Below are positions 1 to 64,000 of a DNA stretch of 64,000 bases, piece after piece (within the stretch, counting starts at the first letter, position 1; the number at the start of each line of letters is the position of its first letter). The DNA lies in assembly GCF_000787855.1 (NCBI RefSeq), contig NZ_BBPQ01000002.1, forward strand, positions 45,432-109,431, given 5' to 3'. The DNA comes from Streptacidiphilus anmyonensis. Lineage in GTDB: Bacteria; Actinomycetota; Actinomycetes; Streptomycetales; Streptomycetaceae. The position numbers were made by a program, and so were the translations under genes. The notes below the pieces were generated by a model, which made no database searches, was not told where the DNA came from, and saw nothing but the letters and a program-made list of their open reading frames with translations.

Positions 1-345
1 GCGCGCGGGATCGGCGGTGGCCGCCTCCGCGACCAGGGAGCGGAAGGCGACGGCGTCGGTGTCGAGGCGGCCGCCGCCGAGCAGGCGGTAGCCCTCGGGG
101 CCCGAGCCGACGTGCTCGGCGCCGAGGGCGCGCCGCAGCCGGGCGACCAGCGTCTGCAGGGCGTCCTGCGGATCCGCCGGGCCCGCCTCGCCCCAGATCT
201 CCTCGATCAGCGCCCACGGCTGCGCCGCCCGCCCCTCCCGCAGCGCGAGCGCGGCCGTCAGCGCACGCAGCCGCGCGCCCGCGAGGGCCACGGGCCGTTG
301 GTCGTCGCCGAGGACGAGCGTGCTGCCGAGGATCCCGAAGCGCAT
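1..345 (-). CDS. SARP/AfsR-type transcriptional regulator, N-terminal part (truncated by window edge)
   Basis: The minus-strand frame from the ATG at 345 stays open to base 1. The protein starts MRFGILGSTLVLGDD, followed by an OmpR/PhoB-type winged helix in which ALAGARLRALTAALAL and WGEAGPADPQDALQTLVARLR are the typical SARP segments. It then reads LGAEHVGSGPEGYRL, and a bacterial transcriptional activation (BTAD) domain appears to begin. SARP proteins bind direct repeats upstream of secondary-metabolism or developmental genes and activate transcription. The C-terminal part lies outside the window, so I cannot tell a small SARP from a large AfsR-like protein with an NB-ARC ATPase. It is divergent from the site-2 protease gene; I see nothing notable in the 191-base gap. 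Confidence 0.85.
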   Translation of the reverse strand, partial: MRFGILGSTLVLGDDQRPVALAGARLRALTAALALREGRAAQPWALIEEIWGEAGPADPQDALQTLVARLRRALGAEHVGSGPEGYRLLGGGRLDTDAVAFRSLVAEAATADPAR

Positions 346-536
346 CCCCACATTCTGACCCACGCTCCGGCCCGCCCGTGATCAAGCCCTGGAACCGGGC
401 CGCGACCTCACGCGTTGACCTCAGCGGGGCGGACGGATGCGCGCCGGGCTTGGCGTGCACGGCGACGGCACGGCATCATCGGCAGGCACTTCCGCCCGCC
501 CGCCGCCCCTTGTCCCCGACCGGAGCCCCGTCACCC

Positions 537-1352
537 ATGAGCGTGTTCAGCCACTCGCATTCGCACTCGGACCGCCGGATCAGCACCGTCTTCTGGGTCC
601 TGCTCGCGGTCTTCGCCACCACCGGCTGGATGCTGTGGGTCGGCTGGGGCAACGCGAAACTCGGCGTCTTCCTCTTCGTCTGCGCGGGCTGGCTGATCTC
701 GCTGTGCCTGCACGAGTTCGGCCACGCGCGCGCGGCCCTGCACGGCGGCGACATCACCGTCGGCTCCAAGGGCTACCTGACGCTGAACCCGCTGAAGTAC
801 ACGCACCCGGTGTACAGCTTCGTGATGCCGCTGATCTTCATCATCCTCGGCGGCATCGCGCTGCCGGGCGGCGCGGTCTTCATCGAGCGCGGTCGCATCC
901 GCAGCAAGGCGAAGAACGCCCTCGTCTCGGCCGCGGGTCCGGCGATCAACGCGGCCTTCGCGCTGGTCCTGCTGATCGTCCTGGCCGTCGTCGCCCCGAC
1001 CTTCGACGGCCTGACCGCCGTGCCGCACCTGGAGTTCTACTCGGCGCTCGGCTACCTGGCCCTGCTGCAGGTGATGGCGACCATCCTGAACCTGGTCCCG
1101 ATGCCCGGCCTGGACGGCTACGGCATCATCGAGCCCTGGCTCTCCTACGAGACACGCCGCTCGCTGGCGAACATCGCGCCCTACGGCATGATGATCGTCT
1201 TCCTGCTGCTGTGGAACCGCACCATCAACGACTGGTTCTTCGGCAACCTCGTCGACCCGGTCCTCAGCTGGTTCGGGGCGGACTGGTACGCCGCCTACGG
1301 CAACAACCTGTTCCACTTCTTCAGCATCGGCTTCCCCGGCTTCGGCAACTGA
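537..1352 (+). CDS. Site-2 protease family protein (peptidase M50), integral membrane
   Basis: A predicted intramembrane zinc metalloprotease of about 271 residues. The zinc site HEFGH is at residues 59-63 inside a hydrophobic helix, and the third ligand region NLVPMPGLDG ends with Asp193-Gly194, as in the M50 family NPxDG motif. Several further hydrophobic segments surround these (about 20-35, 45-58, 95-112, 130-153, 170-190, 215-228). An earlier in-frame ATG at 378 would add 53 residues of low-complexity sequence, so I prefer the ATG at 537, from which homology-like sequence (a His-rich SHSHSHS tail, then the first membrane helix) begins. Family members cleave membrane-bound anti-sigma factors or signal-peptide remnants; no substrate is evident nearby. 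Confidence 0.9.
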   Translation: MSVFSHSHSHSDRRISTVFWVLLAVFATTGWMLWVGWGNAKLGVFLFVCAGWLISLCLHEFGHARAALHGGDITVGSKGYLTLNPLKYTHPVYSFVMPLIFIILGGIALPGGAVFIERGRIRSKAKNALVSAAGPAINAAFALVLLIVLAVVAPTFDGLTAVPHLEFYSALGYLALLQVMATILNLVPMPGLDGYGIIEPWLSYETRRSLANIAPYGMMIVFLLLWNRTINDWFFGNLVDPVLSWFGADWYAAYGNNLFHFFSIGFPGFGN

Positions 1353-1373
1353 TCCCGGCGGACGGGCTCCGGC

Positions 1374-1550
1374 TCAGCTGCCGGCGGCCGCGAGGCGGGC
1401 GCGGCGCCAGTGGACCCAGCCGACGTTGCTGGCGACGCCCGCGAGCAGGACGAAGGCCAGGCCCAGCCAGAACTGCGCCAGGACCGACACCACCGCGGCG
1501 GCGACGGCCAGGACGGCGAGGGTGAAGGCGAACAGGGCGAAGCGGGGCAT
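1374..1550 (-). CDS. Small membrane protein, 58 aa, unknown function
   Basis: A short minus-strand gene starting MPRFALFAFTLAVLAV, with two hydrophobic segments (about residues 5-24 and 27-42) and a basic C-terminal tail containing HWRRAR. A GGGAG Shine-Dalgarno-like sequence lies a few bases before the ATG. It sits between the site-2 protease gene (convergent, 21 bases away) and npdG (same strand, upstream). Small two-helix proteins of this kind are common in streptomycetes and usually unnamed. Function is unknown. Confidence 0.6.
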   Translation of the reverse strand: MPRFALFAFTLAVLAVAAAVVSVLAQFWLGLAFVLLAGVASNVGWVHWRRARLAAAGS

Positions 1551-1657
1551 CGGGGAACTCCCACCAAGGACATGCGGACGGGCCGGACAGGGATCCATTC
1601 TCCCTCTCCGGCCCCCGTGCTTCCGACCCGGGGTCGGCGGCGCCGTGCGCAGCCGAC

Positions 1658-2374
1658 TCAGACGTCCGTGATGCGCAGGCCCGCGTGGGCCTTGTACCGG
1701 CGGTTGACCGAGATCAGGTTGGCCACCAGCGACTCGACCTGGTGGGCATTGCGCAGCCGGCCCGCGAAGACGCCGCGCATGCCGGGGATGCGGTCGGCGA
1801 GCGCCTGCACGGTGTCCGTCGCGGCTCGGTCCTCGCCCAGGACCAGGACGTCGATGTCGATCTCCTCGACCTCGCGGTCCTCCAGCAGCACCGCCGAGAG
1901 GTGGTGGAACGCGGCCGTCACCCGCGACTCCGGCAGCAGCGCCGCGGCCTGCTGCGCCGCGCTGCCCTCCTCCGGCTTGAGCGCGTAGGCGCCCTGCTTG
2001 TCGAAGCCGAGCGGGTTGACGCAGTCGACCACGATCTTGCCCGCCAGCTCGGCGCGCAGCGCGGCCAGCAGCTCGCCGTGACCCTCCCACGGGACGGCGA
2101 CGATGACGACGTCCGCACGCGCCGCGGTACTCGCGTTGTCCGCGCCCTCCACGCCGTGGCCGAGCTCCGCCGCCGCGGCCGCGGCCCGCTCGGCGCTGCG
2201 GGAACCGACGACCACCCGCTGGCCGGCCTTGGCCAGCCGGTAGGCCAGGCCCCGGCCCTGCGGGCCGGTGCCGCCCAGCACGCCGACCACCAGGCCGGAG
2301 ACGTCGGGCAGGTCGAAGGGCGTGCGGGCGGGCGTGGCGCCGGCAGCGGCCGACGCCGCATCAGAGGTACTCAT
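1658..2374 (-). CDS. npdG: NADPH-dependent F420 reductase
   Basis: A 238-residue protein predicted to transfer hydride between NADPH and the deazaflavin coenzyme F420, supplying reduced F420 to cytoplasmic oxidoreductases. After about 25 Ala-rich residues the Rossmann motif GVLGGTGPQGRGLAYRLAKAG appears in order, followed by GSRS (NADP phosphate contact), VPWEGHGE, a central VDCVNPLGFD and the C-terminal NLISVNRRYKAHAGLRITD, all typical of the Fno/NpdG family. The length matches the family. It is divergent from a gene of unknown function whose start is only 47 bases away. F420 enzymes occur in actinobacterial antibiotic pathways, but no F420-dependent partner is visible here. Confidence 0.93.
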   Translation of the reverse strand: MSTSDAASAAAGATPARTPFDLPDVSGLVVGVLGGTGPQGRGLAYRLAKAGQRVVVGSRSAERAAAAAAELGHGVEGADNASTAARADVVIVAVPWEGHGELLAALRAELAGKIVVDCVNPLGFDKQGAYALKPEEGSAAQQAAALLPESRVTAAFHHLSAVLLEDREVEEIDIDVLVLGEDRAATDTVQALADRIPGMRGVFAGRLRNAHQVESLVANLISVNRRYKAHAGLRITDV

Positions 2375-2408
2375 GACCAGATCCTCCCATTCCGTCGTCC
2401 GGGTGCGG

Positions 2409-2414
2409 CAGCAT
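2409..2414 (+). promoter_or_regulatory. Candidate -10 element (CAGCAT), leaderless start at 2422
   Basis: The hexamer CAGCAT ends seven bases before the ATG at 2422 and no Shine-Dalgarno sequence is present. This is the spacing expected if transcription starts at the A of the start codon. Inferred from spacing only. Confidence 0.4.
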
Positions 2415-2421
2415 GGCGTGC

Positions 2422-3024
2422 ATGGATGCGGTGAGGGTCACAATGCTGCGGGAACTGCTCGCGGAAACCCCGTGGATCGCACGCACCCGCGGCTTCGCGG
2501 GGACGCTGCGCGAGACGGCGCGTCCCGGCGGTCTGCTGCTGGTGGGCACGGAGGCCGAGGAGCCGTGGCACCTGGCGGCGCACCTGTCCGACGAGGCCGC
2601 CTACGCGGACCTGCCGGAGCTCTCCCCGGTGCTGGTGCGGCACCACGTCCCCCCGGGCGCGCCCGCGCACCTCGCGGTCCCGCTCGCGCGCCTGGAGGAG
2701 GCGCGGCGCGGTGAGACGGTCTTCGTCGTCGCCCCCGACGCGGCCGGCGAGGGCCTGCTGGAGCGGGTCCACGACGCGCGCCGCGTCGGCGCGACGGTGC
2801 TCGCCCTGGAGGCGGCCGATCCCGAGCTGCGCGGCCTGGCGCACGAGGCCCTGACGGTCGCCCCGGATCCCGGCGCGCCCTCCTTCGAGCTCGTCCAACA
2901 CCTCGTCAGCGCGGCCGCGGGCGAACCCGCGACGCCGACCCGCCGCCGCGGCCCCGGCCTGCGCGGCAGGCTCGCCCGCCTGGTCGACCAGCTGACCGCT
3001 CCCCCGCCGCCGCTGGGCTGGTGA
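2422..3024 (+). CDS. Conserved hypothetical protein, possible SIS-like sugar-isomerase fold
   Basis: About 200 residues, divergent from npdG. I set the start at the ATG at 2422 because a -10-like hexamer is placed seven bases upstream and the alternative three codons earlier has no signal. The N-terminal half has LLLVGTEAEEPWHLAAHLSDEAAY; the C-terminal half has VFVVAPDAAGEGLLERVHDAR followed by ATVLALEA, alternating beta/alpha segments that resemble the SIS (phosphosugar-binding) fold. The last 35 residues are basic and Pro-rich. I do not recognise catalytic residues and do not assign a function. Confidence 0.7.
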   Translation: MDAVRVTMLRELLAETPWIARTRGFAGTLRETARPGGLLLVGTEAEEPWHLAAHLSDEAAYADLPELSPVLVRHHVPPGAPAHLAVPLARLEEARRGETVFVVAPDAAGEGLLERVHDARRVGATVLALEAADPELRGLAHEALTVAPDPGAPSFELVQHLVSAAAGEPATPTRRRGPGLRGRLARLVDQLTAPPPPLGW

Positions 3025-3083
3025 CCGCCGCGTCCACCGGGTGGCGGAACCCGGCGTGCCGTCGGCCGGGCGCCGTCGTTGGC

Positions 3084-3126
3084 TGGGCGTAGCCGTTGAC
3101 TGGGCGTAGTGGTCGACTGGGCGTAG
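3084..3126 (+). repeat. Three 17-bp direct repeats in the terpene synthase leader
   Basis: The core tgggcgtag occurs at 3084-3092, 3101-3109 and 3118-3126, exactly 17 bases apart, preceded each time by a variant of cgttggc/cgttgac/ggtcgac. The last copy ends 25 bases before the terpene synthase ATG. The array could be a binding site for a regulator (SARPs use direct repeats, although typically with 11- or 22-bp phase) or slippage-generated sequence. Confidence 0.75.
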
Positions 3127-3151
3127 CCGTCGGACGTACGGGAGGTACGGG

Positions 3152-4198
3152 ATGAGTCAGGCCGCCACCAGCCCGCGACGACGGGACGGGCAGGCCGTGG
3201 TCCTGGACCTCGCTCTCCCGCACGGCAGGCTCCGGCCGGCCCGCACGCATCCGGACGTCGACGCCGTCCGCGCCGCGCACGACGCGTGGTTCCGCGAGGT
3301 GCTCGCGGGGCTGCGCCTGCCGGGCGCGCGGCGGCTGTTCGGCGAGTGCGAGGGCGTCAGCCTGATGTGCGGCGTGCTCCCGGAGGCGGACGGCGAGCGG
3401 CTGGTGGGGATCTGCGTGGCCGCGTCGGCGCTGTTCCTGCTCGACGACGTCGCCGACGAGGAGGCGGAGGAGCGGGCCAGGGCCTCGGACTATCTGGCCG
3501 TGCTGCGCGGCGAGGGGCCGGTCCCCGCGGGCTCCGCGCCGCTCGGCCTGCTGGCGCGGACGTTGACACGGGCGCGCGAGGGTGTGCCGGACCGGCTGTG
3601 GGCACGGTTCGTGGCCGGGTTCTCCGAGGTCATCGCGGCCGGGGCGGCCAAGGAGCGGACCGCGCGCGAGGCCCTGCGCGGCTACGACGCCTATCTGGCC
3701 GCCCGCTACGCGGACTCCGCCTTCGACCTGGTCGGCGTCGCCATCGAGCACGGCCTGGACCTGGATGTGACGGACCTTCGGAAAGCCGCCGCCCCCGGCC
3801 TCTGGGCCGAGCTCCACCGGGCCTGCTTCGTGCACACGATCCTGGTCAACGACCTCCTCTCGTTCCGCAAGGAGTACTTCGCGGGGGAGCCGATGAACGC
3901 CCTCGCCGTGCTGCACGACGCCGAGGGACACTCCTGGCAGCAGGCCGCCGACACCGTCTGCGCCCGGATCGCCGCCGCCGAGGAGAACTTCCTCGCGGCC
4001 TCCGGCGGTCTGCGCCGGAGCGTCGAGGACCCGTCCCTGGAGCCGTACCTGACGGCGTGGGAGCTGATGCTCGTCGGCAACCTCCGCTGGTCGCTGGGCT
4101 GTTCCCGCTACCACGGAGCACGGCCCGCGCCGGCGGCCGGACGTCTGCCGGTCCCGACGCGGATGACGCTGCACCGGGACCGGACCGTCTTCGACTAG
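3152..4198 (+). CDS. Class I terpene synthase (probable sesqui- or diterpene cyclase)
   Basis: A 348-residue enzyme predicted to ionise a prenyl diphosphate and cyclise it. The aspartate-rich metal motif DDVADEE is at 98-104 after the helix SALFLL. The second metal motif NDLLSFRKE (NSE type, N233, S237, E241) is followed by the C-terminal Arg-Tyr pair at 319-320 (CSRYHG). In the G-helix region R185-x-x-D188-S189 fits the pyrophosphate sensor, linker and effector positions described for bacterial terpene synthases. Length and motif spacing suit a single-domain alpha-fold cyclase. A GGGAGG Shine-Dalgarno lies six bases before the ATG. No cytochrome P450, methyltransferase or prenyl synthase gene is adjacent, so it is an orphan. 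The product cannot be predicted; geosmin and 2-methylisoborneol synthase are unlikely from length and motifs. Confidence 0.9.
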   Translation: MSQAATSPRRRDGQAVVLDLALPHGRLRPARTHPDVDAVRAAHDAWFREVLAGLRLPGARRLFGECEGVSLMCGVLPEADGERLVGICVAASALFLLDDVADEEAEERARASDYLAVLRGEGPVPAGSAPLGLLARTLTRAREGVPDRLWARFVAGFSEVIAAGAAKERTAREALRGYDAYLAARYADSAFDLVGVAIEHGLDLDVTDLRKAAAPGLWAELHRACFVHTILVNDLLSFRKEYFAGEPMNALAVLHDAEGHSWQQAADTVCARIAAAEENFLAASGGLRRSVEDPSLEPYLTAWELMLVGNLRWSLGCSRYHGARPAPAAGRLPVPTRMTLHRDRTVFD

Positions 4199-4232
4199 GG
4201 AACGCGGCCGGCGGACGCAGCCGCCCGGCGGC

Positions 4233-4904
4233 TCAGGCCCGGCGTCGGCGCACGGACAGCGCCACGCCCACGCCCACCGCCAGCACCAGCGCCGCCGCCG
4301 TGGCCCGGGCCCAGGCGCCTGCCGTGGCGACGGAGACCACCGCGCCGACCAGCACCAGCCCCTGGGCCGCGATCGCGGCCAGCAGCAGCGGCCAGTCCCG
4401 CAGTTGGGCCGCGCCGGGCGGGCCTCCCGCCGCCGCGTCGACGAAGAGCAGATAGGCCAGGAGCAGCGCCGCGTCGCAGAACATCATCCAGGTCGGCGGT
4501 GATCCGATCGCGACCACCACCACGAAGCCCACCGCCAGCACGGTGTTGCGGTGCCGGGAGAGCTTGGACGCCCAGCGGGGGTCGCCGCTGACGGGCCGCG
4601 CCACGACCGGCGGCGCCGCGAACCAGGCGATCAGCCCCATGACCACCACCAGGGCCAGCCGCACGACGGAGGAGACCAGCAGGTATCCGGCGTGCGCCAG
4701 GCCCGCGGGGTCGGCGGCGGCCAGCGCCAGCGCCGCGCCCAGCACGCGCCCGGCCCACAGCTCCGACTCCCGCCGCGCGACCTCGGGGTGGCGCGGCGCT
4801 CCGTCGTCGTCGAACGGCGGGAAGGCGGGCAGGGCGGCCATCTCGGCGTCCGCCTCGGCGGTGGCCCCGCTCACCGTGGCCCCGCTCATCGTGGCCTCGC
4901 TCAT
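4233..4904 (-). CDS. Integral membrane protein of the MoxR/DUF58 operon
   Basis: A 223-residue protein, last gene of the minus-strand operon. Its ATG overlaps the stop codon of the DUF58 gene (ATGA at 4901-4904), suggesting translational coupling. The N-terminus is made of three 15-bp duplications (MSEAT, MSGAT, VSGAT) followed by an acidic/Pro stretch. Then come four to six hydrophobic segments (about 75-100, 118-135, 140-160, 175-190 and 200-215), and it ends VRRRRA. I do not recognise a named domain. Its position suggests a role with the AAA+ and DUF58 proteins, perhaps as a membrane anchor. It is convergent with the terpene synthase gene, 34 bases away. Confidence 0.75.
   Translation of the reverse strand: MSEATMSGATVSGATAEADAEMAALPAFPPFDDDGAPRHPEVARRESELWAGRVLGAALALAAADPAGLAHAGYLLVSSVVRLALVVVMGLIAWFAAPPVVARPVSGDPRWASKLSRHRNTVLAVGFVVVVAIGSPPTWMMFCDAALLLAYLLFVDAAAGGPPGAAQLRDWPLLLAAIAAQGLVLVGAVVSVATAGAWARATAAALVLAVGVGVALSVRRRRA
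4860..4904 (-). repeat. In-frame 15-bp tandem repeat, three copies
   Basis: Three successive 15-base units of the form (A/G)TGAGCG(A/G)GGCCAC(G/C) make up the first 15 codons of the membrane-protein gene (MSEAT-MSGAT-VSGAT). The second and third units each begin with ATG or GTG, so alternative starts with the same reading frame are available. Confidence 0.85.
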
Positions 4905-6231
4905 CGCAGCCTCCCTTGGATCCGGGTGCGCAGCAGCGGCGCGAAGGACAGGTCGAGGGTGCCGCCCTCCCACGGGACGACCGGGATGCCCTTCTCGGCC
5001 AGGCTGAACCGCAGCGCCTCGCGGTCGAGCCGCCACAGCCGCAGCGCCAACTCCTCGGTGTACTCGGCCTTGCTGATCCGCGGGTCGCCGATGGGGATCT
5101 CCACGACCACCACCGGGTTGCCGCGCTCGGCGAGCCCGCCGAGCACGCCCATCATCCGGTTGTCCGCGAGCGGGGTGACCGCGTGGACCAGCGCGCCGTG
5201 CGGCAGCGCGGGCGGGGGCAGCCGGTTCAGGTCGGGCGTCTGGTAGGCGAGATCGCGCCGCACGTCGAGGACCGTCTGCACCAGCCGGTAGAAGTACTGG
5301 TCGCCCTGGCCGGGTTGGAGCCAGTGCAGCCGTCCGCCGACGGAGACGACGCCGACCCGGTCGTGGCTGCGCAGGTAGGCGCGGGCGATCCCGGCGGCGA
5401 CGCGCAGCGACTCGTCCAGGCTGGACCCGCCGGTGGCCGGGTCGCGCAGGTCGGCGAAGGCGTCGAGGAGCACCACCACGTCGGCGGCCCGCTCGGAGGC
5501 GAACTGCTGGAGCTGGACGGCGCCGCGGCGGGTGGTGGCAGGCCAGTTGATCCGGCGCTGCCGCTCGCCCCAGACGAACGGGCGGGTGCCGATGACCTCG
5601 ACGCCCTCGCCCTGCTGGCGCGAGGTGTGCTCGCCGAGGTTGCCCGGCAGCCGCACCGGCACCGGGGTGAGCCCACCGTCGGCGGGGGTGGGGAAGACCT
5701 CGATCTGGCCCAGCTCCACGCGCAGCGTGCGGCGCAGCAGCCCGCCGCGGTCGTGCACGTCCACGTCCGCCGTGCCGAGCGTCCAGCGGCCCCAACGCCG
5801 GGCCACGAAGCCGAGGGTGAGCTGGGCCCCCTCCGACTCGACGGAGACCAGCTCGCATCCGGCCCCGACCACCACCCCGGGGTCGAGCCACTCGGCCGAG
5901 CCGGCGAAGGCGACCCGGAACCGGGCGGTGACCGGCTCGCCCTCGAAGACGCGCAGGCTGGACTGCCGCACCCGGCCGTCCGCGAGCACCGGTTCGCCGG
6001 CCACCCGGTGCACGCTGAGCGCCGCGAACAGGATCAGGCACAGCGGCCCGGCCGCCAGCGTCAGCAGCCACGGCTGGGCCGTGAGCAGCGCGACCACCAC
6101 CGCGGCGACGGTGACCGAGAGCAGCCGGACGGCCCGCTCGGTCAGCCGCACGCCCGCTTCCGGCGCGCCGGGGATCTCCTCGTGCTCGGTGCCCTGCGCC
6201 TGGCCGCCGAGGACCCGGTCCAGCGAGTGGA

Positions 6232-6235
<4 letters not shown>
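4901..6235 (-). CDS. DUF58 domain-containing protein
   Basis: A 444-residue protein. The start is the ATG at 6235, which overlaps the MoxR stop codon (ATGA); a longer frame upstream lies inside moxR and is rejected. Two hydrophobic helices occur near residues 35-75 (VAAVVVALLTAQPWLLTLAAGP). A beta-rich region follows, then the DUF58 signature GERQRRINWPATTRRG near 275-290, and a von Willebrand A-like segment DVVVLLDAFADLRDP. DUF58 proteins are nearly always encoded beside MoxR AAA+ ATPases, which are thought to act on metal-dependent adhesion-type domains in envelope or stress functions. Substrate unknown. Confidence 0.9.
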
Positions 6236-7275
<1,040 letters not shown>

Positions 7276-7336
7276 GGTGCTCCTCGATGGACTTGATCGC
7301 GCTGCGGAGACGTCTCCGCGGCGGTCGGTGGAACGG

Positions 7337-8053
7337 TCACAGGGTTTCCAGGCGCTCGACGAGCAGCTCCAGCAGCGCGGGAGGCAGCGGCCTGGGATCG
7401 GGGACGTTGCGGTGGCCCGCCTGCCGGGCCGCGCGGATCGCGGCCGGCGTGCGGGGGCGGAACGGGTCGAGCCACGGCCACAGCTGCGGCCCGATGATCG
7501 CCGCGGCCTGCTCGGGCTGCATCCGCAGCGAGACGCCGTGACGTTCCGCCAGCCGGACCTCGTAGAGGCGCAGCAGCAGCGGGTACAGGTGCAGCGCGTA
7601 GCCCTCCGGGGTGCGGGCGGCGTCGGACAGCGCGGCGTCCCAGTAGCGCAGCGTCGGTTCACGCGTGCCCACGAGCCGGCTGCGGCGCCGGAACCCGCTG
7701 TCCATGACGCCCGCGCCGCCGACCCATCGGGCCGCCCAGGCTCCGGCCGCGACGAGCACGACGGCTCCGACGGAGAGACCGGCGGCGCCGCCGACGGCCC
7801 ACAGCGCGGCGAGGCAGGCGATGCCGAAGCCCGCGAGCGTCAGCAGCGCCAGCCGGTCGGGACCGAGCCACGGCTGGCGCGGGGACGCGACGGGCGGGCG
7901 CATGGGCGCGGACACGGACCGACGGCCCCCGTCGTAGCCGGGGAACGCCGAGCGGAACGGCTGCTGCGGCCCGGACTGGGACTGCACGGGCTGCGGCTCC
8001 ACAGACTGCGGCTGCGCGGGCTGCGGCACTCCGGGAGCGTGCTGAGCCGGCAT
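7337..8053 (-). CDS. Hypothetical membrane protein of the MoxR operon
   Basis: A 238-residue protein. The first 65 residues are a Gln/Pro-rich segment (QPAQPQSVEPQPVQSQ), probably disordered. Two hydrophobic helices follow (about 68-92 and 95-112). The cytoplasmic remainder contains YALHLYPLLLRLYEVRLAERHGVSLR and ends LLELLVERLETL. Its start codon shares one base with the stop of the DUF4129 gene (TGATG at 8053), while 61 bases separate it from moxR downstream. Genes with this layout sit between DUF4129 and MoxR genes in streptomycetes; function unknown. Confidence 0.8.
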   Translation of the reverse strand: MPAQHAPGVPQPAQPQSVEPQPVQSQSGPQQPFRSAFPGYDGGRRSVSAPMRPPVASPRQPWLGPDRLALLTLAGFGIACLAALWAVGGAAGLSVGAVVLVAAGAWAARWVGGAGVMDSGFRRRSRLVGTREPTLRYWDAALSDAARTPEGYALHLYPLLLRLYEVRLAERHGVSLRMQPEQAAAIIGPQLWPWLDPFRPRTPAAIRAARQAGHRNVPDPRPLPPALLELLVERLETL

Positions 8054-9045
8054 CAGATCTCCACCTCCTCGCGCACGCCGAAGCGCGCGTCGGCCGCGGC
8101 CCCGGCGGCGGTCAGGTGGGCGCCGATGGACTCCAGTGCGGCACGGGCCTGGTCGCGCTGGTGCTCGCCCATCGGGTGGGTGGAGTAGCGCGCCTCGCCG
8201 AACAGGTCGGTCAGGGTCTGCGCGGCACGGCCCTGGACCAGCCCGGCCTCCGCCGCGCGCTGGAGCAGCTCCGTCGGCGTGTCCGCCGTGCGGCGGCTGA
8301 CGCCGCCCCCGGCGAGGGACTTCTCCATCGCGGCGTAGCAGGCGATGATCGCCGTGCGCGGGTCAGGGTCGTCCGCGAGGGCCTCCCGACCCGCCTGCAC
8401 GGCGCCGGCCAGGGCGTCTCCCGTGCCGTCGTCGAGCCCTCCGTCGACGGCTCCCTCGCCGGCAGCGCCGGCCCGCTGACGGGCGATCAGCCAGCGGGAG
8501 AGCACGACGGCCAGCAGGACGACCAGGGCGACGCCGAGAAGGACGAGGAAGCCGATCAGCACGTCCTGGAAGTTGATCGGACTGCTGTTCTGGGTCGAGT
8601 TCGACGGGCCTGCCGAGGCGACGGACGGCAACTCCGTCGGCGTCCGCCCCACGCCGGTCGGGGGGCCCACCGCGACGCCCTGGTTCGGCTGCGGCGGCGG
8701 CGGGAGCTGGACGCTGCGCGTGCCGAGGATCGTCACGCCCACCACGGTGGCCAAGCCCATGAGGATGAAGCCCGGCAGGACGAGCGAGGCGATCCGCGAC
8801 TGGGCGGGCGTGCCGCCGCCGGTCAGCCGCTCCTGACGTCGCCGCACCTGGACGGCGAGCGTCCAGCCCACGACGATGACGCCGAGCGCGAGCAGCACCC
8901 AGGTGCCCTTCGCCGGCCCTTCGCCGGCCAGCGCGGTCCCCCGCGCGGCGTTCATCGCGACGGCGGCCACGCCCAGCACGACCGCGGCCCCGAGGGCCGC
9001 GGCGAGCCGCGCGGCCACGCGCGGATTGTCACTGCCACGTGCCAC
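8053..9045 (-). CDS. DUF4129 domain-containing membrane protein
   Basis: About 330 residues, first gene of the MoxR operon. I choose the GTG at 9045, preceded by GGGGGA at a suitable distance, over a start 43 codons upstream whose extra residues look non-conserved. Hydrophobic segments occur near 12-30, 42-60, 85-105 and 165-190, the last ([21 protein letters not shown]) preceding the C-terminal DUF4129 domain. That domain is marked by [28 protein letters not shown] and [17 protein letters not shown]. The domain commonly ends transglutaminase-like or MoxR-associated proteins. The operon order DUF4129, membrane protein, MoxR, DUF58, membrane protein is typical of an actinobacterial envelope module. 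Confidence 0.85.
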
Positions 9046-9191
9046 CGGTGTCCCCCACAGTGCGAGTTGCTTCGGCACACCCTGCCACAGCCCTCCGTAC
9101 CGCGTCAGGTGCCTGCCCGCCTTGTCGCACTTCGTACACGGTTGCAGCCCCGCCGGCTGGCGGTCGCCGGACACGACCTGGGGCTACGGGG

Positions 9192-9383
9192 TCACTCCCA
9201 GCGCGGGTCGTGGTCCCATTCGTCGTTGCGTTCCGCGACGCGCTCGAGCGCGTGGGACGCCGCCTGGGCCGTCGGATAGGGGCCGAGCCGGTTGCGGGCG
9301 GGGCACTCCGGGCCCTCCTCGACCTTCTTGTGCTTCAGGCAGTAGAACCACTCGCCGGGCTTGCCCGTCGCCTGCTTGGCCAT
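9192..9383 (-). CDS. Small conserved protein, 63 aa
   Basis: The protein starts [20 protein letters not shown] and contains [24 protein letters not shown] and [17 protein letters not shown]. One Cys-His pair and one later Cys could bind metal, and the segment after NRLGPYPT resembles a small SPOR/DUF-type alpha-beta unit. It is divergent from map (54 bases between starts), a pairing common in streptomycetes. The Shine-Dalgarno-like GAAGGAGCGACG precedes the ATG. Function unknown. Confidence 0.7.
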
Positions 9384-9423
9384 CGTCGCTCCTTCGTTCC
9401 GTACCGGAGGTCTACCCGCTGAT

Positions 9424-9429
9424 TAGGAT
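9424..9429 (+). promoter_or_regulatory. Candidate -10 element (TAGGAT), leaderless map
   Basis: TAGGAT fits the TANNNT consensus and ends seven bases before the ATG at 9437. No Shine-Dalgarno sequence is suitably placed for that ATG. This supports a leaderless transcript and decides the start over the in-frame ATG at 9428. Confidence 0.5.
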
Positions 9430-9436
9430 GGCCACC

Positions 9437-10285
9437 ATGGCACCCCTCGTCCCTGGAACGCTCTCCCCCACCCGCAGCGTGCCGGCGCACATCCCGCGCC
9501 CGGAGTACGTGGGCCGCAAGGCCCCCCGGCCTTACGACGGGCCGGAGGTGCAGACCGCCGAGACGATCGAGAAGATGCGGATCGCGGGCCGGATCGCCGC
9601 GCAGGCGATGGACGCCGCCGCCGCCGCGATCGAGCCGGGGGTGACCACGGACGAGCTCGACCGGATCGCGCACGCGTACATGTGCGACCACGACGCCTAC
9701 CCCTCGGACCTCGGCTACCGGGGCTTCCCGAAGTCCATCTGCACCTCCGTCAACGAGGTGATCTGCCACGGGATCCCGGACTCGACCGTGCTCCAGGACG
9801 GCGACATCGTCAATCTGGACGTCACTGCCTTCATCCACGGCGTGCACGGCGACCTGAACGCCACCTACCTGGTGGGGAACGTGGACGAGGAGTCCAAGCT
9901 CCTGGTGGAGCGGACCCGCGAGGCGACCCGGCGCGGCATCGCCGCGGTCAAGCCGGGGCGGCAGATCAACGTGATCGGGCGGGTGATCGAGTCCTACGCC
10001 AAGCGCTTCGGCTACGGCGTCGTACGGGACTTCACCGGCCACGGCATCAACACCGCGTTCCACTCGGGCCTGATCATCCCCCACTACGACAGCGAGTTCG
10101 CCACCACGGTGATGAAGCCGGGGATGACCTTCACCATCGAGCCCATGCTGACCCTCGGCGACTACCACCACGACCTGTGGGCGGACGGCTGGACGGTCGT
10201 GACCAAGGACCGCAAGCGCACCGCGCAGTTCGAGCACACGCTCGTCGTCACCGACGACGGCGCGGAGATCCTCACCCTGCCGTAG
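9437..10285 (+). CDS. map: Methionine aminopeptidase, type I
   Basis: A 282-residue dimetal hydrolase that removes the initiator methionine from nascent proteins. The five metal ligands can be placed: Asp in VNLDVTAF, Asp in HGDLNATYL, His in FTGHGI, Glu in FTIEPML and Glu in AQFEHTLVV. The substrate-pocket His is in VICHGIPD. The N-terminal extension of about 40 residues ([14 protein letters not shown]) is typical of the actinobacterial MapB-like form, with SH3-type PxxP sequence rather than a zinc finger. A much longer upstream frame overlaps the divergent small gene and is rejected. Confidence 0.96.
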
Positions 10286-10292
10286 CAGCGGC

Positions 10293-10346
10293 CCCCGGCA
10301 GCCCGGCAGCCCGGCAGCCCGGCGGATCAGTGGATCAGCGGATCAG
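10293..10346. repeat. Two adjacent 8-bp tandem arrays between map and the primase-domain gene
   Basis: Four units of gcccggca (first and last imperfect) at 10293-10324 run directly into three units of (c/t)ggatcag at 10323-10346. The second array contains the stop codon of the minus-strand primase-domain gene (10335-10337). Because the unit is not a multiple of three, a change in copy number would change that protein's C-terminus. Confidence 0.8.
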
Positions 10347-11051
10347 CCACTGCTCGCCGAGCGCGGGGGCGCCCACCTCCGCGCAGGCGTCGGTGAGCAC
10401 GTCCAGCAGCCGCAGCGGGTCCGGGAGCGGATGCTCGGGGCCGCGGACCCAGGTGACCTCCGCGCCCTCGGCGAGGCGGGCGGGCGGCAGCAGCACGTAG
10501 CTGCCGCGGGTGTGCCAGCGCAGGCCGGGGTGCTCGTCCGCGTCCTCGTCGGGGTGGGAGTCGAGCTCGGAGGTCCACCACTCGTCCTCGTCCAGCGGGG
10601 ACCGGCTCGTGGTGAAGAAGAACCAGCGGTCCTCGCCGAGGGCGGCGACCGGACCGGCCGCGACCCCGGACTCGGCGAGGCGCTCCAATGCGAGACGACC
10701 GGCCTCCGCCGGGACGTCGAGGACGTCGTGGACGCGGCCGGTCGGGGTGATCGCGTTGGCGTCCGGGTCCCGGGCGAGCCAGCGGGTGATCTGGTCGAAG
10801 TCGGTCGTGGCCTGGGACTGCCAGGCGAAGGAGAGTGGGTGCTGCGCGGGGGCCGGACAGCCGACCCGGTCGCAGGAGCAGCGGAAGTCGACCGCGTGCG
10901 CGGCGGGCGCCACCGGGAACCCGGCCCGGGCGGCGTCCAGCAGGACGCGCAGGCGTCGGGCGCGCTCCGCAGCGATATCGGTCTCGTCGACACGACCGCT
11001 TGCCCGGAGCCACCTGCGCCACCAGGCGCCGACTTTGCCCGCCGAATCCAC
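10335..11051 (-). CDS. Bifunctional primase/polymerase (prim-pol) domain protein
   Basis: A 238-residue protein with the N-terminal prim-pol domain fold. FPVAPAAHAVDFRCSCDRVGCPAPAQHPLSFAWQ is split across about residues 45-80, with three cysteines and a His that resemble the zinc-binding insertion seen in the family. Later come DFDQITRWLARDPDANAITPTG, RWFFFTTSRSP and GSYVLLPPARL. Proteins of this family in streptomycetes are stand-alone and not in plasmid replication loci. The GTG start at 11051 is preceded by AAAGGGG. It is convergent with map. Function is probably nucleic-acid related but unproven; a helicase domain is absent. Confidence 0.8.
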   Translation of the reverse strand: MDSAGKVGAWWRRWLRASGRVDETDIAAERARRLRVLLDAARAGFPVAPAAHAVDFRCSCDRVGCPAPAQHPLSFAWQSQATTDFDQITRWLARDPDANAITPTGRVHDVLDVPAEAGRLALERLAESGVAAGPVAALGEDRWFFFTTSRSPLDEDEWWTSELDSHPDEDADEHPGLRWHTRGSYVLLPPARLAEGAEVTWVRGPEHPLPDPLRLLDVLTDACAEVGAPALGEQWLIR

Positions 11052-11207
11052 TGGTGCCCCTTTCCTGCCCCGCTCCCGGGGTCACCGGGACGCGTACAGA
11101 GCAGGATACGGCCGCGCGGGATGTGCTGTGTGCCAGGGGTGACTTCCGGGGTGATTCGGTGGCGTTCCCGTGACATCCCGGCGATGCGCCGTGATAGGCG
11201 TCGGGCC

Positions 11208-11810
11208 TCAGCTGTTGACCATCTGGGTCAGCTGGCCCGCGCTCGGGACCTGGTCGGTGACCGGCGCCCCCGCGGAGGCTCCGGCCTGCTTGATGCTGTC
11301 GGTGACGCTGGTGAACTGGTTGTAGTCGGCGTCCGAGGCGCTGCCGTTGCGGATCTTGCTCGGCAGGTTCTTCAGGTTGTCCACGGTGTTCGACAGCGCG
11401 GTCGTGGCCTTGGACAGCGTCGGGTCGCCCTTGGCGTCGTTGAGCGCCGCCTTGGCGCGGTTGTAGGTGAAGGCGGCCGCCAGCGCGCCCTTGATCACCG
11501 CGGCGGTGCGGCCCTTCGCGCCCTTCTTGAACGTGCCGGCCTTGAACGGCTTGTAGATCCACTGGTAGGTCGCGCCCGCCGCCAGACCGGCGTTGAGCAC
11601 GAACCTGGTCTTGGCGAGCTTCACCCGGTCCGCACTGCTGGTCGGGCTCACCGTGGCCGCCGCCACCGCGGCGCCGCTGACGGGTGCGCTCGCACCGCTC
11701 GACGTGGGGGACGCGCAGGCGGGCAGCGCCAGCAGGGCGCCCGCCACGACCACGGCGACGACGGACGTTCGGATGCGGGCGCCGAACGAGAGCGGGCGGG
11801 CCAAGGACAC
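11208..11810 (-). CDS. Putative secreted lipoprotein
   Basis: A 200-residue protein with a basic N-terminus (ARIRTS), the hydrophobic segment VVAVVVAGALLALPAC and a lipobox (LPAC, Cys about residue 32) followed by a Ser/Thr/Ala-rich linker. The mature part is Ala/Lys-rich with possible helical segments (AAVIKGALAAAFTYNRAKAALNDAK) and no domain I recognise. GTG start at 11810 after GGAGG. It is expected to be lipidated and tethered to the outer face of the membrane. The gap on its promoter side (11811-11981) shows nothing else. Confidence 0.75.
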   Translation of the reverse strand: MSLARPLSFGARIRTSVVAVVVAGALLALPACASPTSSGASAPVSGAAVAAATVSPTSSADRVKLAKTRFVLNAGLAAGATYQWIYKPFKAGTFKKGAKGRTAAVIKGALAAAFTYNRAKAALNDAKGDPTLSKATTALSNTVDNLKNLPSKIRNGSASDADYNQFTSVTDSIKQAGASAGAPVTDQVPSAGQLTQMVNS

Positions 11811-11981
11811 GGAAGCCTCCGGGCGGTTCGGACACGTCGGTCGCGTCGTGAAGTTCGTCTCAGACGCCCACGCTCACACGCACCCGCCCGGCGGGCGACG
11901 GCGCACACGCCGAACGCACACCGAAAGGGCGGCCAACCACCCGAAGGGCCGAGTTCTCTTGGGATCCCGGGCGGGCGCCGG

Positions 11982-12626
11982 TCAGGCGCCCAGGTAGCGC
12001 AGCACGGCCAGGACCCGGCGGTGGTCGGCGGCGGAGACCGGGAGGTCCAGCTTCAGGAAGATGTTGGCGACGTGCTTCTCCACCGCCCGCTCGGTGATCA
12101 CGAGACGTGCGGCGACCGCCGCGTTCGAGCGACCCTCCGCCATCAGCCCCAGCACCTCGCCCTCGCGGGGGCTGAGCGCGTCCACGGTGCCGCGCGCCGG
12201 GCTCGCGCCGACGAGCTGGGTGACCACCTCGGGGTCGAGCGCGGTGCCGCCGGCCGCGACGCGCTCCAGCGCGTCGACGAAGTCCCGGGTGTCCAGCACC
12301 CGCTCCTTCAGCAGGTAGCCGACGCCGGCGGAGCCCTGGGCCAGCAGGCGGGAGGCGTACTGGGTCTCCACGTACTGGGAGAAGATCAGCACCGGCAGGG
12401 CGGGCTGCCGGGCCCGCAGTGCGATCACCGCGCGCAGGCCCTCGTCGGTGTGGGTCGGCGGCATCCGCACGTCGCTGACGACGGCGTCAGGCGCGAACTC
12501 GGCGGCGGCCGCGAGCAGTTGCTCGCCGTCCGCGACGGCGGCGACCACGTGGTGGCCTTCGTCCTCCAGCAGTTGCACGAGACCGACCCGCAGGATGGCG
12601 GTGTCCTCGGCGACGACGACGCGCAT
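11982..12626 (-). CDS. NarL/LuxR-family response regulator
   Basis: A 214-residue two-component regulator. The receiver domain has the acidic pair in VVVAEDTAILR, the phospho-acceptor Asp in VVSDVRMPP, and Lys in YLLKERV. The C-terminal LuxR helix-turn-helix is LSPREGEVLGLMAEGRSNAAVAARL and AVEKHVANIFLKLDL. The start is the ATG at 12626, eight bases after the sensor kinase stop, so the two are co-transcribed. It closely resembles the regulator at 26430-27080, including the C-terminal HRRVLAVLR, implying a paralogous pair. Confidence 0.93.
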   Translation of the reverse strand: MRVVVAEDTAILRVGLVQLLEDEGHHVVAAVADGEQLLAAAAEFAPDAVVSDVRMPPTHTDEGLRAVIALRARQPALPVLIFSQYVETQYASRLLAQGSAGVGYLLKERVLDTRDFVDALERVAAGGTALDPEVVTQLVGASPARGTVDALSPREGEVLGLMAEGRSNAAVAARLVITERAVEKHVANIFLKLDLPVSAADHRRVLAVLRYLGA

Positions 12627-12634
12627 GGGGGTGC

Positions 12635-13942
12635 TCAACGCCTTTCCGACTCGACGGTTTCCAACTCGACGGTTTCCAACTCGACGGTGACGGTGGTGGG
12701 CCCGCCGGGCGGGCTGTCGAGGATGAGCCGCCCGTCCGCGACCCGGACGCGCTCGGCGAGTCCGCGCAGTCCGGAACCGGCGGCGTCCAGCGTCGCGCCG
12801 CCGCGGCCGTCGTCGGTGACGAGCAGCCGCAGACCTGCCTCCGACTCCAGCACGGCGATGACGGCCGCCTTCGCCTCGGCGTGCTTGGCCGCGTTGGCGA
12901 GCAGCTCGGCGGCGGCGAAGTACAGCATCGTCTCCACGGCGGCCTGCGGGCGGCGCGTCACGGCGACGCGGACGGTGGTCGGCAGCGGCGCCCGCGCGGC
13001 GAGCGTCGTGAGCGCGGCCGCCAAGCCGGAGTCGAGGGCGGGCGGGTGGATGCCGCTGACGAGCTCGCGCAGCTCCTGCACGATCTCCCGGGTCTCCGCC
13101 CGCGCCTCGGCGATCAGTTCGGCGGCCTTCTCCGCCTGACCCCTGGCCAGGCGCGACTCGGCGCGTCCCAGGCGCATGCCGAGGGCGATGATGCGGGCCT
13201 GGGGTCCGTCGTGCAGGTTCCGTTCGATGCGTCGCAGGGTCGCGGCCGCCTCGGTGATCGCCAGCTCGCGGGTCTGCTCCAGCTGGAGCAGCCGCCGCTG
13301 GGACGCGGACGGACCGAGCAGACGCACCATCAACCACCGGTCCAGCGCCAGCGGCAGCCGCTGCACCCACGGCCAGACGAGCAGCACCAGCACGCCGAAG
13401 GCCACCAGGATCAGCGAGCGGGGCCAGGTGTCGAAGCGGAAACCGGCGACCGCGAGGCCGGCACGGTCGCCGCCGGCGTGCTTCGAGGTGGCCTCCTGGA
13501 GCTGCCACATCAGCGGGTAGAGCAGGAAGAGCAGGGTGTAGAGCCACCAGCCGAAGCCGAGCAGGAACTGGACCATTCCGAGCGGGAAGCGGATCGCCAG
13601 GTAGCCGACCGCCCGCCAGGAGGCGACGTCGGAGAGGTTGCGGACGAGGTACCCCTCGATCCCTCGGCCGCGCGGCGGCCGCGGCGGGACCTCGATCTCC
13701 AGACGGAGCATCGAGCGCGCCATCCCCCGGTACGCGGCGGCCAGCGCCCGGTCCACCGCCAGCAGCAGCGGAAGCAGCGGCAACAGGATCACCCCGGCCG
13801 AGAGGATCCCGAGCAGGCAGGTGGCCAGCACGGCGGCCAGCCCCAGAAGCGCGAACGGCGCGCTGAGCAGCGAGTACAGCAACTCCCGCCAGGCGCGCGC
13901 CGTGAAGGGCTCCCGCAGCGCGCACCTGATCGTCCGGGCCAT
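12635..13942 (-). CDS. NarL-type sensor histidine kinase with membrane sensor domain
   Basis: About 435 residues. The N-terminal half is a multi-helix membrane sensor domain (LLYSLLSAPFALLGLAAVLA, LLPLLLAVDRALAAAYRGM, LLGFGWWLYTLLFLLYP). The dimerisation and phosphorylation helix contains IERNLHDGPQARI, with His in LHDG, and the ATPase domain has AAAELLANAAKHAEA and VTDDGRGG. The start is uncertain: the ATG at 13942 is used, and a GTG at 13960 is the alternative. The C-terminus ends in a tandem TVELE-TVELE-TVESE extension created by a 15-bp repeat. It lies 26 bases downstream of the ABC permease gene, suggesting that it senses an exporter substrate or envelope stress. Confidence 0.9.
   Translation of the reverse strand: MARTIRCALREPFTARAWRELLYSLLSAPFALLGLAAVLATCLLGILSAGVILLPLLPLLLAVDRALAAAYRGMARSMLRLEIEVPPRPPRGRGIEGYLVRNLSDVASWRAVGYLAIRFPLGMVQFLLGFGWWLYTLLFLLYPLMWQLQEATSKHAGGDRAGLAVAGFRFDTWPRSLILVAFGVLVLLVWPWVQRLPLALDRWLMVRLLGPSASQRRLLQLEQTRELAITEAAATLRRIERNLHDGPQARIIALGMRLGRAESRLARGQAEKAAELIAEARAETREIVQELRELVSGIHPPALDSGLAAALTTLAARAPLPTTVRVAVTRRPQAAVETMLYFAAAELLANAAKHAEAKAAVIAVLESEAGLRLLVTDDGRGGATLDAAGSGLRGLAERVRVADGRLILDSPPGGPTTVTVELETVELETVESERR
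12648..12692 (-). repeat. 15-bp tandem repeat, three copies, in the kinase C-terminus
   Basis: Three 15-base units based on (a/g)actcgacggtttcc (plus-strand sequence; the third diverges at its end) encode the repeated peptide TVELE at the end of the kinase. The paralogous kinase at 25192 ends just after one such unit (TVTAELPCAR), so this looks like a lineage-specific duplication. Confidence 0.85.
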
Positions 13943-13968
13943 GGGCACAGTCTCGCTCACTCTCCGGA

Positions 13969-14772
13969 TCACACGTTGCGCTTCTTCAGACTCAGGTGCG
14001 CGGCGGCGTAGGCGACGCCCGCCCAGACCACCAGGATCAGCAGCCCCTGGAGCGGACTGTAGACGGAGTCCGCGTCGCGTCCGCTGCCCAGCATGACGTT
14101 GGCCGCGGCCGGCAGGGCCTGGGCGAGGTGGCGTCCGACGGTGCCCGGCAGGAACTGGAAGGCCGCGGGAACGACGAACTGCAGCGCCAGGATCGTCGCG
14201 ACCGCTCCCGCCGTGTGCCGGACCAGCGCGCCGACGCCGAGCGCGAGCACACCCGTCAGCGCCAGGTAGACGCCGAAGCCCAGCAGCGCGCGCTGCGTCG
14301 TCCAGGAGGCCAGGTCGAGCGAGGCGTGCGCGCTCACCAGCTCCGAGCCGAGCAGCAGTGACGGGATCGCGATCAGCACACCCGTCGTGAAGAGCACGGC
14401 CGCGAAGACCGCCGCCTTCGCCGCCAGCACCGGCGTGCGAAGCGGCGTCGCCAGCACGGTCGAGCGGATCGTCCCGGTGGAGAACTCCGAGGCGAACAGC
14501 AGCGCGCCCAGCACGCACGCGGCGATCTGCGCCCACTCCGCGCCGGGTTGCAGCACCAGCCCGAGAGCGTCGCTGCGGAACCGCTCGCGGGAGGCGGGGT
14601 CCATCGTGTTCCAGCCGCCGGAGATCAGCGCCGGCACGAGCGCGTTGAACCCGAGGCCGAGGACGGTCAGCGCGGCCAGGCACCACCAGGTGGAGCGCAG
14701 GCTGGTCAGCTTGGTGCGCTCACCGCGCAGGAGGTCGGCGAAGCGGGGAGCGGTGACGGTCGAGGTCGACAT
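13969..14772 (-). CDS. ABC-2 type transporter permease
   Basis: A 267-residue membrane subunit with about six hydrophobic segments (TWWCLAALTVLGLGFNALV, IAACVLGALLFASEF, AAKAAVFAAVLFTTGVLIAI, ALLGFGVYLALTGVLALGVG, AVATILALQFVVPAAFQ, GLLILVVWAGVAYAAAHL). The motif GALLFASEFSTGTIRSTVLATPLR is characteristic of ABC-2 exporters near drug resistance loci. The ATG at 14772 is preceded by AGAGAGG. It follows the ATPase gene by 19 bases and precedes the sensor kinase by 26. Confidence 0.9.
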   Translation of the reverse strand: MSTSTVTAPRFADLLRGERTKLTSLRSTWWCLAALTVLGLGFNALVPALISGGWNTMDPASRERFRSDALGLVLQPGAEWAQIAACVLGALLFASEFSTGTIRSTVLATPLRTPVLAAKAAVFAAVLFTTGVLIAIPSLLLGSELVSAHASLDLASWTTQRALLGFGVYLALTGVLALGVGALVRHTAGAVATILALQFVVPAAFQFLPGTVGRHLAQALPAAANVMLGSGRDADSVYSPLQGLLILVVWAGVAYAAAHLSLKKRNV

Positions 14773-14791
14773 GTCTCTGTGTCCTCTCTGC

Positions 14792-15574
14792 TCAGACGGC
14801 CGTGTACTGGACGCTGTCGGAGGTGAGGCGCAGGAACGCCTCCTCCAGCAGTGCCGGACGGGCGACCTCGGGGGTGGCGGCGTAGGTCGCGGGATCGGTG
14901 TGCCGCCGGATGAACTCGGCGGTGGAGCAGTCCGCAAGGAGCCGGCCCCGACCGATGACGAGCAGATGGTCCGCGGTCAGCGCCATCTCGTTCATCAGGT
15001 GCGAGGAGATCAGCACGGCGCGCCCTTCGGCGGCGAGGGCCTTGGCGAGCGTGCGCACCCACAGGATGCCCTCGGGGTCGAGCCCGTTGACGGGCTCGTC
15101 GAGCACGACGACGCGCGGGTCCCCGAGCAGCGCGGCGGCGATGCCGAGGCGTTGTCCCATCCCGAGCGAGTAGCCGCCGGCGCGGCGGTCGGCGACCTCG
15201 CTCAGCCCGACGCGCGCGAGCACGTCCTCGACGCGCGCCTCCGGCAGCGCGGAGGCGCGGGCGAGAGCGAGCAGATGGTTCCGGGCGGAACGCCCGGGAT
15301 GGAACGAGCGGGCCTCCAGCAGGGCGCCGACGGTCGCCAGCGGAGCCTCCAGTTCGGCGTACGGCCGGCCGAGGACCAGCGCCTCTCCGCTGTCGGGCCG
15401 CTCGAGCCCGAGCAGCAGACGCAGGGTCGTGGACTTCCCCGCCCCGTTCGGTCCGAGGAAGCCGGTCACTCGGCCGGGCATCACCTGGAAGCTGACGTCG
15501 TCCACGACCGCCCGGCCGCCGTAACGACGGGTCAGACCACGGGCTTCGAGAGCTGGTGCATCGGTTTTCTGCAT
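14792..15574 (-). CDS. ABC transporter ATP-binding protein
   Basis: A 260-residue ATPase with Walker A GFLGPNGAGKSTTLRLLLG (about 40-58), signature YSLGMGQRLGIAAALLG, Walker B VVVLDEPVNGLDPEG and switch His in ISSHLMNEM. It pairs with the ABC-2 permease encoded immediately downstream to form a predicted exporter, with the NarL-type kinase and regulator in the same unit. The ATG at 15574 has GGAGG unusually close (one base), so translation may use it poorly. An inverted repeat lies just upstream. Confidence 0.92.
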   Translation of the reverse strand: MQKTDAPALEARGLTRRYGGRAVVDDVSFQVMPGRVTGFLGPNGAGKSTTLRLLLGLERPDSGEALVLGRPYAELEAPLATVGALLEARSFHPGRSARNHLLALARASALPEARVEDVLARVGLSEVADRRAGGYSLGMGQRLGIAAALLGDPRVVVLDEPVNGLDPEGILWVRTLAKALAAEGRAVLISSHLMNEMALTADHLLVIGRGRLLADCSTAEFIRRHTDPATYAATPEVARPALLEEAFLRLTSDSVQYTAV

Positions 15575-15578
15575 GCCT

Positions 15579-15605
15579 CCACGGTTCCGTGGAGAGCCCT
15601 CCACG
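15579..15605 (-). promoter_or_regulatory. Overlapping inverted repeats upstream of the ABC/two-component operon
   Basis: CGTGGAG and CTCCACG, perfectly complementary and four bases apart, occupy 15588-15605. A second dyad, CCACGG and CCGTGG two bases apart, occupies 15579-15592 and shares the central CGTGG. Both lie within 31 bases of the ATPase start. They could be an operator (for instance for the operon's own regulator) or a hairpin in the mRNA leader that affects the overlapping GGAGG. Confidence 0.55.
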
Positions 15606-15676
15606 CGACATGGCGCTGCCACGTGTGCCCGGGGGTGGGGCTGGCACGAACCCCGGCCCATGGGGCGCCAGAGGAC

Positions 15677-17152
15677 TCAGTCCGCGAGCACCGGCTCCGG
15701 CTGACCGGCCTCCGCGGCCTGGCGCCCCAGCCGGGAGTGCTTGCGGCTGTAGCCGAAGTACACGCCCAGGGCCAGCACCAGCCAGGCGGCGAACAGCAGG
15801 AAGGTGTCCGCCGGCAGGTTCCAGATCAGGTACGCGCAGAAGACCACCGACAGCGCCGGGACCACCGGGTAGCCGGGAACCTTGAAGCCGCGCTTCAGCT
15901 GCGGTTCGCGCACGCGCAGGACGATGACGCCGACCGAGACGACCGCGAAGGCGACCAGCGTGCCCATGGAGGTGAGGTTGGCCAGCCAGTCCAGCGGGAC
16001 GAACGCGGCCAGCAGGGCGATGAAGGCGCCGACGATCAGGGTGTTGGCGACGGGCGTGCCGCTGCGCGGGTTCACCTTGCGGAAGACCGCCGGGAGCATG
16101 CCGTCGCGGCCCATCGAGTAGAGGATGCGGGTCTGGCCGTAGATGACGACCAGGGTGACGCTGACGATGGAGATGACCGCGCCCGCCGACAGCACCGCGC
16201 CGGGCCAGGTCTCGCCGGTGACGTGCTGGAGGATCGCGGACAGGCCCGCGTCCTGGCCGTTGAAGAGGGTCCACTTCTGCGCCCCGACGCCGACGAAGGC
16301 GACGACGCAGTAGAAGGCGGTGACGACCAGCAGCGCGCCGATGACGGCCCGCGGCAGCGTCTTCTGCGGGTTCTTGACCTCCTCGCCCGCGGTGGAGACC
16401 GCGTCGAGTCCGATGAAGGAGAAGAAGACCGAGGACGCGGCCGCGCTGATGCCGGCGAAGCCCAGCGGGGCGAAGGGGTGCAGGTTGGCGCTGTGGAAGC
16501 CGGTGACGCCGATGACGACGAACAGCACCAGCACGGCCAGCTTGATCAGCACCATGATGGTGTTGACCAGCGCGGACTCCTTGCTGCCGCGCATCAGCAC
16601 CAGGCAGCACAGGACGACCAGGACGACGCCGGGCAGGTTGACGTAGCCGCCGTCGCCCGGCGGGGCCGAGATCGCGGCGGGCATGGTGAAGCCGAAGAGG
16701 CGCTGGGTCAGGTCGTTGAGGTACTGGCCCCAGCTGACCGCGATGGCCGCGCCGGAGACGGCGTACTCCAGCAGCAGGCAGGAGCCGACGATCCAGGCCG
16801 CGAGCTCGCCGAGGGTCGCGTAGGCGTAGGAGTAGGACGAGCCGGAGACCGGCACGGCCGAGGTGAGCTCGGCGTAGCACAGGGCGGTCAGCGCGGCGGT
16901 GACCGCGCCGATCACGAAGGAGAGGATCACCGCCGGCCCGGCCTCGGGGACGGCCGTGCTGAGGGTGAAGAAGATCCCGGTACCGATGGTGGCCCCGACG
17001 CCGATCATCGTGAGCTGGAAGGTGCCCACGGTCCGGCGCAGCCCGCCGCTCTCATGGCCTTCGCCCTCGCCGTGGGCGGCGTCGGCCAGGAAGGCCGAGA
17101 CGGGCTTGCGGCGCAGCAGCTGCTGGCGGAGTCTCACATCGTTCGGGGGCAT
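15677..17152 (-). CDS. APC-family amino acid permease (cationic amino acid transporter type)
   Basis: A 491-residue transporter with about 12 transmembrane helices. The first contains GVGATIGTGIFFTLS, the glycine-rich substrate-backbone motif of the APC superfamily. Helix 3 has YAELTSAVPVSGSSYSYAY and helix 6 includes FFSFIGLDAVSTAGEEVKNPQKTLPRA, both typical of the CAT subfamily that carries Lys, Arg or Orn. The C-terminus is cytoplasmic and basic/acidic mixed. It is 76 bases downstream of the decarboxylase-like gene on the same strand, suggesting uptake or exchange of the corresponding amino acid. Confidence 0.92.
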   Translation of the reverse strand: MPPNDVRLRQQLLRRKPVSAFLADAAHGEGEGHESGGLRRTVGTFQLTMIGVGATIGTGIFFTLSTAVPEAGPAVILSFVIGAVTAALTALCYAELTSAVPVSGSSYSYAYATLGELAAWIVGSCLLLEYAVSGAAIAVSWGQYLNDLTQRLFGFTMPAAISAPPGDGGYVNLPGVVLVVLCCLVLMRGSKESALVNTIMVLIKLAVLVLFVVIGVTGFHSANLHPFAPLGFAGISAAASSVFFSFIGLDAVSTAGEEVKNPQKTLPRAVIGALLVVTAFYCVVAFVGVGAQKWTLFNGQDAGLSAILQHVTGETWPGAVLSAGAVISIVSVTLVVIYGQTRILYSMGRDGMLPAVFRKVNPRSGTPVANTLIVGAFIALLAAFVPLDWLANLTSMGTLVAFAVVSVGVIVLRVREPQLKRGFKVPGYPVVPALSVVFCAYLIWNLPADTFLLFAAWLVLALGVYFGYSRKHSRLGRQAAEAGQPEPVLAD

Positions 17153-17228
17153 GCGGGTGCCTTTCGGGGGTCGGTCGGGGCAGGGGTGACCTCCCGTCCC
17201 GGACGTGAGGTACGGGACGGGCGAACGG

Positions 17229-18569
17229 TTACGGCAGGTCGCGGCGCATCAGGTCGGCGTACGTCTCGCGGCGCACCACGGCGCGGTGCGCGCCGTCGCG
17301 GACGAAGACCACCGGGGGGCGGCGCGCGCCGTTGTAGTTGTTGCTGAGCGCGTAGGTGTAGGCGCCGGTGACCGGCACCGCGATCAGGTCGCCGACGCGC
17401 GGGTCGGCGAGCCGGACGGAGGCGCTGAGGGTGTCGCCGGACTCGCAGTGGCGGCCGACCAGGCGGCACAGCTCGCCCGCGCCGGTCGGGCGGGTGGCGA
17501 CGGCGGCCTCGAAGCGCTGCTGGTAGAGGGAGACCTCGAGGTTGTCGCCCATGCCGCCGTCGACGGCGACGAAGGTGTGGCCCCCGCCGCGCTTGACGGA
17601 GACGACGCGGTAGAGCGAGACCCCGGACTCGGCGACCATCGAGCGGCCCGGCTCGATCAGGATCCGGGCGTCGGCGGGCAGCAGGCGCTTGGCGACGTCG
17701 GTCATGGCGTCGAGGTACGCCTCCACCGTGGGCGGGTGGTCGGTGTAGGTGTACCGGGAGCCGAGGCCGCCGCCCAGGTCGTAGACGGCGAACTCGCCGA
17801 GCTCGGCGACGGCCTCGACGGCCTGCGCGAAGGGCTCGAGGTCGAGGATCTGCGAGCCGACGTGGACGTGGACGCCGTCCAGCCGTAGCCGGTCGCTGCC
17901 GCGCAGCCGGGCGACGGCCTCGCGGGCCTGCGGGAGCAGCAGGCCGAACTTGGAGCCGTTCTGGCCGGTGGAGACCGCCTCGTGGGTGTCGGGGCGGATG
18001 TCAGGGGTGACCCGGACCAGCACGCCCTGCTCGCCGCCGGTCCGCGCCGTCGACGTCTGCGCTGTCGACGTCTGCGCTGTCGACTTCTGCGCTGTCGACG
18101 TCTGGCCGAGGATCTTCTCCAGCTTGTCGATGTCGTCGAAGTTGTCGACGACGATCGTCCCCGCGCCCGCCTCGACGGCGAGGCGCAGCTCCTCCTCGGT
18201 CTTGGCGTTGCCGTGGACGACCAGCCCGGCCGGGTCGGCGCCCGCCGCCAGGGCGAGGGTCAGCTCGCCGCCGCCGGCGACGTCGATGCCGAGGCCCTCC
18301 TCCGCCAGCAGCCGGTAAACGGCGGTGCAGGGGAAGGCCTTGGAGGCGAAGGTGGCGCGGGAGTTCGGCCAGCGGGCGGCCAGGCCGTCGGCGTACCGGC
18401 GGGCGCGGGCGCGGATCGATGCCTCGTCGACGATCAGTGCGGGGGTGCCGTAGGTCTCGGCGAGTTCGGCGACCGGGACGCCGCCGAGCACCAGCGCACC
18501 CGTCGCGTCCAGGGTGGTGCCGGGCGGGAAGAGGCCCACCAGCTCCTGGGCTGCCTGCGTCGCCGCCAT
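17229..18569 (-). CDS. lysA: Diaminopimelate decarboxylase-like PLP enzyme (fold type III)
   Basis: A 446-residue PLP enzyme expected to decarboxylate meso-diaminopimelate to lysine. Visible features are the PLP lysine in TFASKAFPC (Lys77), GIDVAGGGEL, the HVHVGSQI motif, GGGLGSRYT, the phosphate and substrate loop EPGRSM, the partner-subunit cysteine motif CESGD, and YALSNNYNG. A repetitive insert of about 20 residues (STAQK/STAQT units, about 155-175) is placed between the barrel strands. AAGGGAG precedes the ATG. It lies with an amino acid permease and divergent from a PucR regulator, rather than beside hom/thr genes. It may therefore be a second, catabolic or specialised decarboxylase; a related ornithine or lysine decarboxylase cannot be excluded. 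Confidence 0.87.
   Translation of the reverse strand: MAATQAAQELVGLFPPGTTLDATGALVLGGVPVAELAETYGTPALIVDEASIRARARRYADGLAARWPNSRATFASKAFPCTAVYRLLAEEGLGIDVAGGGELTLALAAGADPAGLVVHGNAKTEEELRLAVEAGAGTIVVDNFDDIDKLEKILGQTSTAQKSTAQTSTAQTSTARTGGEQGVLVRVTPDIRPDTHEAVSTGQNGSKFGLLLPQAREAVARLRGSDRLRLDGVHVHVGSQILDLEPFAQAVEAVAELGEFAVYDLGGGLGSRYTYTDHPPTVEAYLDAMTDVAKRLLPADARILIEPGRSMVAESGVSLYRVVSVKRGGGHTFVAVDGGMGDNLEVSLYQQRFEAAVATRPTGAGELCRLVGRHCESGDTLSASVRLADPRVGDLIAVPVTGAYTYALSNNYNGARRPPVVFVRDGAHRAVVRRETYADLMRRDLP
18049..18108 (-). repeat. In-frame 15-bp minisatellite, four copies
   Basis: Four consecutive 15-base units of gtcgac(g/t)tctgcgct occupy 18049-18108, the last diverging at its end. They encode repeated S/T-T-A-Q/R-T/K pentapeptides inside the decarboxylase-like gene. 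The unit length keeps the frame, so copy number could vary without loss of function. Confidence 0.9.
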
Positions 18570-18670
18570 CCGCGCTCCCTTTTCCTCGTGTTCGACCCCG
18601 TTTACCCGGCTCTCCGACCCTCCCTCCGAAGTGCTCCCTTATGTTCAATCTCCCGTCACGTTCAGTCATT

Positions 18671-18688
18671 GGCGATTTCGCCTAAGAT
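18671..18688 (+). promoter_or_regulatory. Palindrome and -10-like element before the PucR gene
   Basis: GGCGA and TCGCC form a 12-base near-palindrome (two-base centre) at 18671-18682. TAAGAT (TANNNT type) follows at 18683-18688, six bases before the ATG at 18695, with no Shine-Dalgarno. This suggests a leaderless transcript with an operator overlapping the promoter. Confidence 0.5.
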
Positions 18689-18694
18689 CGCAGC

Positions 18695-19918
18695 ATGAAG
18701 ATGGCGAATCTGCCGACCCATAGTGGGACAAGCGAGGAGTTGTACGCACTCGCCGACGCCATCGGGGCGGTGACCGGCGGGGCCGTGGCCATCGAGGACC
18801 TGGACCACCGGATCCTGGCCTACTCGACCCTGCCCGACCAGCGGATCGACGACCACCGGCGCCAGGGCATCCTGGAGCGCCGCGTCCCGCACCAGCCCGA
18901 GCAGCTCGCGCAGTACCGCGAGGTGCTCGCCGCGCCCGGCGTGGTCCGGCTGCCGGTGCTGGCCGAGGCCGAGCTGCCGCGTGCCGCCGTCGCCATCCGG
19001 GCCGGACAGCGGCCGCTCGGCACGATCTGGGCCATCGAGGGCGAGCGGCCGATCGACGACGCGGGCGAGCGGGCGATGCTGGACGGCGCCCGCCTGGCCG
19101 CCCTGCACATGCTGCGCCGCCGCAGCGCCGCCGAGCTGGACCTGCAGGCGCGCGAGGACGCGCTGCGCGCCGCGCTGCGCGGCCGCCGGTCCGCCCGCGA
19201 GGTCCGCTTCGAGCTCGGCCTGCCCGGCCGGCGCCCCCTCGCCCTGCTCGGCTTCGCGCCCGTCGCCGTGCTGTCCGGGGCGGAGGCTCCCGCAGACGAC
19301 CTGCTGGTCCGCCTCGCCGCCGCGTCGACGCGCCACTGGCCGGCCGTCCACGCGGAGGCCTCCGTCGCCACCGTCGGCCGCACCGTCTACGTGCTGCTGC
19401 CGCTGGACGAGGGCCCGGCCGCGCTGGCGACCGCGCGCCGCCTCGGCGAGCAGGCGGCGGCGGTGCTCGATCGCAGCCTGGAGACGCCGCTGCGCGCGGC
19501 CTGCTCCAGGATCGCGGCCGGCCCCGAGGAGCTGCCGGAGCTGCGCGCCGAGGTCGACGACATCCTGCGCGTCACCACCGCCGACCCGGACGCGCCCGGC
19601 TTCGCCACCCTGCGCGAGACCCACGCCCGCGTTCTGCTGGCGCACGTCGGCGACGAACTGGCCCGCCGCCCGCGCCTGCGGCACCCGGGCGTCGAGGCGA
19701 TGCTGGAGCACGACCGCACCAAGGGCACCGCGTTCGGCGCGTCCGTCACGGCGTGGCTCGACGCGGTCGGCAACATCGGCGAGGCGGCGGCCCGGCTGAC
19801 CATCCACCCCAACACGCTCAAGTACCGCCTGCGCCGTGCGGGCGAGCTCTTCGGCATCGACCTGGACCACCCCGACGACCGGCTCTCCTGCTGGCTCCAA
19901 CTGCGCATGGCCCGCTGA
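18695..19918 (+). CDS. PucR-family helix-turn-helix transcriptional regulator
   Basis: A 407-residue regulator. The N-terminal sensory part (AIGAVTGGAVAIEDLDHRILAYS) is GAF-like. The middle part is GGDEF-like and degenerate. The C-terminal PucR helix-turn-helix reads ASVTAWLDAVGNIGEAAARLTIHPNTLKYRLRRAGELFG, split across about residues 348-386. PucR proteins control purine, amino-acid or polyamine catabolism. Divergence from the decarboxylase-permease pair (125 bases between starts) suggests that it controls them and responds to their amino-acid substrate. Confidence 0.92.
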   Translation: MKMANLPTHSGTSEELYALADAIGAVTGGAVAIEDLDHRILAYSTLPDQRIDDHRRQGILERRVPHQPEQLAQYREVLAAPGVVRLPVLAEAELPRAAVAIRAGQRPLGTIWAIEGERPIDDAGERAMLDGARLAALHMLRRRSAAELDLQAREDALRAALRGRRSAREVRFELGLPGRRPLALLGFAPVAVLSGAEAPADDLLVRLAAASTRHWPAVHAEASVATVGRTVYVLLPLDEGPAALATARRLGEQAAAVLDRSLETPLRAACSRIAAGPEELPELRAEVDDILRVTTADPDAPGFATLRETHARVLLAHVGDELARRPRLRHPGVEAMLEHDRTKGTAFGASVTAWLDAVGNIGEAAARLTIHPNTLKYRLRRAGELFGIDLDHPDDRLSCWLQLRMAR

Positions 19919-19949
19919 ACGCCTCCTTCCGCCGTGCCCCGGGTGCTGG

Positions 19950-19955
19950 TAGGAC
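19950..19955 (+). promoter_or_regulatory. Candidate -10 element (TAGGAC), leaderless start at 19963
   Basis: TAGGAC ends seven bases before the ATG at 19963 and no Shine-Dalgarno sequence is present in between. Same arrangement as for map and several other genes in the window. Confidence 0.4.
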
Positions 19956-19962
19956 GGTCCGC

Positions 19963-21534
19963 ATGAACTCTGCTGCCTATGACGCTGCCTATGACGCCGT
20001 CGTCGTGGGCGGGGGCCACAACGGGCTGGTCGCCGCCGCCTACCTGGCCCGCGCCGGCCGGCGCGTCGCGGTGCTGGAACGGATGGACCACACCGGCGGC
20101 GCGGCGGTCTCCGCGCGGGCCTTCGCGGGCGTGGACGCGCGACTGTCGCGCTACTCGTACCTGGTCAGCCTGCTGCCGAAGAAGATCGTCTCGGACCTGG
20201 GCCTCGACCTGGACCTGCGCCGCCGCCGCTACTCCTCCTACACGCCCTACGGCGACGGCCGCGGGCTGCTCGTCGACAACGGGGACGACGCGGCGACGGC
20301 GGCCGGCTTCCGGGCGCTGACCGGCGGCGACCGCGAGTTCACCGCCTGGCAGGACTTCTACGGCCGCACCCGGCGGGTGGCCGAGGCCGTCTTCCCGACG
20401 CTCACCGAGCCGCTGCCGGAGCGCGCGCAACTGCGCAAGCTCGTCGCGGACGCGGCGGGCGAGGAGACCTGGCAGGCGCTGTTCGAGCGGCCCGTCGGCG
20501 AGGCGGTGGAGTCCGCCTTCGCCGACGACGTGGTGCGCGGCATCGTCCTGACCGACGCCCTGATCGGCACCTTCGCGCACGCGCACGACCCCTCACTGCG
20601 CCAGAACGCGTGCTTCCTCTACCACGTCATCGGCAACGGCACCGGCGACTGGGACGTCCCGGTCGGCGGCATGGGCGCGGTCTCCGGCGCGCTGGAGCGG
20701 GCGGCGCGGGGCGCGGGCGCGGAGATCCTGACGGGCTGTGAGGTGACCTCCGTCCAGGCGGACGGCGGTTCGGCCGAGGTGGGCTTCACCGACGCCTCGG
20801 GCGCCGAGCGGACGGTGGGCGCGCGCTGGGTGCTGTGCAACGCGTCCCCGCGCGAACTCGCCCGCCTGGTGGGCGACACGGCTCCCGCGGAGCCGGTGGA
20901 GGGAGCACAGCTGAAGGTCAACATGCTGCTGACGCGCCTGCCGCGGCTGCGCGACCGCTCCGTCGACCCGCGCGCCGCGTTCGCGGGGACCTTCCACATC
21001 GCCGAGGGCTACCGCGAGTTGGAGACGGCCTACCGGCAGGCGGCGTCCGGCGGGCTGCCGAGCCCGGCCCCCTCGGAGATCTACTGCCACTCGCTGACGG
21101 ACCCGAGCATCCTCTCCCCCGAACTGCGGCAGCGCGGCTACCAGACGCTCACCCTCTTCGGCCTGCACCAGCCCGCGCGCCTCTTCCCCGCCCACGACCG
21201 GGAGTCGGCGCTGCGCGCGGTCCTCGACGCACTGGACGCGGTGCTCGACGAGCCGCTGACGGACTGCCTGGCCCGCGACGCCGAGGGCGAGTTCTGCATC
21301 GAGGCGCGCACCCCGCTGGACCTGGACGCCGACCTCGGCCTGCCGGGCGGCAACATCTTCCACCGCCCGCTGGTCTTCCCCTTCGCGGAGGCGGCCGACC
21401 CGACCGCGGGCCGCTGGGGCGTCGGCACTCCCTACGCCGCCAACCTCCTGCTGTGCGGCGCGGGCGCGCCGCGCGGCGGCGGGGTGAGCGGCATCCCCGG
21501 CCACAACGCCGCGATGGCGGTCCTTGGTGCGTGA
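19963..21534 (+). CDS. FAD-dependent oxidoreductase of the phytoene dehydrogenase/PYROXD2-like family
   Basis: A 523-residue flavoprotein. The dinucleotide-binding motif VVVGGGHNGLVAAAYLARAGRRVAVLE is split over about residues 12-38, followed by GGAAVSARAFAGVDARLSRYSY. The substrate domain is intact and the C-terminal FAD motif NLLLCGAGAPRGGGVSGIPGHNAA is at about 495-518. This arrangement matches the NAD(P)/FAD-dependent PYROXD2-like group rather than classical carotenoid desaturases, and no crt genes are adjacent. The N-terminus contains a 12-bp duplication (AAYD-AAYD, 19972-19995). It is convergent with the TetR gene and follows pucR by 44 bases. Substrate unknown. Confidence 0.85.
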   Translation: MNSAAYDAAYDAVVVGGGHNGLVAAAYLARAGRRVAVLERMDHTGGAAVSARAFAGVDARLSRYSYLVSLLPKKIVSDLGLDLDLRRRRYSSYTPYGDGRGLLVDNGDDAATAAGFRALTGGDREFTAWQDFYGRTRRVAEAVFPTLTEPLPERAQLRKLVADAAGEETWQALFERPVGEAVESAFADDVVRGIVLTDALIGTFAHAHDPSLRQNACFLYHVIGNGTGDWDVPVGGMGAVSGALERAARGAGAEILTGCEVTSVQADGGSAEVGFTDASGAERTVGARWVLCNASPRELARLVGDTAPAEPVEGAQLKVNMLLTRLPRLRDRSVDPRAAFAGTFHIAEGYRELETAYRQAASGGLPSPAPSEIYCHSLTDPSILSPELRQRGYQTLTLFGLHQPARLFPAHDRESALRAVLDALDAVLDEPLTDCLARDAEGEFCIEARTPLDLDADLGLPGGNIFHRPLVFPFAEAADPTAGRWGVGTPYAANLLLCGAGAPRGGGVSGIPGHNAAMAVLGA

Positions 21535-21551
21535 CCCGGACGGTCCGGGCC

Positions 21552-22235
21552 TCAGCCGCCGTAGCGGGCGCCGCGCAGGCGCGGCTCCAGGCCGATCCAG
21601 ATGACCGACATGAGGCGGCGGGCGGACTCCTCAGCGGCTTCGGGGCCGGTGTCGAGGACCCAGCCCGCGAGGGCGTCGGCCGCGCCGGTGATGATCGCGG
21701 CCATGGCCGCGGCCTCGCCGCGGTCGGGGCGGCCCTCGCCGGAGCGCGGGCCCGGGACGTCATCGTCGACGCCCTCGCGTATGGCGCGGCGCAGCAGCGC
21801 GGTCACCGCGCTGCTGACCTCGGCCCGCGCCGCCGCGACCTCCGCGACCACCGGCTCGCCCTGCGCCCGCGCCTGCTGGTAGAGGACGATCCAGCTGTCC
21901 CGGTGGTCGGCGACGAACGCGAAGAACGCGGTCAGCCCGCGGAACAGCTGCTCCCCCGGATCCAGCGACGGGTCCGCCGCCTGCGCGAAGCGGGCGATCA
22001 GGCGGTCGGCCTCGCGGCGGATGCACGCCGCGAACAGCTCTTCCTTCGAGCCGAGGTAGAGGTAGAGCATCGGCTTGGAGACGTCGCACTCCTCGGCGAT
22101 CTCGTCCATCGACGCCGCGTGGTACCCGGACCGGGAGAACACCTTCACGGCCGCGTCCAGCATCTGCTGTTCACGCTGTGCCCTCGGCACGCGCTTCGCC
22201 TTCACAGGGGCCTCGTCCCGAGCTTCCGATCGCAC
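21552..22235 (-). CDS. TetR-family transcriptional repressor
   Basis: A 227-residue regulator with the TetR helix-turn-helix near residues 20-65: RAQREQQMLDAAVKVFSRSG, MDEIAEECDVSKPMLYLYLGSKEELF. The ligand-binding domain is helical, with FVADHRDSWIVLYQQ. The GTG start at 22235 has TAGACT (minus strand, 22243-22248) seven bases upstream and no Shine-Dalgarno, suggesting a leaderless message. It is divergent from the aldehyde dehydrogenase gene and probably represses it through the palindrome at 22331-22341. Confidence 0.93.
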   Translation of the reverse strand: MRSEARDEAPVKAKRVPRAQREQQMLDAAVKVFSRSGYHAASMDEIAEECDVSKPMLYLYLGSKEELFAACIRREADRLIARFAQAADPSLDPGEQLFRGLTAFFAFVADHRDSWIVLYQQARAQGEPVVAEVAAARAEVSSAVTALLRRAIREGVDDDVPGPRSGEGRPDRGEAAAMAAIITGAADALAGWVLDTGPEAAEESARRLMSVIWIGLEPRLRGARYGG

Positions 22236-22242
22236 GCCCCCG

Positions 22243-22248
22243 AGTCTA
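22243..22248 (-). promoter_or_regulatory. Candidate -10 element (TAGACT on minus strand), leaderless tetR
   Basis: On the minus strand TAGACT ends seven bases before the GTG start codon at 22235. The spacing matches other leaderless candidates in the window. Confidence 0.45.
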
Positions 22249-22325
22249 TGTGCTCCGCGCCATGACGCGACGCCACGTGACCTGTGGCACTCGGAAGGGG
22301 CCTTGCGCGCGGGCCCGTCCGCGCC

Positions 22326-22341
22326 TTGACTAGCACTGCTA
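22326..22341 (+). promoter_or_regulatory. -35-like TTGACT and perfect palindrome TAGCACTGCTA
   Basis: TTGACT at 22326-22331 is followed by the 11-base palindrome TAGCA-C-TGCTA at 22331-22341, 33 bases before the GTG of the aldehyde dehydrogenase. The palindrome is AT-richer than its surroundings and lies between divergent tetR and aldehyde dehydrogenase genes. It is a good candidate operator for the TetR protein. No convincing -10 hexamer was found at the right distance. Confidence 0.5.
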
Positions 22342-22374
22342 AGTTTTCGTCGCGCGCGGCCCGGAGGGACGAAG

Positions 22375-23793
22375 GTGGAGACCTACACCGACCAGTACAT
22401 CGGCGGCGGCTGGCGTCCCTCACTCGGTGAGGGGACGATCACCGTCCTCAACCCGGCCACCGAGGAGGCCCTCGCCGCCGTCGCCGCGGGCGACGCCGCC
22501 GACGTGGAGTCCGCCGTGGCCTCGGCCCGCGCCGCGCAGCGCGCGTGGGGTGCGAGCAGCAGGGAGACCCGGCTCGGCTACCTGACCGCGATCCGCGACG
22601 GCCTGGCCGCGCACCAGGAGGAGATCGCCGCCACGGTCACCGCCGAGCTCGGCGCGCCCATCGGCTTCTCCACCGCCGTCCACGCGGGCCTGCCGCTCGC
22701 CGTGGCGTCCGGCTACGTCGAGCTGCTGGCCTCCTTCGAGTTCACCGAGCGCGTCGGCAACTCCACCGTCTACCGCGAGCCGGCCGGCGTCGTCGGCGCA
22801 ATCACGCCATGGAACTACCCGCTGCACCAGATCGTCGCCAAGGTCGTCCCGGCGCTGGCGGCGGGCTGCACCGTCGTGCTCAAGCCGGCCGAGGACACCC
22901 CGCTGGTCGCCCGCCTGTTCGCGCGGATCGTCGACGAGGCGGGCCTGCCGGCGGGCGTCTTCAACCTCGTCACCGGCCTCGGCTCCGTCGCGGGCGCGGC
23001 ACTGGCCGCGCACCCGGACGTGGAGCTGGTCTCCTTCACCGGCTCGACGGCCGTCGGCCGCGCCATCGCCGAGCAGGCCGGGCGCGGTGTCAAGCGCGTC
23101 GCGCTGGAGCTGGGCGGCAAGTCGGCCAACGTCGTCCTGCCCGGCGCGGACCTGGCCCGCGCGGTCAACGTCAACGTCGGCAACGTCTTCGCCAACTCCG
23201 GCCAGACGTGCAGCGCGTGGACCCGCCTGCTGGTCCACCAGGACCAGTACGAGGAGGCCGTCGCCATCGCGGCCAAGGCCGCGGCCAAGTACGTGCCCGG
23301 GGACCCGACCGACCCCGAGACCCGCCTCGGCCCCGTCGTCAGCGCCAAGCAGCGGGACCGCGTCCGCGGCTACGTCCAGGCCGGTCTCGACGCGGGCGCG
23401 CGCCTGGTCGCGGGCGGCGTCGACGCCCCCGAGGGCGCCGAGCGCGGCTTCTTCGTCCGCCCGACGATCCTGGCGGACGTGACGCCGGACATGACGGTGG
23501 CGCAGGAGGAGATCTTCGGCCCCGTCCTGTGCGTCCTGGCCTACCGCGACGAGGACCACGCGGTGGAGCTGGCCAACGGCACGGACTACGGCCTGGCGGG
23601 CGGGGTCTGGGCGGCGGACGAGGAGTCGGCCGTCGCGTTCGCGCGCCGGATGGACACCGGGCAGGTGGACATCAACGGCGGCCGCTTCAACCCGCTGGCA
23701 CCGTTCGGCGGCTACAAGGGCTCCGGCATCGGCCGCGAGCTCGGCCGCCACGGCCTCGAGGAGTTCCTGCGGACCAAGTCGCTGCAGTTCTGA
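22375..23793 (+). CDS. Aldehyde dehydrogenase (NAD(P)-dependent)
   Basis: A 472-residue enzyme oxidising an aldehyde to the acid. Key motifs are [39 protein letters not shown], the general-base Glu in [11 protein letters not shown], the nucleophilic Cys in NSGQTCSAW and the C-terminal [15 protein letters not shown]. The GTG start at 22375 follows GGAGGGAC. An alcohol dehydrogenase gene follows on the same strand, so the pair may oxidise an alcohol to a carboxylic acid under TetR control. Residues near the cofactor phosphate do not decide NAD against NADP here. Confidence 0.93.
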
Positions 23794-23799
23794 CCCCAA

Positions 23800-23933
23800 G
23801 GGCGCGAGGAACCGCCGATATGCGGCTGCGGCTGCGCCGCGTGGGCGCGACAAGCCACCCACCCACCTCCGTAGCGCGCCGAACGCGCGGGGCCATCCGC
23901 ACAGGGTGGTTGCTCACGCAGCTCCTCGCGCCC
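23800..23933. repeat. Intergenic element bounded by 11-bp inverted repeats
   Basis: gggcgcgagga at 23800-23810 and its exact complement tcctcgcgccc at 23923-23933 enclose about 112 bases rich in further short complementary stretches (ggctgcggctgcgccgcg, gccgaacgcgcgg). The sequence between the dehydrogenase genes resembles a dispersed intergenic repeat I associate with streptomycete genomes, usually beginning with a GGGCGCGAGGAAC-type end. It contains no plausible gene and could form a long stem that terminates or separates the two transcripts. Confidence 0.6.
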
Positions 23934-23976
23934 CCAGATGGGGCAACCATCCGATGATCAGAAAGGCTCCCCCCTC

Positions 23977-25068
23977 GTGCCGACGACGGTCCGCGCCGCC
24001 CTGCTCCCCTCCGTGGGCGCAGCCCTCGAACTCACCGAGATCAGCCTGCCCGACCCCGGGCCCGGCCAGGTGCGGGTGAAGCTCGCCGCCGCCGGCGTGT
24101 GCCACTCCGACCTGTCGCTCGCCACCGGCGTGCTCCGCGCCGCGACCCCGGTCGTGCTCGGCCACGAGGGCGCGGGCACCGTCGTCGCCGTCGGCGAGGG
24201 CGTCACGAAGGTCGCCCCCGGCGACTCGGTCGTACTGAACTGGGCGCCGGCCTGCGGGCACTGCCACCTGTGCGGGCTCGGCGAGCCCTGGCTGTGCGAG
24301 AACTCCTACGCCGCCTCCGTCGAGACGTACGCGAGCCGTGCGAGCGACGGCTCCGACGTGTATCCCGGCCTCGGCGTCGCCGCCTTCGCCGAGGAGACGG
24401 TGGTCTCGCAGAGCGCGATCATCCCCCTCCCGCAGGGGGTCCCGCTGGACGCCGCCGCGCTGCTCGGCTGCGCGGTGCTGACGGGCTACGGCGCGGTCCA
24501 CAACGCCGCGCGGGTGCGCGAGGGCGAGTCCGCCGTCGTCTTCGGCCTGGGCGGCGTCGGTCTGGCCGTGCTCCAGGGGCTGCGGATCGCCGGGGCGGGG
24601 CCGGTCGTCGCGGTGGACGTCACGCCGGAGAAGGAGGAGCTGGCCCGCCGTCACGGCGCGACGGACTTCGTCCTCGCCGACGAGCAGACGGCCAAGACCG
24701 TCCGCAAGCTCACCGGCGGACACGGCGCCGACCACGCCTTCGAGTGCGTGGGCCGCTCCGCCACGATCCGCGCCGCCTGGAACTCCACCCGCCGCGGCGG
24801 CCGCACCACCGTCGTCGGCATCGGCTCCAAGGACGACCAGGTCGCCTTCAACGCCCTGGAGATCTTCCACTTCGCCCGCACCCTGACCGCCTGCGTCTAC
24901 GGCGACGGCGTCCCGGAGCGCGACGTCCCGATCCTCGCCGACCACGTCCGCGCGGGCCGCCTCGACCTCGACGCCCTCATCACGGACCGGATCGCCCTGG
25001 ACGACATCCCGGCCGCCTTCGACCGCATGCGCGAGGGCAAGGGCGGCCGCTCACTGGTGGTCTTCTAG
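23977..25068 (+). CDS. Zinc-dependent alcohol dehydrogenase (class III type, MDR superfamily)
   Basis: A 363-residue enzyme. Catalytic zinc ligands are Cys in GVCHSDLS and GHEGAG. The complete structural-zinc cysteine set is seen in CGHCHLCGLGEPWLC. The Rossmann motif is VFGLGGVGLAVLQG. ALLGCAVLTGYGAVHNAA and IDDIPAAF-like C-terminal features resemble mycothiol/glutathione-independent class III dehydrogenases. The GTG at 23977, ten bases after AGAAAGG, is preferred to an ATG 13 codons earlier that lies in the repeat element. It is likely to work with the upstream aldehyde dehydrogenase. Confidence 0.92.
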   Translation: MPTTVRAALLPSVGAALELTEISLPDPGPGQVRVKLAAAGVCHSDLSLATGVLRAATPVVLGHEGAGTVVAVGEGVTKVAPGDSVVLNWAPACGHCHLCGLGEPWLCENSYAASVETYASRASDGSDVYPGLGVAAFAEETVVSQSAIIPLPQGVPLDAAALLGCAVLTGYGAVHNAARVREGESAVVFGLGGVGLAVLQGLRIAGAGPVVAVDVTPEKEELARRHGATDFVLADEQTAKTVRKLTGGHGADHAFECVGRSATIRAAWNSTRRGGRTTVVGIGSKDDQVAFNALEIFHFARTLTACVYGDGVPERDVPILADHVRAGRLDLDALITDRIALDDIPAAFDRMREGKGGRSLVVF

Positions 25069-25156
25069 CCAGTGCGCCTGACCGCGTGGTGCCCGGCGGC
25101 GGTGACCACACAGTTGGAGTACCTAGGTTCACCATGGGACCGGGTACAGGATTCAT

Positions 25157-25178
25157 GGCACCGTCCTCCTGCGGTGCC
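25157..25178 (+). promoter_or_regulatory. Hairpin ahead of the second two-component operon, and -10-like TAGCGT
   Basis: GGCACCG (25157-25163) pairs with CGGTGCC (25172-25178) around the loop TCCTCCTG. TAGCGT follows at 25180-25185, six bases before the ATG at 25192, which lacks a Shine-Dalgarno, so the kinase message is probably leaderless. In that case the dyad would lie upstream of the transcript and act as DNA, for instance as an operator near -20 to -35. Confidence 0.45.
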
Positions 25179-25191
25179 CTAGCGTCGTGGC

Positions 25192-26442
25192 ATGACGATT
25201 CCAGCAGGACTGAGACGCACGGTCCTCCGGGCGCGGCGGGACACCGGCTTTCTTGCCGCTGGTGTGCTGCCGCACCTGGCGCTGGTGCCCGTGTGGGCCT
25301 GGGCGGCGACGACGACGACCGCCAGGACGGGGAACTGGCTCCTCACGGTTTCCGTGTCGGCCGTCCTGGTCCTGCTCGGCACCCCGGTGCTGACGGCCGT
25401 TCATCGGGCTCGTTACCGGGTGCTCATCGGTGTGGACGTCCCCCGGCTCACCCCCACCGCGCCGGAACAACGGACGTGGGCCTCGACCGCCCGGTGGCTC
25501 ACGGCGACGCGGCCGTGGCGCAGGATCGGCTACCACCTCCTGCTGGGCCCGCTGCTCGCGCTGCTGGAGCTGCTGGTGCTCGCGGAGGCAGCGGCGTGCC
25601 TGGCGGGCGTCATCGCCTGCACCTGGTCATGGGCGCTGCCCACCGGAATCCGCCAGGACTGGTTCGGCTACCCGACCCAGCTGCCGGCTTACACGGCGGC
25701 TGGACTCCTCCTCCTGTGCACCCTGCCCTGGACCGCGCGGGCAGTGGCCGGGGCCGAGGCGCGGCTGGCGTTGGGCCTGCTCGGGCCCAGCCGGGCGCAG
25801 CGGCTCCAGGAGCGGGTCGATCAGCTGGCCGTGAGCCGGACCGACTTGATCGAGGCCGTCGACGCGGAGCGCCGCCGGATCGAGCGCGACCTGCACGACG
25901 GCACCCAGCAGCGGTTGGTTTCCCTCGCGGTCAACCTGGGTCTGGCCATGGCCACCCGCCCGGACCTGCCGAGTGATGCCCGTGAGGTGATCGCGAGAGC
26001 GCATCTGGAGGCGAAGGAGGCGATCGTCGAACTCAACGACCTGGTGCGGGGGCTGCACCCGGCCGTGCTCGAAGACCGAGGTCTGGACGCGGCGTTGTCC
26101 GGGCTGGCTGCCCGCACGCCCCTGCCGGTGCGGCTGCGGGTCGATCTGGAGGACCGGGTGGCGCCCGACGTGGAGTCGGTCGCGTACTTCGTGATCTCTG
26201 AGGCGCTGACCAATGCAACCAAGCACGCCAACGCGATGCGCGCGGAGGTGACCGTCCGTCAGGTCGGCGAGGTGCTGCGCGTGCGCGTGACCGACGACGG
26301 GCTGGGCGGTGCCGACGCCGCCGTCGGCACGGGGCTGACCGGGCTGGCCAAGCGGGTCGGCTCCCTCGACGGGGCCTTCCACGTCAGCAGCCCCGTCGGC
26401 GGGCCCACCACCGTCACCGCGGAGCTGCCGTGCGCGCGGTGA
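25192..26442 (+). CDS. NarL-type sensor histidine kinase
   Basis: A 416-residue kinase. Four hydrophobic segments occupy the first half (FLAAGVLPHLALVPVWAWAA, LLTVSVSAVLVLLGTPVL, LLLGPLLALLELLVLAEAAAC, LPAYTAAGLLLLCTLPW). The dimerisation helix is ERRRIERDLHDGTQQRLVSLAVNLG, with the phosphorylated His in LHDG, and the ATPase domain has FVISEALTNATKHA, VTDDGLGGAD and GTGLTGLAKRV. It overlaps the response regulator by 13 bases. It is a paralogue of the kinase at 12635, but here no transporter genes adjoin. Confidence 0.93.
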   Translation: MTIPAGLRRTVLRARRDTGFLAAGVLPHLALVPVWAWAATTTTARTGNWLLTVSVSAVLVLLGTPVLTAVHRARYRVLIGVDVPRLTPTAPEQRTWASTARWLTATRPWRRIGYHLLLGPLLALLELLVLAEAAACLAGVIACTWSWALPTGIRQDWFGYPTQLPAYTAAGLLLLCTLPWTARAVAGAEARLALGLLGPSRAQRLQERVDQLAVSRTDLIEAVDAERRRIERDLHDGTQQRLVSLAVNLGLAMATRPDLPSDAREVIARAHLEAKEAIVELNDLVRGLHPAVLEDRGLDAALSGLAARTPLPVRLRVDLEDRVAPDVESVAYFVISEALTNATKHANAMRAEVTVRQVGEVLRVRVTDDGLGGADAAVGTGLTGLAKRVGSLDGAFHVSSPVGGPTTVTAELPCAR

Positions 26443-27080
26443 TCGCCGAGGATTCGGTGTTGTTGCGGGTCGGCCTGATCAAGGTGCTGGAGATGGGCGG
26501 GTTCCAGGTCGCCGCGGAAGCCGGCGACGCCGAGGGGCTGTTGGCGGCAGTGGCGGAGCACCGGCCCGAACTCGCCTTGATCGACGTCCGAATGCCGCCC
26601 GGCTTCACCGACGAGGGGGTGCGGGCGGCGATGGAGATCCGTCGGCGCTGGCCGGGGACGCCGGTGGTGCTGCTTTCGCAGTACGTGGAGGAGCGGTACG
26701 CGGCCGACCTGCTGTCCGCGAACACCAGCGGTGTGGGCTACCTGCTCAAGCAGCGGGTTGCCGATGTCGCCGACTTCGTGGCGGCGGTCCGGCGAGTGGC
26801 GGACGGGGGCACGGCCCTGGACCCTCAGGTCGTCGCCCAGTTGCTGCTGCGGCGCGACAGCGACCCGCTCGCGCGGCTGACCCCCCGCGAACGGGAGGTG
26901 CTCGGCCTGATGGCCGAAGGGCGTTCCAATGCCGGCATCGCGCAGGCGCTGGTGGTCAGTGAGAGCGCCGTGGCGAAGCACATCAACAACATCTTCGCCA
27001 AGCTCGACCTGCCCGTGGTCGACGCGGACCACCGCCGCGTCCTGGCCGTGCTGCGGTTCCTCGGAACGTCCCGGGCCTGA
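26430..27080 (+). CDS. NarL/LuxR-family response regulator
   Basis: A 216-residue regulator. The receiver has acidic residues in AVIAEDSVLLR, phospho-Asp in LALIDVRMPP and Lys in YLLKQRV. The LuxR domain is LTPREREVLGLMAEGRSNAGIAQAL and AVAKHINNIFAKLDL. The GTG at 26430, five bases after GGAG, gives the expected MRAVIAED N-terminus; a GTG at 26439 would cut into the first beta strand. Its gene is followed after 160 bases by the prnB-like gene, which is a plausible target. Confidence 0.93.
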   Translation: MRAVIAEDSVLLRVGLIKVLEMGGFQVAAEAGDAEGLLAAVAEHRPELALIDVRMPPGFTDEGVRAAMEIRRRWPGTPVVLLSQYVEERYAADLLSANTSGVGYLLKQRVADVADFVAAVRRVADGGTALDPQVVAQLLLRRDSDPLARLTPREREVLGLMAEGRSNAGIAQALVVSESAVAKHINNIFAKLDLPVVDADHRRVLAVLRFLGTSRA

Positions 27081-27146
27081 CCTTCCCGACTCCTCTTCCA
27101 TACGCAGTTCGTAGCGGAACAGCCGCTCCGAATAAGTCCCGACCTC

Positions 27147-27219
27147 GGAATGGCGCATTCCTCCCCCAGTTCCGTTCGCAATCACATGAATTGCACGCAC
27201 ACCTGTGCGAGAGTGTGAT
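27147..27219 (+). promoter_or_regulatory. Cluster of inverted repeats upstream of the prnB-like gene
   Basis: Three dyads are visible in this comparatively AT-rich gap. GGAATG/CATTCC lies at 27147-27161 (three-base centre). CGCACA/TGTGCG lies at 27196-27209 (two-base centre). ATCACA/TGTGAT lies at 27181-27186 and 27214-27219, enclosing the second dyad. The last ends six bases before the GGGGGAGG Shine-Dalgarno. They are candidate operators for a pathway regulator, or leader hairpins. Confidence 0.55.
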
Positions 27220-27240
27220 CAACTGGGGGAGGTTGGGATT

Positions 27241-28320
27241 GTGCAATTAACTGATTCGTTCTGCCTCGATGTCGCCGTGCGGGACCCGCTGAGGGCGGAC
27301 GACCTGCTGGCCGCACTGCCCGAGGTCAACGCACGCGCGGACACCGAAACGCTGGCCCGCATGCTGGGGGATCTGGCCGACGCCGCCGCACACGCCGAAA
27401 TCGGCACCACCGGGGACCGGCTGGCCGCCATGCGGGACCTGGGGATGCTGCTCGGCTCGCTGCGCAGGCACGAAGTGGAACCGCTGAGCGCCGTACCGCG
27501 GGCACAGCCGTTACTGCTGGATCTCGGCGCCGCGGTCGGCATGGCGCCCCGCGACACCGTGCTGCACTACGGCCCGTGGAATCCGACCGGGCCCCGGCGC
27601 CGGATGTACCTGGGAGCGGCGGAGGAGCACGTTCTGATCGACTCGGTGCTCCGCACCGCCCCCGCCATCGAGCAGGCGGCGCTCCACCTCGCGGAGCTCA
27701 CCGAACTCGACCCGGCCGGGCCCGAGTTCGCGGAGGTCTGCGCCGCCGCGGACCAGCGGTTGGCGGTGCTGCCCGAGATGATCGGACGGGTGGCCCGGGA
27801 GGTCGACCCGTCCGCCTTCTTCGCGGCCCGCCTGCGCCCGTACATGGAGGACGTCCTGATCGACGGGCACCGCTACTACGGGCCGGCGGCGGCCCATGTG
27901 CCGTTGTACCTCGTGGACCACCTGCTCTGGTCCTGCGACCGGCCCGATCCCGTCCAGGCCGCGCTCCAGGAGGAACTGGTCGAGTACGGCCTGCCCGACT
28001 GGGGCCGGCTCTACCGCAAGCACGTCAGCGGCGCCTCGGTGGTCACCGCCCTGGTCGAGCGGCTGCGCGGCGCCGGGCCGGAGCCGGACGCCCAGCTGCT
28101 GCGCTCGGCGGACGCGGTCGCCCGGATCCTGCGGACGCTGATCACCTTCCGCGGCCGCCATGTCCGGCTGGTCCGGCAGGCGTACACCGACGCCACCCCG
28201 TACGGGACGGGCAGCGCCGGCGCGGCGCCCGAGGTGGTCCAGCTGATCCTGGACCTCACCCGCCAGTGCGCCCAGCAGCTGCGACCCCGACTCAGCCGAC
28301 CCGTCGACCCCAGGCCGTGA
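27241..28320 (+). CDS. PrnB-family heme enzyme (monodechloroaminopyrrolnitrin synthase-like; IDO/TDO superfamily)
   Basis: A 359-residue protein, the same length class as Pseudomonas PrnB (about 361). From memory of that sequence the following match in order: LDVAVRDPLRADDLLAALPEVN, AAMRDLGMLLGSLRRHEVEP, VLHYGPWNPTG (109-117), RLRPYMEDVLIDGHRYYGP, HVPLYLVDHLLW (219-230) and LITFRGRHVRLVRQAY. His307 occupies the place of the axial heme ligand. The loop YGTGSAG (321-327) is equivalent to the glycine-rich active-site segment. PrnB rearranges 7-chlorotryptophan to a phenylpyrrole, so a tryptophan-derived substrate is inferred. The GTG at 27241 follows GGGGGAGG by eight bases. Two TTA codons (residues 3 and 91) imply bldA dependence. 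No halogenase or prnC/prnD homologue is nearby. Confidence 0.85.
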   Translation: MQLTDSFCLDVAVRDPLRADDLLAALPEVNARADTETLARMLGDLADAAAHAEIGTTGDRLAAMRDLGMLLGSLRRHEVEPLSAVPRAQPLLLDLGAAVGMAPRDTVLHYGPWNPTGPRRRMYLGAAEEHVLIDSVLRTAPAIEQAALHLAELTELDPAGPEFAEVCAAADQRLAVLPEMIGRVAREVDPSAFFAARLRPYMEDVLIDGHRYYGPAAAHVPLYLVDHLLWSCDRPDPVQAALQEELVEYGLPDWGRLYRKHVSGASVVTALVERLRGAGPEPDAQLLRSADAVARILRTLITFRGRHVRLVRQAYTDATPYGTGSAGAAPEVVQLILDLTRQCAQQLRPRLSRPVDPRP

Positions 28321-29086
28321 CCATGAAGTTGGGCACGTGCATGACGCCCTGACGTTCGGTCAGTTCGATCGTCGCGTCGAGGTCGGCATCGGTCAGCAGA
28401 CCGGTGCCGACCAGGCGCGGCCGAAGCCTGCGCAGGGTCAGCCCGAGGAAGGCCGTGCCCCCGGGCAGCAGCGGAGCGTGCACCCGCGCGGCCACCTCGA
28501 CCAGCCCGGCCGACGCCAGCGCCTCGGGCAGCCGACGTCCATATCCGGCGTCCACTCCGGCCGCGGTGAACGCCGCCTCCAGCGCCCGGAACAGCCGCCC
28601 CGCCAACTCCTCGGAGCCGGACGGCCAGTACCGCGCCACCGCGTCGGCCATCGGGCCCTCGACGTCGAAGTCCTCCAGCACCACCCAGCCGCCGGGGCGG
28701 GCGGCGGCCACCAGGCGCCGCAGCGCCTCGTCCCGCTCCGGGATGTGCTCCACCACCGCACGGGCGTGCACCAGATCGAACGCGCCCTCCGGCAGCGGAT
28801 CGGCCATCAGGTCGTGCTGCCGCACCTCCAGGCCGGGAACGTCCACGCCGAGCGCGAAACGCGGATCCAGATCCACGGCCAGCACCCGGCCGGTGCCGCC
28901 GACCCGCTCCGCGAGCCAGCGTGCGACGCTCCCGGCTCCGCACCCCACCTCCAGGCAGCGCCACCCCTCGCCGACGCCCAGCGCCGCGAGCCGCTCCCTG
29001 GTCGGGCCGTCGTAGACGGCCTCCAGCGAAGCCAGGCGATCCCGCTCGCTCTCCCAGGTCTGTTCGAACACATACGACTCAACCAT
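28292..29086 (-). CDS. Class I SAM-dependent methyltransferase
   Basis: A 264-residue enzyme. SAM-binding motif I is CLEVGCGAGSVARWLAERVG (about 50-69), followed by VLAVDLDPRFA, QHDLMADPLP, FDLVHARAVVEHIPER, and PGGWVVLEDFDVEGP for post-motif strands. The substrate domain cannot be assigned. GGGGGAGC precedes the ATG at 29086. Its 3' end overlaps the prnB-like gene tail to tail by 29 bases, so the two are antisense at their ends. It could modify the product of that enzyme, but this is only an inference from proximity. Confidence 0.88.
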   Translation of the reverse strand: MVESYVFEQTWESERDRLASLEAVYDGPTRERLAALGVGEGWRCLEVGCGAGSVARWLAERVGGTGRVLAVDLDPRFALGVDVPGLEVRQHDLMADPLPEGAFDLVHARAVVEHIPERDEALRRLVAAARPGGWVVLEDFDVEGPMADAVARYWPSGSEELAGRLFRALEAAFTAAGVDAGYGRRLPEALASAGLVEVAARVHAPLLPGGTAFLGLTLRRLRPRLVGTGLLTDADLDATIELTERQGVMHVPNFMVTAWGRRVG

Positions 29087-29127
29087 CGGCGCTCCCCCAT
29101 TGTGCGTCGCGGATCTTGGCCCACTGT

Positions 29128-29161
29128 ATCCGAGCCCGCTCCGCATCCGAGCCCGCTCCGC
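29128..29161. repeat. 17-bp perfect tandem duplication in the prfC upstream region
   Basis: The unit atccgagcccgctccgc occurs at 29128-29144 and again at 29145-29161 without mismatch. A TAGAGT hexamer (-10-like) follows at 29175-29180, so the repeat lies at about the -35 region of a possible prfC promoter. Confidence 0.8.
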
Positions 29162-29242
29162 CCGGCCGGGCAGGTAGAGTGGTGCGGTTGCCCCGAACGG
29201 CATGCCGTAGAACGAGACCGTGCGAAGGACCTGAGGAACGAC

Positions 29243-30856
29243 GTGAGCACCGACTCCCCCGCCACCGCTGCCCAGGTTCTGCAGGAGGCCTCGCGCCGCC
29301 GCACCTTCGCCGTCATCTCGCACCCCGACGCCGGCAAGTCGACGCTGACCGAGGCGCTGGCGCTGCACGCGCAGGCGATCACCTCGGCCGGCGCCGTGCA
29401 CGGCAAGGGCGGGCGCAAGGGCGTCACGTCCGACTGGATGGAGCTGGAGCGGGACCGAGGCATCTCGGTGACCTCCGCAGCGCTGCAGTTCGGGCACCGC
29501 GACCACGTGATGAACCTCGTCGACACCCCCGGCCACGCCGACTTCTCCGAGGACACCTACCGCGTGCTGTCCGCGGTCGACTGCGCGATCATGCTGGTCG
29601 ACGCGGCCAAGGGTCTGGAGGAGCAGACCCGCAAGCTCTTCTCGGTCTGCCGCCACCGCGGCGTGCCGGTGATCACCTTCATCAACAAGTGGGACCGCCG
29701 TGGTCGCGAGGCGCTGGAGCTGCTGGACGACATCCAGAACATCCTGGAGATCACGCCCGTCCCGCAGGTCTGGCCGGTCGGCAACGCGGGCAACTTCCGC
29801 GGCCTGGTCGAGGCGGCGGACACCGAGCAGTTCCTGAAGTACACCCGCGTCCCCGGCGGCACCCACGAGGCCGTGGAGGAGCGGATGGACGCCGCCGCGG
29901 CCGAGACCGTCGAGGGCGAGCTGTGGCCGACCGCGCTGGAGGAGCTGGAGCTCGCGCTCGACTCCGGGCCGGGCTGGGACCCGCAGGCCTTCCGCGAGGG
30001 CAAGATCACCCCGGTCTTCTTCGGCTCCGCACTCACCAACATCGGCGTCCGGCTGCTGCTCGACGCCGTCGTGGACCTGGCCCCCTCCCCCGACGCGCGC
30101 GAGATGGCCAACGGCGACCGCCGCCCGGTGGAGGAGGAGTTCTCCGGCGTGGTGTTCAAGATCCAGGCCAACATGGACCCGGCCCACCGCGACCGCATCG
30201 CGTTCATCCGCGTCTGCTCCGGCGTCTTCGAGCGCGGCATGAACGTGACCCGCGCCGCCTCCGGCCGCTCGCTGGCGACCAAGTACGCGCACACCGTCTT
30301 CGGCGCGGAGCGCACCGTCGCCGACATCTGCTACCCCGGCGACGTGGTCGGCCTGATCAACGCGACCGCGCTGCGGGTCGGCGACACACTCTTCGTCGGC
30401 AAGAAGGCCGAGTTCCCGCCGCTGCCGGCGTTCGCCCCCGAGCACTTCGCCGTGGCCCGCCCGAAGGACATCAGCCGCAGCAAGCAGTTCCGCAAGGGCA
30501 TCTCGCAGCTGGACGAGGAAGGCGTCGTCCAGGTCCTCACCTCGGACCGCCGCGGCGACCAGGCCCCGGTGCTGGCCGCCGTCGGCCCCATGCAGTTCGA
30601 CGTCGTGCTGCACCGCATGGAGCACGAGTTCTCCTCGCCGATCGTGCTGGAGCGCCTGCCCTACTCGCTCGCCCGCGTCACCGACGCGGCCGGCGCGGAC
30701 GTGCTGAACAAGGCCCGCCTGGTCACCGGCGAGCCGCTGACCCGCCGCAGCGACAACGCGATGCTCGCGCTGTTCGGCGACAAGTGGCAGCTGAACAGCT
30801 TCGTCCGGGGCAACCCGGACGTGAAGCTGGAGACGCTGATCGCCACCGCGGACTAG
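29243..30856 (+). CDS. prfC: Peptide chain release factor 3 (GTPase)
   Basis: A 537-residue translational GTPase that recycles class I release factors from the ribosome. G-domain motifs are ISHPDAGKSTLTE (P-loop), DRGISVTSA (switch I), VDTPGHADFSEDTYR (switch II) and NKWDRRGRE. Domain II includes FKIQANMDPAHRDRIAFIR and the C-terminal part RLPYSLARV. The GTG at 29243 after GAGGAA fits the family start; a much longer upstream frame is excluded by the divergent methyltransferase gene. The stop codon overlaps the stop of the convergent sigma-factor gene within the sequence CTAG. Confidence 0.96.
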   Translation: MSTDSPATAAQVLQEASRRRTFAVISHPDAGKSTLTEALALHAQAITSAGAVHGKGGRKGVTSDWMELERDRGISVTSAALQFGHRDHVMNLVDTPGHADFSEDTYRVLSAVDCAIMLVDAAKGLEEQTRKLFSVCRHRGVPVITFINKWDRRGREALELLDDIQNILEITPVPQVWPVGNAGNFRGLVEAADTEQFLKYTRVPGGTHEAVEERMDAAAAETVEGELWPTALEELELALDSGPGWDPQAFREGKITPVFFGSALTNIGVRLLLDAVVDLAPSPDAREMANGDRRPVEEEFSGVVFKIQANMDPAHRDRIAFIRVCSGVFERGMNVTRAASGRSLATKYAHTVFGAERTVADICYPGDVVGLINATALRVGDTLFVGKKAEFPPLPAFAPEHFAVARPKDISRSKQFRKGISQLDEEGVVQVLTSDRRGDQAPVLAAVGPMQFDVVLHRMEHEFSSPIVLERLPYSLARVTDAAGADVLNKARLVTGEPLTRRSDNAMLALFGDKWQLNSFVRGNPDVKLETLIATAD

Positions 30857-31824
30857 CGACTCCCGGAGGGGCGGTTGCCGGACGGGCGGTTCCCGGAGGG
30901 GCGGTTCCCGGACTGGCGGGCCTCCCGGAACTCGCGGGAGACCTCCCAGGCGTCCGCGACCGGGCCGACGTGGCCCAGCTTGTCGGGGTTGAGCACGATG
31001 CGGATCGCCTGGATCTGCCCGTCGAGCACGTCCAGTTCGAGAGTGTGCAACACCTTCCCGTCGCGGTCGCGGACGATCGCGCCCGGCTGGCCGTTGATCG
31101 CGTGGGGCTCGGTCGTGAGACCGAGCCGGGCCAGACCCGGGAAGACGGCGGCCAGCAGCCGGGCCACCTTGTCGGCGCCCATGATCGCCCGAGCCAGCTG
31201 CGGAGCCTTGCCGCCGCCGTCGCCGACCATGGAGACGTCGGCGGCGAGCAGGTGCCGCAGGCCCTCGACGTCGCCCTCGCGCAGCGCGTCGAAGAACCGC
31301 GCGGCGAGTTCCTCACGCTCCTTGCGGTCGGCCTCGAAGCGGGGCCGGCCGGCGTTCATGTGACGCCGGGCCCGCACCACGAGCTGGCGGCAGGCCTCCT
31401 CGGAGCGTCCGACGGCGGAGGCGATCTCGGGGAAGCCGAAGTCGAACACCTCACGCAGCACGAAGACCGCCCGCTCCAGCGGGCTGAGCCGCTCCAGCAG
31501 CAACAGCGCCGCTGTCGAGACGGAGTCGGCCAGCTCGGCCGAGCGGGCCGGGTCCTGGTACGGGTCGACGAGCAGCGGCTCGGGGAACCACGGCCCGATG
31601 TACTCCTCCCGCTGGACCCGGGCGGAGCGCAGCACGTCGATGGAGATCCGGGTGACCACCGCGGAGAGGAAGGACTTGGTCGACCTCGGCTCGGTGTCGG
31701 TGGCCTCGAAGCGCAGCCAGGACTCCTGGACCGCGTCCTCGGCCTCGCCGACGCTGCCGAGGATCCGGTAGGCGATGGAGAACAGCAGCGGCCGCAGCTC
31801 CGCGAACTCCTCGACCTTGCTCAT
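30853..31824 (-). CDS. ECF41-family RNA polymerase sigma factor (SigJ-like) with SnoaL-type C-terminal domain
   Basis: A 323-residue sigma factor. Region 2 is FSIAYRILGSVGEAEDAVQESWLRFEA and region 4 VFVLREVFDFGFPEIASAVGRSEEACRQLVVRARR, each quoted in pieces. The C-terminal NTF2/SnoaL-like extension carries the ECF41 hallmarks WFPEP in the linker (79-83), DGGGK (202-206) and NPDKL near 280. In ECF41 factors this extension replaces an anti-sigma factor and tunes activity. The neighbouring carboxymuconolactone-decarboxylase gene is a recognised ECF41 target class. The C-terminus ends in SGNRP repeats. It is convergent with prfC, sharing four bases. Confidence 0.93.
   Translation of the reverse strand: MSKVEEFAELRPLLFSIAYRILGSVGEAEDAVQESWLRFEATDTEPRSTKSFLSAVVTRISIDVLRSARVQREEYIGPWFPEPLLVDPYQDPARSAELADSVSTAALLLLERLSPLERAVFVLREVFDFGFPEIASAVGRSEEACRQLVVRARRHMNAGRPRFEADRKEREELAARFFDALREGDVEGLRHLLAADVSMVGDGGGKAPQLARAIMGADKVARLLAAVFPGLARLGLTTEPHAINGQPGAIVRDRDGKVLHTLELDVLDGQIQAIRIVLNPDKLGHVGPVADAWEVSREFREARQSGNRPSGNRPSGNRPSGSR
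30864..30923 (-). repeat. In-frame 15-bp tandem repeat, four copies, in the sigma factor C-terminus
   Basis: Units of cgga(g/c)gggcggttcc occupy 30864-30923, the last copy diverged. They encode the repeated pentapeptide SGNRP at the extreme C-terminus of the ECF41 factor, outside the conserved NPDKL region. Confidence 0.9.
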
Positions 31825-31881
31825 TCCGCCGTCCTTTCCCTTTTCCCCGGCCCGCCTGCCCTGCCCTGTTCTGCCTCTGTC

Positions 31882-32358
31882 TCAGTGCAACTGCCCGGCG
31901 ACGTAGTCGCCGACGCACGGCTGCCGGGTGATGATGTTCATCCGGTTCACCATGTTCATGAACCCGATGTGGATCACCAGCGCGGTGAGCTGGTCGGCGT
32001 CGAAGTGCCGGGCGGCGTTCTCCCACACCCCGTCGCCGACCCCTTCGGCCGCGTCCGCGACCCGGGTCCCCTCCTCCGCGAGAGCGAGCGCGGCCCGCTC
32101 GGCCTCGCTGAAGACGGCGGCCTCCCGCCACCCGGCCACCAGCGCCAACCGCACCGGGCTCTCGCCGGCCGCGAGCGCCTCCTTGGCGTGCATGTCCAGG
32201 CACACGGCGCAGCCGTTGATCTGGCTCACCCGGGTCGAGACGAGCTCCTGCAGCGTGACCGGCAGCCCCGACTCCCTGATGATCTTGCCCGCGGCCATGA
32301 AGTGCTTGAGGGCCTTGCCGGAGACGGGAGCGGCGAAGAAGTCGAGTCGCGCGTCCAT
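31882..32358 (-). CDS. Carboxymuconolactone decarboxylase family protein (AhpD-like)
   Basis: A 158-residue protein with the AhpD/CMD core: the redox pair CAVCLDMH (CxxC with the His two positions later) at about 50-57, and the helices LVSTRVSQINGCAVC and ALVIHIGFMNMVNRMNI. Such proteins act as peroxide-reducing partners. It precedes the ECF41 sigma gene by 57 bases on the same strand, the standard ECF41 arrangement in which the sigma factor drives this operon. GGAGGAAC precedes the ATG. Confidence 0.92.
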   Translation of the reverse strand: MDARLDFFAAPVSGKALKHFMAAGKIIRESGLPVTLQELVSTRVSQINGCAVCLDMHAKEALAAGESPVRLALVAGWREAAVFSEAERAALALAEEGTRVADAAEGVGDGVWENAARHFDADQLTALVIHIGFMNMVNRMNIITRQPCVGDYVAGQLH

Positions 32359-32397
32359 GGTGTGTTCCTCCGTACTCGTGAGTGCCTACACCCCCGA

Positions 32398-32424
32398 GAC
32401 GACCGAACCCTCCCGCCCGTGACA
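32398..32424 (-). promoter_or_regulatory. ECF41-type promoter for the CMD-sigma operon
   Basis: On the minus strand TGTCACG (32418-32424) is followed after exactly 16 bases by CGTC (32398-32401), 39 bases before the ATG of the carboxymuconolactone decarboxylase gene. The published ECF41 consensus is TGTCACA, a 16-base spacer and CGTC. Six of seven -35 positions and all four -10 positions match, so the operon is probably autoregulated. Confidence 0.8.
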
Positions 32425-32598
32425 TCACCGCATGTGACCTGGCCCACACCCGCAAGGTCGCGGCGCGCTCGACGGTGGTCGGCGCGGCCCGGAGCAACCG
32501 CCACGCCGCCCCCTGCGTCAGGGCCGTTGAGCGGATCGTTCGGCGCGGCAGCCGAGCGGGCTCATGTCCTGATCACCGGCCCGATCCCGGGGGGAAAC

Positions 32599-33501
32599 AT
32601 GTCTTCATCCGAACCGTCCGACACAGTGCGGCAGTCCGACGCAGTGCGGCAGTCCGGCGGCGGCAGGCGCCGTCGGCGTACGGCGTTGGCGGCGCTCACC
32701 GCGACCGGCGGTTTCCTGGCGGCCTCGGCCGTGTTCGCGCCCGCCGCCCACGCCGGCCTCGACGCGCCCATGTCCACCTACTTCGACCAGCACTGCACCA
32801 CCGTCGGCGGGGTCCCGACCGACGAGATCACGGTCAACGTGGAGAACCTGGGGCCGCAGAACGGCCTCACCTCCACCGGCGTGATCGTCGCCTACAGCGA
32901 CGTCGCGCCCGGCAACGTCGTCACCCGCACCGGCAGCTCGGGGCAGAGCTTCGACGCGAGCCGGCACAACACCACCTTCACCTTCGCGGTCCCCGACTCG
33001 AGCGCCGCGGACAGCCTCAGCCTCAAGGTGACCGGGTTCTGGAGCTCCCCGGCGGAGCCGCAGGACACCGACACCTTCACGGCGCCGCTGACGGGCTGCG
33101 TCGCGGGCGGTTCGCCGTCCTCGGCCGTGTTCTCCGCCAGCTCCTGGCCCTTCTCGTCGGCGTCGGCCACCGCGACGTGCGGCGTCCGCTACATCTACGT
33201 CCTGCACGGCGGCATCATCCGCCTCCCCTGGGAGACGGTCACCGTGCACGCGGGCCCGGACAACAAGAACCTCACCGGCGCCGCGTACGCGGGCATGCCC
33301 GCCTGGGTGGACTACTGGACCGACGGCGGCAGCACCGGCTACACCCAGGGCCAGACCGGCTCGTTCGACACGAACGGCAACGCGACCCTCAGCTTCACCG
33401 TCACGCCCACCGCGGGGACCGAACTCAACCTCATGGTGAGCTCGCGGACCAGCGACGGCCGCACCTTCCCGCAGCACCTCTGGGCCCCCGCCTGCTCCTA
33501 G
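32599..33501 (+). CDS. Secreted protein of unknown function
   Basis: A 300-residue protein with an N-terminal duplicated DTVRQS-DAVRQS stretch (18-bp repeat, 32620-32655), five arginines, a hydrophobic segment (TALAALTATGGFLAASAVFA) and a signal peptidase-like site AHA-GL. The twin arginines before the hydrophobic core could also indicate Tat export. The mature part is rich in Thr/Ser/Gly and beta-prone (VNVENLGPQNGLTSTGVIVAYS, TVTVHAGPDN) with four cysteines. It may form Ig-like or jelly-roll modules. GGGGGGAAA precedes the ATG. No family recognised. The gap 32425-32598 before it shows nothing further. Confidence 0.75.
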   Translation: MSSSEPSDTVRQSDAVRQSGGGRRRRRTALAALTATGGFLAASAVFAPAAHAGLDAPMSTYFDQHCTTVGGVPTDEITVNVENLGPQNGLTSTGVIVAYSDVAPGNVVTRTGSSGQSFDASRHNTTFTFAVPDSSAADSLSLKVTGFWSSPAEPQDTDTFTAPLTGCVAGGSPSSAVFSASSWPFSSASATATCGVRYIYVLHGGIIRLPWETVTVHAGPDNKNLTGAAYAGMPAWVDYWTDGGSTGYTQGQTGSFDTNGNATLSFTVTPTAGTELNLMVSSRTSDGRTFPQHLWAPACS

Positions 33502-33513
33502 CGCCGGCCGCGC

Positions 33514-33885
33514 TCAGGACTTCGGCAGCACCTTGGCGAGCTCCTCCTCGGTGCGGCCGACGACCGTCGTGCCGTCGTCGGCGGTGATGATCGGACGCTG
33601 GATCAGCACCGGGTGATCCGCGAGCGCCGCGATCCACCGCGCCCGCCCGGAGGCGTCGCGCGGCCAGGCCTCACGGTCCTTCATCCCGAGGTCCTTGGCC
33701 GCCTGCTCGTCGGTGCGGGTGATGTCCCACGGCTCCAGGTGGAGCCGCTCCAGCACCGCCTCCAGCTCGGCGACGCTCGGCGGCTCCTCCAGGTAGCGGC
33801 GCACGGTGTACTGCGCACCGGCGGCGTCCAGCTCGCCGATCGCGACGCGGCACTTCGAGCAGCGGGGATTGATCCAGATCTCCAT
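33514..33885 (-). CDS. ArsC-family (arsenate reductase/glutaredoxin-like) protein
   Basis: A 123-residue thioredoxin-fold protein starting MEIWINPRCSKCRVAIGELDA, with Cys-x-x-Cys at positions 9-12. LIQRPIITADD and VVGRTEEEL resemble the C-terminal ArsC motif, in which the Arg contacts the oxyanion. In classical ArsC the motif is CxxS/C and electrons come from glutaredoxin. It may alternatively be a Spx/YffB-like reductase. A start nine codons upstream is possible, but the ATG at 33885 gives the canonical N-terminus. No arsenic-resistance genes adjoin; it is divergent from pnuC. Confidence 0.85.
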   Translation of the reverse strand: MEIWINPRCSKCRVAIGELDAAGAQYTVRRYLEEPPSVAELEAVLERLHLEPWDITRTDEQAAKDLGMKDREAWPRDASGRARWIAALADHPVLIQRPIITADDGTTVVGRTEEELAKVLPKS

Positions 33886-33931
33886 GGGCGCCAGCCTACG
33901 CGCGGCGCCCACGGGGATTGCGCACGGTGAC

Positions 33932-33968
33932 CGCCTCCATTATCGTCACTCTGACATTAATGGAGGCG
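33932..33968 (+). promoter_or_regulatory. 37-bp dyad overlapping the pnuC Shine-Dalgarno (candidate NAD-regulator operator or leader hairpin)
   Basis: The arms cgcctccatta (33932-33942) and taatggaggcg (33958-33968) are perfect complements. Inside them GTCA-CTC-TGAC (33945-33955) is a second perfect dyad, with only two mismatched pairs between the two, giving nearly continuous 17-bp arms. The right arm contains the GGAGG Shine-Dalgarno eight bases before the pnuC ATG. As DNA, the core TATCGTCA-CTC-TGACATTA resembles actinobacterial NrtR-type boxes. As RNA, it would hide the ribosome-binding site in an 11-bp or longer stem. Confidence 0.75.
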
Positions 33969-33974
33969 ATCACC

Positions 33975-34616
33975 ATGGACGTGCTCAACCACGTTCTCTT
34001 CCACCTCGGCGAGGACGCCGTCACCTGGGCGGAGCTGCTCGGGTTCGTGACCGGCGCGGTCTGCGTCTGGCTCTGCGTCCGGGCGACGATCTGGAACTTC
34101 CCGACCGGCATCGCCAACAACATCTTCTTCCTGGTGCTGTTCTGGAACGCCGCGCTGTACGCCGACGCCTCGCTCCAGGTGGTCTACCTCGTCCTCGGCG
34201 CGCTCGGCTGGTGGCAGTGGCTGCGCGGCGGCGCGCAGCGCTCCCGGCGGGCGATGGGGCACGCCGCACCACGCACCCTTCTGGTGCTCGTCGCCCTGGT
34301 CGTGCCCGCCGCCTGGGGACTGACCGTGGTGCTCCGGCAGGCGCACGACATCGCGCCGTTCTGGGACGCGCTCACCACCGCGCTGTCGCTCGCCGCACAG
34401 TGGCTGCTGAACGCCAAGCAGGTGGAGAACTGGTACTTCTGGATCGCCGCCGACCTGGTCTACATCCCCCTCTACGCCGTCAAGCGGCTCGACCTCACGG
34501 CCATCGTCTACTGCCTCTTCCTGGCCATGTGCCTGGTCGGTCTCCGTGACTGGCAGCGTCGGCTCAGGGCTCAGGGCGCCCCGACCGCCCCGGCGGCCGT
34601 GGCGGTGTCGGCATGA
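33975..34616 (+). CDS. pnuC: Nicotinamide riboside transporter PnuC
   Basis: A 213-residue membrane protein with about seven helices. The PnuC signatures are IWNFPTGIANNIFFLVLFW (about 35-55, substrate-binding helix) and VENWYFWIAADLVYIPLYAVK (about 155-175). PnuC moves nicotinamide riboside by facilitated diffusion, and intracellular phosphorylation traps it. It overlaps nadR by four bases (ATGA), so transport and trapping are co-expressed. Expression is likely to respond to NAD status through the upstream dyad. The ATG at 33975 is chosen for its GGAGG. Confidence 0.95.
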   Translation: MDVLNHVLFHLGEDAVTWAELLGFVTGAVCVWLCVRATIWNFPTGIANNIFFLVLFWNAALYADASLQVVYLVLGALGWWQWLRGGAQRSRRAMGHAAPRTLLVLVALVVPAAWGLTVVLRQAHDIAPFWDALTTALSLAAQWLLNAKQVENWYFWIAADLVYIPLYAVKRLDLTAIVYCLFLAMCLVGLRDWQRRLRAQGAPTAPAAVAVSA

Positions 34617-35728
34617 GCGGGCGGTTCCGGCACGGGCTCGTGATCGGCAAGTTCTACCCGCCGCACGCCGGCCACCACTTCCTGATCCGCAGCGCCGCGG
34701 ACGCCTGCGAGCGCGTCACCGTCGTGGTGATGGCCGCCGACGTCGAGTCCGTCCCGCTGGCCGAACGCGTCGGCTGGATCCGGGAGTTCTGGACCGACGA
34801 GCCGCACGTGCGGGTGGCGGGCGTGGCGGACGACCTCACCGTGGACTACGACAGCGACGAGATCTGGTCCGGCCATGTCGCCCTGATGCGCGACGGCGTG
34901 CGGCTGGCCGGCCACCAGCCCCTCGTGGACGCGGTGTTCAGCTCGGAGCCGTACGGGCTGGAACTCGCCGACCGCTTCGGCGCCACGGCCGTGCTCCTGG
35001 ACACCGGACGGGACACCTTCCCGGTCTCCGGCACCAAGGTCCGCGAGGACCCGGTCGCCGCCTGGGACCAGCTCGCCCCGCCCGTACGCGCCTGGTTCGC
35101 GCGCCGCGTGGTGGTGCTGGGCGCCGAGTCCACCGGGACGACGACGCTCTCCCGCGACCTGGCCGCCGCCCTGCGGGCCCGGGGCGGCGTACACGGCGCC
35201 ACCCGCTGGGTGCCCGAGTACGGGCGGGAACTGACGGCGGCGAAGCTGGCCGCCGCCCGGGGCCGGGCCCGCGCGGCCGCCGCCCCGGAACCGACCGTCT
35301 TCGACCTCGACTGGGACGACCGGGACTTCGACCTCGTCTGCCGCCGACAGCTGGAGGCCGAGCAGCGTGCGGCCCGTGACGGCGGGCCGGTGCTGGTCTG
35401 CGACACCGACGCCCTGGCGACCACGGTCTGGCAGGAGCGCTACCTCGGCGCCACCTCCCCCGCCGTGCGCGCCTTCGCCGAGGCCGTCCCGCCGCGGGCG
35501 CTCTACCTGCTGACCTCGCCCGAGGGGGTGGCCTTCCACGACGACGGCCTGCGCGACGGCGAGGACATCCGGCCGTGGATGCACGAACGCTTCCGCGCCG
35601 TCCTGGCCGCCCAGGGCGTCCCCTGGCTCGAACTGCGCGGCGACCGCGAGGAACGGCTCGGCCGGGCGCTCACGGCGGTGGACGCGATGCTGGCCGGGGG
35701 ATGGGCGCTGGCGGACCCCCTCGGCTGA
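34613..35728 (+). CDS. nadR: NadR-type NMN adenylyltransferase/ribosylnicotinamide kinase
   Basis: A 371-residue bifunctional NAD-salvage enzyme. The N-terminal nucleotidyltransferase domain has GKFYPPHAGHH (12-22, HxGH type) and VSGTKVRED near 138-146 (ISxTxxR type). The C-terminal kinase domain has the P-loop GAESTGTTTL near 170-179 and WVPEYGRE. It lacks the helix-turn-helix of enterobacterial NadR, so it is an enzyme and not the repressor. It phosphorylates nicotinamide riboside delivered by PnuC and adenylates the resulting NMN to NAD. Confidence 0.93.
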   Translation: MSGRFRHGLVIGKFYPPHAGHHFLIRSAADACERVTVVVMAADVESVPLAERVGWIREFWTDEPHVRVAGVADDLTVDYDSDEIWSGHVALMRDGVRLAGHQPLVDAVFSSEPYGLELADRFGATAVLLDTGRDTFPVSGTKVREDPVAAWDQLAPPVRAWFARRVVVLGAESTGTTTLSRDLAAALRARGGVHGATRWVPEYGRELTAAKLAAARGRARAAAAPEPTVFDLDWDDRDFDLVCRRQLEAEQRAARDGGPVLVCDTDALATTVWQERYLGATSPAVRAFAEAVPPRALYLLTSPEGVAFHDDGLRDGEDIRPWMHERFRAVLAAQGVPWLELRGDREERLGRALTAVDAMLAGGWALADPLG

Positions 35729-35809
35729 GGTCGGGAACACCACCGGGACGGGCGCGGTTGGCCCCGACAGGAATGGCAGGAGCCGGCCGCAACCGAAGGA
35801 GAACCGCCG

Positions 35810-36124
35810 ATGTCCGTCGTCGTCACCGCCGTGGTGCACCCGAAGCCCGGCAAGCTGGAGGATGCGCTCGCCGTCTACGGCGCGTACGTCGACGCCGTGC
35901 ACGCCGAGCCCGGATGCGAGCTGTACGCGCTGCACACCGACGGCGCCTCGATCGTCGTGATTGAGAAGTGGGCCTCGCGGGCCGATCTCGACGCGCACGC
36001 GAAGGGCGAGGTGCTGGCGCGGCTCGGGCCGGAGCTGGACGCGTTGCGGGAGCGGCCCGCGGACGTCACCGTGCTGGAGCAGCGCCCGGCCGGGTCGGAC
36101 GCGGCGGGCAAGGGTTCGCTGTAG
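35810..36124 (+). CDS. Putative quinol monooxygenase (antibiotic biosynthesis monooxygenase, ABM domain)
   Basis: A 104-residue ferredoxin-like-fold protein: VVVTAVVHPKPGKLEDALAVYG, EPGCELYALHTDGASIVVIEKWASRADLDAHAKG and LDALRERPADVTVLE follow the YgiN/ABM pattern. Such small cofactor-independent monooxygenases act on quinols or polyketide aromatics, and no polyketide genes are nearby. AAGGAGAA precedes the ATG. Two hairpins follow the gene. Confidence 0.88.
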   Translation: MSVVVTAVVHPKPGKLEDALAVYGAYVDAVHAEPGCELYALHTDGASIVVIEKWASRADLDAHAKGEVLARLGPELDALRERPADVTVLEQRPAGSDAAGKGSL

Positions 36125-36143
36125 CGAACGAAACGGTTCGTCC

Positions 36144-36163
36144 ACTCACCTGTTCGGGTGAGT
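36144..36163 (+). terminator. Hairpin downstream of the ABM gene
   Basis: ACTCACC (36144-36150) pairs with GGTGAGT (36157-36163) around TGTTCG, 20 bases after the stop codon. No U-tract follows. Confidence 0.5.
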
Positions 36164-36184
36164 TCGGACGCGCCTGAAACAGCG

Positions 36185-36218
36185 GATCCCCCGTCTCCGT
36201 CGCCGGAGCCGGGGGATC
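36185..36218. terminator. Bidirectional hairpin between convergent ABM and sixA genes
   Basis: GATCCCCC (36185-36192) pairs with GGGGGATC (36211-36218), and CTCCG/CGGAG inside extends the stem. It lies between the convergent stops at 36124 and 36246 and could terminate both transcripts. Confidence 0.65.
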
Positions 36219-36245
36219 GCGCCCTGCGTCAGCCTCGGGGACGCG

Positions 36246-36764
36246 TCACTCGACCGGCGCGTGGAACGCGCGGAGGCGGCCGACGCCCGGTTCGAGGGCC
36301 TTCCACGGGCCGGGGACGTCGATCACCGCGACCCCGGCGGTCGGGAAGCCGGTGGCGCGCAGGCGGGTCAGGGAGTCGTCGTCGAACTCGCCGGAGAGGA
36401 TCTCCGCCAGGCCCTGGACGCCGGGGTTGTGCCCGACGAGCAGGACGGTGTGCACGTCCTCCGGCAGCTCCTGGAGGATCTCGATGAGCAGGCCCGGCGC
36501 GGCCTCGTACAGCCGGTCGTCGTAGACGGTGCGGGGGCGCTGCGGCAGCTCGTGCGCGAAGAGCTTCCAGGTCTCCCGGGTGCGCGTGGCCGTCGAGCAG
36601 AGGGCCAGGTCGGGCGTGATGCCCGCGACCGCCAGCCACTGGCCGGCGGTCGGGGCGTCCTTGCGGCCGCGGTCGGCCAGCGGCCGCTCGTGGTCGGGCA
36701 CGGCGGGCCAGTCGGCCTTCGCGTGCCGGAGGACGATGATCGTGCGGGTCGTGTCGACGCTCAT
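36246..36764 (-). CDS. SixA-type histidine phosphatase (phosphoglycerate mutase-like)
   Basis: A 172-residue protein with the RHAK catalytic motif (IIVLRHAKADWP, about 9-20), TRTRETW, and the second His in LLVGHNPGV (about 108-116). These are the characteristics of the SixA branch, which dephosphorylates phosphohistidine proteins in other bacteria. The substrate here is unknown. Confidence 0.92.
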   Translation of the reverse strand: MSVDTTRTIIVLRHAKADWPAVPDHERPLADRGRKDAPTAGQWLAVAGITPDLALCSTATRTRETWKLFAHELPQRPRTVYDDRLYEAAPGLLIEILQELPEDVHTVLLVGHNPGVQGLAEILSGEFDDDSLTRLRATGFPTAGVAVIDVPGPWKALEPGVGRLRAFHAPVE

Positions 36765-36804
36765 GACTGCCAGCTTCCCAGAATCAGGACGAACCGGCAG
36801 GGGC

Positions 36805-36927
36805 TCACCCCATGTTGGACGCGATCGTCGCGATGATGCCGATGACCACGAGGATCGCGCCGATCAGCGCGAACATCTGGAGCAGCTTCTTGTTGCCGCC
36901 GGTGGGGTTCGGTTCGAGAACTGGCAT
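36805..36927 (-). CDS. SGM_5486-family transporter-associated small protein, 40 aa
   Basis: A single-helix membrane peptide: MPVLEPNPTGGNKKLLQMF followed by ALIGAILVVIGIIATIASNMG. Very short proteins of this form are repeatedly found just downstream of CynX/NimT-type transporters, as here (17 bases after the MFS stop). On the minus strand CACACT lies seven bases before the ATG and no Shine-Dalgarno is seen, so it may have its own leaderless promoter. Confidence 0.8.
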   Translation of the reverse strand: MPVLEPNPTGGNKKLLQMFALIGAILVVIGIIATIASNMG

Positions 36928-36944
36928 GACGACGAGTGTGCCAC

Positions 36945-38231
36945 TCACACCTCGTCCTCGATCTGCCGGGGTCGTCCGGCACGCAGGCCGAGCACCAGCT
37001 GGACCGCCATCAGCCCGGCGAGCAGCGCCAGTGCGCCGTGCCAGCCGTGCTCGCGCTGGTAGAGCACGCCGATCAGGACCGGGCCGGGCACCGAGATCAG
37101 GTAGCCGACGCCCTGGACGAAGGCGGACAGCTTGGCGACGCCCTCGGAGGTGCGCGAACGCAGCCCGATCATGGTGAGCACGAGCGGGAAGGCGCAGTTG
37201 GCGATGCCCAGCAGCAGCGCCCACAGCCACGGCGCGGCCCCGGGCGCGAAGGCCAGCCCGGCGTAGGAGGCGAGCCCGCAGGCGGCGAGGACGGCCGCGA
37301 CCGGACCCTGGTGCGGCAGCCGCGCGGCCAGCGAGGGGATCAGGAAGGACAGCGGCGCGCCGACGGCCATGGTGACGGCGAGCAGCAGGCCGGACTCGGT
37401 GGCGGAGATGCCGGAGTCCTGGAAGATCTGCGGCAGCCAGCCCATGGTCGCGTAGGCGGCGGTGGCCTGGAGGCCGAAGAAGACGCCGAGCAGCCAGGCG
37501 GTGGGGCTGCGGGTGATCCGGATGCGCGGTGCGTGGGCGCTCGGCGCCCCGGCGCCGTCGCGGCCCAGCATCGCCGCCTGCGCCAGCCAGAGCACCAGGG
37601 CGACGGCCGCCGCGCCCGACCAGACCCCGAGCCCGACCCGCCAGCCGCCGCCCAGCGCGCTGGTCAGCGGCACCGCGACGGCGGCCGCGACGGAGGTGCC
37701 GAGCGCCAGCGACATCGAGTAGAGGCCGGTGACGGGGCCGATCCGGTCCGGGAAGTAGCGCTTGACCAGCACCGGCATCAGCACGTTCGACACCGCGATT
37801 CCCGCCAGCGCGAGCGCGCTCAGCAGCAGGAAGGCGGCGCTGTTCGGGGCGAACGAACGCGCGGCGACGCCGAGGGTGATCGCGCCCATGCCGAAGCAGA
37901 CGGTGACGGCGGGCCCGAGCCTGCGCGCGAGGTGCGGGGCGGCGAGGCCGACGAGCGCGAAGCAGAGCGAGGGCAGCGCGGTCAGCAGACCGGCCACGCC
38001 GGCGTTCATGTGCAGCGAGCCGCGCACCTGGTCCAGCTGCGGCCCGAGCGCGGCCACGGCGGGGCGCAGGTTGAACGCGGCGACCGCGAGGGCGAGCGCG
38101 AGCAGCCACCGGACGCGGACCCTGGCGGCGGGCGACGGCGCGGCGACGGGGGAAGCGGCGGGCGACGTGGGGTTCTTCCGGGCGGATGTGAGGGGCGCGG
38201 CGGCAGGCGCGGTGGACGACTCGGCAGGCAT
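36945..38231 (-). CDS. CynX/NimT-family MFS transporter
   Basis: About 428 residues with 12 hydrophobic segments. The first begins LLALALAVAAFNLRPAVAALGPQL (about 42-65), with the FNLRPAVA signature of the CynX/NimT branch, and GPVTGLYSMSLALGTSVAAAVAVPL marks helix 5. The first 40 residues are Ala/Pro/Ser-rich and probably disordered. The ATG at 38231 is used; a TTG five codons upstream is the alternative. Members are linked to cyanate or 2-nitroimidazole export, but the substrate is unproven here. It is divergent from a FadR-type regulator. Confidence 0.9.
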   Translation of the reverse strand: MPAESSTAPAAAPLTSARKNPTSPAASPVAAPSPAARVRVRWLLALALAVAAFNLRPAVAALGPQLDQVRGSLHMNAGVAGLLTALPSLCFALVGLAAPHLARRLGPAVTVCFGMGAITLGVAARSFAPNSAAFLLLSALALAGIAVSNVLMPVLVKRYFPDRIGPVTGLYSMSLALGTSVAAAVAVPLTSALGGGWRVGLGVWSGAAAVALVLWLAQAAMLGRDGAGAPSAHAPRIRITRSPTAWLLGVFFGLQATAAYATMGWLPQIFQDSGISATESGLLLAVTMAVGAPLSFLIPSLAARLPHQGPVAAVLAACGLASYAGLAFAPGAAPWLWALLLGIANCAFPLVLTMIGLRSRTSEGVAKLSAFVQGVGYLISVPGPVLIGVLYQREHGWHGALALLAGLMAVQLVLGLRAGRPRQIEDEV

Positions 38232-38334
38232 GAGGGGATCATACAATCATGGGATGAATCCGGAGAACGGTTTTCCCGCCCCGATCGGAGCGGGATGATG
38301 TGTCAGGATCGGAAACGAACGGATCAGGAGTGAC

Positions 38335-39000
38335 ATGGCCCTCACGACGCCCCGGCGCGAGCCGCTGGCCGATCAGGTGATCTCGCAGCTGCGCGCGCAG
38401 ATCACCTCTGGCGAGTGGCCCGTCGGCTCCCGCATCCCCACCGAGGCGGAGCTCGTCGAACGCCTCGGCGTCGCCCGCAACACGGTCCGCGAGGCCGTGC
38501 GCGCCCTCGCGCACAACGGCCTGCTCGACATCCGCCAGGGCTCCGGCACATACGTGCTGGCCACCAGCGAGTTGGCGGGCGTAATGCACCGCCGCTTCGC
38601 GGAGGCGGAGAAGTCCGAGGTGACGGAGCTGCGCCTGGCGCTGGAGGCCGCCGCGGCCCGCCTCGCCGCCACCCGCCGCACCGCGCAGGACCTGCGCCTG
38701 CTCGGCACCGCGCTGAACCGCCGCGAGGAGGCCTGGAGTTCGGGCGACGCCGAGGCCTTCGTGCTCAACGACGCGGCCTTCCACCAGGCGGTCATGGCCG
38801 CCTCCCACAACCGCGTGCTGTCGGACCTCTACGCCGACCTCGGCGAGGTCCTGCGCGCGGAGCTGCGGCAGACGGTCGGCCCGGTCCTGGAGGAGCACCG
38901 GTACGTGAGCCACGCCGGCATCCTCGACGCGATCCGCGACGGCGACGCCGAACGCGCGGCGGCGGAGGCGGCGAACGCCCTCCAGCAGTGCCGGAGCTGA
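38335..39000 (+). CDS. FadR/GntR-family (FCD domain) transcriptional regulator
   Basis: A 221-residue regulator. The winged helix is in residues 5-75 (LADQVISQLRAQITSGEWPVGSRIPTEAELVERLGVARNTVREAVRALAHNGLLDIRQGSGTYV, quoted only to show order: IPTEAEL, TVREAVR, GSGTYV). The helical FCD ligand domain has metal-type residues in NDAAFHQAVMAAS and HAGILDAI. AGGAGTGAC precedes the ATG. It is divergent from the MFS transporter and likely controls it. A direct repeat (ATCAT, three bases, ATCAT at 38239-38251) lies beside the transporter start. Confidence 0.93.
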   Translation: MALTTPRREPLADQVISQLRAQITSGEWPVGSRIPTEAELVERLGVARNTVREAVRALAHNGLLDIRQGSGTYVLATSELAGVMHRRFAEAEKSEVTELRLALEAAAARLAATRRTAQDLRLLGTALNRREEAWSSGDAEAFVLNDAAFHQAVMAASHNRVLSDLYADLGEVLRAELRQTVGPVLEEHRYVSHAGILDAIRDGDAERAAAEAANALQQCRS

Positions 39001-39025
39001 CACGCCCGCTGTCGGTGGCGCCTGG

Positions 39026-39031
39026 CAGGAT
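39026..39031 (+). promoter_or_regulatory. Candidate -10 element (CAGGAT), leaderless start at 39040
   Basis: CAGGAT ends eight bases before the ATG at 39040. No Shine-Dalgarno sequence precedes that ATG. Confidence 0.35.
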
Positions 39032-39039
39032 CTGCGTCC

Positions 39040-39642
39040 ATGGAGTCCATGGAGATCGACACGCTGCTGCGGCGGCTGGCGGACGAGCACGTCCAGGAGT
39101 GGGACCGCCCCGAGGAGTTCCAGCGCGCCGGTGACCTGACGGTCGCCGGGAGCGTGGTGTTCAGCTGCCCGGAGCCGCCGGAGTGGTACGAGTGCGGCGA
39201 CGTGCCGCCGGGCGAGTACCCCGTCTACATCGGCACGGTCCGGCGCACGGACCAGGAGAGCGGCGACACCTCGACGTTCGTCACCATGGTGTTCGTCCCG
39301 CTGGCCGACCCGGGGGCGATAGGCGGGGCGGGCTTCGAGGACGCGGCCGAGGACTGGCAGCCGTTGGGCGCCGCGACCGGCTTCCTGTGGGACTCGACCG
39401 CGATGGACTCGTTCCGGCCGGGCGGCACCCCGCCGAAGGGGTTCGCGGACCTGGACGCCTTCGTGGCCCACGTCGAGTCGGAGCTCGGCACGTCGGGCGC
39501 GGCCTGGGTGAGCGTCGTGGCCGACGAGGAGACCGGTGCCAACGTCCTGGCGTTCCCGGTGCTCGACGAGTCGGCGCTCTGCTTCGAGGCCCACGACGAG
39601 GACGGCAAGCTGCTCGCCCTGCTCTACACGGGCTCGCTGTGA
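39040..39642 (+). CDS. Hypothetical protein, DUF4241-like
   Basis: A 200-residue acidic protein. The segments CGDVPPGEYPVYIGTVRRTD, TFVTMVFVPLADP and GFLWDSTAMDSF suggest a beta-rich DUF4241-type domain, which is often found in isolated actinobacterial genes. ANVLAFPVLDESALCFEAHDEDGK near the end fits the same fold. The assignment rests on pattern only. It is followed by a 13-bp repeat array and a strong terminator. Confidence 0.65.
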   Translation: MESMEIDTLLRRLADEHVQEWDRPEEFQRAGDLTVAGSVVFSCPEPPEWYECGDVPPGEYPVYIGTVRRTDQESGDTSTFVTMVFVPLADPGAIGGAGFEDAAEDWQPLGAATGFLWDSTAMDSFRPGGTPPKGFADLDAFVAHVESELGTSGAAWVSVVADEETGANVLAFPVLDESALCFEAHDEDGKLLALLYTGSL

Positions 39643-39647
39643 ACGCG

Positions 39648-39725
39648 CAGTGAAGGCGAGCAGTGAAGGCGAGCAGTGAAGGCGAGCAGTGAAGGCGAGC
39701 AGTGAAGGCGAGCAGTGAAGGCGAA
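39648..39725. repeat. 13-bp tandem repeat, six copies
   Basis: Six head-to-tail units of cagtgaaggcgag fill 39648-39725; five are identical and the last ends in a. The array starts six bases after the hypothetical gene's stop codon and runs directly into the terminator stem. It is not CRISPR-like because there are no spacers. Confidence 0.97.
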
Positions 39726-39758
39726 GGGCGCGGGGAGCAAGGCTCCCCGCGCCCTTCG
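39722..39758. terminator. Strong bidirectional terminator hairpin upstream of the fabI stop
   Basis: A perfect 17-bp stem: cgaagggcgcggggagc at 39722-39738 and its complement at 39742-39758, with a three-base loop (aag). It separates the convergent DUF4241-like gene and fabI. The left arm uses the last bases of the 13-bp repeat. Confidence 0.9.
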
Positions 39759-39780
39759 ACCCGGTGCTGCCAGGTCGTGC

Positions 39781-40551
39781 CTACGCGCCGATGGCGTGCA
39801 GGCCGCCGTCGACGTGGATCATCTCGCCCGTCGTCTTCGGGAACCAGTCCGACAGCAGCGCGACGACGCCGCGCGCGGCCGGCTCCGGGTCCGTCACGTC
39901 CCACTCCAGCGGGCTGCGGACGTTCCAGGTGTCGGCCAGCTGCTCGAAGCCGGGGATGGACTTCGCCGCCATGGACTTGATCGGGCCGGCCGAGACCAGG
40001 TTGCAGCGGATGTTCTGCTTCCCCAGGTCGCGGGCGAGGTAGCGGGAGGTCGACTCCAGCGCGGCCTTCGCCGGGCCCATCCAGTCGTACTGCGGCCAGG
40101 CCACCGTCGCGTCGAAGGTCAGGCCCACGATGGAGCCGCCCTCGGCCGGCATCAGCGGGAGGCAGGCCATCGCCAGCGACTTCAGCGAGAACGCGCTGAC
40201 GTGCATGGCCGTGCCGACCGACTCCCACGGGGTGTTCAGGAAGTTGCCGCCCAGGGCGTCCTGCGGCGCGAAGCCGATCGAGTGGACGACACCGTCGAGG
40301 CCGCCCAGCTCCGCGCGCACGGCGTCCTCCACGGACGCGAGGTGCTCGGCGTTGGTGACGTCCAGCTCCAGCACCTTGGTGGGCTTCGGCAGCTTCTTGG
40401 CGATGCGCTCGGTCAGGCTCGGGCGGGGGAACGCGGTCAGGATGACCTCGGCGCCCTGCTCCTGGGCCAGCTTGGCGACCTGGAAGGCGATGGAGGACTC
40501 CATCAGCACGCCGGTGACCAGGACGCGCTTTCCGTCGAGGATTCCACTCAT
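39781..40551 (-). CDS. fabI: Enoyl-[acyl-carrier-protein] reductase (NADH), FabI/InhA type
   Basis: A 256-residue reductase of type II fatty-acid synthesis, catalysing the last step of each elongation cycle. Features are RVLVTGVLMESSIAFQVAKLAQEQGA (atypical FabI Rossmann motif), VHSIGFAPQDAL, and the catalytic Tyr-x6-Lys in YDWMGPAKAALE. The C-terminus ends GGLHAIGA. It follows fabG by five bases on the same strand, the conserved actinobacterial fabG-inhA arrangement. An InhA/FabI enzyme of this kind is the target class of isoniazid and triclosan. Confidence 0.95.
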   Translation of the reverse strand: MSGILDGKRVLVTGVLMESSIAFQVAKLAQEQGAEVILTAFPRPSLTERIAKKLPKPTKVLELDVTNAEHLASVEDAVRAELGGLDGVVHSIGFAPQDALGGNFLNTPWESVGTAMHVSAFSLKSLAMACLPLMPAEGGSIVGLTFDATVAWPQYDWMGPAKAALESTSRYLARDLGKQNIRCNLVSAGPIKSMAAKSIPGFEQLADTWNVRSPLEWDVTDPEPAARGVVALLSDWFPKTTGEMIHVDGGLHAIGA

Positions 40552-40556
40552 GGTGA

Positions 40557-41261
40557 TCAGTGACCCATTCCCAATCCGCCGTCCACGGGGATGACGGCTC
40601 CGGTGATGTATGCGGCCTCGTCCGAGGAGAGGAAGCGGACGGCCGAGGCGATCTCGGCCGGAGAGGCGTAGCGGCCCAGCGGGACCTGCGAGACGATCTC
40701 GGCGCGGCGGTCGTCGCTCAGCACCGCGGTCATGTCGGTGTCGACGAAGCCGGGGGCGACGACGTTGCAGGTGATGTTGCGGGAGCCCAGCTCACGCGCC
40801 ACCGAGCGGGCGAAGCCGATCAGACCGGCCTTGGAGGCCGCGTAGTTGGCCTGGCCCGCGGAGCCCAGCAGGCCCACCACGGACGAGATGAGCACGACGC
40901 GGCCCTTGCGGGCGCGCAGCATGCCCTTGGTCGCGCGCTTGACGACACGGAAGGTGCCGGTGAGGTTGGTGTCGAGGACGGCGCTGAAGTCCTCCTCGGA
41001 CATGCGCAGCAGCAGGGTGTCGCGGGTGATGCCGGCGTTGGCGACCAGCACCTCGACGGGGCCCTGCGCGGCCTCGATCTCCTTGAAGGCCTGCTCGACC
41101 TGCTCGGAGTCGGTGATGTCGCACTTGACGCCCAGCAGACCCTCCGGCGGCTCACCGGAACGGTAGGTGACGGCGACCTTGTCGCCCGCCTCGGCGAAGG
41201 CGCGGGCGATGGCGAGGCCGATGCCCCGGTTGCCTCCGGTGACCAGAACCGACCGGCTCAC
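40557..41261 (-). CDS. fabG: 3-oxoacyl-[acyl-carrier-protein] reductase
   Basis: A 234-residue NADPH-dependent SDR. TGGNRGIGLAIARAFAEAG is the cofactor motif, VANAGITRDTLL follows, Ser lies in LISSVVG, and Tyr-x3-Lys in NYAASKAGLIG completes the active site. The C-terminus is ITGAVIPVDGGLGMGH. The GTG at 41261, seven bases after AGAGG, is preferred to the ATG at 41267 because that ATG is almost touching the Shine-Dalgarno and streptomycete FabG proteins begin with Met-Ser-Arg-Ser. It works with FabI downstream. Confidence 0.95.
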   Translation of the reverse strand: MSRSVLVTGGNRGIGLAIARAFAEAGDKVAVTYRSGEPPEGLLGVKCDITDSEQVEQAFKEIEAAQGPVEVLVANAGITRDTLLLRMSEEDFSAVLDTNLTGTFRVVKRATKGMLRARKGRVVLISSVVGLLGSAGQANYAASKAGLIGFARSVARELGSRNITCNVVAPGFVDTDMTAVLSDDRRAEIVSQVPLGRYASPAEIASAVRFLSSDEAAYITGAVIPVDGGLGMGH

Positions 41262-41364
41262 AGGCATACCTCTCTCACGTGCAGCGATCTCGCGGACATT
41301 GCGACGCTATCCGCTCCACGACGGCGTGGGCGAATCGACCCTCCACAGCGCAGCGCGGTGGTAT

Positions 41365-41381
41365 CTGTCGGCTTCCGACAG
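41365..41381. promoter_or_regulatory. Perfect inverted repeat between divergent fabG and tldD genes
   Basis: CTGTCGG and CCGACAG are separated by CTT, 104 bases before the fabG start and 77 bases before the tldD start. Its place in the shared promoter region suggests an operator, possibly for a fatty-acid-responsive regulator. Confidence 0.55.
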
Positions 41382-41457
41382 TCGCACGCACGGAACGCGC
41401 GGTTCGGGGCAGGATGCGTACCAGCAAATCTTCCCTCGACCCCTTCAGAGGAGACCG

Positions 41458-42974
<1,517 letters not shown>

Positions 42975-42975
<1 letters not shown>

Positions 42976-44396
42976 TGACCGCACAGAACTCCGGTCAGAA
43001 CTCCGCCCGGCCCCACGAGCTGGTCGAGCGCGCGCTGGAGCTGTCCCGCGCCGACGGCTGCGTCGTCATCGCCGACGAGGAGTCCACGGCCAACCTGCGC
43101 TGGGCGGGCAACAGCCTCACCACCAACGGCGTCACCCGCGGCCGCACCCTCACCGTCGTCGCCACCGTCGACGGCCAGGAGGGCACCGCCTCCGGCGTCG
43201 TCTCCCGCGAGGCCGTCACCAGGGACGACCTGGAGGCGCTGGTCCGCGCCGCCGAGGCCGCCGCGCGGGCGGCGGGCCCGGCCGAGGACGCCCAGCCCCT
43301 GCTCGCGGCCGACGGTCCGGCCTCCGCCGACTTCACCGAGGCCCCGGCCGAGACCACCGCCGACGTCTTCGCCGCCTTCGCGCCGGCGCTCGGCGAGGCG
43401 TTCGCGCTGGCGCGCAAGAGCGGCCAGCTGCTCTACGGCTTCGCGAACCACATGGTCACCTCGACCTACCTGGGCACCTCCACCGGCATCCGGCTCCGGC
43501 ACGACCAGCCCTCCGGCACCCTGGAGCTCAACGCCAAGACCGCCGACCTGTCCGCCTCCGCCTGGGCGGGCGCGGCCACCCGCGACTTCCGCGACGTGGA
43601 CGTGGAGGCCCTCCAGGCGCAGCTCGCGCAGCGCCTGGCCTGGGCCGAGCGGAAGGTGGACCTGCCCGCCGGCCGCTACGAGACGCTGCTGCCGCCCTCG
43701 GCGCTGGCCGACCTCATGATCTACATGAGCTGGTCGGCGGGCGGCCGCGACGCCAAGGAGGGCCGCACGGTCTTCTCCAAGCCCGGCGGGCAGACCCGGC
43801 TGGGCGAGAAGCTGGCCCGGCTGCCGCTGACGCTGCGCAGCGACCCGGCCTACCCGGGCCTGGAGGCGTCGCCCTTCGTCGTCGCGCACGCCTCCGGCGG
43901 CGACAGCTCGGTCTTCGACAACGGCCTGCCGCTCGCCCCGACGGACTGGATCCGCGACGGCGAGCTGACCAACCTGCTGACCACGCGTCACTCGGCGGGC
44001 CTGACCGGACTGCCGGTCCGCCCCGCCATCGACAACCTCGTCTTCGAGGGCGCCGACCCGCAGGCCGGCCCGACGCTGGAGGAGATGGTCACCCGCACCG
44101 AGCGCGGCCTGCTGCTGACCTGCCTGTGGTACATCCGCGAGGTGGATCCGGCGACGCTGCTGCTGACGGGCCTCACCCGTGACGGCGTCTACCTGGTCGA
44201 GAACGGGGAGGTGACCGGCGCGGTCAACAACTTCCGGTTCAACGAGTCCCCCGTGGACCTGCTCGGCCGGATCACCGAGGTCGGCCGCACCGAGCCCTGC
44301 CTGCCGCGCGAGTGGGGCGACTGGTTCACCCGCGCGGCGATGCCGCCGGTGCGGGTCGCGGACTTCCACATGAGCTCCGTGAGCCAGGCGTCGTAG
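42975..44396 (+). CDS. pmbA: TldE/PmbA-family protein (partner of TldD)
   Basis: A 473-residue partner. It lacks HExxxH, as expected for TldE, but retains the fold, for example TLELNAKTADLSASAWAGAA, ETLLPPSALADLMIYMSWSAGGRDA, NGLPLAPTDWIRDGELTNLL and NNFRFNESPVDLLGR. The one-base overlap with tldD (TGATG at 42975) points to coupled, stoichiometric translation. No lanthipeptide or azole precursor gene is seen within this window, so the role may be general peptide quality control. Confidence 0.9.
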
Positions 44397-44421
44397 CACC
44401 CTTCCGGCCTCTCCGGCATGT

Positions 44422-44457
44422 CGCGGGCACCCCCCTCTCCTCGGGCGGGTGCCCGCG
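44422..44457 (+). terminator. Terminator-like hairpin after the tldD-tldE operon
   Basis: An 11-bp stem: cgcgggcaccc at 44422-44432 pairs with gggtgcccgcg at 44447-44457 around a 14-base loop, 26 bases after the tldE stop. A U-tract is absent, as is common in high-G+C genomes. Confidence 0.7.
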
Positions 44458-44517
44458 GCGTACGGTGGAGCGACGGGGGAGCGAGCCCCGCAGAGCGCTG
44501 AGGGGCGGTACGGCAGG

Positions 44518-44850
44518 ATGGGCAAGGCGAAGGCGGTCCGGATCACCGGCGCGCGGTCGAGCCTGACCGACGACGTGCGCGCGCGGCAGCGCCGCTACAT
44601 GTTCTCCATGCTGGTCCGCACCGTCTGCGTGATACTCGCCGTGGTGCTCTGGCAGGAGTCGCGGATCGCGGCGATCGTCGCGCTGGTCGGCGGCACGGTC
44701 ATCCCCTACTTCGCCGTCGTCTTCGCCAACGCCGGCCGGGAGGGCGCGCCGAAGGCGCCGGAGTCCTTCGCCGTCGACTTCCGCCCGCCGCCCGCGCTGG
44801 GCCCCGGCGCGGGCGCCGACGACTCGACCACCGACAGCCTCAAGCCCTGA
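44518..44850 (+). CDS. DUF3099 domain-containing membrane protein
   Basis: A 110-residue protein. ITGARSSLTDDVRARQRRYMFSM is the conserved DUF3099 N-terminus, followed by two hydrophobic segments (VRTVCVILAVVLW and IAAIVALVGGTVIPYFAVVFA) and a Pro/Asp-rich tail. The ATG at 44518 is chosen over one 23 codons upstream, which would include poorly conserved sequence; GAGGGGC lies upstream. Function unknown. Confidence 0.85.
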   Translation: MGKAKAVRITGARSSLTDDVRARQRRYMFSMLVRTVCVILAVVLWQESRIAAIVALVGGTVIPYFAVVFANAGREGAPKAPESFAVDFRPPPALGPGAGADDSTTDSLKP

Positions 44851-44928
44851 CGGAGCCTTGGCCGGAGGCGGGACTAGTTTCCCGGGATCACTGGCCAACG
44901 GCACATGCCTTCATGCCATACTGCTGAC

Positions 44929-45003
44929 GCGCTCCGCATCCCCCGTCGGAGCGACGGACCGATGCCGGGCGGCTCCCCCCGTGGCTGCCCGGCATCGCCT
45001 TGC
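44929..45003 (+). ncRNA. 6C small RNA (actinobacterial C-rich double-hairpin RNA)
   Basis: Two consecutive hairpins each expose a run of C. CGCTCCG (44930-44936) pairs with CGGAGCG (44947-44953) with CCCCC in the loop. CGATGCCGGGC (44960-44970) pairs with GCCCGGCATCG (44987-44997) with CCCCCC in the loop. This is the defining architecture of the 6C RNA family found in actinobacteria, whose mycobacterial member acts on target mRNAs through the C-rich loops. A CATACT -10-like hexamer (44917-44922) lies about seven bases before the presumed start, in an unusually AT-rich patch. Ends are approximate. It lies between the DUF3099 gene and a small leaderless gene. Confidence 0.82.
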
Positions 45004-45016
45004 CCGCCGCGCGGAC

Positions 45017-45022
45017 TAGGGT
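45017..45022 (+). promoter_or_regulatory. -10 element TAGGGT, leaderless start at 45030
   Basis: TAGGGT, a good TANNNT match, ends seven bases before the ATG at 45030, and there is no Shine-Dalgarno. It also lies immediately after the 6C RNA hairpins. Confidence 0.55.
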
Positions 45023-45029
45023 GGTCGGC

Positions 45030-45293
45030 ATGAGCTCCGACACCCTCGCCTCCGAGACCCCGGATCAGCCCGTCTGCTCGGCCAAGGGCTGCCGCGCCGA
45101 CGCCGCGTGGGTGCTGGCCTGGAACAACCCCAAGCTGCACACCCCCGAGCGCCGCAAGACCTGGCTCGCCTGCGACGAGCACAAGGACCACCTGTCGCAG
45201 TTCCTGGACCTGCGCGGCTTCCTCAAGGACGTCGTGACACTGACCGACTGGCAGGCTGCCCGGTCGCAGGAGGGCGAGCCCCGGGCAAGCTGA
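45030..45293 (+). CDS. Small zinc-ribbon-like conserved protein (often mislabelled acetone carboxylase), 87 aa
   Basis: The protein contains CSAKGCRADAAWVLAWNNPKLHTPERRKTWLACDEHKDHLSQFLDLRGFLKDV (cited in parts), with Cys, Cys, then Cys-x2-His as possible zinc ligands. This arrangement recurs in actinobacteria in short proteins sometimes annotated acetone carboxylase without support. The ATG at 45030 is decided by the TAGGGT element seven bases upstream. Its last 71 bases overlap the 3' end of the convergent glycosyltransferase gene. Confidence 0.75.
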   Translation: MSSDTLASETPDQPVCSAKGCRADAAWVLAWNNPKLHTPERRKTWLACDEHKDHLSQFLDLRGFLKDVVTLTDWQAARSQEGEPRAS

Positions 45294-46524
45294 TCCGCAC
45301 CGCCGAGAGCGCCGGCAACGCCGGCGCCGGTTCGGCCCCCGGACGCAGCAGCCGCCACGCCAGCAGCGCCAGCGCGGCCACACCCACGAGCACATACGCG
45401 TTGCCCAGCAGCATCTGCAGCGGATTCCACGTCAGTTCGCGCTGCTCGCCGATGGGCACGACGAAGAGCGACCAGCCGCTGAAGACGGCCACCAGCGCCC
45501 CCAGCAGCAGACGCGGCCCACGCGCCGACGAGCGCCGCGCCTGACGGACCAGCAGGGCGGCCAGCGGGACCACGAAGACCCAGTGGTGACTCCACGATAT
45601 GGGGCTGGCCAGCGCGCCCGCGCACCCGGTGACCAGCAGCGCGCCGAGCGCCTCGCCACGGCGGTGCAGCCTGCGCGCGAGGAGCAGCGCGACGACGACG
45701 CACACGCAGGCCGCCGTCGCCGCGACGGCGAAGGCCCAGCTCGCCTGCCCCGTCAGCCGCTGCACGAGCCCGTTGAGCGACTGGTTGCCGCCCCAGGCGT
45801 TCCCGGTGGCGTCGTCTCCGCCGGTCATGCCCCCGGTCACGTAGCTGACGGTGTCGGCCGGGAGCAGCAGCGCGCCGAGCAGGTTGAGCCCGACGAAGAC
45901 GCCGACCGCCCGCGCGGCGTCCGCGCGGCGTCCGGTGACCAGCAGGTGCGCGACGAAGACCAGCGGCGTCAGTTTGACGGCCGCGGCCAGCCCGATGAGC
46001 GTCCCGCCCCAGCGGGTGCGGGGCAGCAGCAGCGCGTCCGCGACGACCAGCGCGAGCAGCAGCAGGTTCACCTGCCCCAGCGAGAAGGTGCGCCACACCG
46101 GCTCCAGCGCGAACGCCCCCACCAGGGTCAGCGCGGCGGCGGGCGTCCACCGGGCCTTCCCGACCCCGAGGGGCGTCCGCACGACGAACGCCAGGGCCAG
46201 GGTCGAGGCGACGGCCATCACCCCCCACGCGAGCTGCAGCGGAAGGAGCGTCAGCGGCGTGAACAGCAGGGCCGCGACGGGCGGATAGGTGAAGGGCAGC
46301 TGCCGCACCTGCGACCAGTCCGGGAGGGTCGCCAGCGGCTCGTACAGCGGCTTGCCGTGCAGGACGGCCCAGGCGCCGGCCCGGTACACCGCGTCGTCGA
46401 ACCCCATCGGCCACCCGAGCACCCAGCCCACGACCGCGGTCACGCCCAGCACCAGGGATATGGCAGCTGCGGGATGACGGGTCGGCAGCAGAAGCGGACG
46501 GAACGTCCGGGTCTCACGCGACAT
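45223..46524 (-). CDS. GT87-family (DUF2029) polyprenol-dependent mannosyltransferase-like membrane protein
   Basis: About 433 residues with roughly ten hydrophobic segments. The GT87 signatures GFDDAVYRAGAWAVLHGKPLYEP (about 38-60), LPFTYPPVAALLFTPL, LSLGQVNLLLLALV-type (FSLGQVNLL) and SWSHHWVFVVPLAAL are all present. Members add mannose from a lipid carrier on the outer face of the membrane, for example in lipoarabinomannan-type pathways. The ATG at 46524 follows GGGGGAGC. The C-terminal 35 residues are Pro/Ala-rich and lie in the region overlapping the small convergent gene. Confidence 0.87.
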   Translation of the reverse strand: MSRETRTFRPLLLPTRHPAAAISLVLGVTAVVGWVLGWPMGFDDAVYRAGAWAVLHGKPLYEPLATLPDWSQVRQLPFTYPPVAALLFTPLTLLPLQLAWGVMAVASTLALAFVVRTPLGVGKARWTPAAALTLVGAFALEPVWRTFSLGQVNLLLLALVVADALLLPRTRWGGTLIGLAAAVKLTPLVFVAHLLVTGRRADAARAVGVFVGLNLLGALLLPADTVSYVTGGMTGGDDATGNAWGGNQSLNGLVQRLTGQASWAFAVAATAACVCVVVALLLARRLHRRGEALGALLVTGCAGALASPISWSHHWVFVVPLAALLVRQARRSSARGPRLLLGALVAVFSGWSLFVVPIGEQRELTWNPLQMLLGNAYVLVGVAALALLAWRLLRPGAEPAPALPALSAVRISLPGARPPATGQPASRSVSRRP

Positions 46525-46621
46525 GCGGGCTCCCCCAGGCTCGGATGGCACGCGCCACTCTATGCCCTGCCCGTACGGGATTCGCACGACCGTTCATATC
46601 CGGTCGAGGAGACGTTGCCGC

Positions 46622-46635
46622 GCCCCTGAAGGGGC
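46622..46635 (-). terminator. Short hairpin after moaA
   Basis: GCCCC and GGGGC pair around TGAA directly downstream of the moaA stop on the minus strand. The stem is only five base pairs, so termination is uncertain. Confidence 0.4.
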
Positions 46636-46636
46636 T

Positions 46637-47677
46637 TCAGCCGCCGATGGCGGACATCGGGCGGTCGGGCTGGTGGAACGCCGGGGCGTCGATGCCGGCC
46701 GGGGCGTCCGTGCCGGCGGCGGCCTTCTTGCCCCACATGGCCTTGCGCCACAGCTCCGCGACGTCGGCGTCCGTGCCGCCGCCGCGCAGCGCGCCGCGCA
46801 GGTCCGTCTCGTCCGTCGCGAACAGGCAGTTGCGGATCTGGCCGTCGGCGGTGAGCCGCGTACGGTCGCAGGCGCGGCAGAACGGCCGGGTGACCGAGGC
46901 GATGACGCCGACCCGCACCGGGCCGCCGTCGACGAGCCAGCGCTCCGCCGGCGCCGCGCCGCGGGCCGCGCTCGGCTCCGGGGTCAGCGTGAAGCGCGCG
47001 GAGAGGCGGTCGAGGATCTCCTCCGCCGTGATCATGTTCGCGCGGACCCAGCCGTGCTGGGCGTCCAACGGCATCTGCTCGATGAAGCGCAGCTCGTAGC
47101 CGCGCTCCAGCGACCAGGCCAGCAGATCCGCCGCCTCGTGGTCGTTCACACCGCGCATCAGCACGGCGTTCAGCTTGACCGGCAGCAGGCCGGCCGCCTC
47201 CGCCGCGGCCAGGCCGGCCAGGACGTCGTCGAGACGGTCTCGGCGCGACAGCGTACGGAAGGTCTCGCGGTCGAGGGTGTCCAGGGAGACGTTGATCCGG
47301 TCGAGCCCGGCGGCCTTCAGCGCGGACGCCGTCCGTGCGAGGCCGATGCCGTTGGTGGTGAGCGACAGCTCCGGTCGCGGCGTGAGCTCCGCGCAGCGGG
47401 CGACGATGCCGACCAGCCCGGGGCGCAGCAGCGGCTCGCCGCCGGTGAAGCGGACCTCGCGGACGCCCAGCTCCCGCACGGCGATGCGGACCAGCCGCAC
47501 CACCTCGTCGTCCGTCAGCAGGGTGTCCTTGGCCAGCCACTGCATGCCCTCCTCGGGCATGCAGTACGTGCAGCGCAGATTGCAGCGGTCGGTCAGCGAC
47601 ACGCGCAGGTCGACCGCACGACGCCCGTAGGTGTCGAGCAGGCCCCGCTCCGCCGGGCCCCTCTCCGCCGTGGTCAC
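46637..47677 (-). CDS. moaA: GTP 3',8-cyclase MoaA (molybdenum cofactor synthesis)
   Basis: A 346-residue radical SAM enzyme. The first cluster is CNLRCTYC (Cys33, 37, 40 from the GTG at 47677), followed by FTGGEPLLRPG and TTNGIGLA. A second cluster is CRACDRTRLTADGQIRNC. The C-terminus ends in the required Gly-Gly (MSAIGG). It converts GTP to cyclic dehydro-GTP, the first step of molybdopterin synthesis. GGAAGG lies about 11 bases upstream of the GTG. Divergent from the CoA transferase gene. No other moa genes are nearby. Confidence 0.95.
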   Translation of the reverse strand: MTTAERGPAERGLLDTYGRRAVDLRVSLTDRCNLRCTYCMPEEGMQWLAKDTLLTDDEVVRLVRIAVRELGVREVRFTGGEPLLRPGLVGIVARCAELTPRPELSLTTNGIGLARTASALKAAGLDRINVSLDTLDRETFRTLSRRDRLDDVLAGLAAAEAAGLLPVKLNAVLMRGVNDHEAADLLAWSLERGYELRFIEQMPLDAQHGWVRANMITAEEILDRLSARFTLTPEPSAARGAAPAERWLVDGGPVRVGVIASVTRPFCRACDRTRLTADGQIRNCLFATDETDLRGALRGGGTDADVAELWRKAMWGKKAAAGTDAPAGIDAPAFHQPDRPMSAIGG

Positions 47678-47769
47678 GATGCCGTCCGCCTTCCGTTCGC
47701 CTCCGCTCCAGCCTAGTGCCCGTGTGCGACACGGCCGCCCCGCCGACCACGCCGTGGACACGGACACGC

Positions 47770-47793
47770 CATGGACACTGAGGAGTGTCCATG
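47770..47793. promoter_or_regulatory. Perfect 10-bp-arm inverted repeat between moaA and the CoA transferase gene
   Basis: catggacact (47770-47779) and agtgtccatg (47784-47793) enclose gagg, 54 bases before the CoA transferase ATG and 92 bases before the moaA start. A related half-site (gtggacacgg) precedes it at about 47755. This is a strong candidate operator or leader hairpin for the CoA transferase-acyl-CoA dehydrogenase operon. Confidence 0.65.
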
Positions 47794-47846
47794 TCGGGCT
47801 TCTCACCGCTGGGGCCTCTTCCAACCCTTGTTTGGATCTTGCAAGC

Positions 47847-49103
47847 ATGACGTCCATGGCAAGCACCCCGGATGTCCCACCCGCATCCAGTCCACCGCCG
47901 CTCGACGGCGTGCTCGTGGCCGACTTCAGCCGCGTGCTGGCCGGCCCGCTCGCCGCGGCCACGCTCGCCGACCTGGGGGCGACCGTGGTCAAGGTCGAAC
48001 GCCCCGGCGAGGGCGACGACACCCGTGCCTGGGGCCCGCCGTTCGTCGACGGCACCGCCGCCTACTTCGACTGCGCCAACCGCTCCAAGCAGGGCGTCAC
48101 CCTGGACCTGGCCGACGCCGACGACGCCGCCCTGGCCCGCGAGCTCGCCGCCCGCGCCGACATCCTGATCGAGAACTTCAAGCCCGGCTCGCTCGCCCGT
48201 TACGGCCTGGACCAGGCCTCCGCGCTGGCCGCGAACCCCGGGCTGGTCTACTGCTCGATCACCGGCTTCGGCACCGGCAGCGCGCTGCCCGGCTACGACT
48301 TCGTGGTCCAGGCCGTGGGCGGCCTGATGAGCATCACCGGCGCGCCGGACGGCGAGCCGCACAAGGTCGGCGTCGCGCTGGTGGACGTGCTGACGGCCAA
48401 GGACGCGGTCGCCGCGATCCTCGCCGCGCTGCACCACCGCGAGCGCACCGGTCAGGGCCAGCACGTCGAGGTGAACCTGCTCGCCAGCCTGCTCGGCTCA
48501 CTGGCCAACCAGGCCTCCTCCTACCTGGCCACCGGCCGTGCGCCCGGCCGGATGGGCAACCGGCACCCCAGCATCGCCCCCTACGAGACGCTGCACTGCG
48601 GCGCGGGCGGAGCCGAGCTGCTCGCGGTGGCCTGCGGCAACGACGGGCAGTTCCGCGCGCTCGCGCGGACCCTCGACGTACCGGGCCTCGCCGAGGACCC
48701 GCTCTACGCCACCAACGGCGAGCGCGTGCGCAACCGCGCCGAGCTGGTCCTCGTGCTGGAGGCGGCGCTGGCCGCGCGTGGCGCGGCCGAGTGGCAGACG
48801 CTGCTGACAGACGCGGGCGTGCCGTGCGGCCCCGTCAACGACCTGGCCGGCGCGTTCACGCTCGCCGCCTCACTGGGCCTGGACCCGGTCGCGGAGGTGG
48901 GCCCTGGCCGGGTGCCGCAGGTGCGCAGTCCGCTGACGCTGACCGCCACCCCCGTCCGGCCGCCCGTCGCGCCGCCGCGACTCGGCGAGCACAATGACGC
49001 CGTACGCGCCTGGCTCGCCGCTCCCGCCTCCCATGCTCTCCCGCCTCTCCCCCACCCGCCTGTCTCCCACCCGCCTCTCCCCGCTGACAAGGACCGCGCA
49101 TGA
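47847..49103 (+). CDS. CaiB/BaiF family (class III) CoA transferase
   Basis: About 418 residues. VLVADFSRVLAGPLAAATLADLGATVVKVERP is the N-terminal CaiB signature. The catalytic Asp is in GYDFVVQAVGGLMS or the nearby VALVDVLTAKDA, and GNRHPSIAPYETL and LGEHNDAVRAWL are conserved. The last 28 residues are a repetitive Pro/His/Ser stretch (LPPLPHPPVSHPPLP) from duplicated DNA. Co-translation with a glutaryl-CoA dehydrogenase-like gene (ATGA overlap) suggests a glutarate:CoA transferase, as in the SUGCT pathway. The start codon lacks a clear Shine-Dalgarno, and a second ATG nine bases later is possible. Confidence 0.88.
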   Translation: MTSMASTPDVPPASSPPPLDGVLVADFSRVLAGPLAAATLADLGATVVKVERPGEGDDTRAWGPPFVDGTAAYFDCANRSKQGVTLDLADADDAALARELAARADILIENFKPGSLARYGLDQASALAANPGLVYCSITGFGTGSALPGYDFVVQAVGGLMSITGAPDGEPHKVGVALVDVLTAKDAVAAILAALHHRERTGQGQHVEVNLLASLLGSLANQASSYLATGRAPGRMGNRHPSIAPYETLHCGAGGAELLAVACGNDGQFRALARTLDVPGLAEDPLYATNGERVRNRAELVLVLEAALAARGAAEWQTLLTDAGVPCGPVNDLAGAFTLAASLGLDPVAEVGPGRVPQVRSPLTLTATPVRPPVAPPRLGEHNDAVRAWLAAPASHALPPLPHPPVSHPPLPADKDRA

Positions 49104-50287
49104 GCACCGCTCTCGACCCCCGTGACCCGCTCGGCTTCGACGACCTGCTGAGCGAGGAGGACCTCGCGGTCCGCGACACCGTCCGCGCGTGGTGCGCGGA
49201 CCGGGTGCTGCCGCACATCGCCGACTGGTACGAGGCGGGCGAGCTGCCGACCGTGCGCGAGCTGGCCCGCGAGCTCGGCGCCATCGGCGCGCTCGGCATG
49301 CACCTGCACGGCTACGGCTGCGCGGGCGCGACCGCCGTCCAGTACGGCCTGGCCTGCGTGGAGCTGGAGGCGGCCGACTCGGGCCTGCGCTCGCTGGTCT
49401 CCGTCCAGGGCTCGCTGGCGATGTACGCGATCCACCGCTGGGGCAGCGAGGAGCAGAAGCAGCGGTGGCTGCCAGGCATGGCCGCGGGCGAGATCATCGG
49501 CTGCTTCGGCCTCACCGAGCCCGACCACGGCTCCGACCCGGCCTCGATGCGCACCACCGCGAAGCGCGACGGCTCGTCCGACAGGGCTGACTGGGTGCTC
49601 AACGGACGCAAGATGTGGATCACCAACGGCTCCGTCGCCGGGGTCGCGGTGGTCTGGGCGCAGACCGACGAGGGCATCCGCGGCTTCGCCGTCCCCACCG
49701 ACACCCCCGGCTTCTCGGCGCCGGAGATCAAGCACAAGGGCTCGCTGCGGGCGTCGGTCACCAGCGAGCTGGTGCTGGACAACGTCCGGCTCCCCGCCGA
49801 CGCCGTCTTCCCGGAGGTCCGCGGCCTGAAGGGCCCGCTCTCCTGCCTGAACCAGGCCCGCTACGGCATCGTCTGGGGCGCGCTCGGCGCCGCCCGCAGC
49901 TGCCTGGAGACCGCACGCGAGTACAGCATCACCCGCGAGCAGTTCGGCAAGCCGATCGGCGGGTTCCAGCTGACCCAGGCCAAGCTGGCCGACATGTCCC
50001 TGGAGCTCAACAAGGGCCTGCTGCTCGCCTGGCACCTGGGCAACCGCATGGACGCGGGCACGCTGCGCCCGGAGCAGGTCAGCTACGGCAAGCTCAACAA
50101 CGTCCGCGAGTCCATCGAGATCGCGCGCACGGCCCGGACGATCCTCGGCGCGAACGGCATCAGCTACGAGTACCCGATCATGCGCCACGCCAACAACCTG
50201 GAGTCGGTGCTGACCTACGAGGGCACCGTCGAGATGCACCAGCTCGTCATCGGCAAGGTGCTGACCGGCCAGGACGCGTTCCGGTAG
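49100..50287 (+). CDS. gcdH: Acyl-CoA dehydrogenase, glutaryl-CoA dehydrogenase-like
   Basis: A 395-residue FAD enzyme. Markers are ELARELGAIGALGMHLHGYGCAG, GCFGLTEPDHGSDPASM (FAD/substrate site), GRKMWITNGS, ARYGIVWGALGAARSCLE and the catalytic base Glu in LTYEGTVEMHQL. This combination, especially YEGT and the FGLTEP loop, fits glutaryl-CoA dehydrogenase, which oxidises and decarboxylates glutaryl-CoA to crotonyl-CoA in Lys/Trp catabolism. It overlaps the CoA transferase stop by four bases. Substrate is inferred from context and motifs. Confidence 0.9.
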   Translation: MSTALDPRDPLGFDDLLSEEDLAVRDTVRAWCADRVLPHIADWYEAGELPTVRELARELGAIGALGMHLHGYGCAGATAVQYGLACVELEAADSGLRSLVSVQGSLAMYAIHRWGSEEQKQRWLPGMAAGEIIGCFGLTEPDHGSDPASMRTTAKRDGSSDRADWVLNGRKMWITNGSVAGVAVVWAQTDEGIRGFAVPTDTPGFSAPEIKHKGSLRASVTSELVLDNVRLPADAVFPEVRGLKGPLSCLNQARYGIVWGALGAARSCLETAREYSITREQFGKPIGGFQLTQAKLADMSLELNKGLLLAWHLGNRMDAGTLRPEQVSYGKLNNVRESIEIARTARTILGANGISYEYPIMRHANNLESVLTYEGTVEMHQLVIGKVLTGQDAFR

Positions 50288-50323
50288 CAGATCCCCCGGC
50301 GGACCGCGACGGATTCCCGCGCT

Positions 50324-50360
50324 GCGGCTGGTCTGAATACCGACAGCACCGACCAGCCGC
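50324..50360 (+). terminator. Inverted repeat between gcdH and the SDR gene
   Basis: gcggctggtc (50324-50333) and gaccagccgc (50351-50360) are perfect complements around a 17-base loop. The repeat lies 37 bases after gcdH and 26 bases before the SDR ATG. It could be a terminator for gcdH or an operator for the SDR-sigma operon. Confidence 0.55.
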
Positions 50361-50385
50361 ACCGACAAGCCGCAAGGAGAATCCG

Positions 50386-51114
50386 ATGACCGCGATCATC
50401 ACCGGCGCGAGCCGTGGCTTCGGCCGCGCCATCGCCGCCGCACTCGTCGCGAACGGGAACCGCGTCCTCGGGATCGCCCGGGACAGGGCCGAGCTCGCCG
50501 CCGTCCGCGACGAGCTCGGCGAGGAGTTCGTACCCGTCGTCGGCGACGCCACCGACGAGGCGCTCGCCGAGCGGCTGCTCAGCGAGCACCGCCCGGAGCT
50601 GCTCGTCCTCAACGCCGGGGTGGGGCCGCACCTCGGGGCCGTCCACGAGCAGACGTGGGAGACCTTCACCGTCAACTGGAACACCGACACCCGCCAGGCC
50701 TTCGTCTGGACCCGCGCGGCCCTGCGGCAGCCGCTCGCACCCGGGAGCGTCGTGGTGGAGATGTCCAGCGGGGCCGCGCTCAAGGGCTCCCCGCTCAGCG
50801 GCGGGTACGCGTCGGCCAAGGCGGCGATCCGCTTCATCAGCGGCTACGGCGCGGAGGAGTCGGCCCGGGCCGGCCTCGGGATCCGTTTCGTCGCGCTGCT
50901 GCCGCAGCTGACGCCGCTGACCGGGATCGGCTCGCTCGCCGTCGACGGGTACGCCGCACGGGCCGGGGTGGACCGGGAGACCTTCGTCAGGGGCCTGGAG
51001 CCGGTCCTGACTCCCGAGCTGGTCGCGAAAGCGGTCCTCCAGGTGGCCACCGACCCTTCGAGCGCGGCCGAGTACGTCGTCGCCGGCGCGGGCCTGAAGC
51101 CGCTGGACCGCTGA
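50386..51114 (+). CDS. SDR family oxidoreductase
   Basis: A 242-residue enzyme with cofactor motif ITGASRGFGRAIAAALVANG, VLNAGVGPHLG, Ser in VVVEMSSGAAL and the catalytic Tyr-x3-Lys in GGYASAKAAIRF. AAGGAGA precedes the ATG. It is followed after one base by an ECF sigma factor gene, so the two are likely co-transcribed, and the reductase may belong to that factor's regulon. Substrate unknown. Confidence 0.9.
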   Translation: MTAIITGASRGFGRAIAAALVANGNRVLGIARDRAELAAVRDELGEEFVPVVGDATDEALAERLLSEHRPELLVLNAGVGPHLGAVHEQTWETFTVNWNTDTRQAFVWTRAALRQPLAPGSVVVEMSSGAALKGSPLSGGYASAKAAIRFISGYGAEESARAGLGIRFVALLPQLTPLTGIGSLAVDGYAARAGVDRETFVRGLEPVLTPELVAKAVLQVATDPSSAAEYVVAGAGLKPLDR

Positions 51115-51115
51115 C

Positions 51116-52099
51116 GTGACTACCGTGGACTCCATGGTCCAGGCCCCCGAGTTCGCCACGCTCACCGAGCCGTTCCGGCCGGAGCTGCTCGCGCACTGCT
51201 ACCGGATGCTGGGCTCGATCCACGACGCCGAGGACCTGGTGCAGGAGACGTACCTGCGGGCGTGGCGCGGCTTCGACCGGTTCGAGGGGCGGTCCTCGAT
51301 CCGGCGGTGGCTCTACAAGATCGCCACCATGGCCTGCCTGACCGCGCTGGAGACCCGGTCGCGGCGGCCGCTGCCGTCCGGGCTCGGCGCGCCGCAGGAC
51401 GACCACCGGGTCGCCGTCGCCGAGCGGGAGCCGAGCGTGCCGTGGCTGGAGCCCGCGCCCGACACCCTGCTCGGCGGGGGCGGGGACGACCCGGCGGCGG
51501 TCGTCGCCGCGCGCAGCGGCGTGCGGCTGGCGTTCATCGCCGCGCTCCAGTTCCTCTCGGCCCGCCAGCGCGCGGTCCTGACGCTCCGTGACGTGCTGGC
51601 GTTCCGGGGCGCCGAGGTCGCGGAGATGCTGGACACCACGGCCGCCGCGGTCGACAGCGCGCTGCGGCGCGCCCGCACGGTCCTCGCCGAGGTCGGCCCC
51701 GTCGCGGACGACCTCGCCGAACCGGAGGAGACCGCGCGGCGCCGCCTGCTCGACGACTACGTCGACGCGTTCACCCGCGCCGACCCCGACGCGCTGGTGC
51801 GGTTGCTGCGCGCCGACGTCGAGCTGGAGATGCCGCCGACACCCACCTGGTTCACCGGCCGCCCGGCGGTCGTCGGCTTCCTCGCCGCCAAGGTCATGCG
51901 TCCGGGCCTGTGGCGGATGGAACCGACCCGCGCCAACGGCCAGGCCGCCGTCGTCATCCGCAGGCGCGGCGAGGACGGCGGCTACCACCCGTACGGCGTC
52001 CAGGTGCTGACGCTGAACGGATCGGCGGTGGCCCGCGTCACGTCCTTCAACGACCCGGGCCTGGTCCCGTTGTTCAGCTCCGCGCCGTCGCGGGGTTGA
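51116..52099 (+). CDS. ECF sigma factor with C-terminal SnoaL-like domain (SigG/TIGR02960 type)
   Basis: A 327-residue sigma factor. Region 2 is ELLAHCYRMLGSIHDAEDLVQETYLRAWRGFDRFEG and region 4 SARQRAVLTLRDVLAFRGAEVAEMLDTTAAAVDSALRRAR, each present in order. The C-terminal NTF2/SnoaL-like extension (LDDYVDAFTRADPDALVRLLRADVELEMPPTPTWF) is characteristic of the SigG-like group. It differs from the ECF41 factor at 30853 in lacking DGGGK and NPDKL. No anti-sigma gene is adjacent. GTG start, one base after the SDR stop. Confidence 0.9.
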   Translation: MTTVDSMVQAPEFATLTEPFRPELLAHCYRMLGSIHDAEDLVQETYLRAWRGFDRFEGRSSIRRWLYKIATMACLTALETRSRRPLPSGLGAPQDDHRVAVAEREPSVPWLEPAPDTLLGGGGDDPAAVVAARSGVRLAFIAALQFLSARQRAVLTLRDVLAFRGAEVAEMLDTTAAAVDSALRRARTVLAEVGPVADDLAEPEETARRRLLDDYVDAFTRADPDALVRLLRADVELEMPPTPTWFTGRPAVVGFLAAKVMRPGLWRMEPTRANGQAAVVIRRRGEDGGYHPYGVQVLTLNGSAVARVTSFNDPGLVPLFSSAPSRG

Positions 52100-52133
52100 G
52101 CCCGGCCGACGCCGAAGCGGGGACCGGCGGGCC

Positions 52134-52163
52134 GGTCGGCGACGGACCGTGTCCTCGCCGACC
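52134..52163. terminator. Hairpin between convergent sigma factor and dehydrogenase genes
   Basis: ggtcggcga (52134-52142) pairs perfectly with tcgccgacc (52155-52163) around a 12-base loop, in the 120-base gap between the two stops. It can act in both directions. Confidence 0.65.
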
Positions 52164-52219
52164 AGCACCACACCGGTGCGGAACAGCAGCACCATCAGCG
52201 CCGCGGTCGTCAGATTGAA

Positions 52220-53263
52220 CTAGAAGGTGATCTTCACCTTCAGCGCCGTGCGCTCATCCATCGCCTTGTAGCCGTCCGGGACCCCGGACAGCGGCACCTC
52301 GGCGTCGAAGACCGGGGAGGGGTCGATGACACCAGCGAGGACGTCCGCCAGCAGCTCGGGGATGTAGGCGCGGGCCGGGGCCACGCCGCCGCGCAGGGCG
52401 ACGTTGCGGTTGAACATCTGGCTGATGTCGACGCCCGCGCTGCCGCCGTGCGGGACGCCGACGTAGCCGACCGCGCCGCCGTCGCGGGTGATGGAGATCG
52501 CCGTCTTCATGGACTGCTCGGTGCCCACCGCCTCCAGCACCGCGTGCGCGCCCAGACCGCCCGTCAGCTCGCGCACCGCGTCGACCGCCTCGTCGCCGCG
52601 GGCGGCGACGACGTCGGTGGCGCCGAAGGTGCGGGCGATGGCCGTGCGGGTCTCGTGGCGGCCCATGGCGATGATGCGCTCCGCGCCCAACCGCTTGGCG
52701 GCGAGGACGCCGCACAGGCCGACCGCGCCGTCGCCGACGACGGCGACCGTCGCGCCGGGACGCACGCCCGCCGCCAGGGCCGCGTGGTGGCCGGTGGACA
52801 TCACGTCGGACAGGGCGAGCATCGCGGTCAGCAGCCGCGGGTCCGACTGGGCGTCAGCGGGGAGCTTGACCAGCGTGCCGTCGGCGAACGGGACACGGAC
52901 CGCCTCGCCCTGGCCGCCGTCGGAGCCGGGCTCGCCCCAGAACCCGCCGTGCGGGCAGGAGGTCTGCAGGCCCTCGGCGCAGAACTCGCACACGCCGTCC
53001 GACCAGACGAACGGCGCGACCACCAGGTCGCCGGGCTTGACGCCGCGGACGTCAGCGCCGACGGACTCGACCACGCCCAGGAACTCGTGCCCGATCCGCT
53101 GCCCCTTCTCGCGTGCGGCGACGCCGCGGTAGGCCCACAGGTCGCTGCCGCAGATGCAGGCGAGGACCGTGCGGACCACGGCGTCGGTGGACTTCCGCAC
53201 GACGGGGTCGGGGACCTCCTCCACCCGGATGTCGTTCGGTCCGTGGATCACTGTGGCGCGCAT
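52220..53263 (-). CDS. Zinc-dependent alcohol dehydrogenase family protein (MDR)
   Basis: A 347-residue dehydrogenase. Catalytic zinc residues lie in CICGSDLWAY and RIGHEFLGVVESVG. The Rossmann motif is VAVVGDGAVGLCGVLAAK and substrate-binding GTEQSMKTAI follows. In the structural-zinc lobe only three of the usual four Cys remain (SDGVCEFCAEGLQTSC, where CGxCxxC is expected). GAGAGAC lies upstream of the ATG at 53263; a longer frame enters the divergent promoter region. Substrate unknown. Divergent from the exonuclease gene. Confidence 0.9.
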   Translation of the reverse strand: MRATVIHGPNDIRVEEVPDPVVRKSTDAVVRTVLACICGSDLWAYRGVAAREKGQRIGHEFLGVVESVGADVRGVKPGDLVVAPFVWSDGVCEFCAEGLQTSCPHGGFWGEPGSDGGQGEAVRVPFADGTLVKLPADAQSDPRLLTAMLALSDVMSTGHHAALAAGVRPGATVAVVGDGAVGLCGVLAAKRLGAERIIAMGRHETRTAIARTFGATDVVAARGDEAVDAVRELTGGLGAHAVLEAVGTEQSMKTAISITRDGGAVGYVGVPHGGSAGVDISQMFNRNVALRGGVAPARAYIPELLADVLAGVIDPSPVFDAEVPLSGVPDGYKAMDERTALKVKITF

Positions 53264-53325
53264 GTTGCTCGTCTCTCTCTGGTTCTCTCCGCGCAGGCCG
53301 GTCGGGCGCTGTCGGCCTTCCACCG

Positions 53326-53331
53326 TATTGT
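53326..53331 (+). promoter_or_regulatory. Candidate -10 element (TATTGT), leaderless GTG at 53340
   Basis: TATTGT ends eight bases before the GTG at 53340. It fits TANNNT and is the only AT-rich hexamer near the start of the exonuclease gene, which has no Shine-Dalgarno. Confidence 0.4.
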
Positions 53332-53339
53332 GTTCCACC

Positions 53340-54380
53340 GTGCTTCCTGGATCTGACACCGAGACCTGGCCCGCGGACTACCCGGACGCGGGGTGGGCCG
53401 TGGTCGACGTGGAGACCACCGGGCTCGGCCGGACGGACCGCGTCATCTCCGTCGGTGTCTACCAGCTCGACCCGCGCGGTGCGGTCCAGGACCACTGGTA
53501 CGCGACCGTCAACCCGGAGCGCGATCCCGGGCCGGTCTGGATCCACGGGCTGACCAGCGACATGCTTGAGGGCTCGCCGACCTTTCCCGGTGTGGCCGAG
53601 GAGCTCAGCCGGCGGCTGGCGGGGCGGGTGCTGGTCGCTCACAACGCCCTGTTCGACTGGTCGATGATCTCGCGTGAGTACGCCCGGATGAGCGACCGCG
53701 CGCCGATCGAGCAGCGGCTGTGCACCATCGTGCTCTCCCGCGATCTCGGGCTGCCGCTGCCCAACCACAAACTCGGCACCCTGGCGGCGCACTTCGGCGT
53801 CGAGACGCGGCACGCGCACCACGCGCTGGACGACGCGCGGGTGCTGGCGGAGGTCTTCCGGCCGAGCCTGCGGCTGGCGGCCGAGTCCGGGCTGCGGCTG
53901 CCGCTCGTGCCGTGCATCCCGATAAGCGATCTGGGTCTCGCCGAGGAGGCCCGCGCCGCGGCCCGCGCGCACATCCCCGGGCAGGCGGGCCCCTCGCACA
54001 CGGCCCGCCGCGCCGGCGTGTGGGGCGGCTACCGCCCGGCCAAGCGGCGGCCCGCCTGTCCGTACCCGAACCCGGGGCGCTGGCGGGAGGACGGTCCGCT
54101 GGTCCAGGGCATGCGGGTGGCGATCACCGGGGACACCGCGACCGACCGCGAGGTGCTGGAGGACCGCCTCACCGAGGCCGGCCTCCACGTCGCCTCCGCT
54201 GTGAGCAGGCTCACCAGCCTGCTCGTCACCAACGACCCGGACGGCTGGTCCACCAAGGCCCGCAAGGCGCGCGAGGTCGGCACGCCGACCGTGGACGAGG
54301 CGGCGTTCCTCCAGCTGCTCCAGGACGTGGTCGCCCAGGACGTCCGGCCGCAGGACGGACCCCCGGCGCGGGAGCGCTGA
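53340..54380 (+). CDS. DEDDh-type 3'-5' exonuclease with C-terminal BRCT domain
   Basis: A 346-residue protein. Exonuclease motif I is WAVVDVETTGLG (Asp and Glu), motif II AHNALFDWSMI, motif III HHALDDARVLAE with the general-base His, as in the DNA polymerase III epsilon subunit. A linker rich in Arg and Pro leads to a BRCT-like domain (GMRVAITGDTATDREVLEDRLTEAGLHVASAVS, TSLLVTNDPD, STKARKAREVGTPTVDEAAF) near the C-terminus. The start is set at a GTG eight bases after TATTGT and gives a short N-terminus before motif I. Likely role: DNA repair or nucleotide trimming. Confidence 0.9.
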   Translation: MLPGSDTETWPADYPDAGWAVVDVETTGLGRTDRVISVGVYQLDPRGAVQDHWYATVNPERDPGPVWIHGLTSDMLEGSPTFPGVAEELSRRLAGRVLVAHNALFDWSMISREYARMSDRAPIEQRLCTIVLSRDLGLPLPNHKLGTLAAHFGVETRHAHHALDDARVLAEVFRPSLRLAAESGLRLPLVPCIPISDLGLAEEARAAARAHIPGQAGPSHTARRAGVWGGYRPAKRRPACPYPNPGRWREDGPLVQGMRVAITGDTATDREVLEDRLTEAGLHVASAVSRLTSLLVTNDPDGWSTKARKAREVGTPTVDEAAFLQLLQDVVAQDVRPQDGPPARER

Positions 54381-54402
54381 GGAGCGGAGGTACCGTTCTT
54401 CG

Positions 54403-55191
54403 GTGTTCCGCATCCTGCTCACCCGGCGCTGGGTGGCGCTCACCCTGGTGTTCCTGGCCCTCATCCCCGCGATGATCTGGCTGGGCCAGTGGCAGTACCA
54501 CCGCTACCAGCAGACCAACCGCAACAACGCCATGATCAACGCCAATCTGGACGCGGCGGCGGTGCCTTTCGAGTCGCTGTCGAAGCCGGGCGCGACGATC
54601 CCGCTGAGCCAGATGTACCGCACCGTCACCGCACACGGGCACTTCGACCCGGCCCACCAGTTCGTGGTGCGGCACCGCACCGACGCCTCCGGCGACAACA
54701 TCGGCTTCTACCTGGTCACCCCGCTGATCCAGGACGACGGCAAGGCGGTGCTGGTCAACCGCGGCTGGATCTCCGCGGGCAACACCATGGGCGCCCAGTT
54801 CCCGGCCGTGCCGTCCACGCCGAGCGGCGAGATCACCGTCACCGGGCGGCTGCGCCCGGACGAGACCACGGCGCTGACCGGCATCCGGAACCCCGGCGGC
54901 ATGCCCGACCGGCAGTTCATGCTGATCAACAGCGGTGAGCAGCGGAAGCACGTCAGCGAGCCGCTGCTGGCCGGCTACCTGGAGCTGACCGGTTCCTCCC
55001 CCGCGCTGCCCTCGTCCGCGCAGGCCGAGCAGGTGCCGAACCCGAACGACGACCAGTCCGACAGCATGGCGGTCGTGGGCAAGGGCGTGCACCTGCCCTA
55101 CGCCATCCAGTGGTGGGTCTTCGCCGCCCTGGTCCCGGTCGCGTGGTGGTTCCTGTTCCGACGCGAGATCAAGATGGCCCGAAAGGCCTGA
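54403..55191 (+). CDS. SURF1-family cytochrome c oxidase assembly protein
   Basis: A 262-residue membrane protein with an N-terminal transmembrane helix (VALTLVFLALIPAMIWLGQWQ), the SURF1 signatures GQWQYHRYQQ and PLSQMYRTVTAHGHFDPAHQFVVRHRT, LVNRGWI, and a C-terminal helix (WWVFAALVPVAWWFLF). SURF1 supports heme a insertion into cytochrome c oxidase. The GTG at 54403 lies 12 bases after GGAGG, somewhat long. Confidence 0.92.
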   Translation: MFRILLTRRWVALTLVFLALIPAMIWLGQWQYHRYQQTNRNNAMINANLDAAAVPFESLSKPGATIPLSQMYRTVTAHGHFDPAHQFVVRHRTDASGDNIGFYLVTPLIQDDGKAVLVNRGWISAGNTMGAQFPAVPSTPSGEITVTGRLRPDETTALTGIRNPGGMPDRQFMLINSGEQRKHVSEPLLAGYLELTGSSPALPSSAQAEQVPNPNDDQSDSMAVVGKGVHLPYAIQWWVFAALVPVAWWFLFRREIKMARKA

Positions 55192-55210
55192 TTTCGCGCG
55201 GGCGGACGGG

Positions 55211-55216
55211 CAGGAT
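55211..55216 (+). promoter_or_regulatory. Candidate -10 element (CAGGAT), leaderless start at 55224
   Basis: CAGGAT ends seven bases before the ATG at 55224. No Shine-Dalgarno is available, so this spacing decides that start over the ATG at 55215, three codons upstream. Confidence 0.4.
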
Positions 55217-55223
55217 GGACACC

Positions 55224-57020
55224 ATGCCCGGACGCATCGAGGACTACGCGCTGATCGGTGACCTGCAGACCGCCGCGCTGGTGGGCAGGGACGGATCGAT
55301 CGACTGGCTCTGCCTGCCCCGCTTCGACTCCCCCAGCTGCTTCGCCGCGCTGCTCGGCGGCGACGAACACGGACACTGGCGGCTCGCCCCCGCCTCGGAC
55401 GGCGAGGCGCCGTTCCGCTCCTACGTCGGCGACAGCCTGGTGCTGCAGACCGAGTGGACCACGTCCACCGGCAGCGTCCGGGTGATCGACTTCATGCCGC
55501 AGCGCGACCGCACGCCCGACGTGATGCGGATCGTCGAGGGCATCAGCGGCTCCGTCAAGATGATCGGCGAGCTGCGGCTGCGCTTCGACTACGCGCGGAT
55601 CATCCCGTGGATGCGCCGCACCGACCACCACCGGGTCGCCATCGCCGGCCCGGACGCGGTCTGGCTGCGCTGCGGCCCGGGCGTCCGCACCTACGGCCGT
55701 GACTTCGCGACGTACTCCGAGTTCACCGTCCACGCGGGTGAGCGGATCCCGTTCGTGCTCAGCTGGACCCCCTCGCACCACTCGGCGGCCCCCCGGCAGG
55801 ACGCGGAGAAGTCACTCCAGACCACGCTCGAGGACTGGGAGCGCTGGGCCGCGCACTGCGCGCCCGGCCTGCGCGAGCAGGACAAGCCCGCGGTGCTGCG
55901 CTCACTGATCACCCTGAAGGCCCTCACCTACGATCCCACCGGCGGCATCGTCGCCGCCGCGACGGCGGGCCTGCCCGAGCAGGTCGGCGGCGCGCGCAAC
56001 TGGGACTACCGCTTCTGCTGGCTGCGCGACTCCACCATGGCGCTGTCCGCGCTGCTGAACGCCGGCTACCGGCGCGAGGCCGTGGCCTGGTACCAGTGGC
56101 TGCTGCGCGCGATCGCCGGCGACCCGGCGGACCTGCAGACCATGTACGGGGTCGGCGGCGAACGCCGGCTGCCCGAACAGCTGGCCGACTGGCTCCCCGG
56201 CTACGAGGGCTCCCACCCCGTCCGGTTCGGCAACGCGGCCGTGGGCCAGCTCCAGCTGGACGTCTACGGCGAGGTGGTGGACACCCTTTACCTCGGCCAC
56301 CAGCGCGGGATCAAGATAGAGCTCCATGTGTGGCGGCTCCTGCTCAAGCTGCTGGAGTTCCTCGAGGAGCACTGGTCCGACCCGGACGAGGGACTGTGGG
56401 AGGTGCGCGGCCCGCGCCGCCACTTCGTCCACTCCAAGATCATGTGCTGGGTGGCCTTCGACCGGGCGGTCAAGCTCGCGGAGGAGACCAAGATGGGCGG
56501 ACCGGTCGAGCGCTGGCGCGAGTTGCGCGACGTCATCCACGCCGACGTCTGCTCGCGCGGCGTCGACAAGAAGCGCGGCGTGTTCACCCAGTACTACGGC
56601 GGAGCGGCGCTGGACGCGTCCACCCTCTTCGCGGTCAAGACCGGCTTCCTGCCGCCCGAGGACCCGCGCGTCGTCGCCACCGTGGAGGCGATCCAGCGCG
56701 AGCTGCACCACGACGGGTTCATCCTGCGCTACTCCACCCCGACCGACGCCGCGGCCACCGACGCGGTGGACGGCCTCGCCGGCTCCGAGGGGGCCTTCCT
56801 GGCCTGCTCCTACTGGCTGTGCGACGCGCTGATCCTGATCGGCCGGGCCGACGAGGCCCGCGCCCTCTTCGACCGCCTGCGCTACCTCGCCAACGACCTC
56901 GGCCTGATCTCGGAGGAGTGGGACACGGTGGCGGGCCGTCAGCTCGGCAACACCCCGCAGGCGTTCACCCACGTCGCCCTCGTCAACACCGCGTTCCAAC
57001 TCGCGCACACGGAAGGCTGA
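55224..57020 (+). CDS. Glycoside hydrolase family 15-like protein (trehalase/glucoamylase-like)
   Basis: A 598-residue protein starting MPGRIEDYALIGDLQTAALVG. The N-terminal beta domain (VGRDGSIDWLCLPRFDSPSCF) and C-terminal (alpha/alpha)6 barrel (NWDYRFCWLRDSTMALSALLNAGY, YGVGGERRLPEQLADWLPGYEGS, LACSYWLCDALILIGR) follow the actinobacterial GH15 pattern, some members of which hydrolyse trehalose. No signal peptide is visible, so a cytoplasmic role in trehalose or glycogen turnover is plausible. It is followed at 11 bases by a degenerate SDR gene. Confidence 0.92.
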   Translation: MPGRIEDYALIGDLQTAALVGRDGSIDWLCLPRFDSPSCFAALLGGDEHGHWRLAPASDGEAPFRSYVGDSLVLQTEWTTSTGSVRVIDFMPQRDRTPDVMRIVEGISGSVKMIGELRLRFDYARIIPWMRRTDHHRVAIAGPDAVWLRCGPGVRTYGRDFATYSEFTVHAGERIPFVLSWTPSHHSAAPRQDAEKSLQTTLEDWERWAAHCAPGLREQDKPAVLRSLITLKALTYDPTGGIVAAATAGLPEQVGGARNWDYRFCWLRDSTMALSALLNAGYRREAVAWYQWLLRAIAGDPADLQTMYGVGGERRLPEQLADWLPGYEGSHPVRFGNAAVGQLQLDVYGEVVDTLYLGHQRGIKIELHVWRLLLKLLEFLEEHWSDPDEGLWEVRGPRRHFVHSKIMCWVAFDRAVKLAEETKMGGPVERWRELRDVIHADVCSRGVDKKRGVFTQYYGGAALDASTLFAVKTGFLPPEDPRVVATVEAIQRELHHDGFILRYSTPTDAAATDAVDGLAGSEGAFLACSYWLCDALILIGRADEARALFDRLRYLANDLGLISEEWDTVAGRQLGNTPQAFTHVALVNTAFQLAHTEG

Positions 57021-57031
57021 ACCGCACGCCC

Positions 57032-57793
57032 ATGGATCTCGGACTATCCGGACGCGTCTACCTCGTCACCGCCGCCTCCCGCGGCCTCGGATTCGCAAGC
57101 GCACGGGAGCTGGTCGCCGACGGCGCGCGCGTCGTGGTCACCGGCCGGGAGAAGGAGTCCGTCGCGGCGGCCGTCGACGCCCTCGGCGGCCCGGAGGCCG
57201 CGGAGGGCGTCGTCGCCGACAACGCCGCGCCGGACACCGCGGAGCGGCTGGTGGGCGCGGCACTGGCCCGCTTCGGCCGCCTCGACGGCGTCCTGATCAG
57301 CGTCGGCGGACCGGCGGCCGGCTCGGTGCTCGGCACCCCGGAGTCGGCCTGGCGCGAGGCGTTCGAGTCGGTCTTCCTCGGCGCGCTGCGGATCGCCCGC
57401 GCGGCGGCGGACGTCCTTCAGGAGGGCGGCGCGATCGGCTTCGTCCTGTCCAGCTCGGTCCGGCAGCCGATCGCCGGCCTCGCCGTCTCCAACGGCCTGC
57501 GCCCGGGCCTGGCGATGGCGGCCAAGACCCTGGCCGACGAGCTGGGCCCGGAGGGCATCCGCGTCTTCGGTCTGCTCCCGGCCCGCATCGACACCGAGCG
57601 CGTCCAGCACCTCGACTCCCTGGCCCCCGACCCGTCCGCGACGCGCGCCGCCTACGAAGCCGCCATCCCGCTGCGCCGCTACGGCCGCCCGGAGGAGTTC
57701 GGCAAGGTCGCCGCCTTCGCCCTCTCGCCCGCGGCGGGCTACCTCACCGGCGTCATGATCCCGGTCGACGGCGGGGCGATGCAGGGGCTGTGA
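57032..57793 (+). CDS. SDR-like protein lacking the canonical Tyr-Lys catalytic pair
   Basis: A 253-residue protein of BKR-like SDR type. The cofactor motif TAASRGLGFASARELVADGARVVVTG and the C-terminal end YLTGVMIPVDGGAMQGL are conserved. Where Tyr-x3-Lys is expected, the sequence reads LAVSN (150-154), and the Ser region is VLSSSVRQPIAG. A subgroup of SDRs with this LAVSN-type sequence is known to lack the classical tetrad, so this may be a different reductase or a binding protein. It follows the GH15 gene closely and may be co-transcribed. Confidence 0.85.
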   Translation: MDLGLSGRVYLVTAASRGLGFASARELVADGARVVVTGREKESVAAAVDALGGPEAAEGVVADNAAPDTAERLVGAALARFGRLDGVLISVGGPAAGSVLGTPESAWREAFESVFLGALRIARAAADVLQEGGAIGFVLSSSVRQPIAGLAVSNGLRPGLAMAAKTLADELGPEGIRVFGLLPARIDTERVQHLDSLAPDPSATRAAYEAAIPLRRYGRPEEFGKVAAFALSPAAGYLTGVMIPVDGGAMQGL

Positions 57794-57844
57794 CCCGACG
57801 AGGGAAACCGCTCCAGGCACAGCCCCCCTTCCGTCACCACCGGG

Positions 57845-60800
57845 GTGCGTGACAGGATCGTCGGCGAACTGGAGTGCCCGGCAGCGACACGGGCCGGGGG
57901 CCGGGGGCTGGTAGTGGGTGGTTTCGCGGGTTTCGTGCTGCTGCGGCTGCGGGCTCACCGCCTCCTCGTGGCCGGGGCGCTGGTCAGCATCCTGGTCACC
58001 ACCACCGTGCTGGCCGCGCTGGCGGGCTTCACCTCCGGTGTCGCCGACGCCGGGGTGCGGCGCCAGCTGAACGGCGCGGACGTCGCCGCCACGCCGCTGC
58101 TGCTGACCCGTCACGCCGGCTACCCGGACCGGGCCGTGAGCGACAAGGAGGCCCGGCGTCTCGCCGCGACCGTGCTGCCGGGGCTGCCGCTGGAGATCCG
58201 CACGCTGGCCGTCTCCGACGGCTTCGCACTGCCCGGCGGCCCGCCCGGCGACCCCGACGTGACCAGCCTGGCCACCCTCGACAGGACCAGGCTCCGCCTG
58301 CTTCAGGGCAGTTGGCCCACCGACGCCGCGCCGGGCGGCGTGGTCCCGATCGCCGTGCCGGAGGCCGCGGCGCAGCGGCTGCTGCAAGGCCGCGGCGGCA
58401 GCCCGGTCGGGGCAGGCGGGAGCCCGGTCGGGGAGCGGCTCACGCTCACCGACCAGATCAGCAAGGCGCCGGTCACGGTCCTGGTCGCCGGGGTGTACCG
58501 GGCCGCGAACCCGGCCGACCCGTACTGGCAGCTGGACTCCCTCGGCGGACGCGGCATCCAGCGCGCCGGCACCGGCACCGCCGGCAGCGGCGGCGGCTCT
58601 GTCGGCGGGACCAGCTACGGGCCGATGCTCACCACCGACGCCGCGTTCGCGAGCGGCGCGGTCCCGCAGTCACAGCTCAGCTGGCAGGCCGTCCCGGACA
58701 CCGACCAGCTGCACGCGGCGGACCTCGGCGCGCTCGCCGCCGCCGACCGGGCCGCGACCGCGCGGATCAACCAGCAGGGCGTCTACCAGGCCGTCGGCAA
58801 CCTGCCGACCGTCCTCGACCAGCTGCGGCTGAGCATCCTCGTCGCCCGGTCGACGCTGCTGGTCGTGGTGCTGCAACTGGTGCTGCTCACCGCCATGACG
58901 CTGCTGCTCACGGCCCGGCTGCTCAGCGAGGAGCGCGAGGGGGAGAACGCCCTGCTCCGCGCCCGCGGGGCCGCGCCGGGGCGGATCGTACGGCTGGCGA
59001 CCATGGAGGCGCTGCTGCTCGCCGTGCCCGCCGCCGTGCTCGCGCCGCTGCTGGCGCGGCCGTTGATCCAGCTGCTGGCCGCGTTCGGGCCGCTCTCCGC
59101 GGCCGGGATCCGCCTGGACGGACCGCTGCCGGCCTCCGGCTGGTGGACGGCGCTGGCGACGGCGCTCGGCTGCGCCGTCGTGGTGGTCGCGCCGACGGTC
59201 CTCCGGGCGCGCGGCGCAGGCGAGTCGGAGCCGAAGCGCGGCCGACGGGCGGCACTGCCGTCGGTGCTGCGGGGCGGCGCCGACCTCGCCCTGGTCGCCC
59301 TCGCCATCGCCGCCTACCTCCAACTGCGGCACTACGCGGGCACCGGAACGCTGGACACGACAGGCGGAGCGACGGGCACCACGGCAGGCGGCACGGCGGG
59401 GGTCGACCCGGTGCTGGTCGCCGCGCCCGCCCTCGCGCTCGCCGCCGGCACGGCGCTGACGCTGCGGCTGCTGCCGCTGGTGGCCAGGATCGGGGAGCGT
59501 CTGGCGACCCGCGGGCGGTCGCTTCCCGTCGCGCTGGCGGCCTGGCAGCTGTCCCGACGCGCCCATCGCAGCGCCGGGCCGGTGCTGGCCCTCGCGCTGG
59601 CGGCCGCGATCGGCACCCTGGCGATCGGTCAGAACGCCAGCTGGGAGGGGTCGCAGCGGGACCAGGCGGCCTTCGACACGGGCGGCGACATCCGGGTGGC
59701 CTCGATCGACGTCCCCGCCCTGGGACAGGGCGGGATGCTGGCCGCGCTGCCCGGAGTGGCCGCGGCCGTCCCGGTCAACCGGCAGCAGATCAGCATCGCG
59801 GGCGGCGGCATCGGCGAACTGCTCGCCTACGACACCCGGGCCGAGGCCGGACGGCTGCCGCTGCGGGCCGACCTCGCCGACCGCTCCGCCGCCCGGCTCC
59901 TCGGCGGCCTCGCCGACCCGGCCCCGCAGCCCGCGGGGCTGGGCGTTCCACTGCCCGGCCGGCCCGCCGAGCTGGACCTCTCGGCGCAGCTCACCGTCTC
60001 CGGGCTGGCGGCCGACCAGACCCTGTCGGAGCAGCAGGTCCCGGTCACCGTCCAGGTGATGGACCGCTTCGGGCTCGCCTACTCCCTGGACAGCCGATCC
60101 GTCGCCGTGGACGGCCGACCGCACCGGCTGGAGTTCGACCTGCGGGCCGCGGCCGGATCGGGCACCCCCGGCTACCCGCTGACGGTCAGCCGGATCGACC
60201 TCGGCCAGCCCGTGGCCCTCGCCCGCCGCGACGCCACCGGCCAGCCGCACCCACGGCTCACCGCCGCGTTCTCCCTGTCCGCGGACGGCGCTGCGGCGTC
60301 CGCCCCGTCCGGCTTCGGCTGGAACGCCCGCACTGGCGACAGCAGCGGCGGCCGCTCCGGCCCGCCCTACCAGCCGGGCCGGACGGACTTCGCGCGGCCC
60401 GCCGGGACGACGGCCCTGACGGCCCAGCTCGAGCTCGGCACCTTCTGGGACCAGTCCAGCGGCGGCCCCTTCGACACCCCGCAGACGCCCGACGTGGACA
60501 CCTCCTTCACGTCAGCCCGGTCCGCGCCCACCACGCCGCTGGCCGCCGTGGCCGACCAGCGCTTCCTCGACAGCGACCACGCCCACCTCGGCTCGGTGCT
60601 GACCGTGGGCGACGCGGGCGGCGGCCTGCGGGTGCGGATCACCGGCGTGGTCACCCAGCTCCCCGGCACCGGCGCGGCGGCCGAGCAGGGCCTGAACGGG
60701 CAGACCCAGGCCGGCGGCGGCACGGTCCTGGTCGACCTGCCCTCCTACATCCGACGACTCAACGGCCCCGACACGGCCAACGCCAGCGCCTCCGCCCCGC

Positions 60801-61360
60801 CCGTCGAGTGGTGGCTCGCCACCAGCGCGGGCGGGCGCGCCCGCGCCGACGCGGCCCTGGCCGCCGACGGCGACGTCGCCGTCTTCTACGACCGCGTCGC
60901 CGTCGCCTCGGCCGCCGCGCACGACCCGATCGGCAGCGGCCCGCAGTCCGCGCTGCTCGCCGGGATGGTCCTCGCCGTCGTGCTCGCCTCCGTCGGTTTC
61001 GCCGCGAACGCCTCCGGCGCCGTCCGGGCACGCGCGACCGAGTTCGCGGTGCTGCGCGCGCTCGGCATGAGCCGACGGCGGATGGCCCGCGCCACCGCCG
61101 CCGAGCTCGCCCTGCCCATCGTGCTCGGCGTCGGGGTCGGCCTGCTGCTGGGAGAGGTGATCACCCGGCTGGTGGTGCCGCTGCTGGTGCTCACCCCGCA
61201 GGCCGGCGTCCCGGTCCCCGCGGTGCTGGTGGAGATCCCGGTGCTGCCGCTGGCAGGGCTGCTCGCCGCCGTCGCCGCCGTCCCGCTGCTGTGCGCGGCC
61301 CTCCTGGGGTTCCGCGGCGGCGACCCCGCCCGCCGTCTGCGCACGCCCGAGGAGAGCTGA
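57845..61360 (+). CDS. Large FtsX-type ABC transporter permease (MacB-like)
   Basis: A 1171-residue membrane protein. The N-terminal helix (LLVAGALVSILVTTTVLAALAG) is followed by a large extracytoplasmic region, then LLVVVLQLVLLTAMTLLLTARLL and ENALLRARGAAPGRIVRLATMEALLLAVPAAVLAPLLARPL (FtsX core). A second extracytoplasmic region rich in Gly/Ser (TGGATGTTAGGTAGVD) is followed by helices near the end (LLAGMVLAVVLASVGFAANA, LALPIVLGVGVGLLLG). The duplicated FtsX layout is typical of exporters paired with a separate ATPase. The GTG at 57845 is used, though a GTG at 57914 could be the true start. It overlaps the next gene by one base. Confidence 0.87.
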   Translation: MRDRIVGELECPAATRAGGRGLVVGGFAGFVLLRLRAHRLLVAGALVSILVTTTVLAALAGFTSGVADAGVRRQLNGADVAATPLLLTRHAGYPDRAVSDKEARRLAATVLPGLPLEIRTLAVSDGFALPGGPPGDPDVTSLATLDRTRLRLLQGSWPTDAAPGGVVPIAVPEAAAQRLLQGRGGSPVGAGGSPVGERLTLTDQISKAPVTVLVAGVYRAANPADPYWQLDSLGGRGIQRAGTGTAGSGGGSVGGTSYGPMLTTDAAFASGAVPQSQLSWQAVPDTDQLHAADLGALAAADRAATARINQQGVYQAVGNLPTVLDQLRLSILVARSTLLVVVLQLVLLTAMTLLLTARLLSEEREGENALLRARGAAPGRIVRLATMEALLLAVPAAVLAPLLARPLIQLLAAFGPLSAAGIRLDGPLPASGWWTALATALGCAVVVVAPTVLRARGAGESEPKRGRRAALPSVLRGGADLALVALAIAAYLQLRHYAGTGTLDTTGGATGTTAGGTAGVDPVLVAAPALALAAGTALTLRLLPLVARIGERLATRGRSLPVALAAWQLSRRAHRSAGPVLALALAAAIGTLAIGQNASWEGSQRDQAAFDTGGDIRVASIDVPALGQGGMLAALPGVAAAVPVNRQQISIAGGGIGELLAYDTRAEAGRLPLRADLADRSAARLLGGLADPAPQPAGLGVPLPGRPAELDLSAQLTVSGLAADQTLSEQQVPVTVQVMDRFGLAYSLDSRSVAVDGRPHRLEFDLRAAAGSGTPGYPLTVSRIDLGQPVALARRDATGQPHPRLTAAFSLSADGAAASAPSGFGWNARTGDSSGGRSGPPYQPGRTDFARPAGTTALTAQLELGTFWDQSSGGPFDTPQTPDVDTSFTSARSAPTTPLAAVADQRFLDSDHAHLGSVLTVGDAGGGLRVRITGVVTQLPGTGAAAEQGLNGQTQAGGGTVLVDLPSYIRRLNGPDTANASASAPPVEWWLATSAGGRARADAALAADGDVAVFYDRVAVASAAAHDPIGSGPQSALLAGMVLAVVLASVGFAANASGAVRARATEFAVLRALGMSRRRMARATAAELALPIVLGVGVGLLLGEVITRLVVPLLVLTPQAGVPVPAVLVEIPVLPLAGLLAAVAAVPLLCAALLGFRGGDPARRLRTPEES

Positions 61361-64000
61361 TGTCCCGTCGGACCCACGTCCCCTGGGTGCGCACCCGGCT
61401 CGCCCACCGGCCCGGCACGGCGGCCGCCCTGGTGCTGCTGACCCTGGTCACCGGATTCCTCGCGTCCGCGCTGCCCTTGCAACTGGACCGCTACCAGGAC
61501 CGGGCCCTGTCCACCGAGCTCGGGCGGGCTGACCTGACCGGGCGCAGCCTCCGGATCGGCAGCACCGCGACCGACGCGATCCAGAGCGGCAAGGTCTGGC
61601 AGTTCGCCGACGCGGCCACCCTGACGCAGGCGCAGACCTGGCTGCGCTCCCAGATCCAGTCGCCGCTGACGGTGGACGCCGGGGCCGAGACCGCGGGTCT
61701 CCACACCGTCGCCGTCGGCAGCACCCTGCCGCTGAGCGGCCTCCCGCTGACCGGCCCGGGTGTCAGCGCCCAGCCGCAGCCGCCGCGGATCAACCTGGTC
61801 TGGCAGCCCGACCAGCACCACGACGTGCGGCTGGTCCGCGGGCGGATGCCCGCCGACGACGCACCGACGCGCGGGGCCGACGGCGCCGACGGCACTCCGG
61901 GACCGCTGAGCGGACCGGTCGAGATCGCGGTCAGCGACACCGCCGCCGCCCAGCTCGGGCTGCGGGTCGGCGAGGTCTACCAGCTGGGTCAGACCGCCCA
62001 GGTCAAGCTCGTCGGCGTCTACCACGTCGACCGGCCGCAGGACGCCTACTGGAACAGCGTCGGGCACCTGGCCGGCGCCGCGACGCTCAGCTACACGCCG
62101 TCGCACTCCGCCGACAGCGTCGACTACCGCTACGCCGACGTCCTCACCTCCGTGGGCGGCGCCCAGGTGATGGGCCAGCTCGCGCCCACCGAGGTCTACT
62201 GGTGGCTGCCGCTGCGCCAGGGCAGTCTGAACGCCTCCCAGGTGGACGCCGCCCGGCAGGAGCTGGCCTCCCTGACCAACGGCGACAAGGCCGACGCCAT
62301 CGGCCAGGCCGGTGGTATCACCGTCACCACCGGCCTCGACCAGTTGCTCGCCGCCTACGCCGCCGAGCGTCAGGCCCTGGCCCCGCTGACCACCGTCGGT
62401 GTCGCGGGCGCGGCCGGAGTCGGCCTGGTCGTGCTGCTGATGGCACTCGGGCTCACCGCCGAACACCGCCGCGAGGAGCTGCGGCTGCTGCGCGGACGCG
62501 GCGCCTCGCTGCCCGTGCTGTGGTCACGGCTCCTGGCCGAGGCGGCCCTGTACGCGGGCGCCGGCGTGCTGGTCGGCGGCGGCGCCGCACTGCTGCTGCT
62601 CCCCACCCAACGGCACGGTGCCGCCCTGGCGGCGGCGGCCCTGGTCTGGCTGTCGGCCACCGTCGCCTACCCGGTGCGGCTGCTCGTCGGCCACCGCCGG
62701 GTGCAGCCCCGGGGCCGCGCCGAGGACGTCCTGCACGCCCGCGCCTCGCGCCGCCGCACCGTGGCCGAACTCGCCGTGCTGGCCGGCACCCTCGCCGCCG
62801 TGGTCTCGCTGCGCGGTCGCGGGATCGCCTCCTCCGGCGGCGTCGACTGGCTGGTCACCCTGGCGCCGCCGCTGCTCGGCCTGTCCGGAGCGATCCTGCT
62901 GGTGCGTCTGTACCCGCTGCCGGTCCGGCTGCTCCTGCTGGCGAGCCGCCGCCGCGACGGCGCGGTCGCCTTCCTCGGCCTCGCCCGCGCCGGACGCAGG
63001 TCCGCCACCGGATCGCTGCTGCCGCTGCTGGCCATGCTGCTCGCGCTCACCGTCGGCGCCTTCGGCTCCTCGGTGCTGACCGGCGTCGGGCAGGCCCGCG
63101 AGACGGGCGCGCTCAGCCTGGTCGGCGCGGACGCGCGGATCGGCACCGACAGCACCGAGCTGAGCCCCGCCCTGGTCCGGGCCGCGGGTCAGGTGCCCGG
63201 TGTGCGGGCGGTCGAGCCGGTCGTGGTGCAACGCGATCTCGCGCTGGGAGCGACCGCGCGCTTCGACATCCTCGGCGTCCGGCCGGACTCCTACGCCGCC
63301 CTGGCCCGGCGCGTCGGCCGCGGCGGGTTCGACGCCGCGCTGCTGCGCTGGGACGGCCACGGCCCGCTGCCGGCACTCGCCTCGCCCGCCGTGGCCGCCT
63401 CCTTCGGGAGCGCCCCGCAGAGCGTGGACAGCGACTTCGGGCAACTCCAGGTGAAGGTCGTCGCGACCGTCGACGCCACGCCCGCGCAGGGCGCGAACGA
63501 CTTCCTGGTGCTGCCGTCCGCTCCACTGCTCGCCGCCGAGAAGGCCCACTACGGCGTCGCGGACGGCCCGAACGTGCTGCTGCTGAGCGGCCCCGTCGAC
63601 GCCGCCGCGCTGCGCGCCGCGGTCGCCCGCACACCCGGCGACGCGGAAGTCGACACCGAGGTGCTCACCGAACAGCGGGCCCGGCTCGCCGACTCCCCCC
63701 TCCAGGCGGGCGCCACCGAGGTCTACCTGGCCTCGGTGCTGGCCACCGGCCTGCTGTGCCTGCTGGCGGTGCTGCTGTCACTGCTGGAGGCCTCCCCGGA
63801 GCGCTCCCGGCTGCTGGCCCGGCTGCGCACGATGGGCCTGACCGCCCGCCAGGGCTACGCCCTGATCCTGGCCGAGTCGCTGCCGCTGGTCCTGCTCGCA
63901 GCGCTGGCGGGCACCCTGCTCGGGCTGCTGACCGTGCCCGTGCTCGGCTCCGCCGTCGACCTCGGCGCCCTGGCCGGGACGACGTCGCTGACCGGCGTCG
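61360..64000 (+). CDS. Second FtsX-type ABC permease, truncated at the window end
   Basis: The ATG at 61360 overlaps the preceding stop (TGATG). The 880 codons visible show an N-terminal helix (GTAAALVLLTLVTGFLASALPL), an extracytoplasmic segment, FtsX helices including LTTVGVAGAAGVGLVVLLMALGLTAEHRREELRLLRGRGASLPVLWSRLLAEAALYAGAGVL, and further membrane segments with TGSLLPLLAMLLALTVGAFGSSVL. It is a paralogue of the gene before it; the two probably form a heteromeric transporter, with the ATPase likely encoded downstream of 64000. Confidence 0.85.
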   Translation, partial: MSRRTHVPWVRTRLAHRPGTAAALVLLTLVTGFLASALPLQLDRYQDRALSTELGRADLTGRSLRIGSTATDAIQSGKVWQFADAATLTQAQTWLRSQIQSPLTVDAGAETAGLHTVAVGSTLPLSGLPLTGPGVSAQPQPPRINLVWQPDQHHDVRLVRGRMPADDAPTRGADGADGTPGPLSGPVEIAVSDTAAAQLGLRVGEVYQLGQTAQVKLVGVYHVDRPQDAYWNSVGHLAGAATLSYTPSHSADSVDYRYADVLTSVGGAQVMGQLAPTEVYWWLPLRQGSLNASQVDAARQELASLTNGDKADAIGQAGGITVTTGLDQLLAAYAAERQALAPLTTVGVAGAAGVGLVVLLMALGLTAEHRREELRLLRGRGASLPVLWSRLLAEAALYAGAGVLVGGGAALLLLPTQRHGAALAAAALVWLSATVAYPVRLLVGHRRVQPRGRAEDVLHARASRRRTVAELAVLAGTLAAVVSLRGRGIASSGGVDWLVTLAPPLLGLSGAILLVRLYPLPVRLLLLASRRRDGAVAFLGLARAGRRSATGSLLPLLAMLLALTVGAFGSSVLTGVGQARETGALSLVGADARIGTDSTELSPALVRAAGQVPGVRAVEPVVVQRDLALGATARFDILGVRPDSYAALARRVGRGGFDAALLRWDGHGPLPALASPAVAASFGSAPQSVDSDFGQLQVKVVATVDATPAQGANDFLVLPSAPLLAAEKAHYGVADGPNVLLLSGPVDAAALRAAVARTPGDAEVDTEVLTEQRARLADSPLQAGATEVYLASVLATGLLCLLAVLLSLLEASPERSRLLARLRTMGLTARQGYALILAESLPLVLLAALAGTLLGLLTVPVLGSAVDLGALAGTTSLTGV

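Follow-up and report, generated by a model that had tools for sequence, protein, structure and literature searches.

A PrnB-family heme enzyme gene paired tail to tail with a methyltransferase gene in an inserted islet of Streptacidiphilus anmyonensis

The window, a stretch of 64,000 nucleotides of DNA of the soil actinomycete Streptacidiphilus anmyonensis that was analysed as a whole, carries a gene for a genuine full-length member of the PrnB family, which lies tail to tail with a methyltransferase gene. PrnB is an unusual heme enzyme that rebuilds tryptophan in the bacterial synthesis of the antifungal pyrrolnitrin. The association with the methyltransferase is a previously undescribed gene pairing around a known enzyme family; a search of the open-access literature, outside which most subscription journals lie, found no paper on actinobacterial PrnB-like loci. 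On balance, we favour the interpretation that the His-ligated heme enzyme and the convergent methyltransferase constitute a mobile two-gene module for a methylated tryptophan-derived metabolite, whose substrate, reaction and product we infer. The genes and features of the region are as follows.

23938-25068, + strand: zinc alcohol dehydrogenase (ADH), left flank, conserved in the genus (Pfam, synteny)
25069-29172 (outer limits), no strand: inserted islet of about 4.1 kb with the two-component system, prnB and methyltransferase genes (synteny, prfC promoter block, GC3)
25192-26442, + strand: sensor histidine kinase (HisKA_3), part of the islet (Pfam; congener orthologues at other sites)
26430-27080, + strand: NarL/LuxR-type response regulator (Pfam; 86-90% orthologues in congeners without PrnB)
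27196-27209, no strand: inverted repeat CGCACA-CC-TGTGCG 5' of prnB, candidate operator (read in the sequence)
27241-28320, + strand: PrnB-family heme enzyme, 359 aa, GTG start (PF08933, PDB and model matches, H307, S325)
28292-29086, - strand: class I SAM-dependent methyltransferase, 264 aa (PF13489/PF08241; convergent homologues next to PrnB in 7 other loci)
29243-30856, + strand: prfC, peptide chain release factor 3, right flank, conserved in the genus (Pfam RF3_C, synteny)

The PrnB-like open reading frame starts with the GTG at 27241, closely preceded by a Shine-Dalgarno sequence (GGGGGAGG) that was rated good, and runs over 359 codons to the stop at 28318-28320. Its product matched the Pfam family PF08933 (PrnB) with an E-value of 7e-37 and a score of 127.5 bits, the curated cut-off being 27; no NCBIfam model matched it. 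Residues 11-351 align with residues 18-358 of the PrnB structure 2v7i of Pseudomonas fluorescens (PfPrnB; E 5e-48), and the second solved PrnB, 9dfg from Flavobacteriales (FbPrnB), was matched with an E-value of 2e-39. The identity to PfPrnB (31.6%) and to FbPrnB (27.9%) compares with 33.9% between these two enzymes. The AlphaFold2 model of the protein (pLDDT 91.3) superimposes on PrnB with a Foldseek TM of about 0.9 and, in VIA-align, with Z-scores of 42.6-44.9 over the PrnB structures (rmsd 1.6 Å at Z 44.9). IDO1/2 and SO4414 share the superfamily fold with the window protein, where a His-ligated heme is predicted, but they reach only Z ~28-30 (IDO2/IDO1) and 31.5 (SO4414) at 12-16% identity, so that the test for IDO proper as the closest match came out in favour of PrnB. 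The predicted structure thus has the PrnB/IDO superfamily fold, and the whole-length likeness to PrnB that the initial annotation had read by eye is borne out by the family, PDB and model matches; the structure comparison it had proposed returned the IDO/TDO superfamily with PrnB as the best match.

The window protein shares with both PrnBs the full-length homology, the fold and the proximal histidine, as well as the GSxG serine loop and the RD..HY..WNP and FR..H motifs. His307, which had been pointed out as the heme ligand in the motif FRGRHVRL, indeed falls on the position of His313, the proximal heme ligand of PfPrnB, in the alignment and is invariant in the 17 sequences compared. The GTGSAG loop is kept as had been claimed, its Ser325 occupying the position of FbPrnB Ser319, the loop serine that binds the substrate carboxylate (PMC11791213); the roles of Tyr104 and Val117 in PrnB are described in the same work. 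Of the positions compared, the most important ones are conserved with respect to PrnB, namely Asp66, His77, Arg104, His109, Trp113, Asn114, Arg199, Phe303, Arg304, His307, Tyr315 and Ser325, and Tyr110 together with the GSAG loop matches FbPrnB and not PfPrnB. The carboxylate contacts Gly210/Gly211 of FbPrnB correspond to Ala217/Ala218 in the window protein; PfPrnB has Ala/Val at these positions, so even genuine PrnBs differ from one another in these contacts.

The PrnB-like gene and its neighbours form an islet that was gained at this site, in one step or several. In nine of nine congeners examined, neither the two genes of the two-component system nor the PrnB and methyltransferase genes lie between the ADH gene and prfC, and it is the absence of these four genes that identifies the block as inserted; one of the nine has a different small open reading frame in this place. 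The prfC promoter block is preserved from position 29173, and the inserted genes have a GC3 of 0.89-0.92 against 0.94-0.98 in the flanks. A perfect 17-bp tandem duplication, ATCCGAGCCCGCTCCGC, lies at 29128-29161, close to the right-hand end of the islet. A two-component system directly upstream of prnB, as had been annotated, is present (25192-27080), but its role as a dedicated part of the pathway found no support: most congeners examined carry orthologues elsewhere (kinase 72-77%, regulator 86-90%) away from any PrnB, which makes it probably not a dedicated partner, and no such system was seen in the other loci with the PrnB-methyltransferase pair. A biosynthetic cluster extending over the window was considered and rejected, as the surrounding genes that were checked (ALDH, ADH, RF3, ECF-type sigma factor, PnuC-like transporter, TldD/PmbA) seem to serve core functions or unrelated ones. 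An Rfam search of the window gave no match.

The methyltransferase gene is convergent with the PrnB-like gene and overlaps it by 29 bp. This tail-to-tail arrangement, already recognized in the initial annotation, proved to be conserved: it was found in eight loci including the window, in about six genomic contexts and three families, namely also in Kitasatospora humi, Streptoalloteichus hindustanus, Saccharopolyspora rosea, Streptomyces chumphonensis, Streptomyces sp. JJ38 and two Actinopolyspora species (L031, L032, L034, L043, L062, L063 and L078), always in the orientation seen in the window. In Actinopolyspora the pair was detected by tblastn, the gene caller having missed or cut the methyltransferase. 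The roughly six contexts are unrelated, and the only other consistently common neighbour is a TPMT-like methyltransferase gene, directly upstream of PrnB in three loci. Because seven other actinomycetes have the methyltransferase next to PrnB, with its orientation unchanged, it is probably a dedicated partner of the enzyme. A 10-mer 5' of prnB, GTGCGAGAGT, is common to the window and K. humi and is too short to carry weight as a promoter element.

The neighbourhood comparison that had been suggested was made on the best 80 named PrnB loci, which were found by short peptide patterns and read with flanks of up to 10 kb and gene calls from a simple codon-bias script. Of 78 neighbourhoods, 8 contained the methyltransferase and 66 a FAD_binding_3 flavin monooxygenase, and none contained both, with the methyltransferase-linked group having been defined only after the neighbourhoods had been viewed. 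Most PrnB-like genes thus read lie in small clusters of their own with the flavin monooxygenase. Neither partner was found in four neighbourhoods; Paractinoplanes L066 appears to be without both, and in the other three, short or missing open reading frames suggest that the monooxygenase genes are probably fragmented or cut off.

In the phylogeny, the window protein forms a strongly supported clade with those of K. humi and S. hindustanus, separate from the monooxygenase-linked relatives, and the remaining methyltransferase-linked PrnBs form a second clade that is separate in the best tree. A single clade of all methyltransferase-linked PrnBs was not rejected (p-AU 0.31), and the data are compatible with one origin of the pair or with separate origins. 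Within the first clade, the methyltransferases share 63-68% identity, and those called in the second share ~59-70%; between the clades they are 35-43% identical, about the same distance as to unlinked paralogues. A structure search with the methyltransferase was uninformative on its target, since many enzymes that methylate small molecules at N, O or S matched it with TM values of 0.5-0.7.

According to the favoured interpretation, the heme held by the predicted ligand His307 would bind L-tryptophan or a simple tryptophan derivative, and Ser325 of the GTGSAG loop would close on the substrate's carboxylate in the manner of FbPrnB. With no chlorination beforehand, the indole amino acid would then undergo an oxidation or an oxidative rearrangement of the PrnB type. 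Methylation of either the substrate or the product by the methyltransferase would yield a small tryptophan-derived methylated metabolite, which may be an aminophenylpyrrole; heme loading and the order of these steps are what we infer for the window enzyme. The mutual exclusivity of methyltransferase and flavin monooxygenase speaks for such a module, but the two methyltransferase-linked clades stand apart in the best tree and a convergent gene pair can form no operon. It is conceivable, though doubtful, that a PrnB-type enzyme and one SAM methyltransferase are already sufficient, as a horizontally moving pathway, to make either a phenylpyrrole that is methylated but carries no halogen or a novel rearranged indole product from plain tryptophan. 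If true, the two-gene pathway would be a minimal system for reconstituting the PrnB reaction, the smallest version and one that is easily expressed and assayed. More generally, the partners that replace one another beside PrnB relatives (methyltransferase, flavin monooxygenase, LCM methyltransferase, tryptophan biosynthesis genes) indicate where missing components may be sought.

A tryptophan derivative is a plausible substrate by analogy. PrnB also takes unchlorinated tryptophan (PMC11791213), and since no activity could be reconstituted with purified PrnB in the same study, function is not readable from structure. Seven of the monooxygenase-linked relatives have a trpC homologue near PrnB, and most of these also have trpD, trpG and trpE homologues (Pfam domains confirmed in L098); these clusters belong to the monooxygenase-linked branch and not to that of the window protein. 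Judged from the trp genes of the relatives and the recurrent methyltransferases, a methylated tryptophan-derived product is most likely the output of the window branch. The actinobacterial monooxygenase/HpaB/MFS-linked PrnB-like proteins (e.g. L033, L098) are 39-46% identical to the window protein and share PF08933 and the conserved motifs, but their partner genes differ, including the tryptophan biosynthesis genes in the seven loci mentioned.

The gene could also be the remnant of a pyrrolnitrin cluster, with pyrrolnitrin being made by genes elsewhere in the genome, and the membership of the protein in the PrnB family would fit this. However, no prn genes lie beside the PrnB-like gene, which in this respect and by its methyltransferase partner differs from PrnB, and no prnD Rieske oxygenase gene was found among the genes between ADH and prfC. 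A genome-wide PF04820 profile search detected no PrnA/PrnC-type halogenase, which makes chlorotryptophan an unlikely substrate; its best match was a RadH/CmlS-type halogenase, which is encoded within a type II PKS locus on another contig, and the only further one was weak and partial. The gene is also missing from the 13 congeners searched. With PrnA and PrnC absent, this explanation was rejected as practically without credibility, and the statement that the gene stands outside a pyrrolnitrin cluster was confirmed. The designation as an orphan holds in this sense only, because the gene itself is not rare: PF08933 occurs in 45 of 392 genomes of the order, although in 1 of 14 of the genus, and such "orphan" PrnB-like genes are common.

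It is rather unlikely, but deserves consideration, that the protein is a PrnB-fold tryptophan hydroxylase or other monooxygenase that carries out no ring rearrangement, with its product being O- or N-methylated by the methyltransferase. Relatives among the heme-dependent aromatic oxygenases (MarE, Luz15-type) oxygenate tryptophan or methyl-tryptophan, a hydroxyl group would provide the acceptor for the methyltransferase, and the PrnB homologue PdnC of the paenidepsin clusters of Paenibacillus is suspected of indole hydroxylation (PMC13036774). PdnC, likened here by its description, also occurs outside pyrrolnitrin clusters, but it is NRPS-linked, unlike the window gene, and its function is termed speculative in that paper itself; moreover, the sequence and fold of the window protein are far nearer to PrnB than to IDO. 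We regard as improbable that the PrnB-like enzyme acts alone or with unlinked genes and that the methyltransferase is a mere travelling companion. Convergence of two genes argues less strongly for a shared role than an operon would, and Paractinoplanes L066 and two Bacteroidota PrnB-like genes appear to be without either partner nearby, yet the orientation is kept in all eight loci over about six contexts and the partner excludes the monooxygenase.

Several further gene arrangements were observed in the survey. Many Streptomyces possess a conserved locus like L033 (5807-15177) with an AraC regulator, an HpaB-type oxygenase, an MFS transporter, the PrnB-like gene and a FAD monooxygenase, adjoining a large gene, likewise conserved, whose product resembles a glycogen phosphorylase; it apparently represents an undescribed pathway. 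The same PrnB-monooxygenase-HpaB-MFS set, typical of Streptomyces, is present in the Neisseriaceae genome JH1-16 (L109 10001-11026), which suggests a transfer between phyla or a contaminant contig. In Streptomyces parvulus (L098 4320-20211) the PrnB-like gene is accompanied by a ketoacyl synthase, a BBE-type oxidase, HpaB and the trpC, trpD, trpG and trpE homologues, and similar clusters occur in K. aureofaciens and others. An LCM-type methyltransferase is located beside the monooxygenase or fused to it in eight loci; the fusion follows PrnB directly in Micromonospora and relatives (L079 11065-13200), and the two are unfused in some Streptomyces. The RadH/CmlS-like halogenase of S. anmyonensis belongs to a type II PKS-like locus (L173 2948-10060). 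Two Streptomyces-like genomes contain a second PF08933 subfamily that scores much higher, at 281-316 bits (L002 1501-2673, L003 1501-2499); its L003 member, the one compared, shares just 24% identity with the window protein. The two Bacteroidota PrnB-like genes (L107 5099-6755, L110 9496-11032), with no methyltransferase or monooxygenase seen nearby, each follow a small gene of 136-144 codons, and these small genes are similar. Finally, a plasmid-borne PrnB-like gene of Streptomyces (L181 7821-9814) is directly followed by a GNAT acetyltransferase gene.
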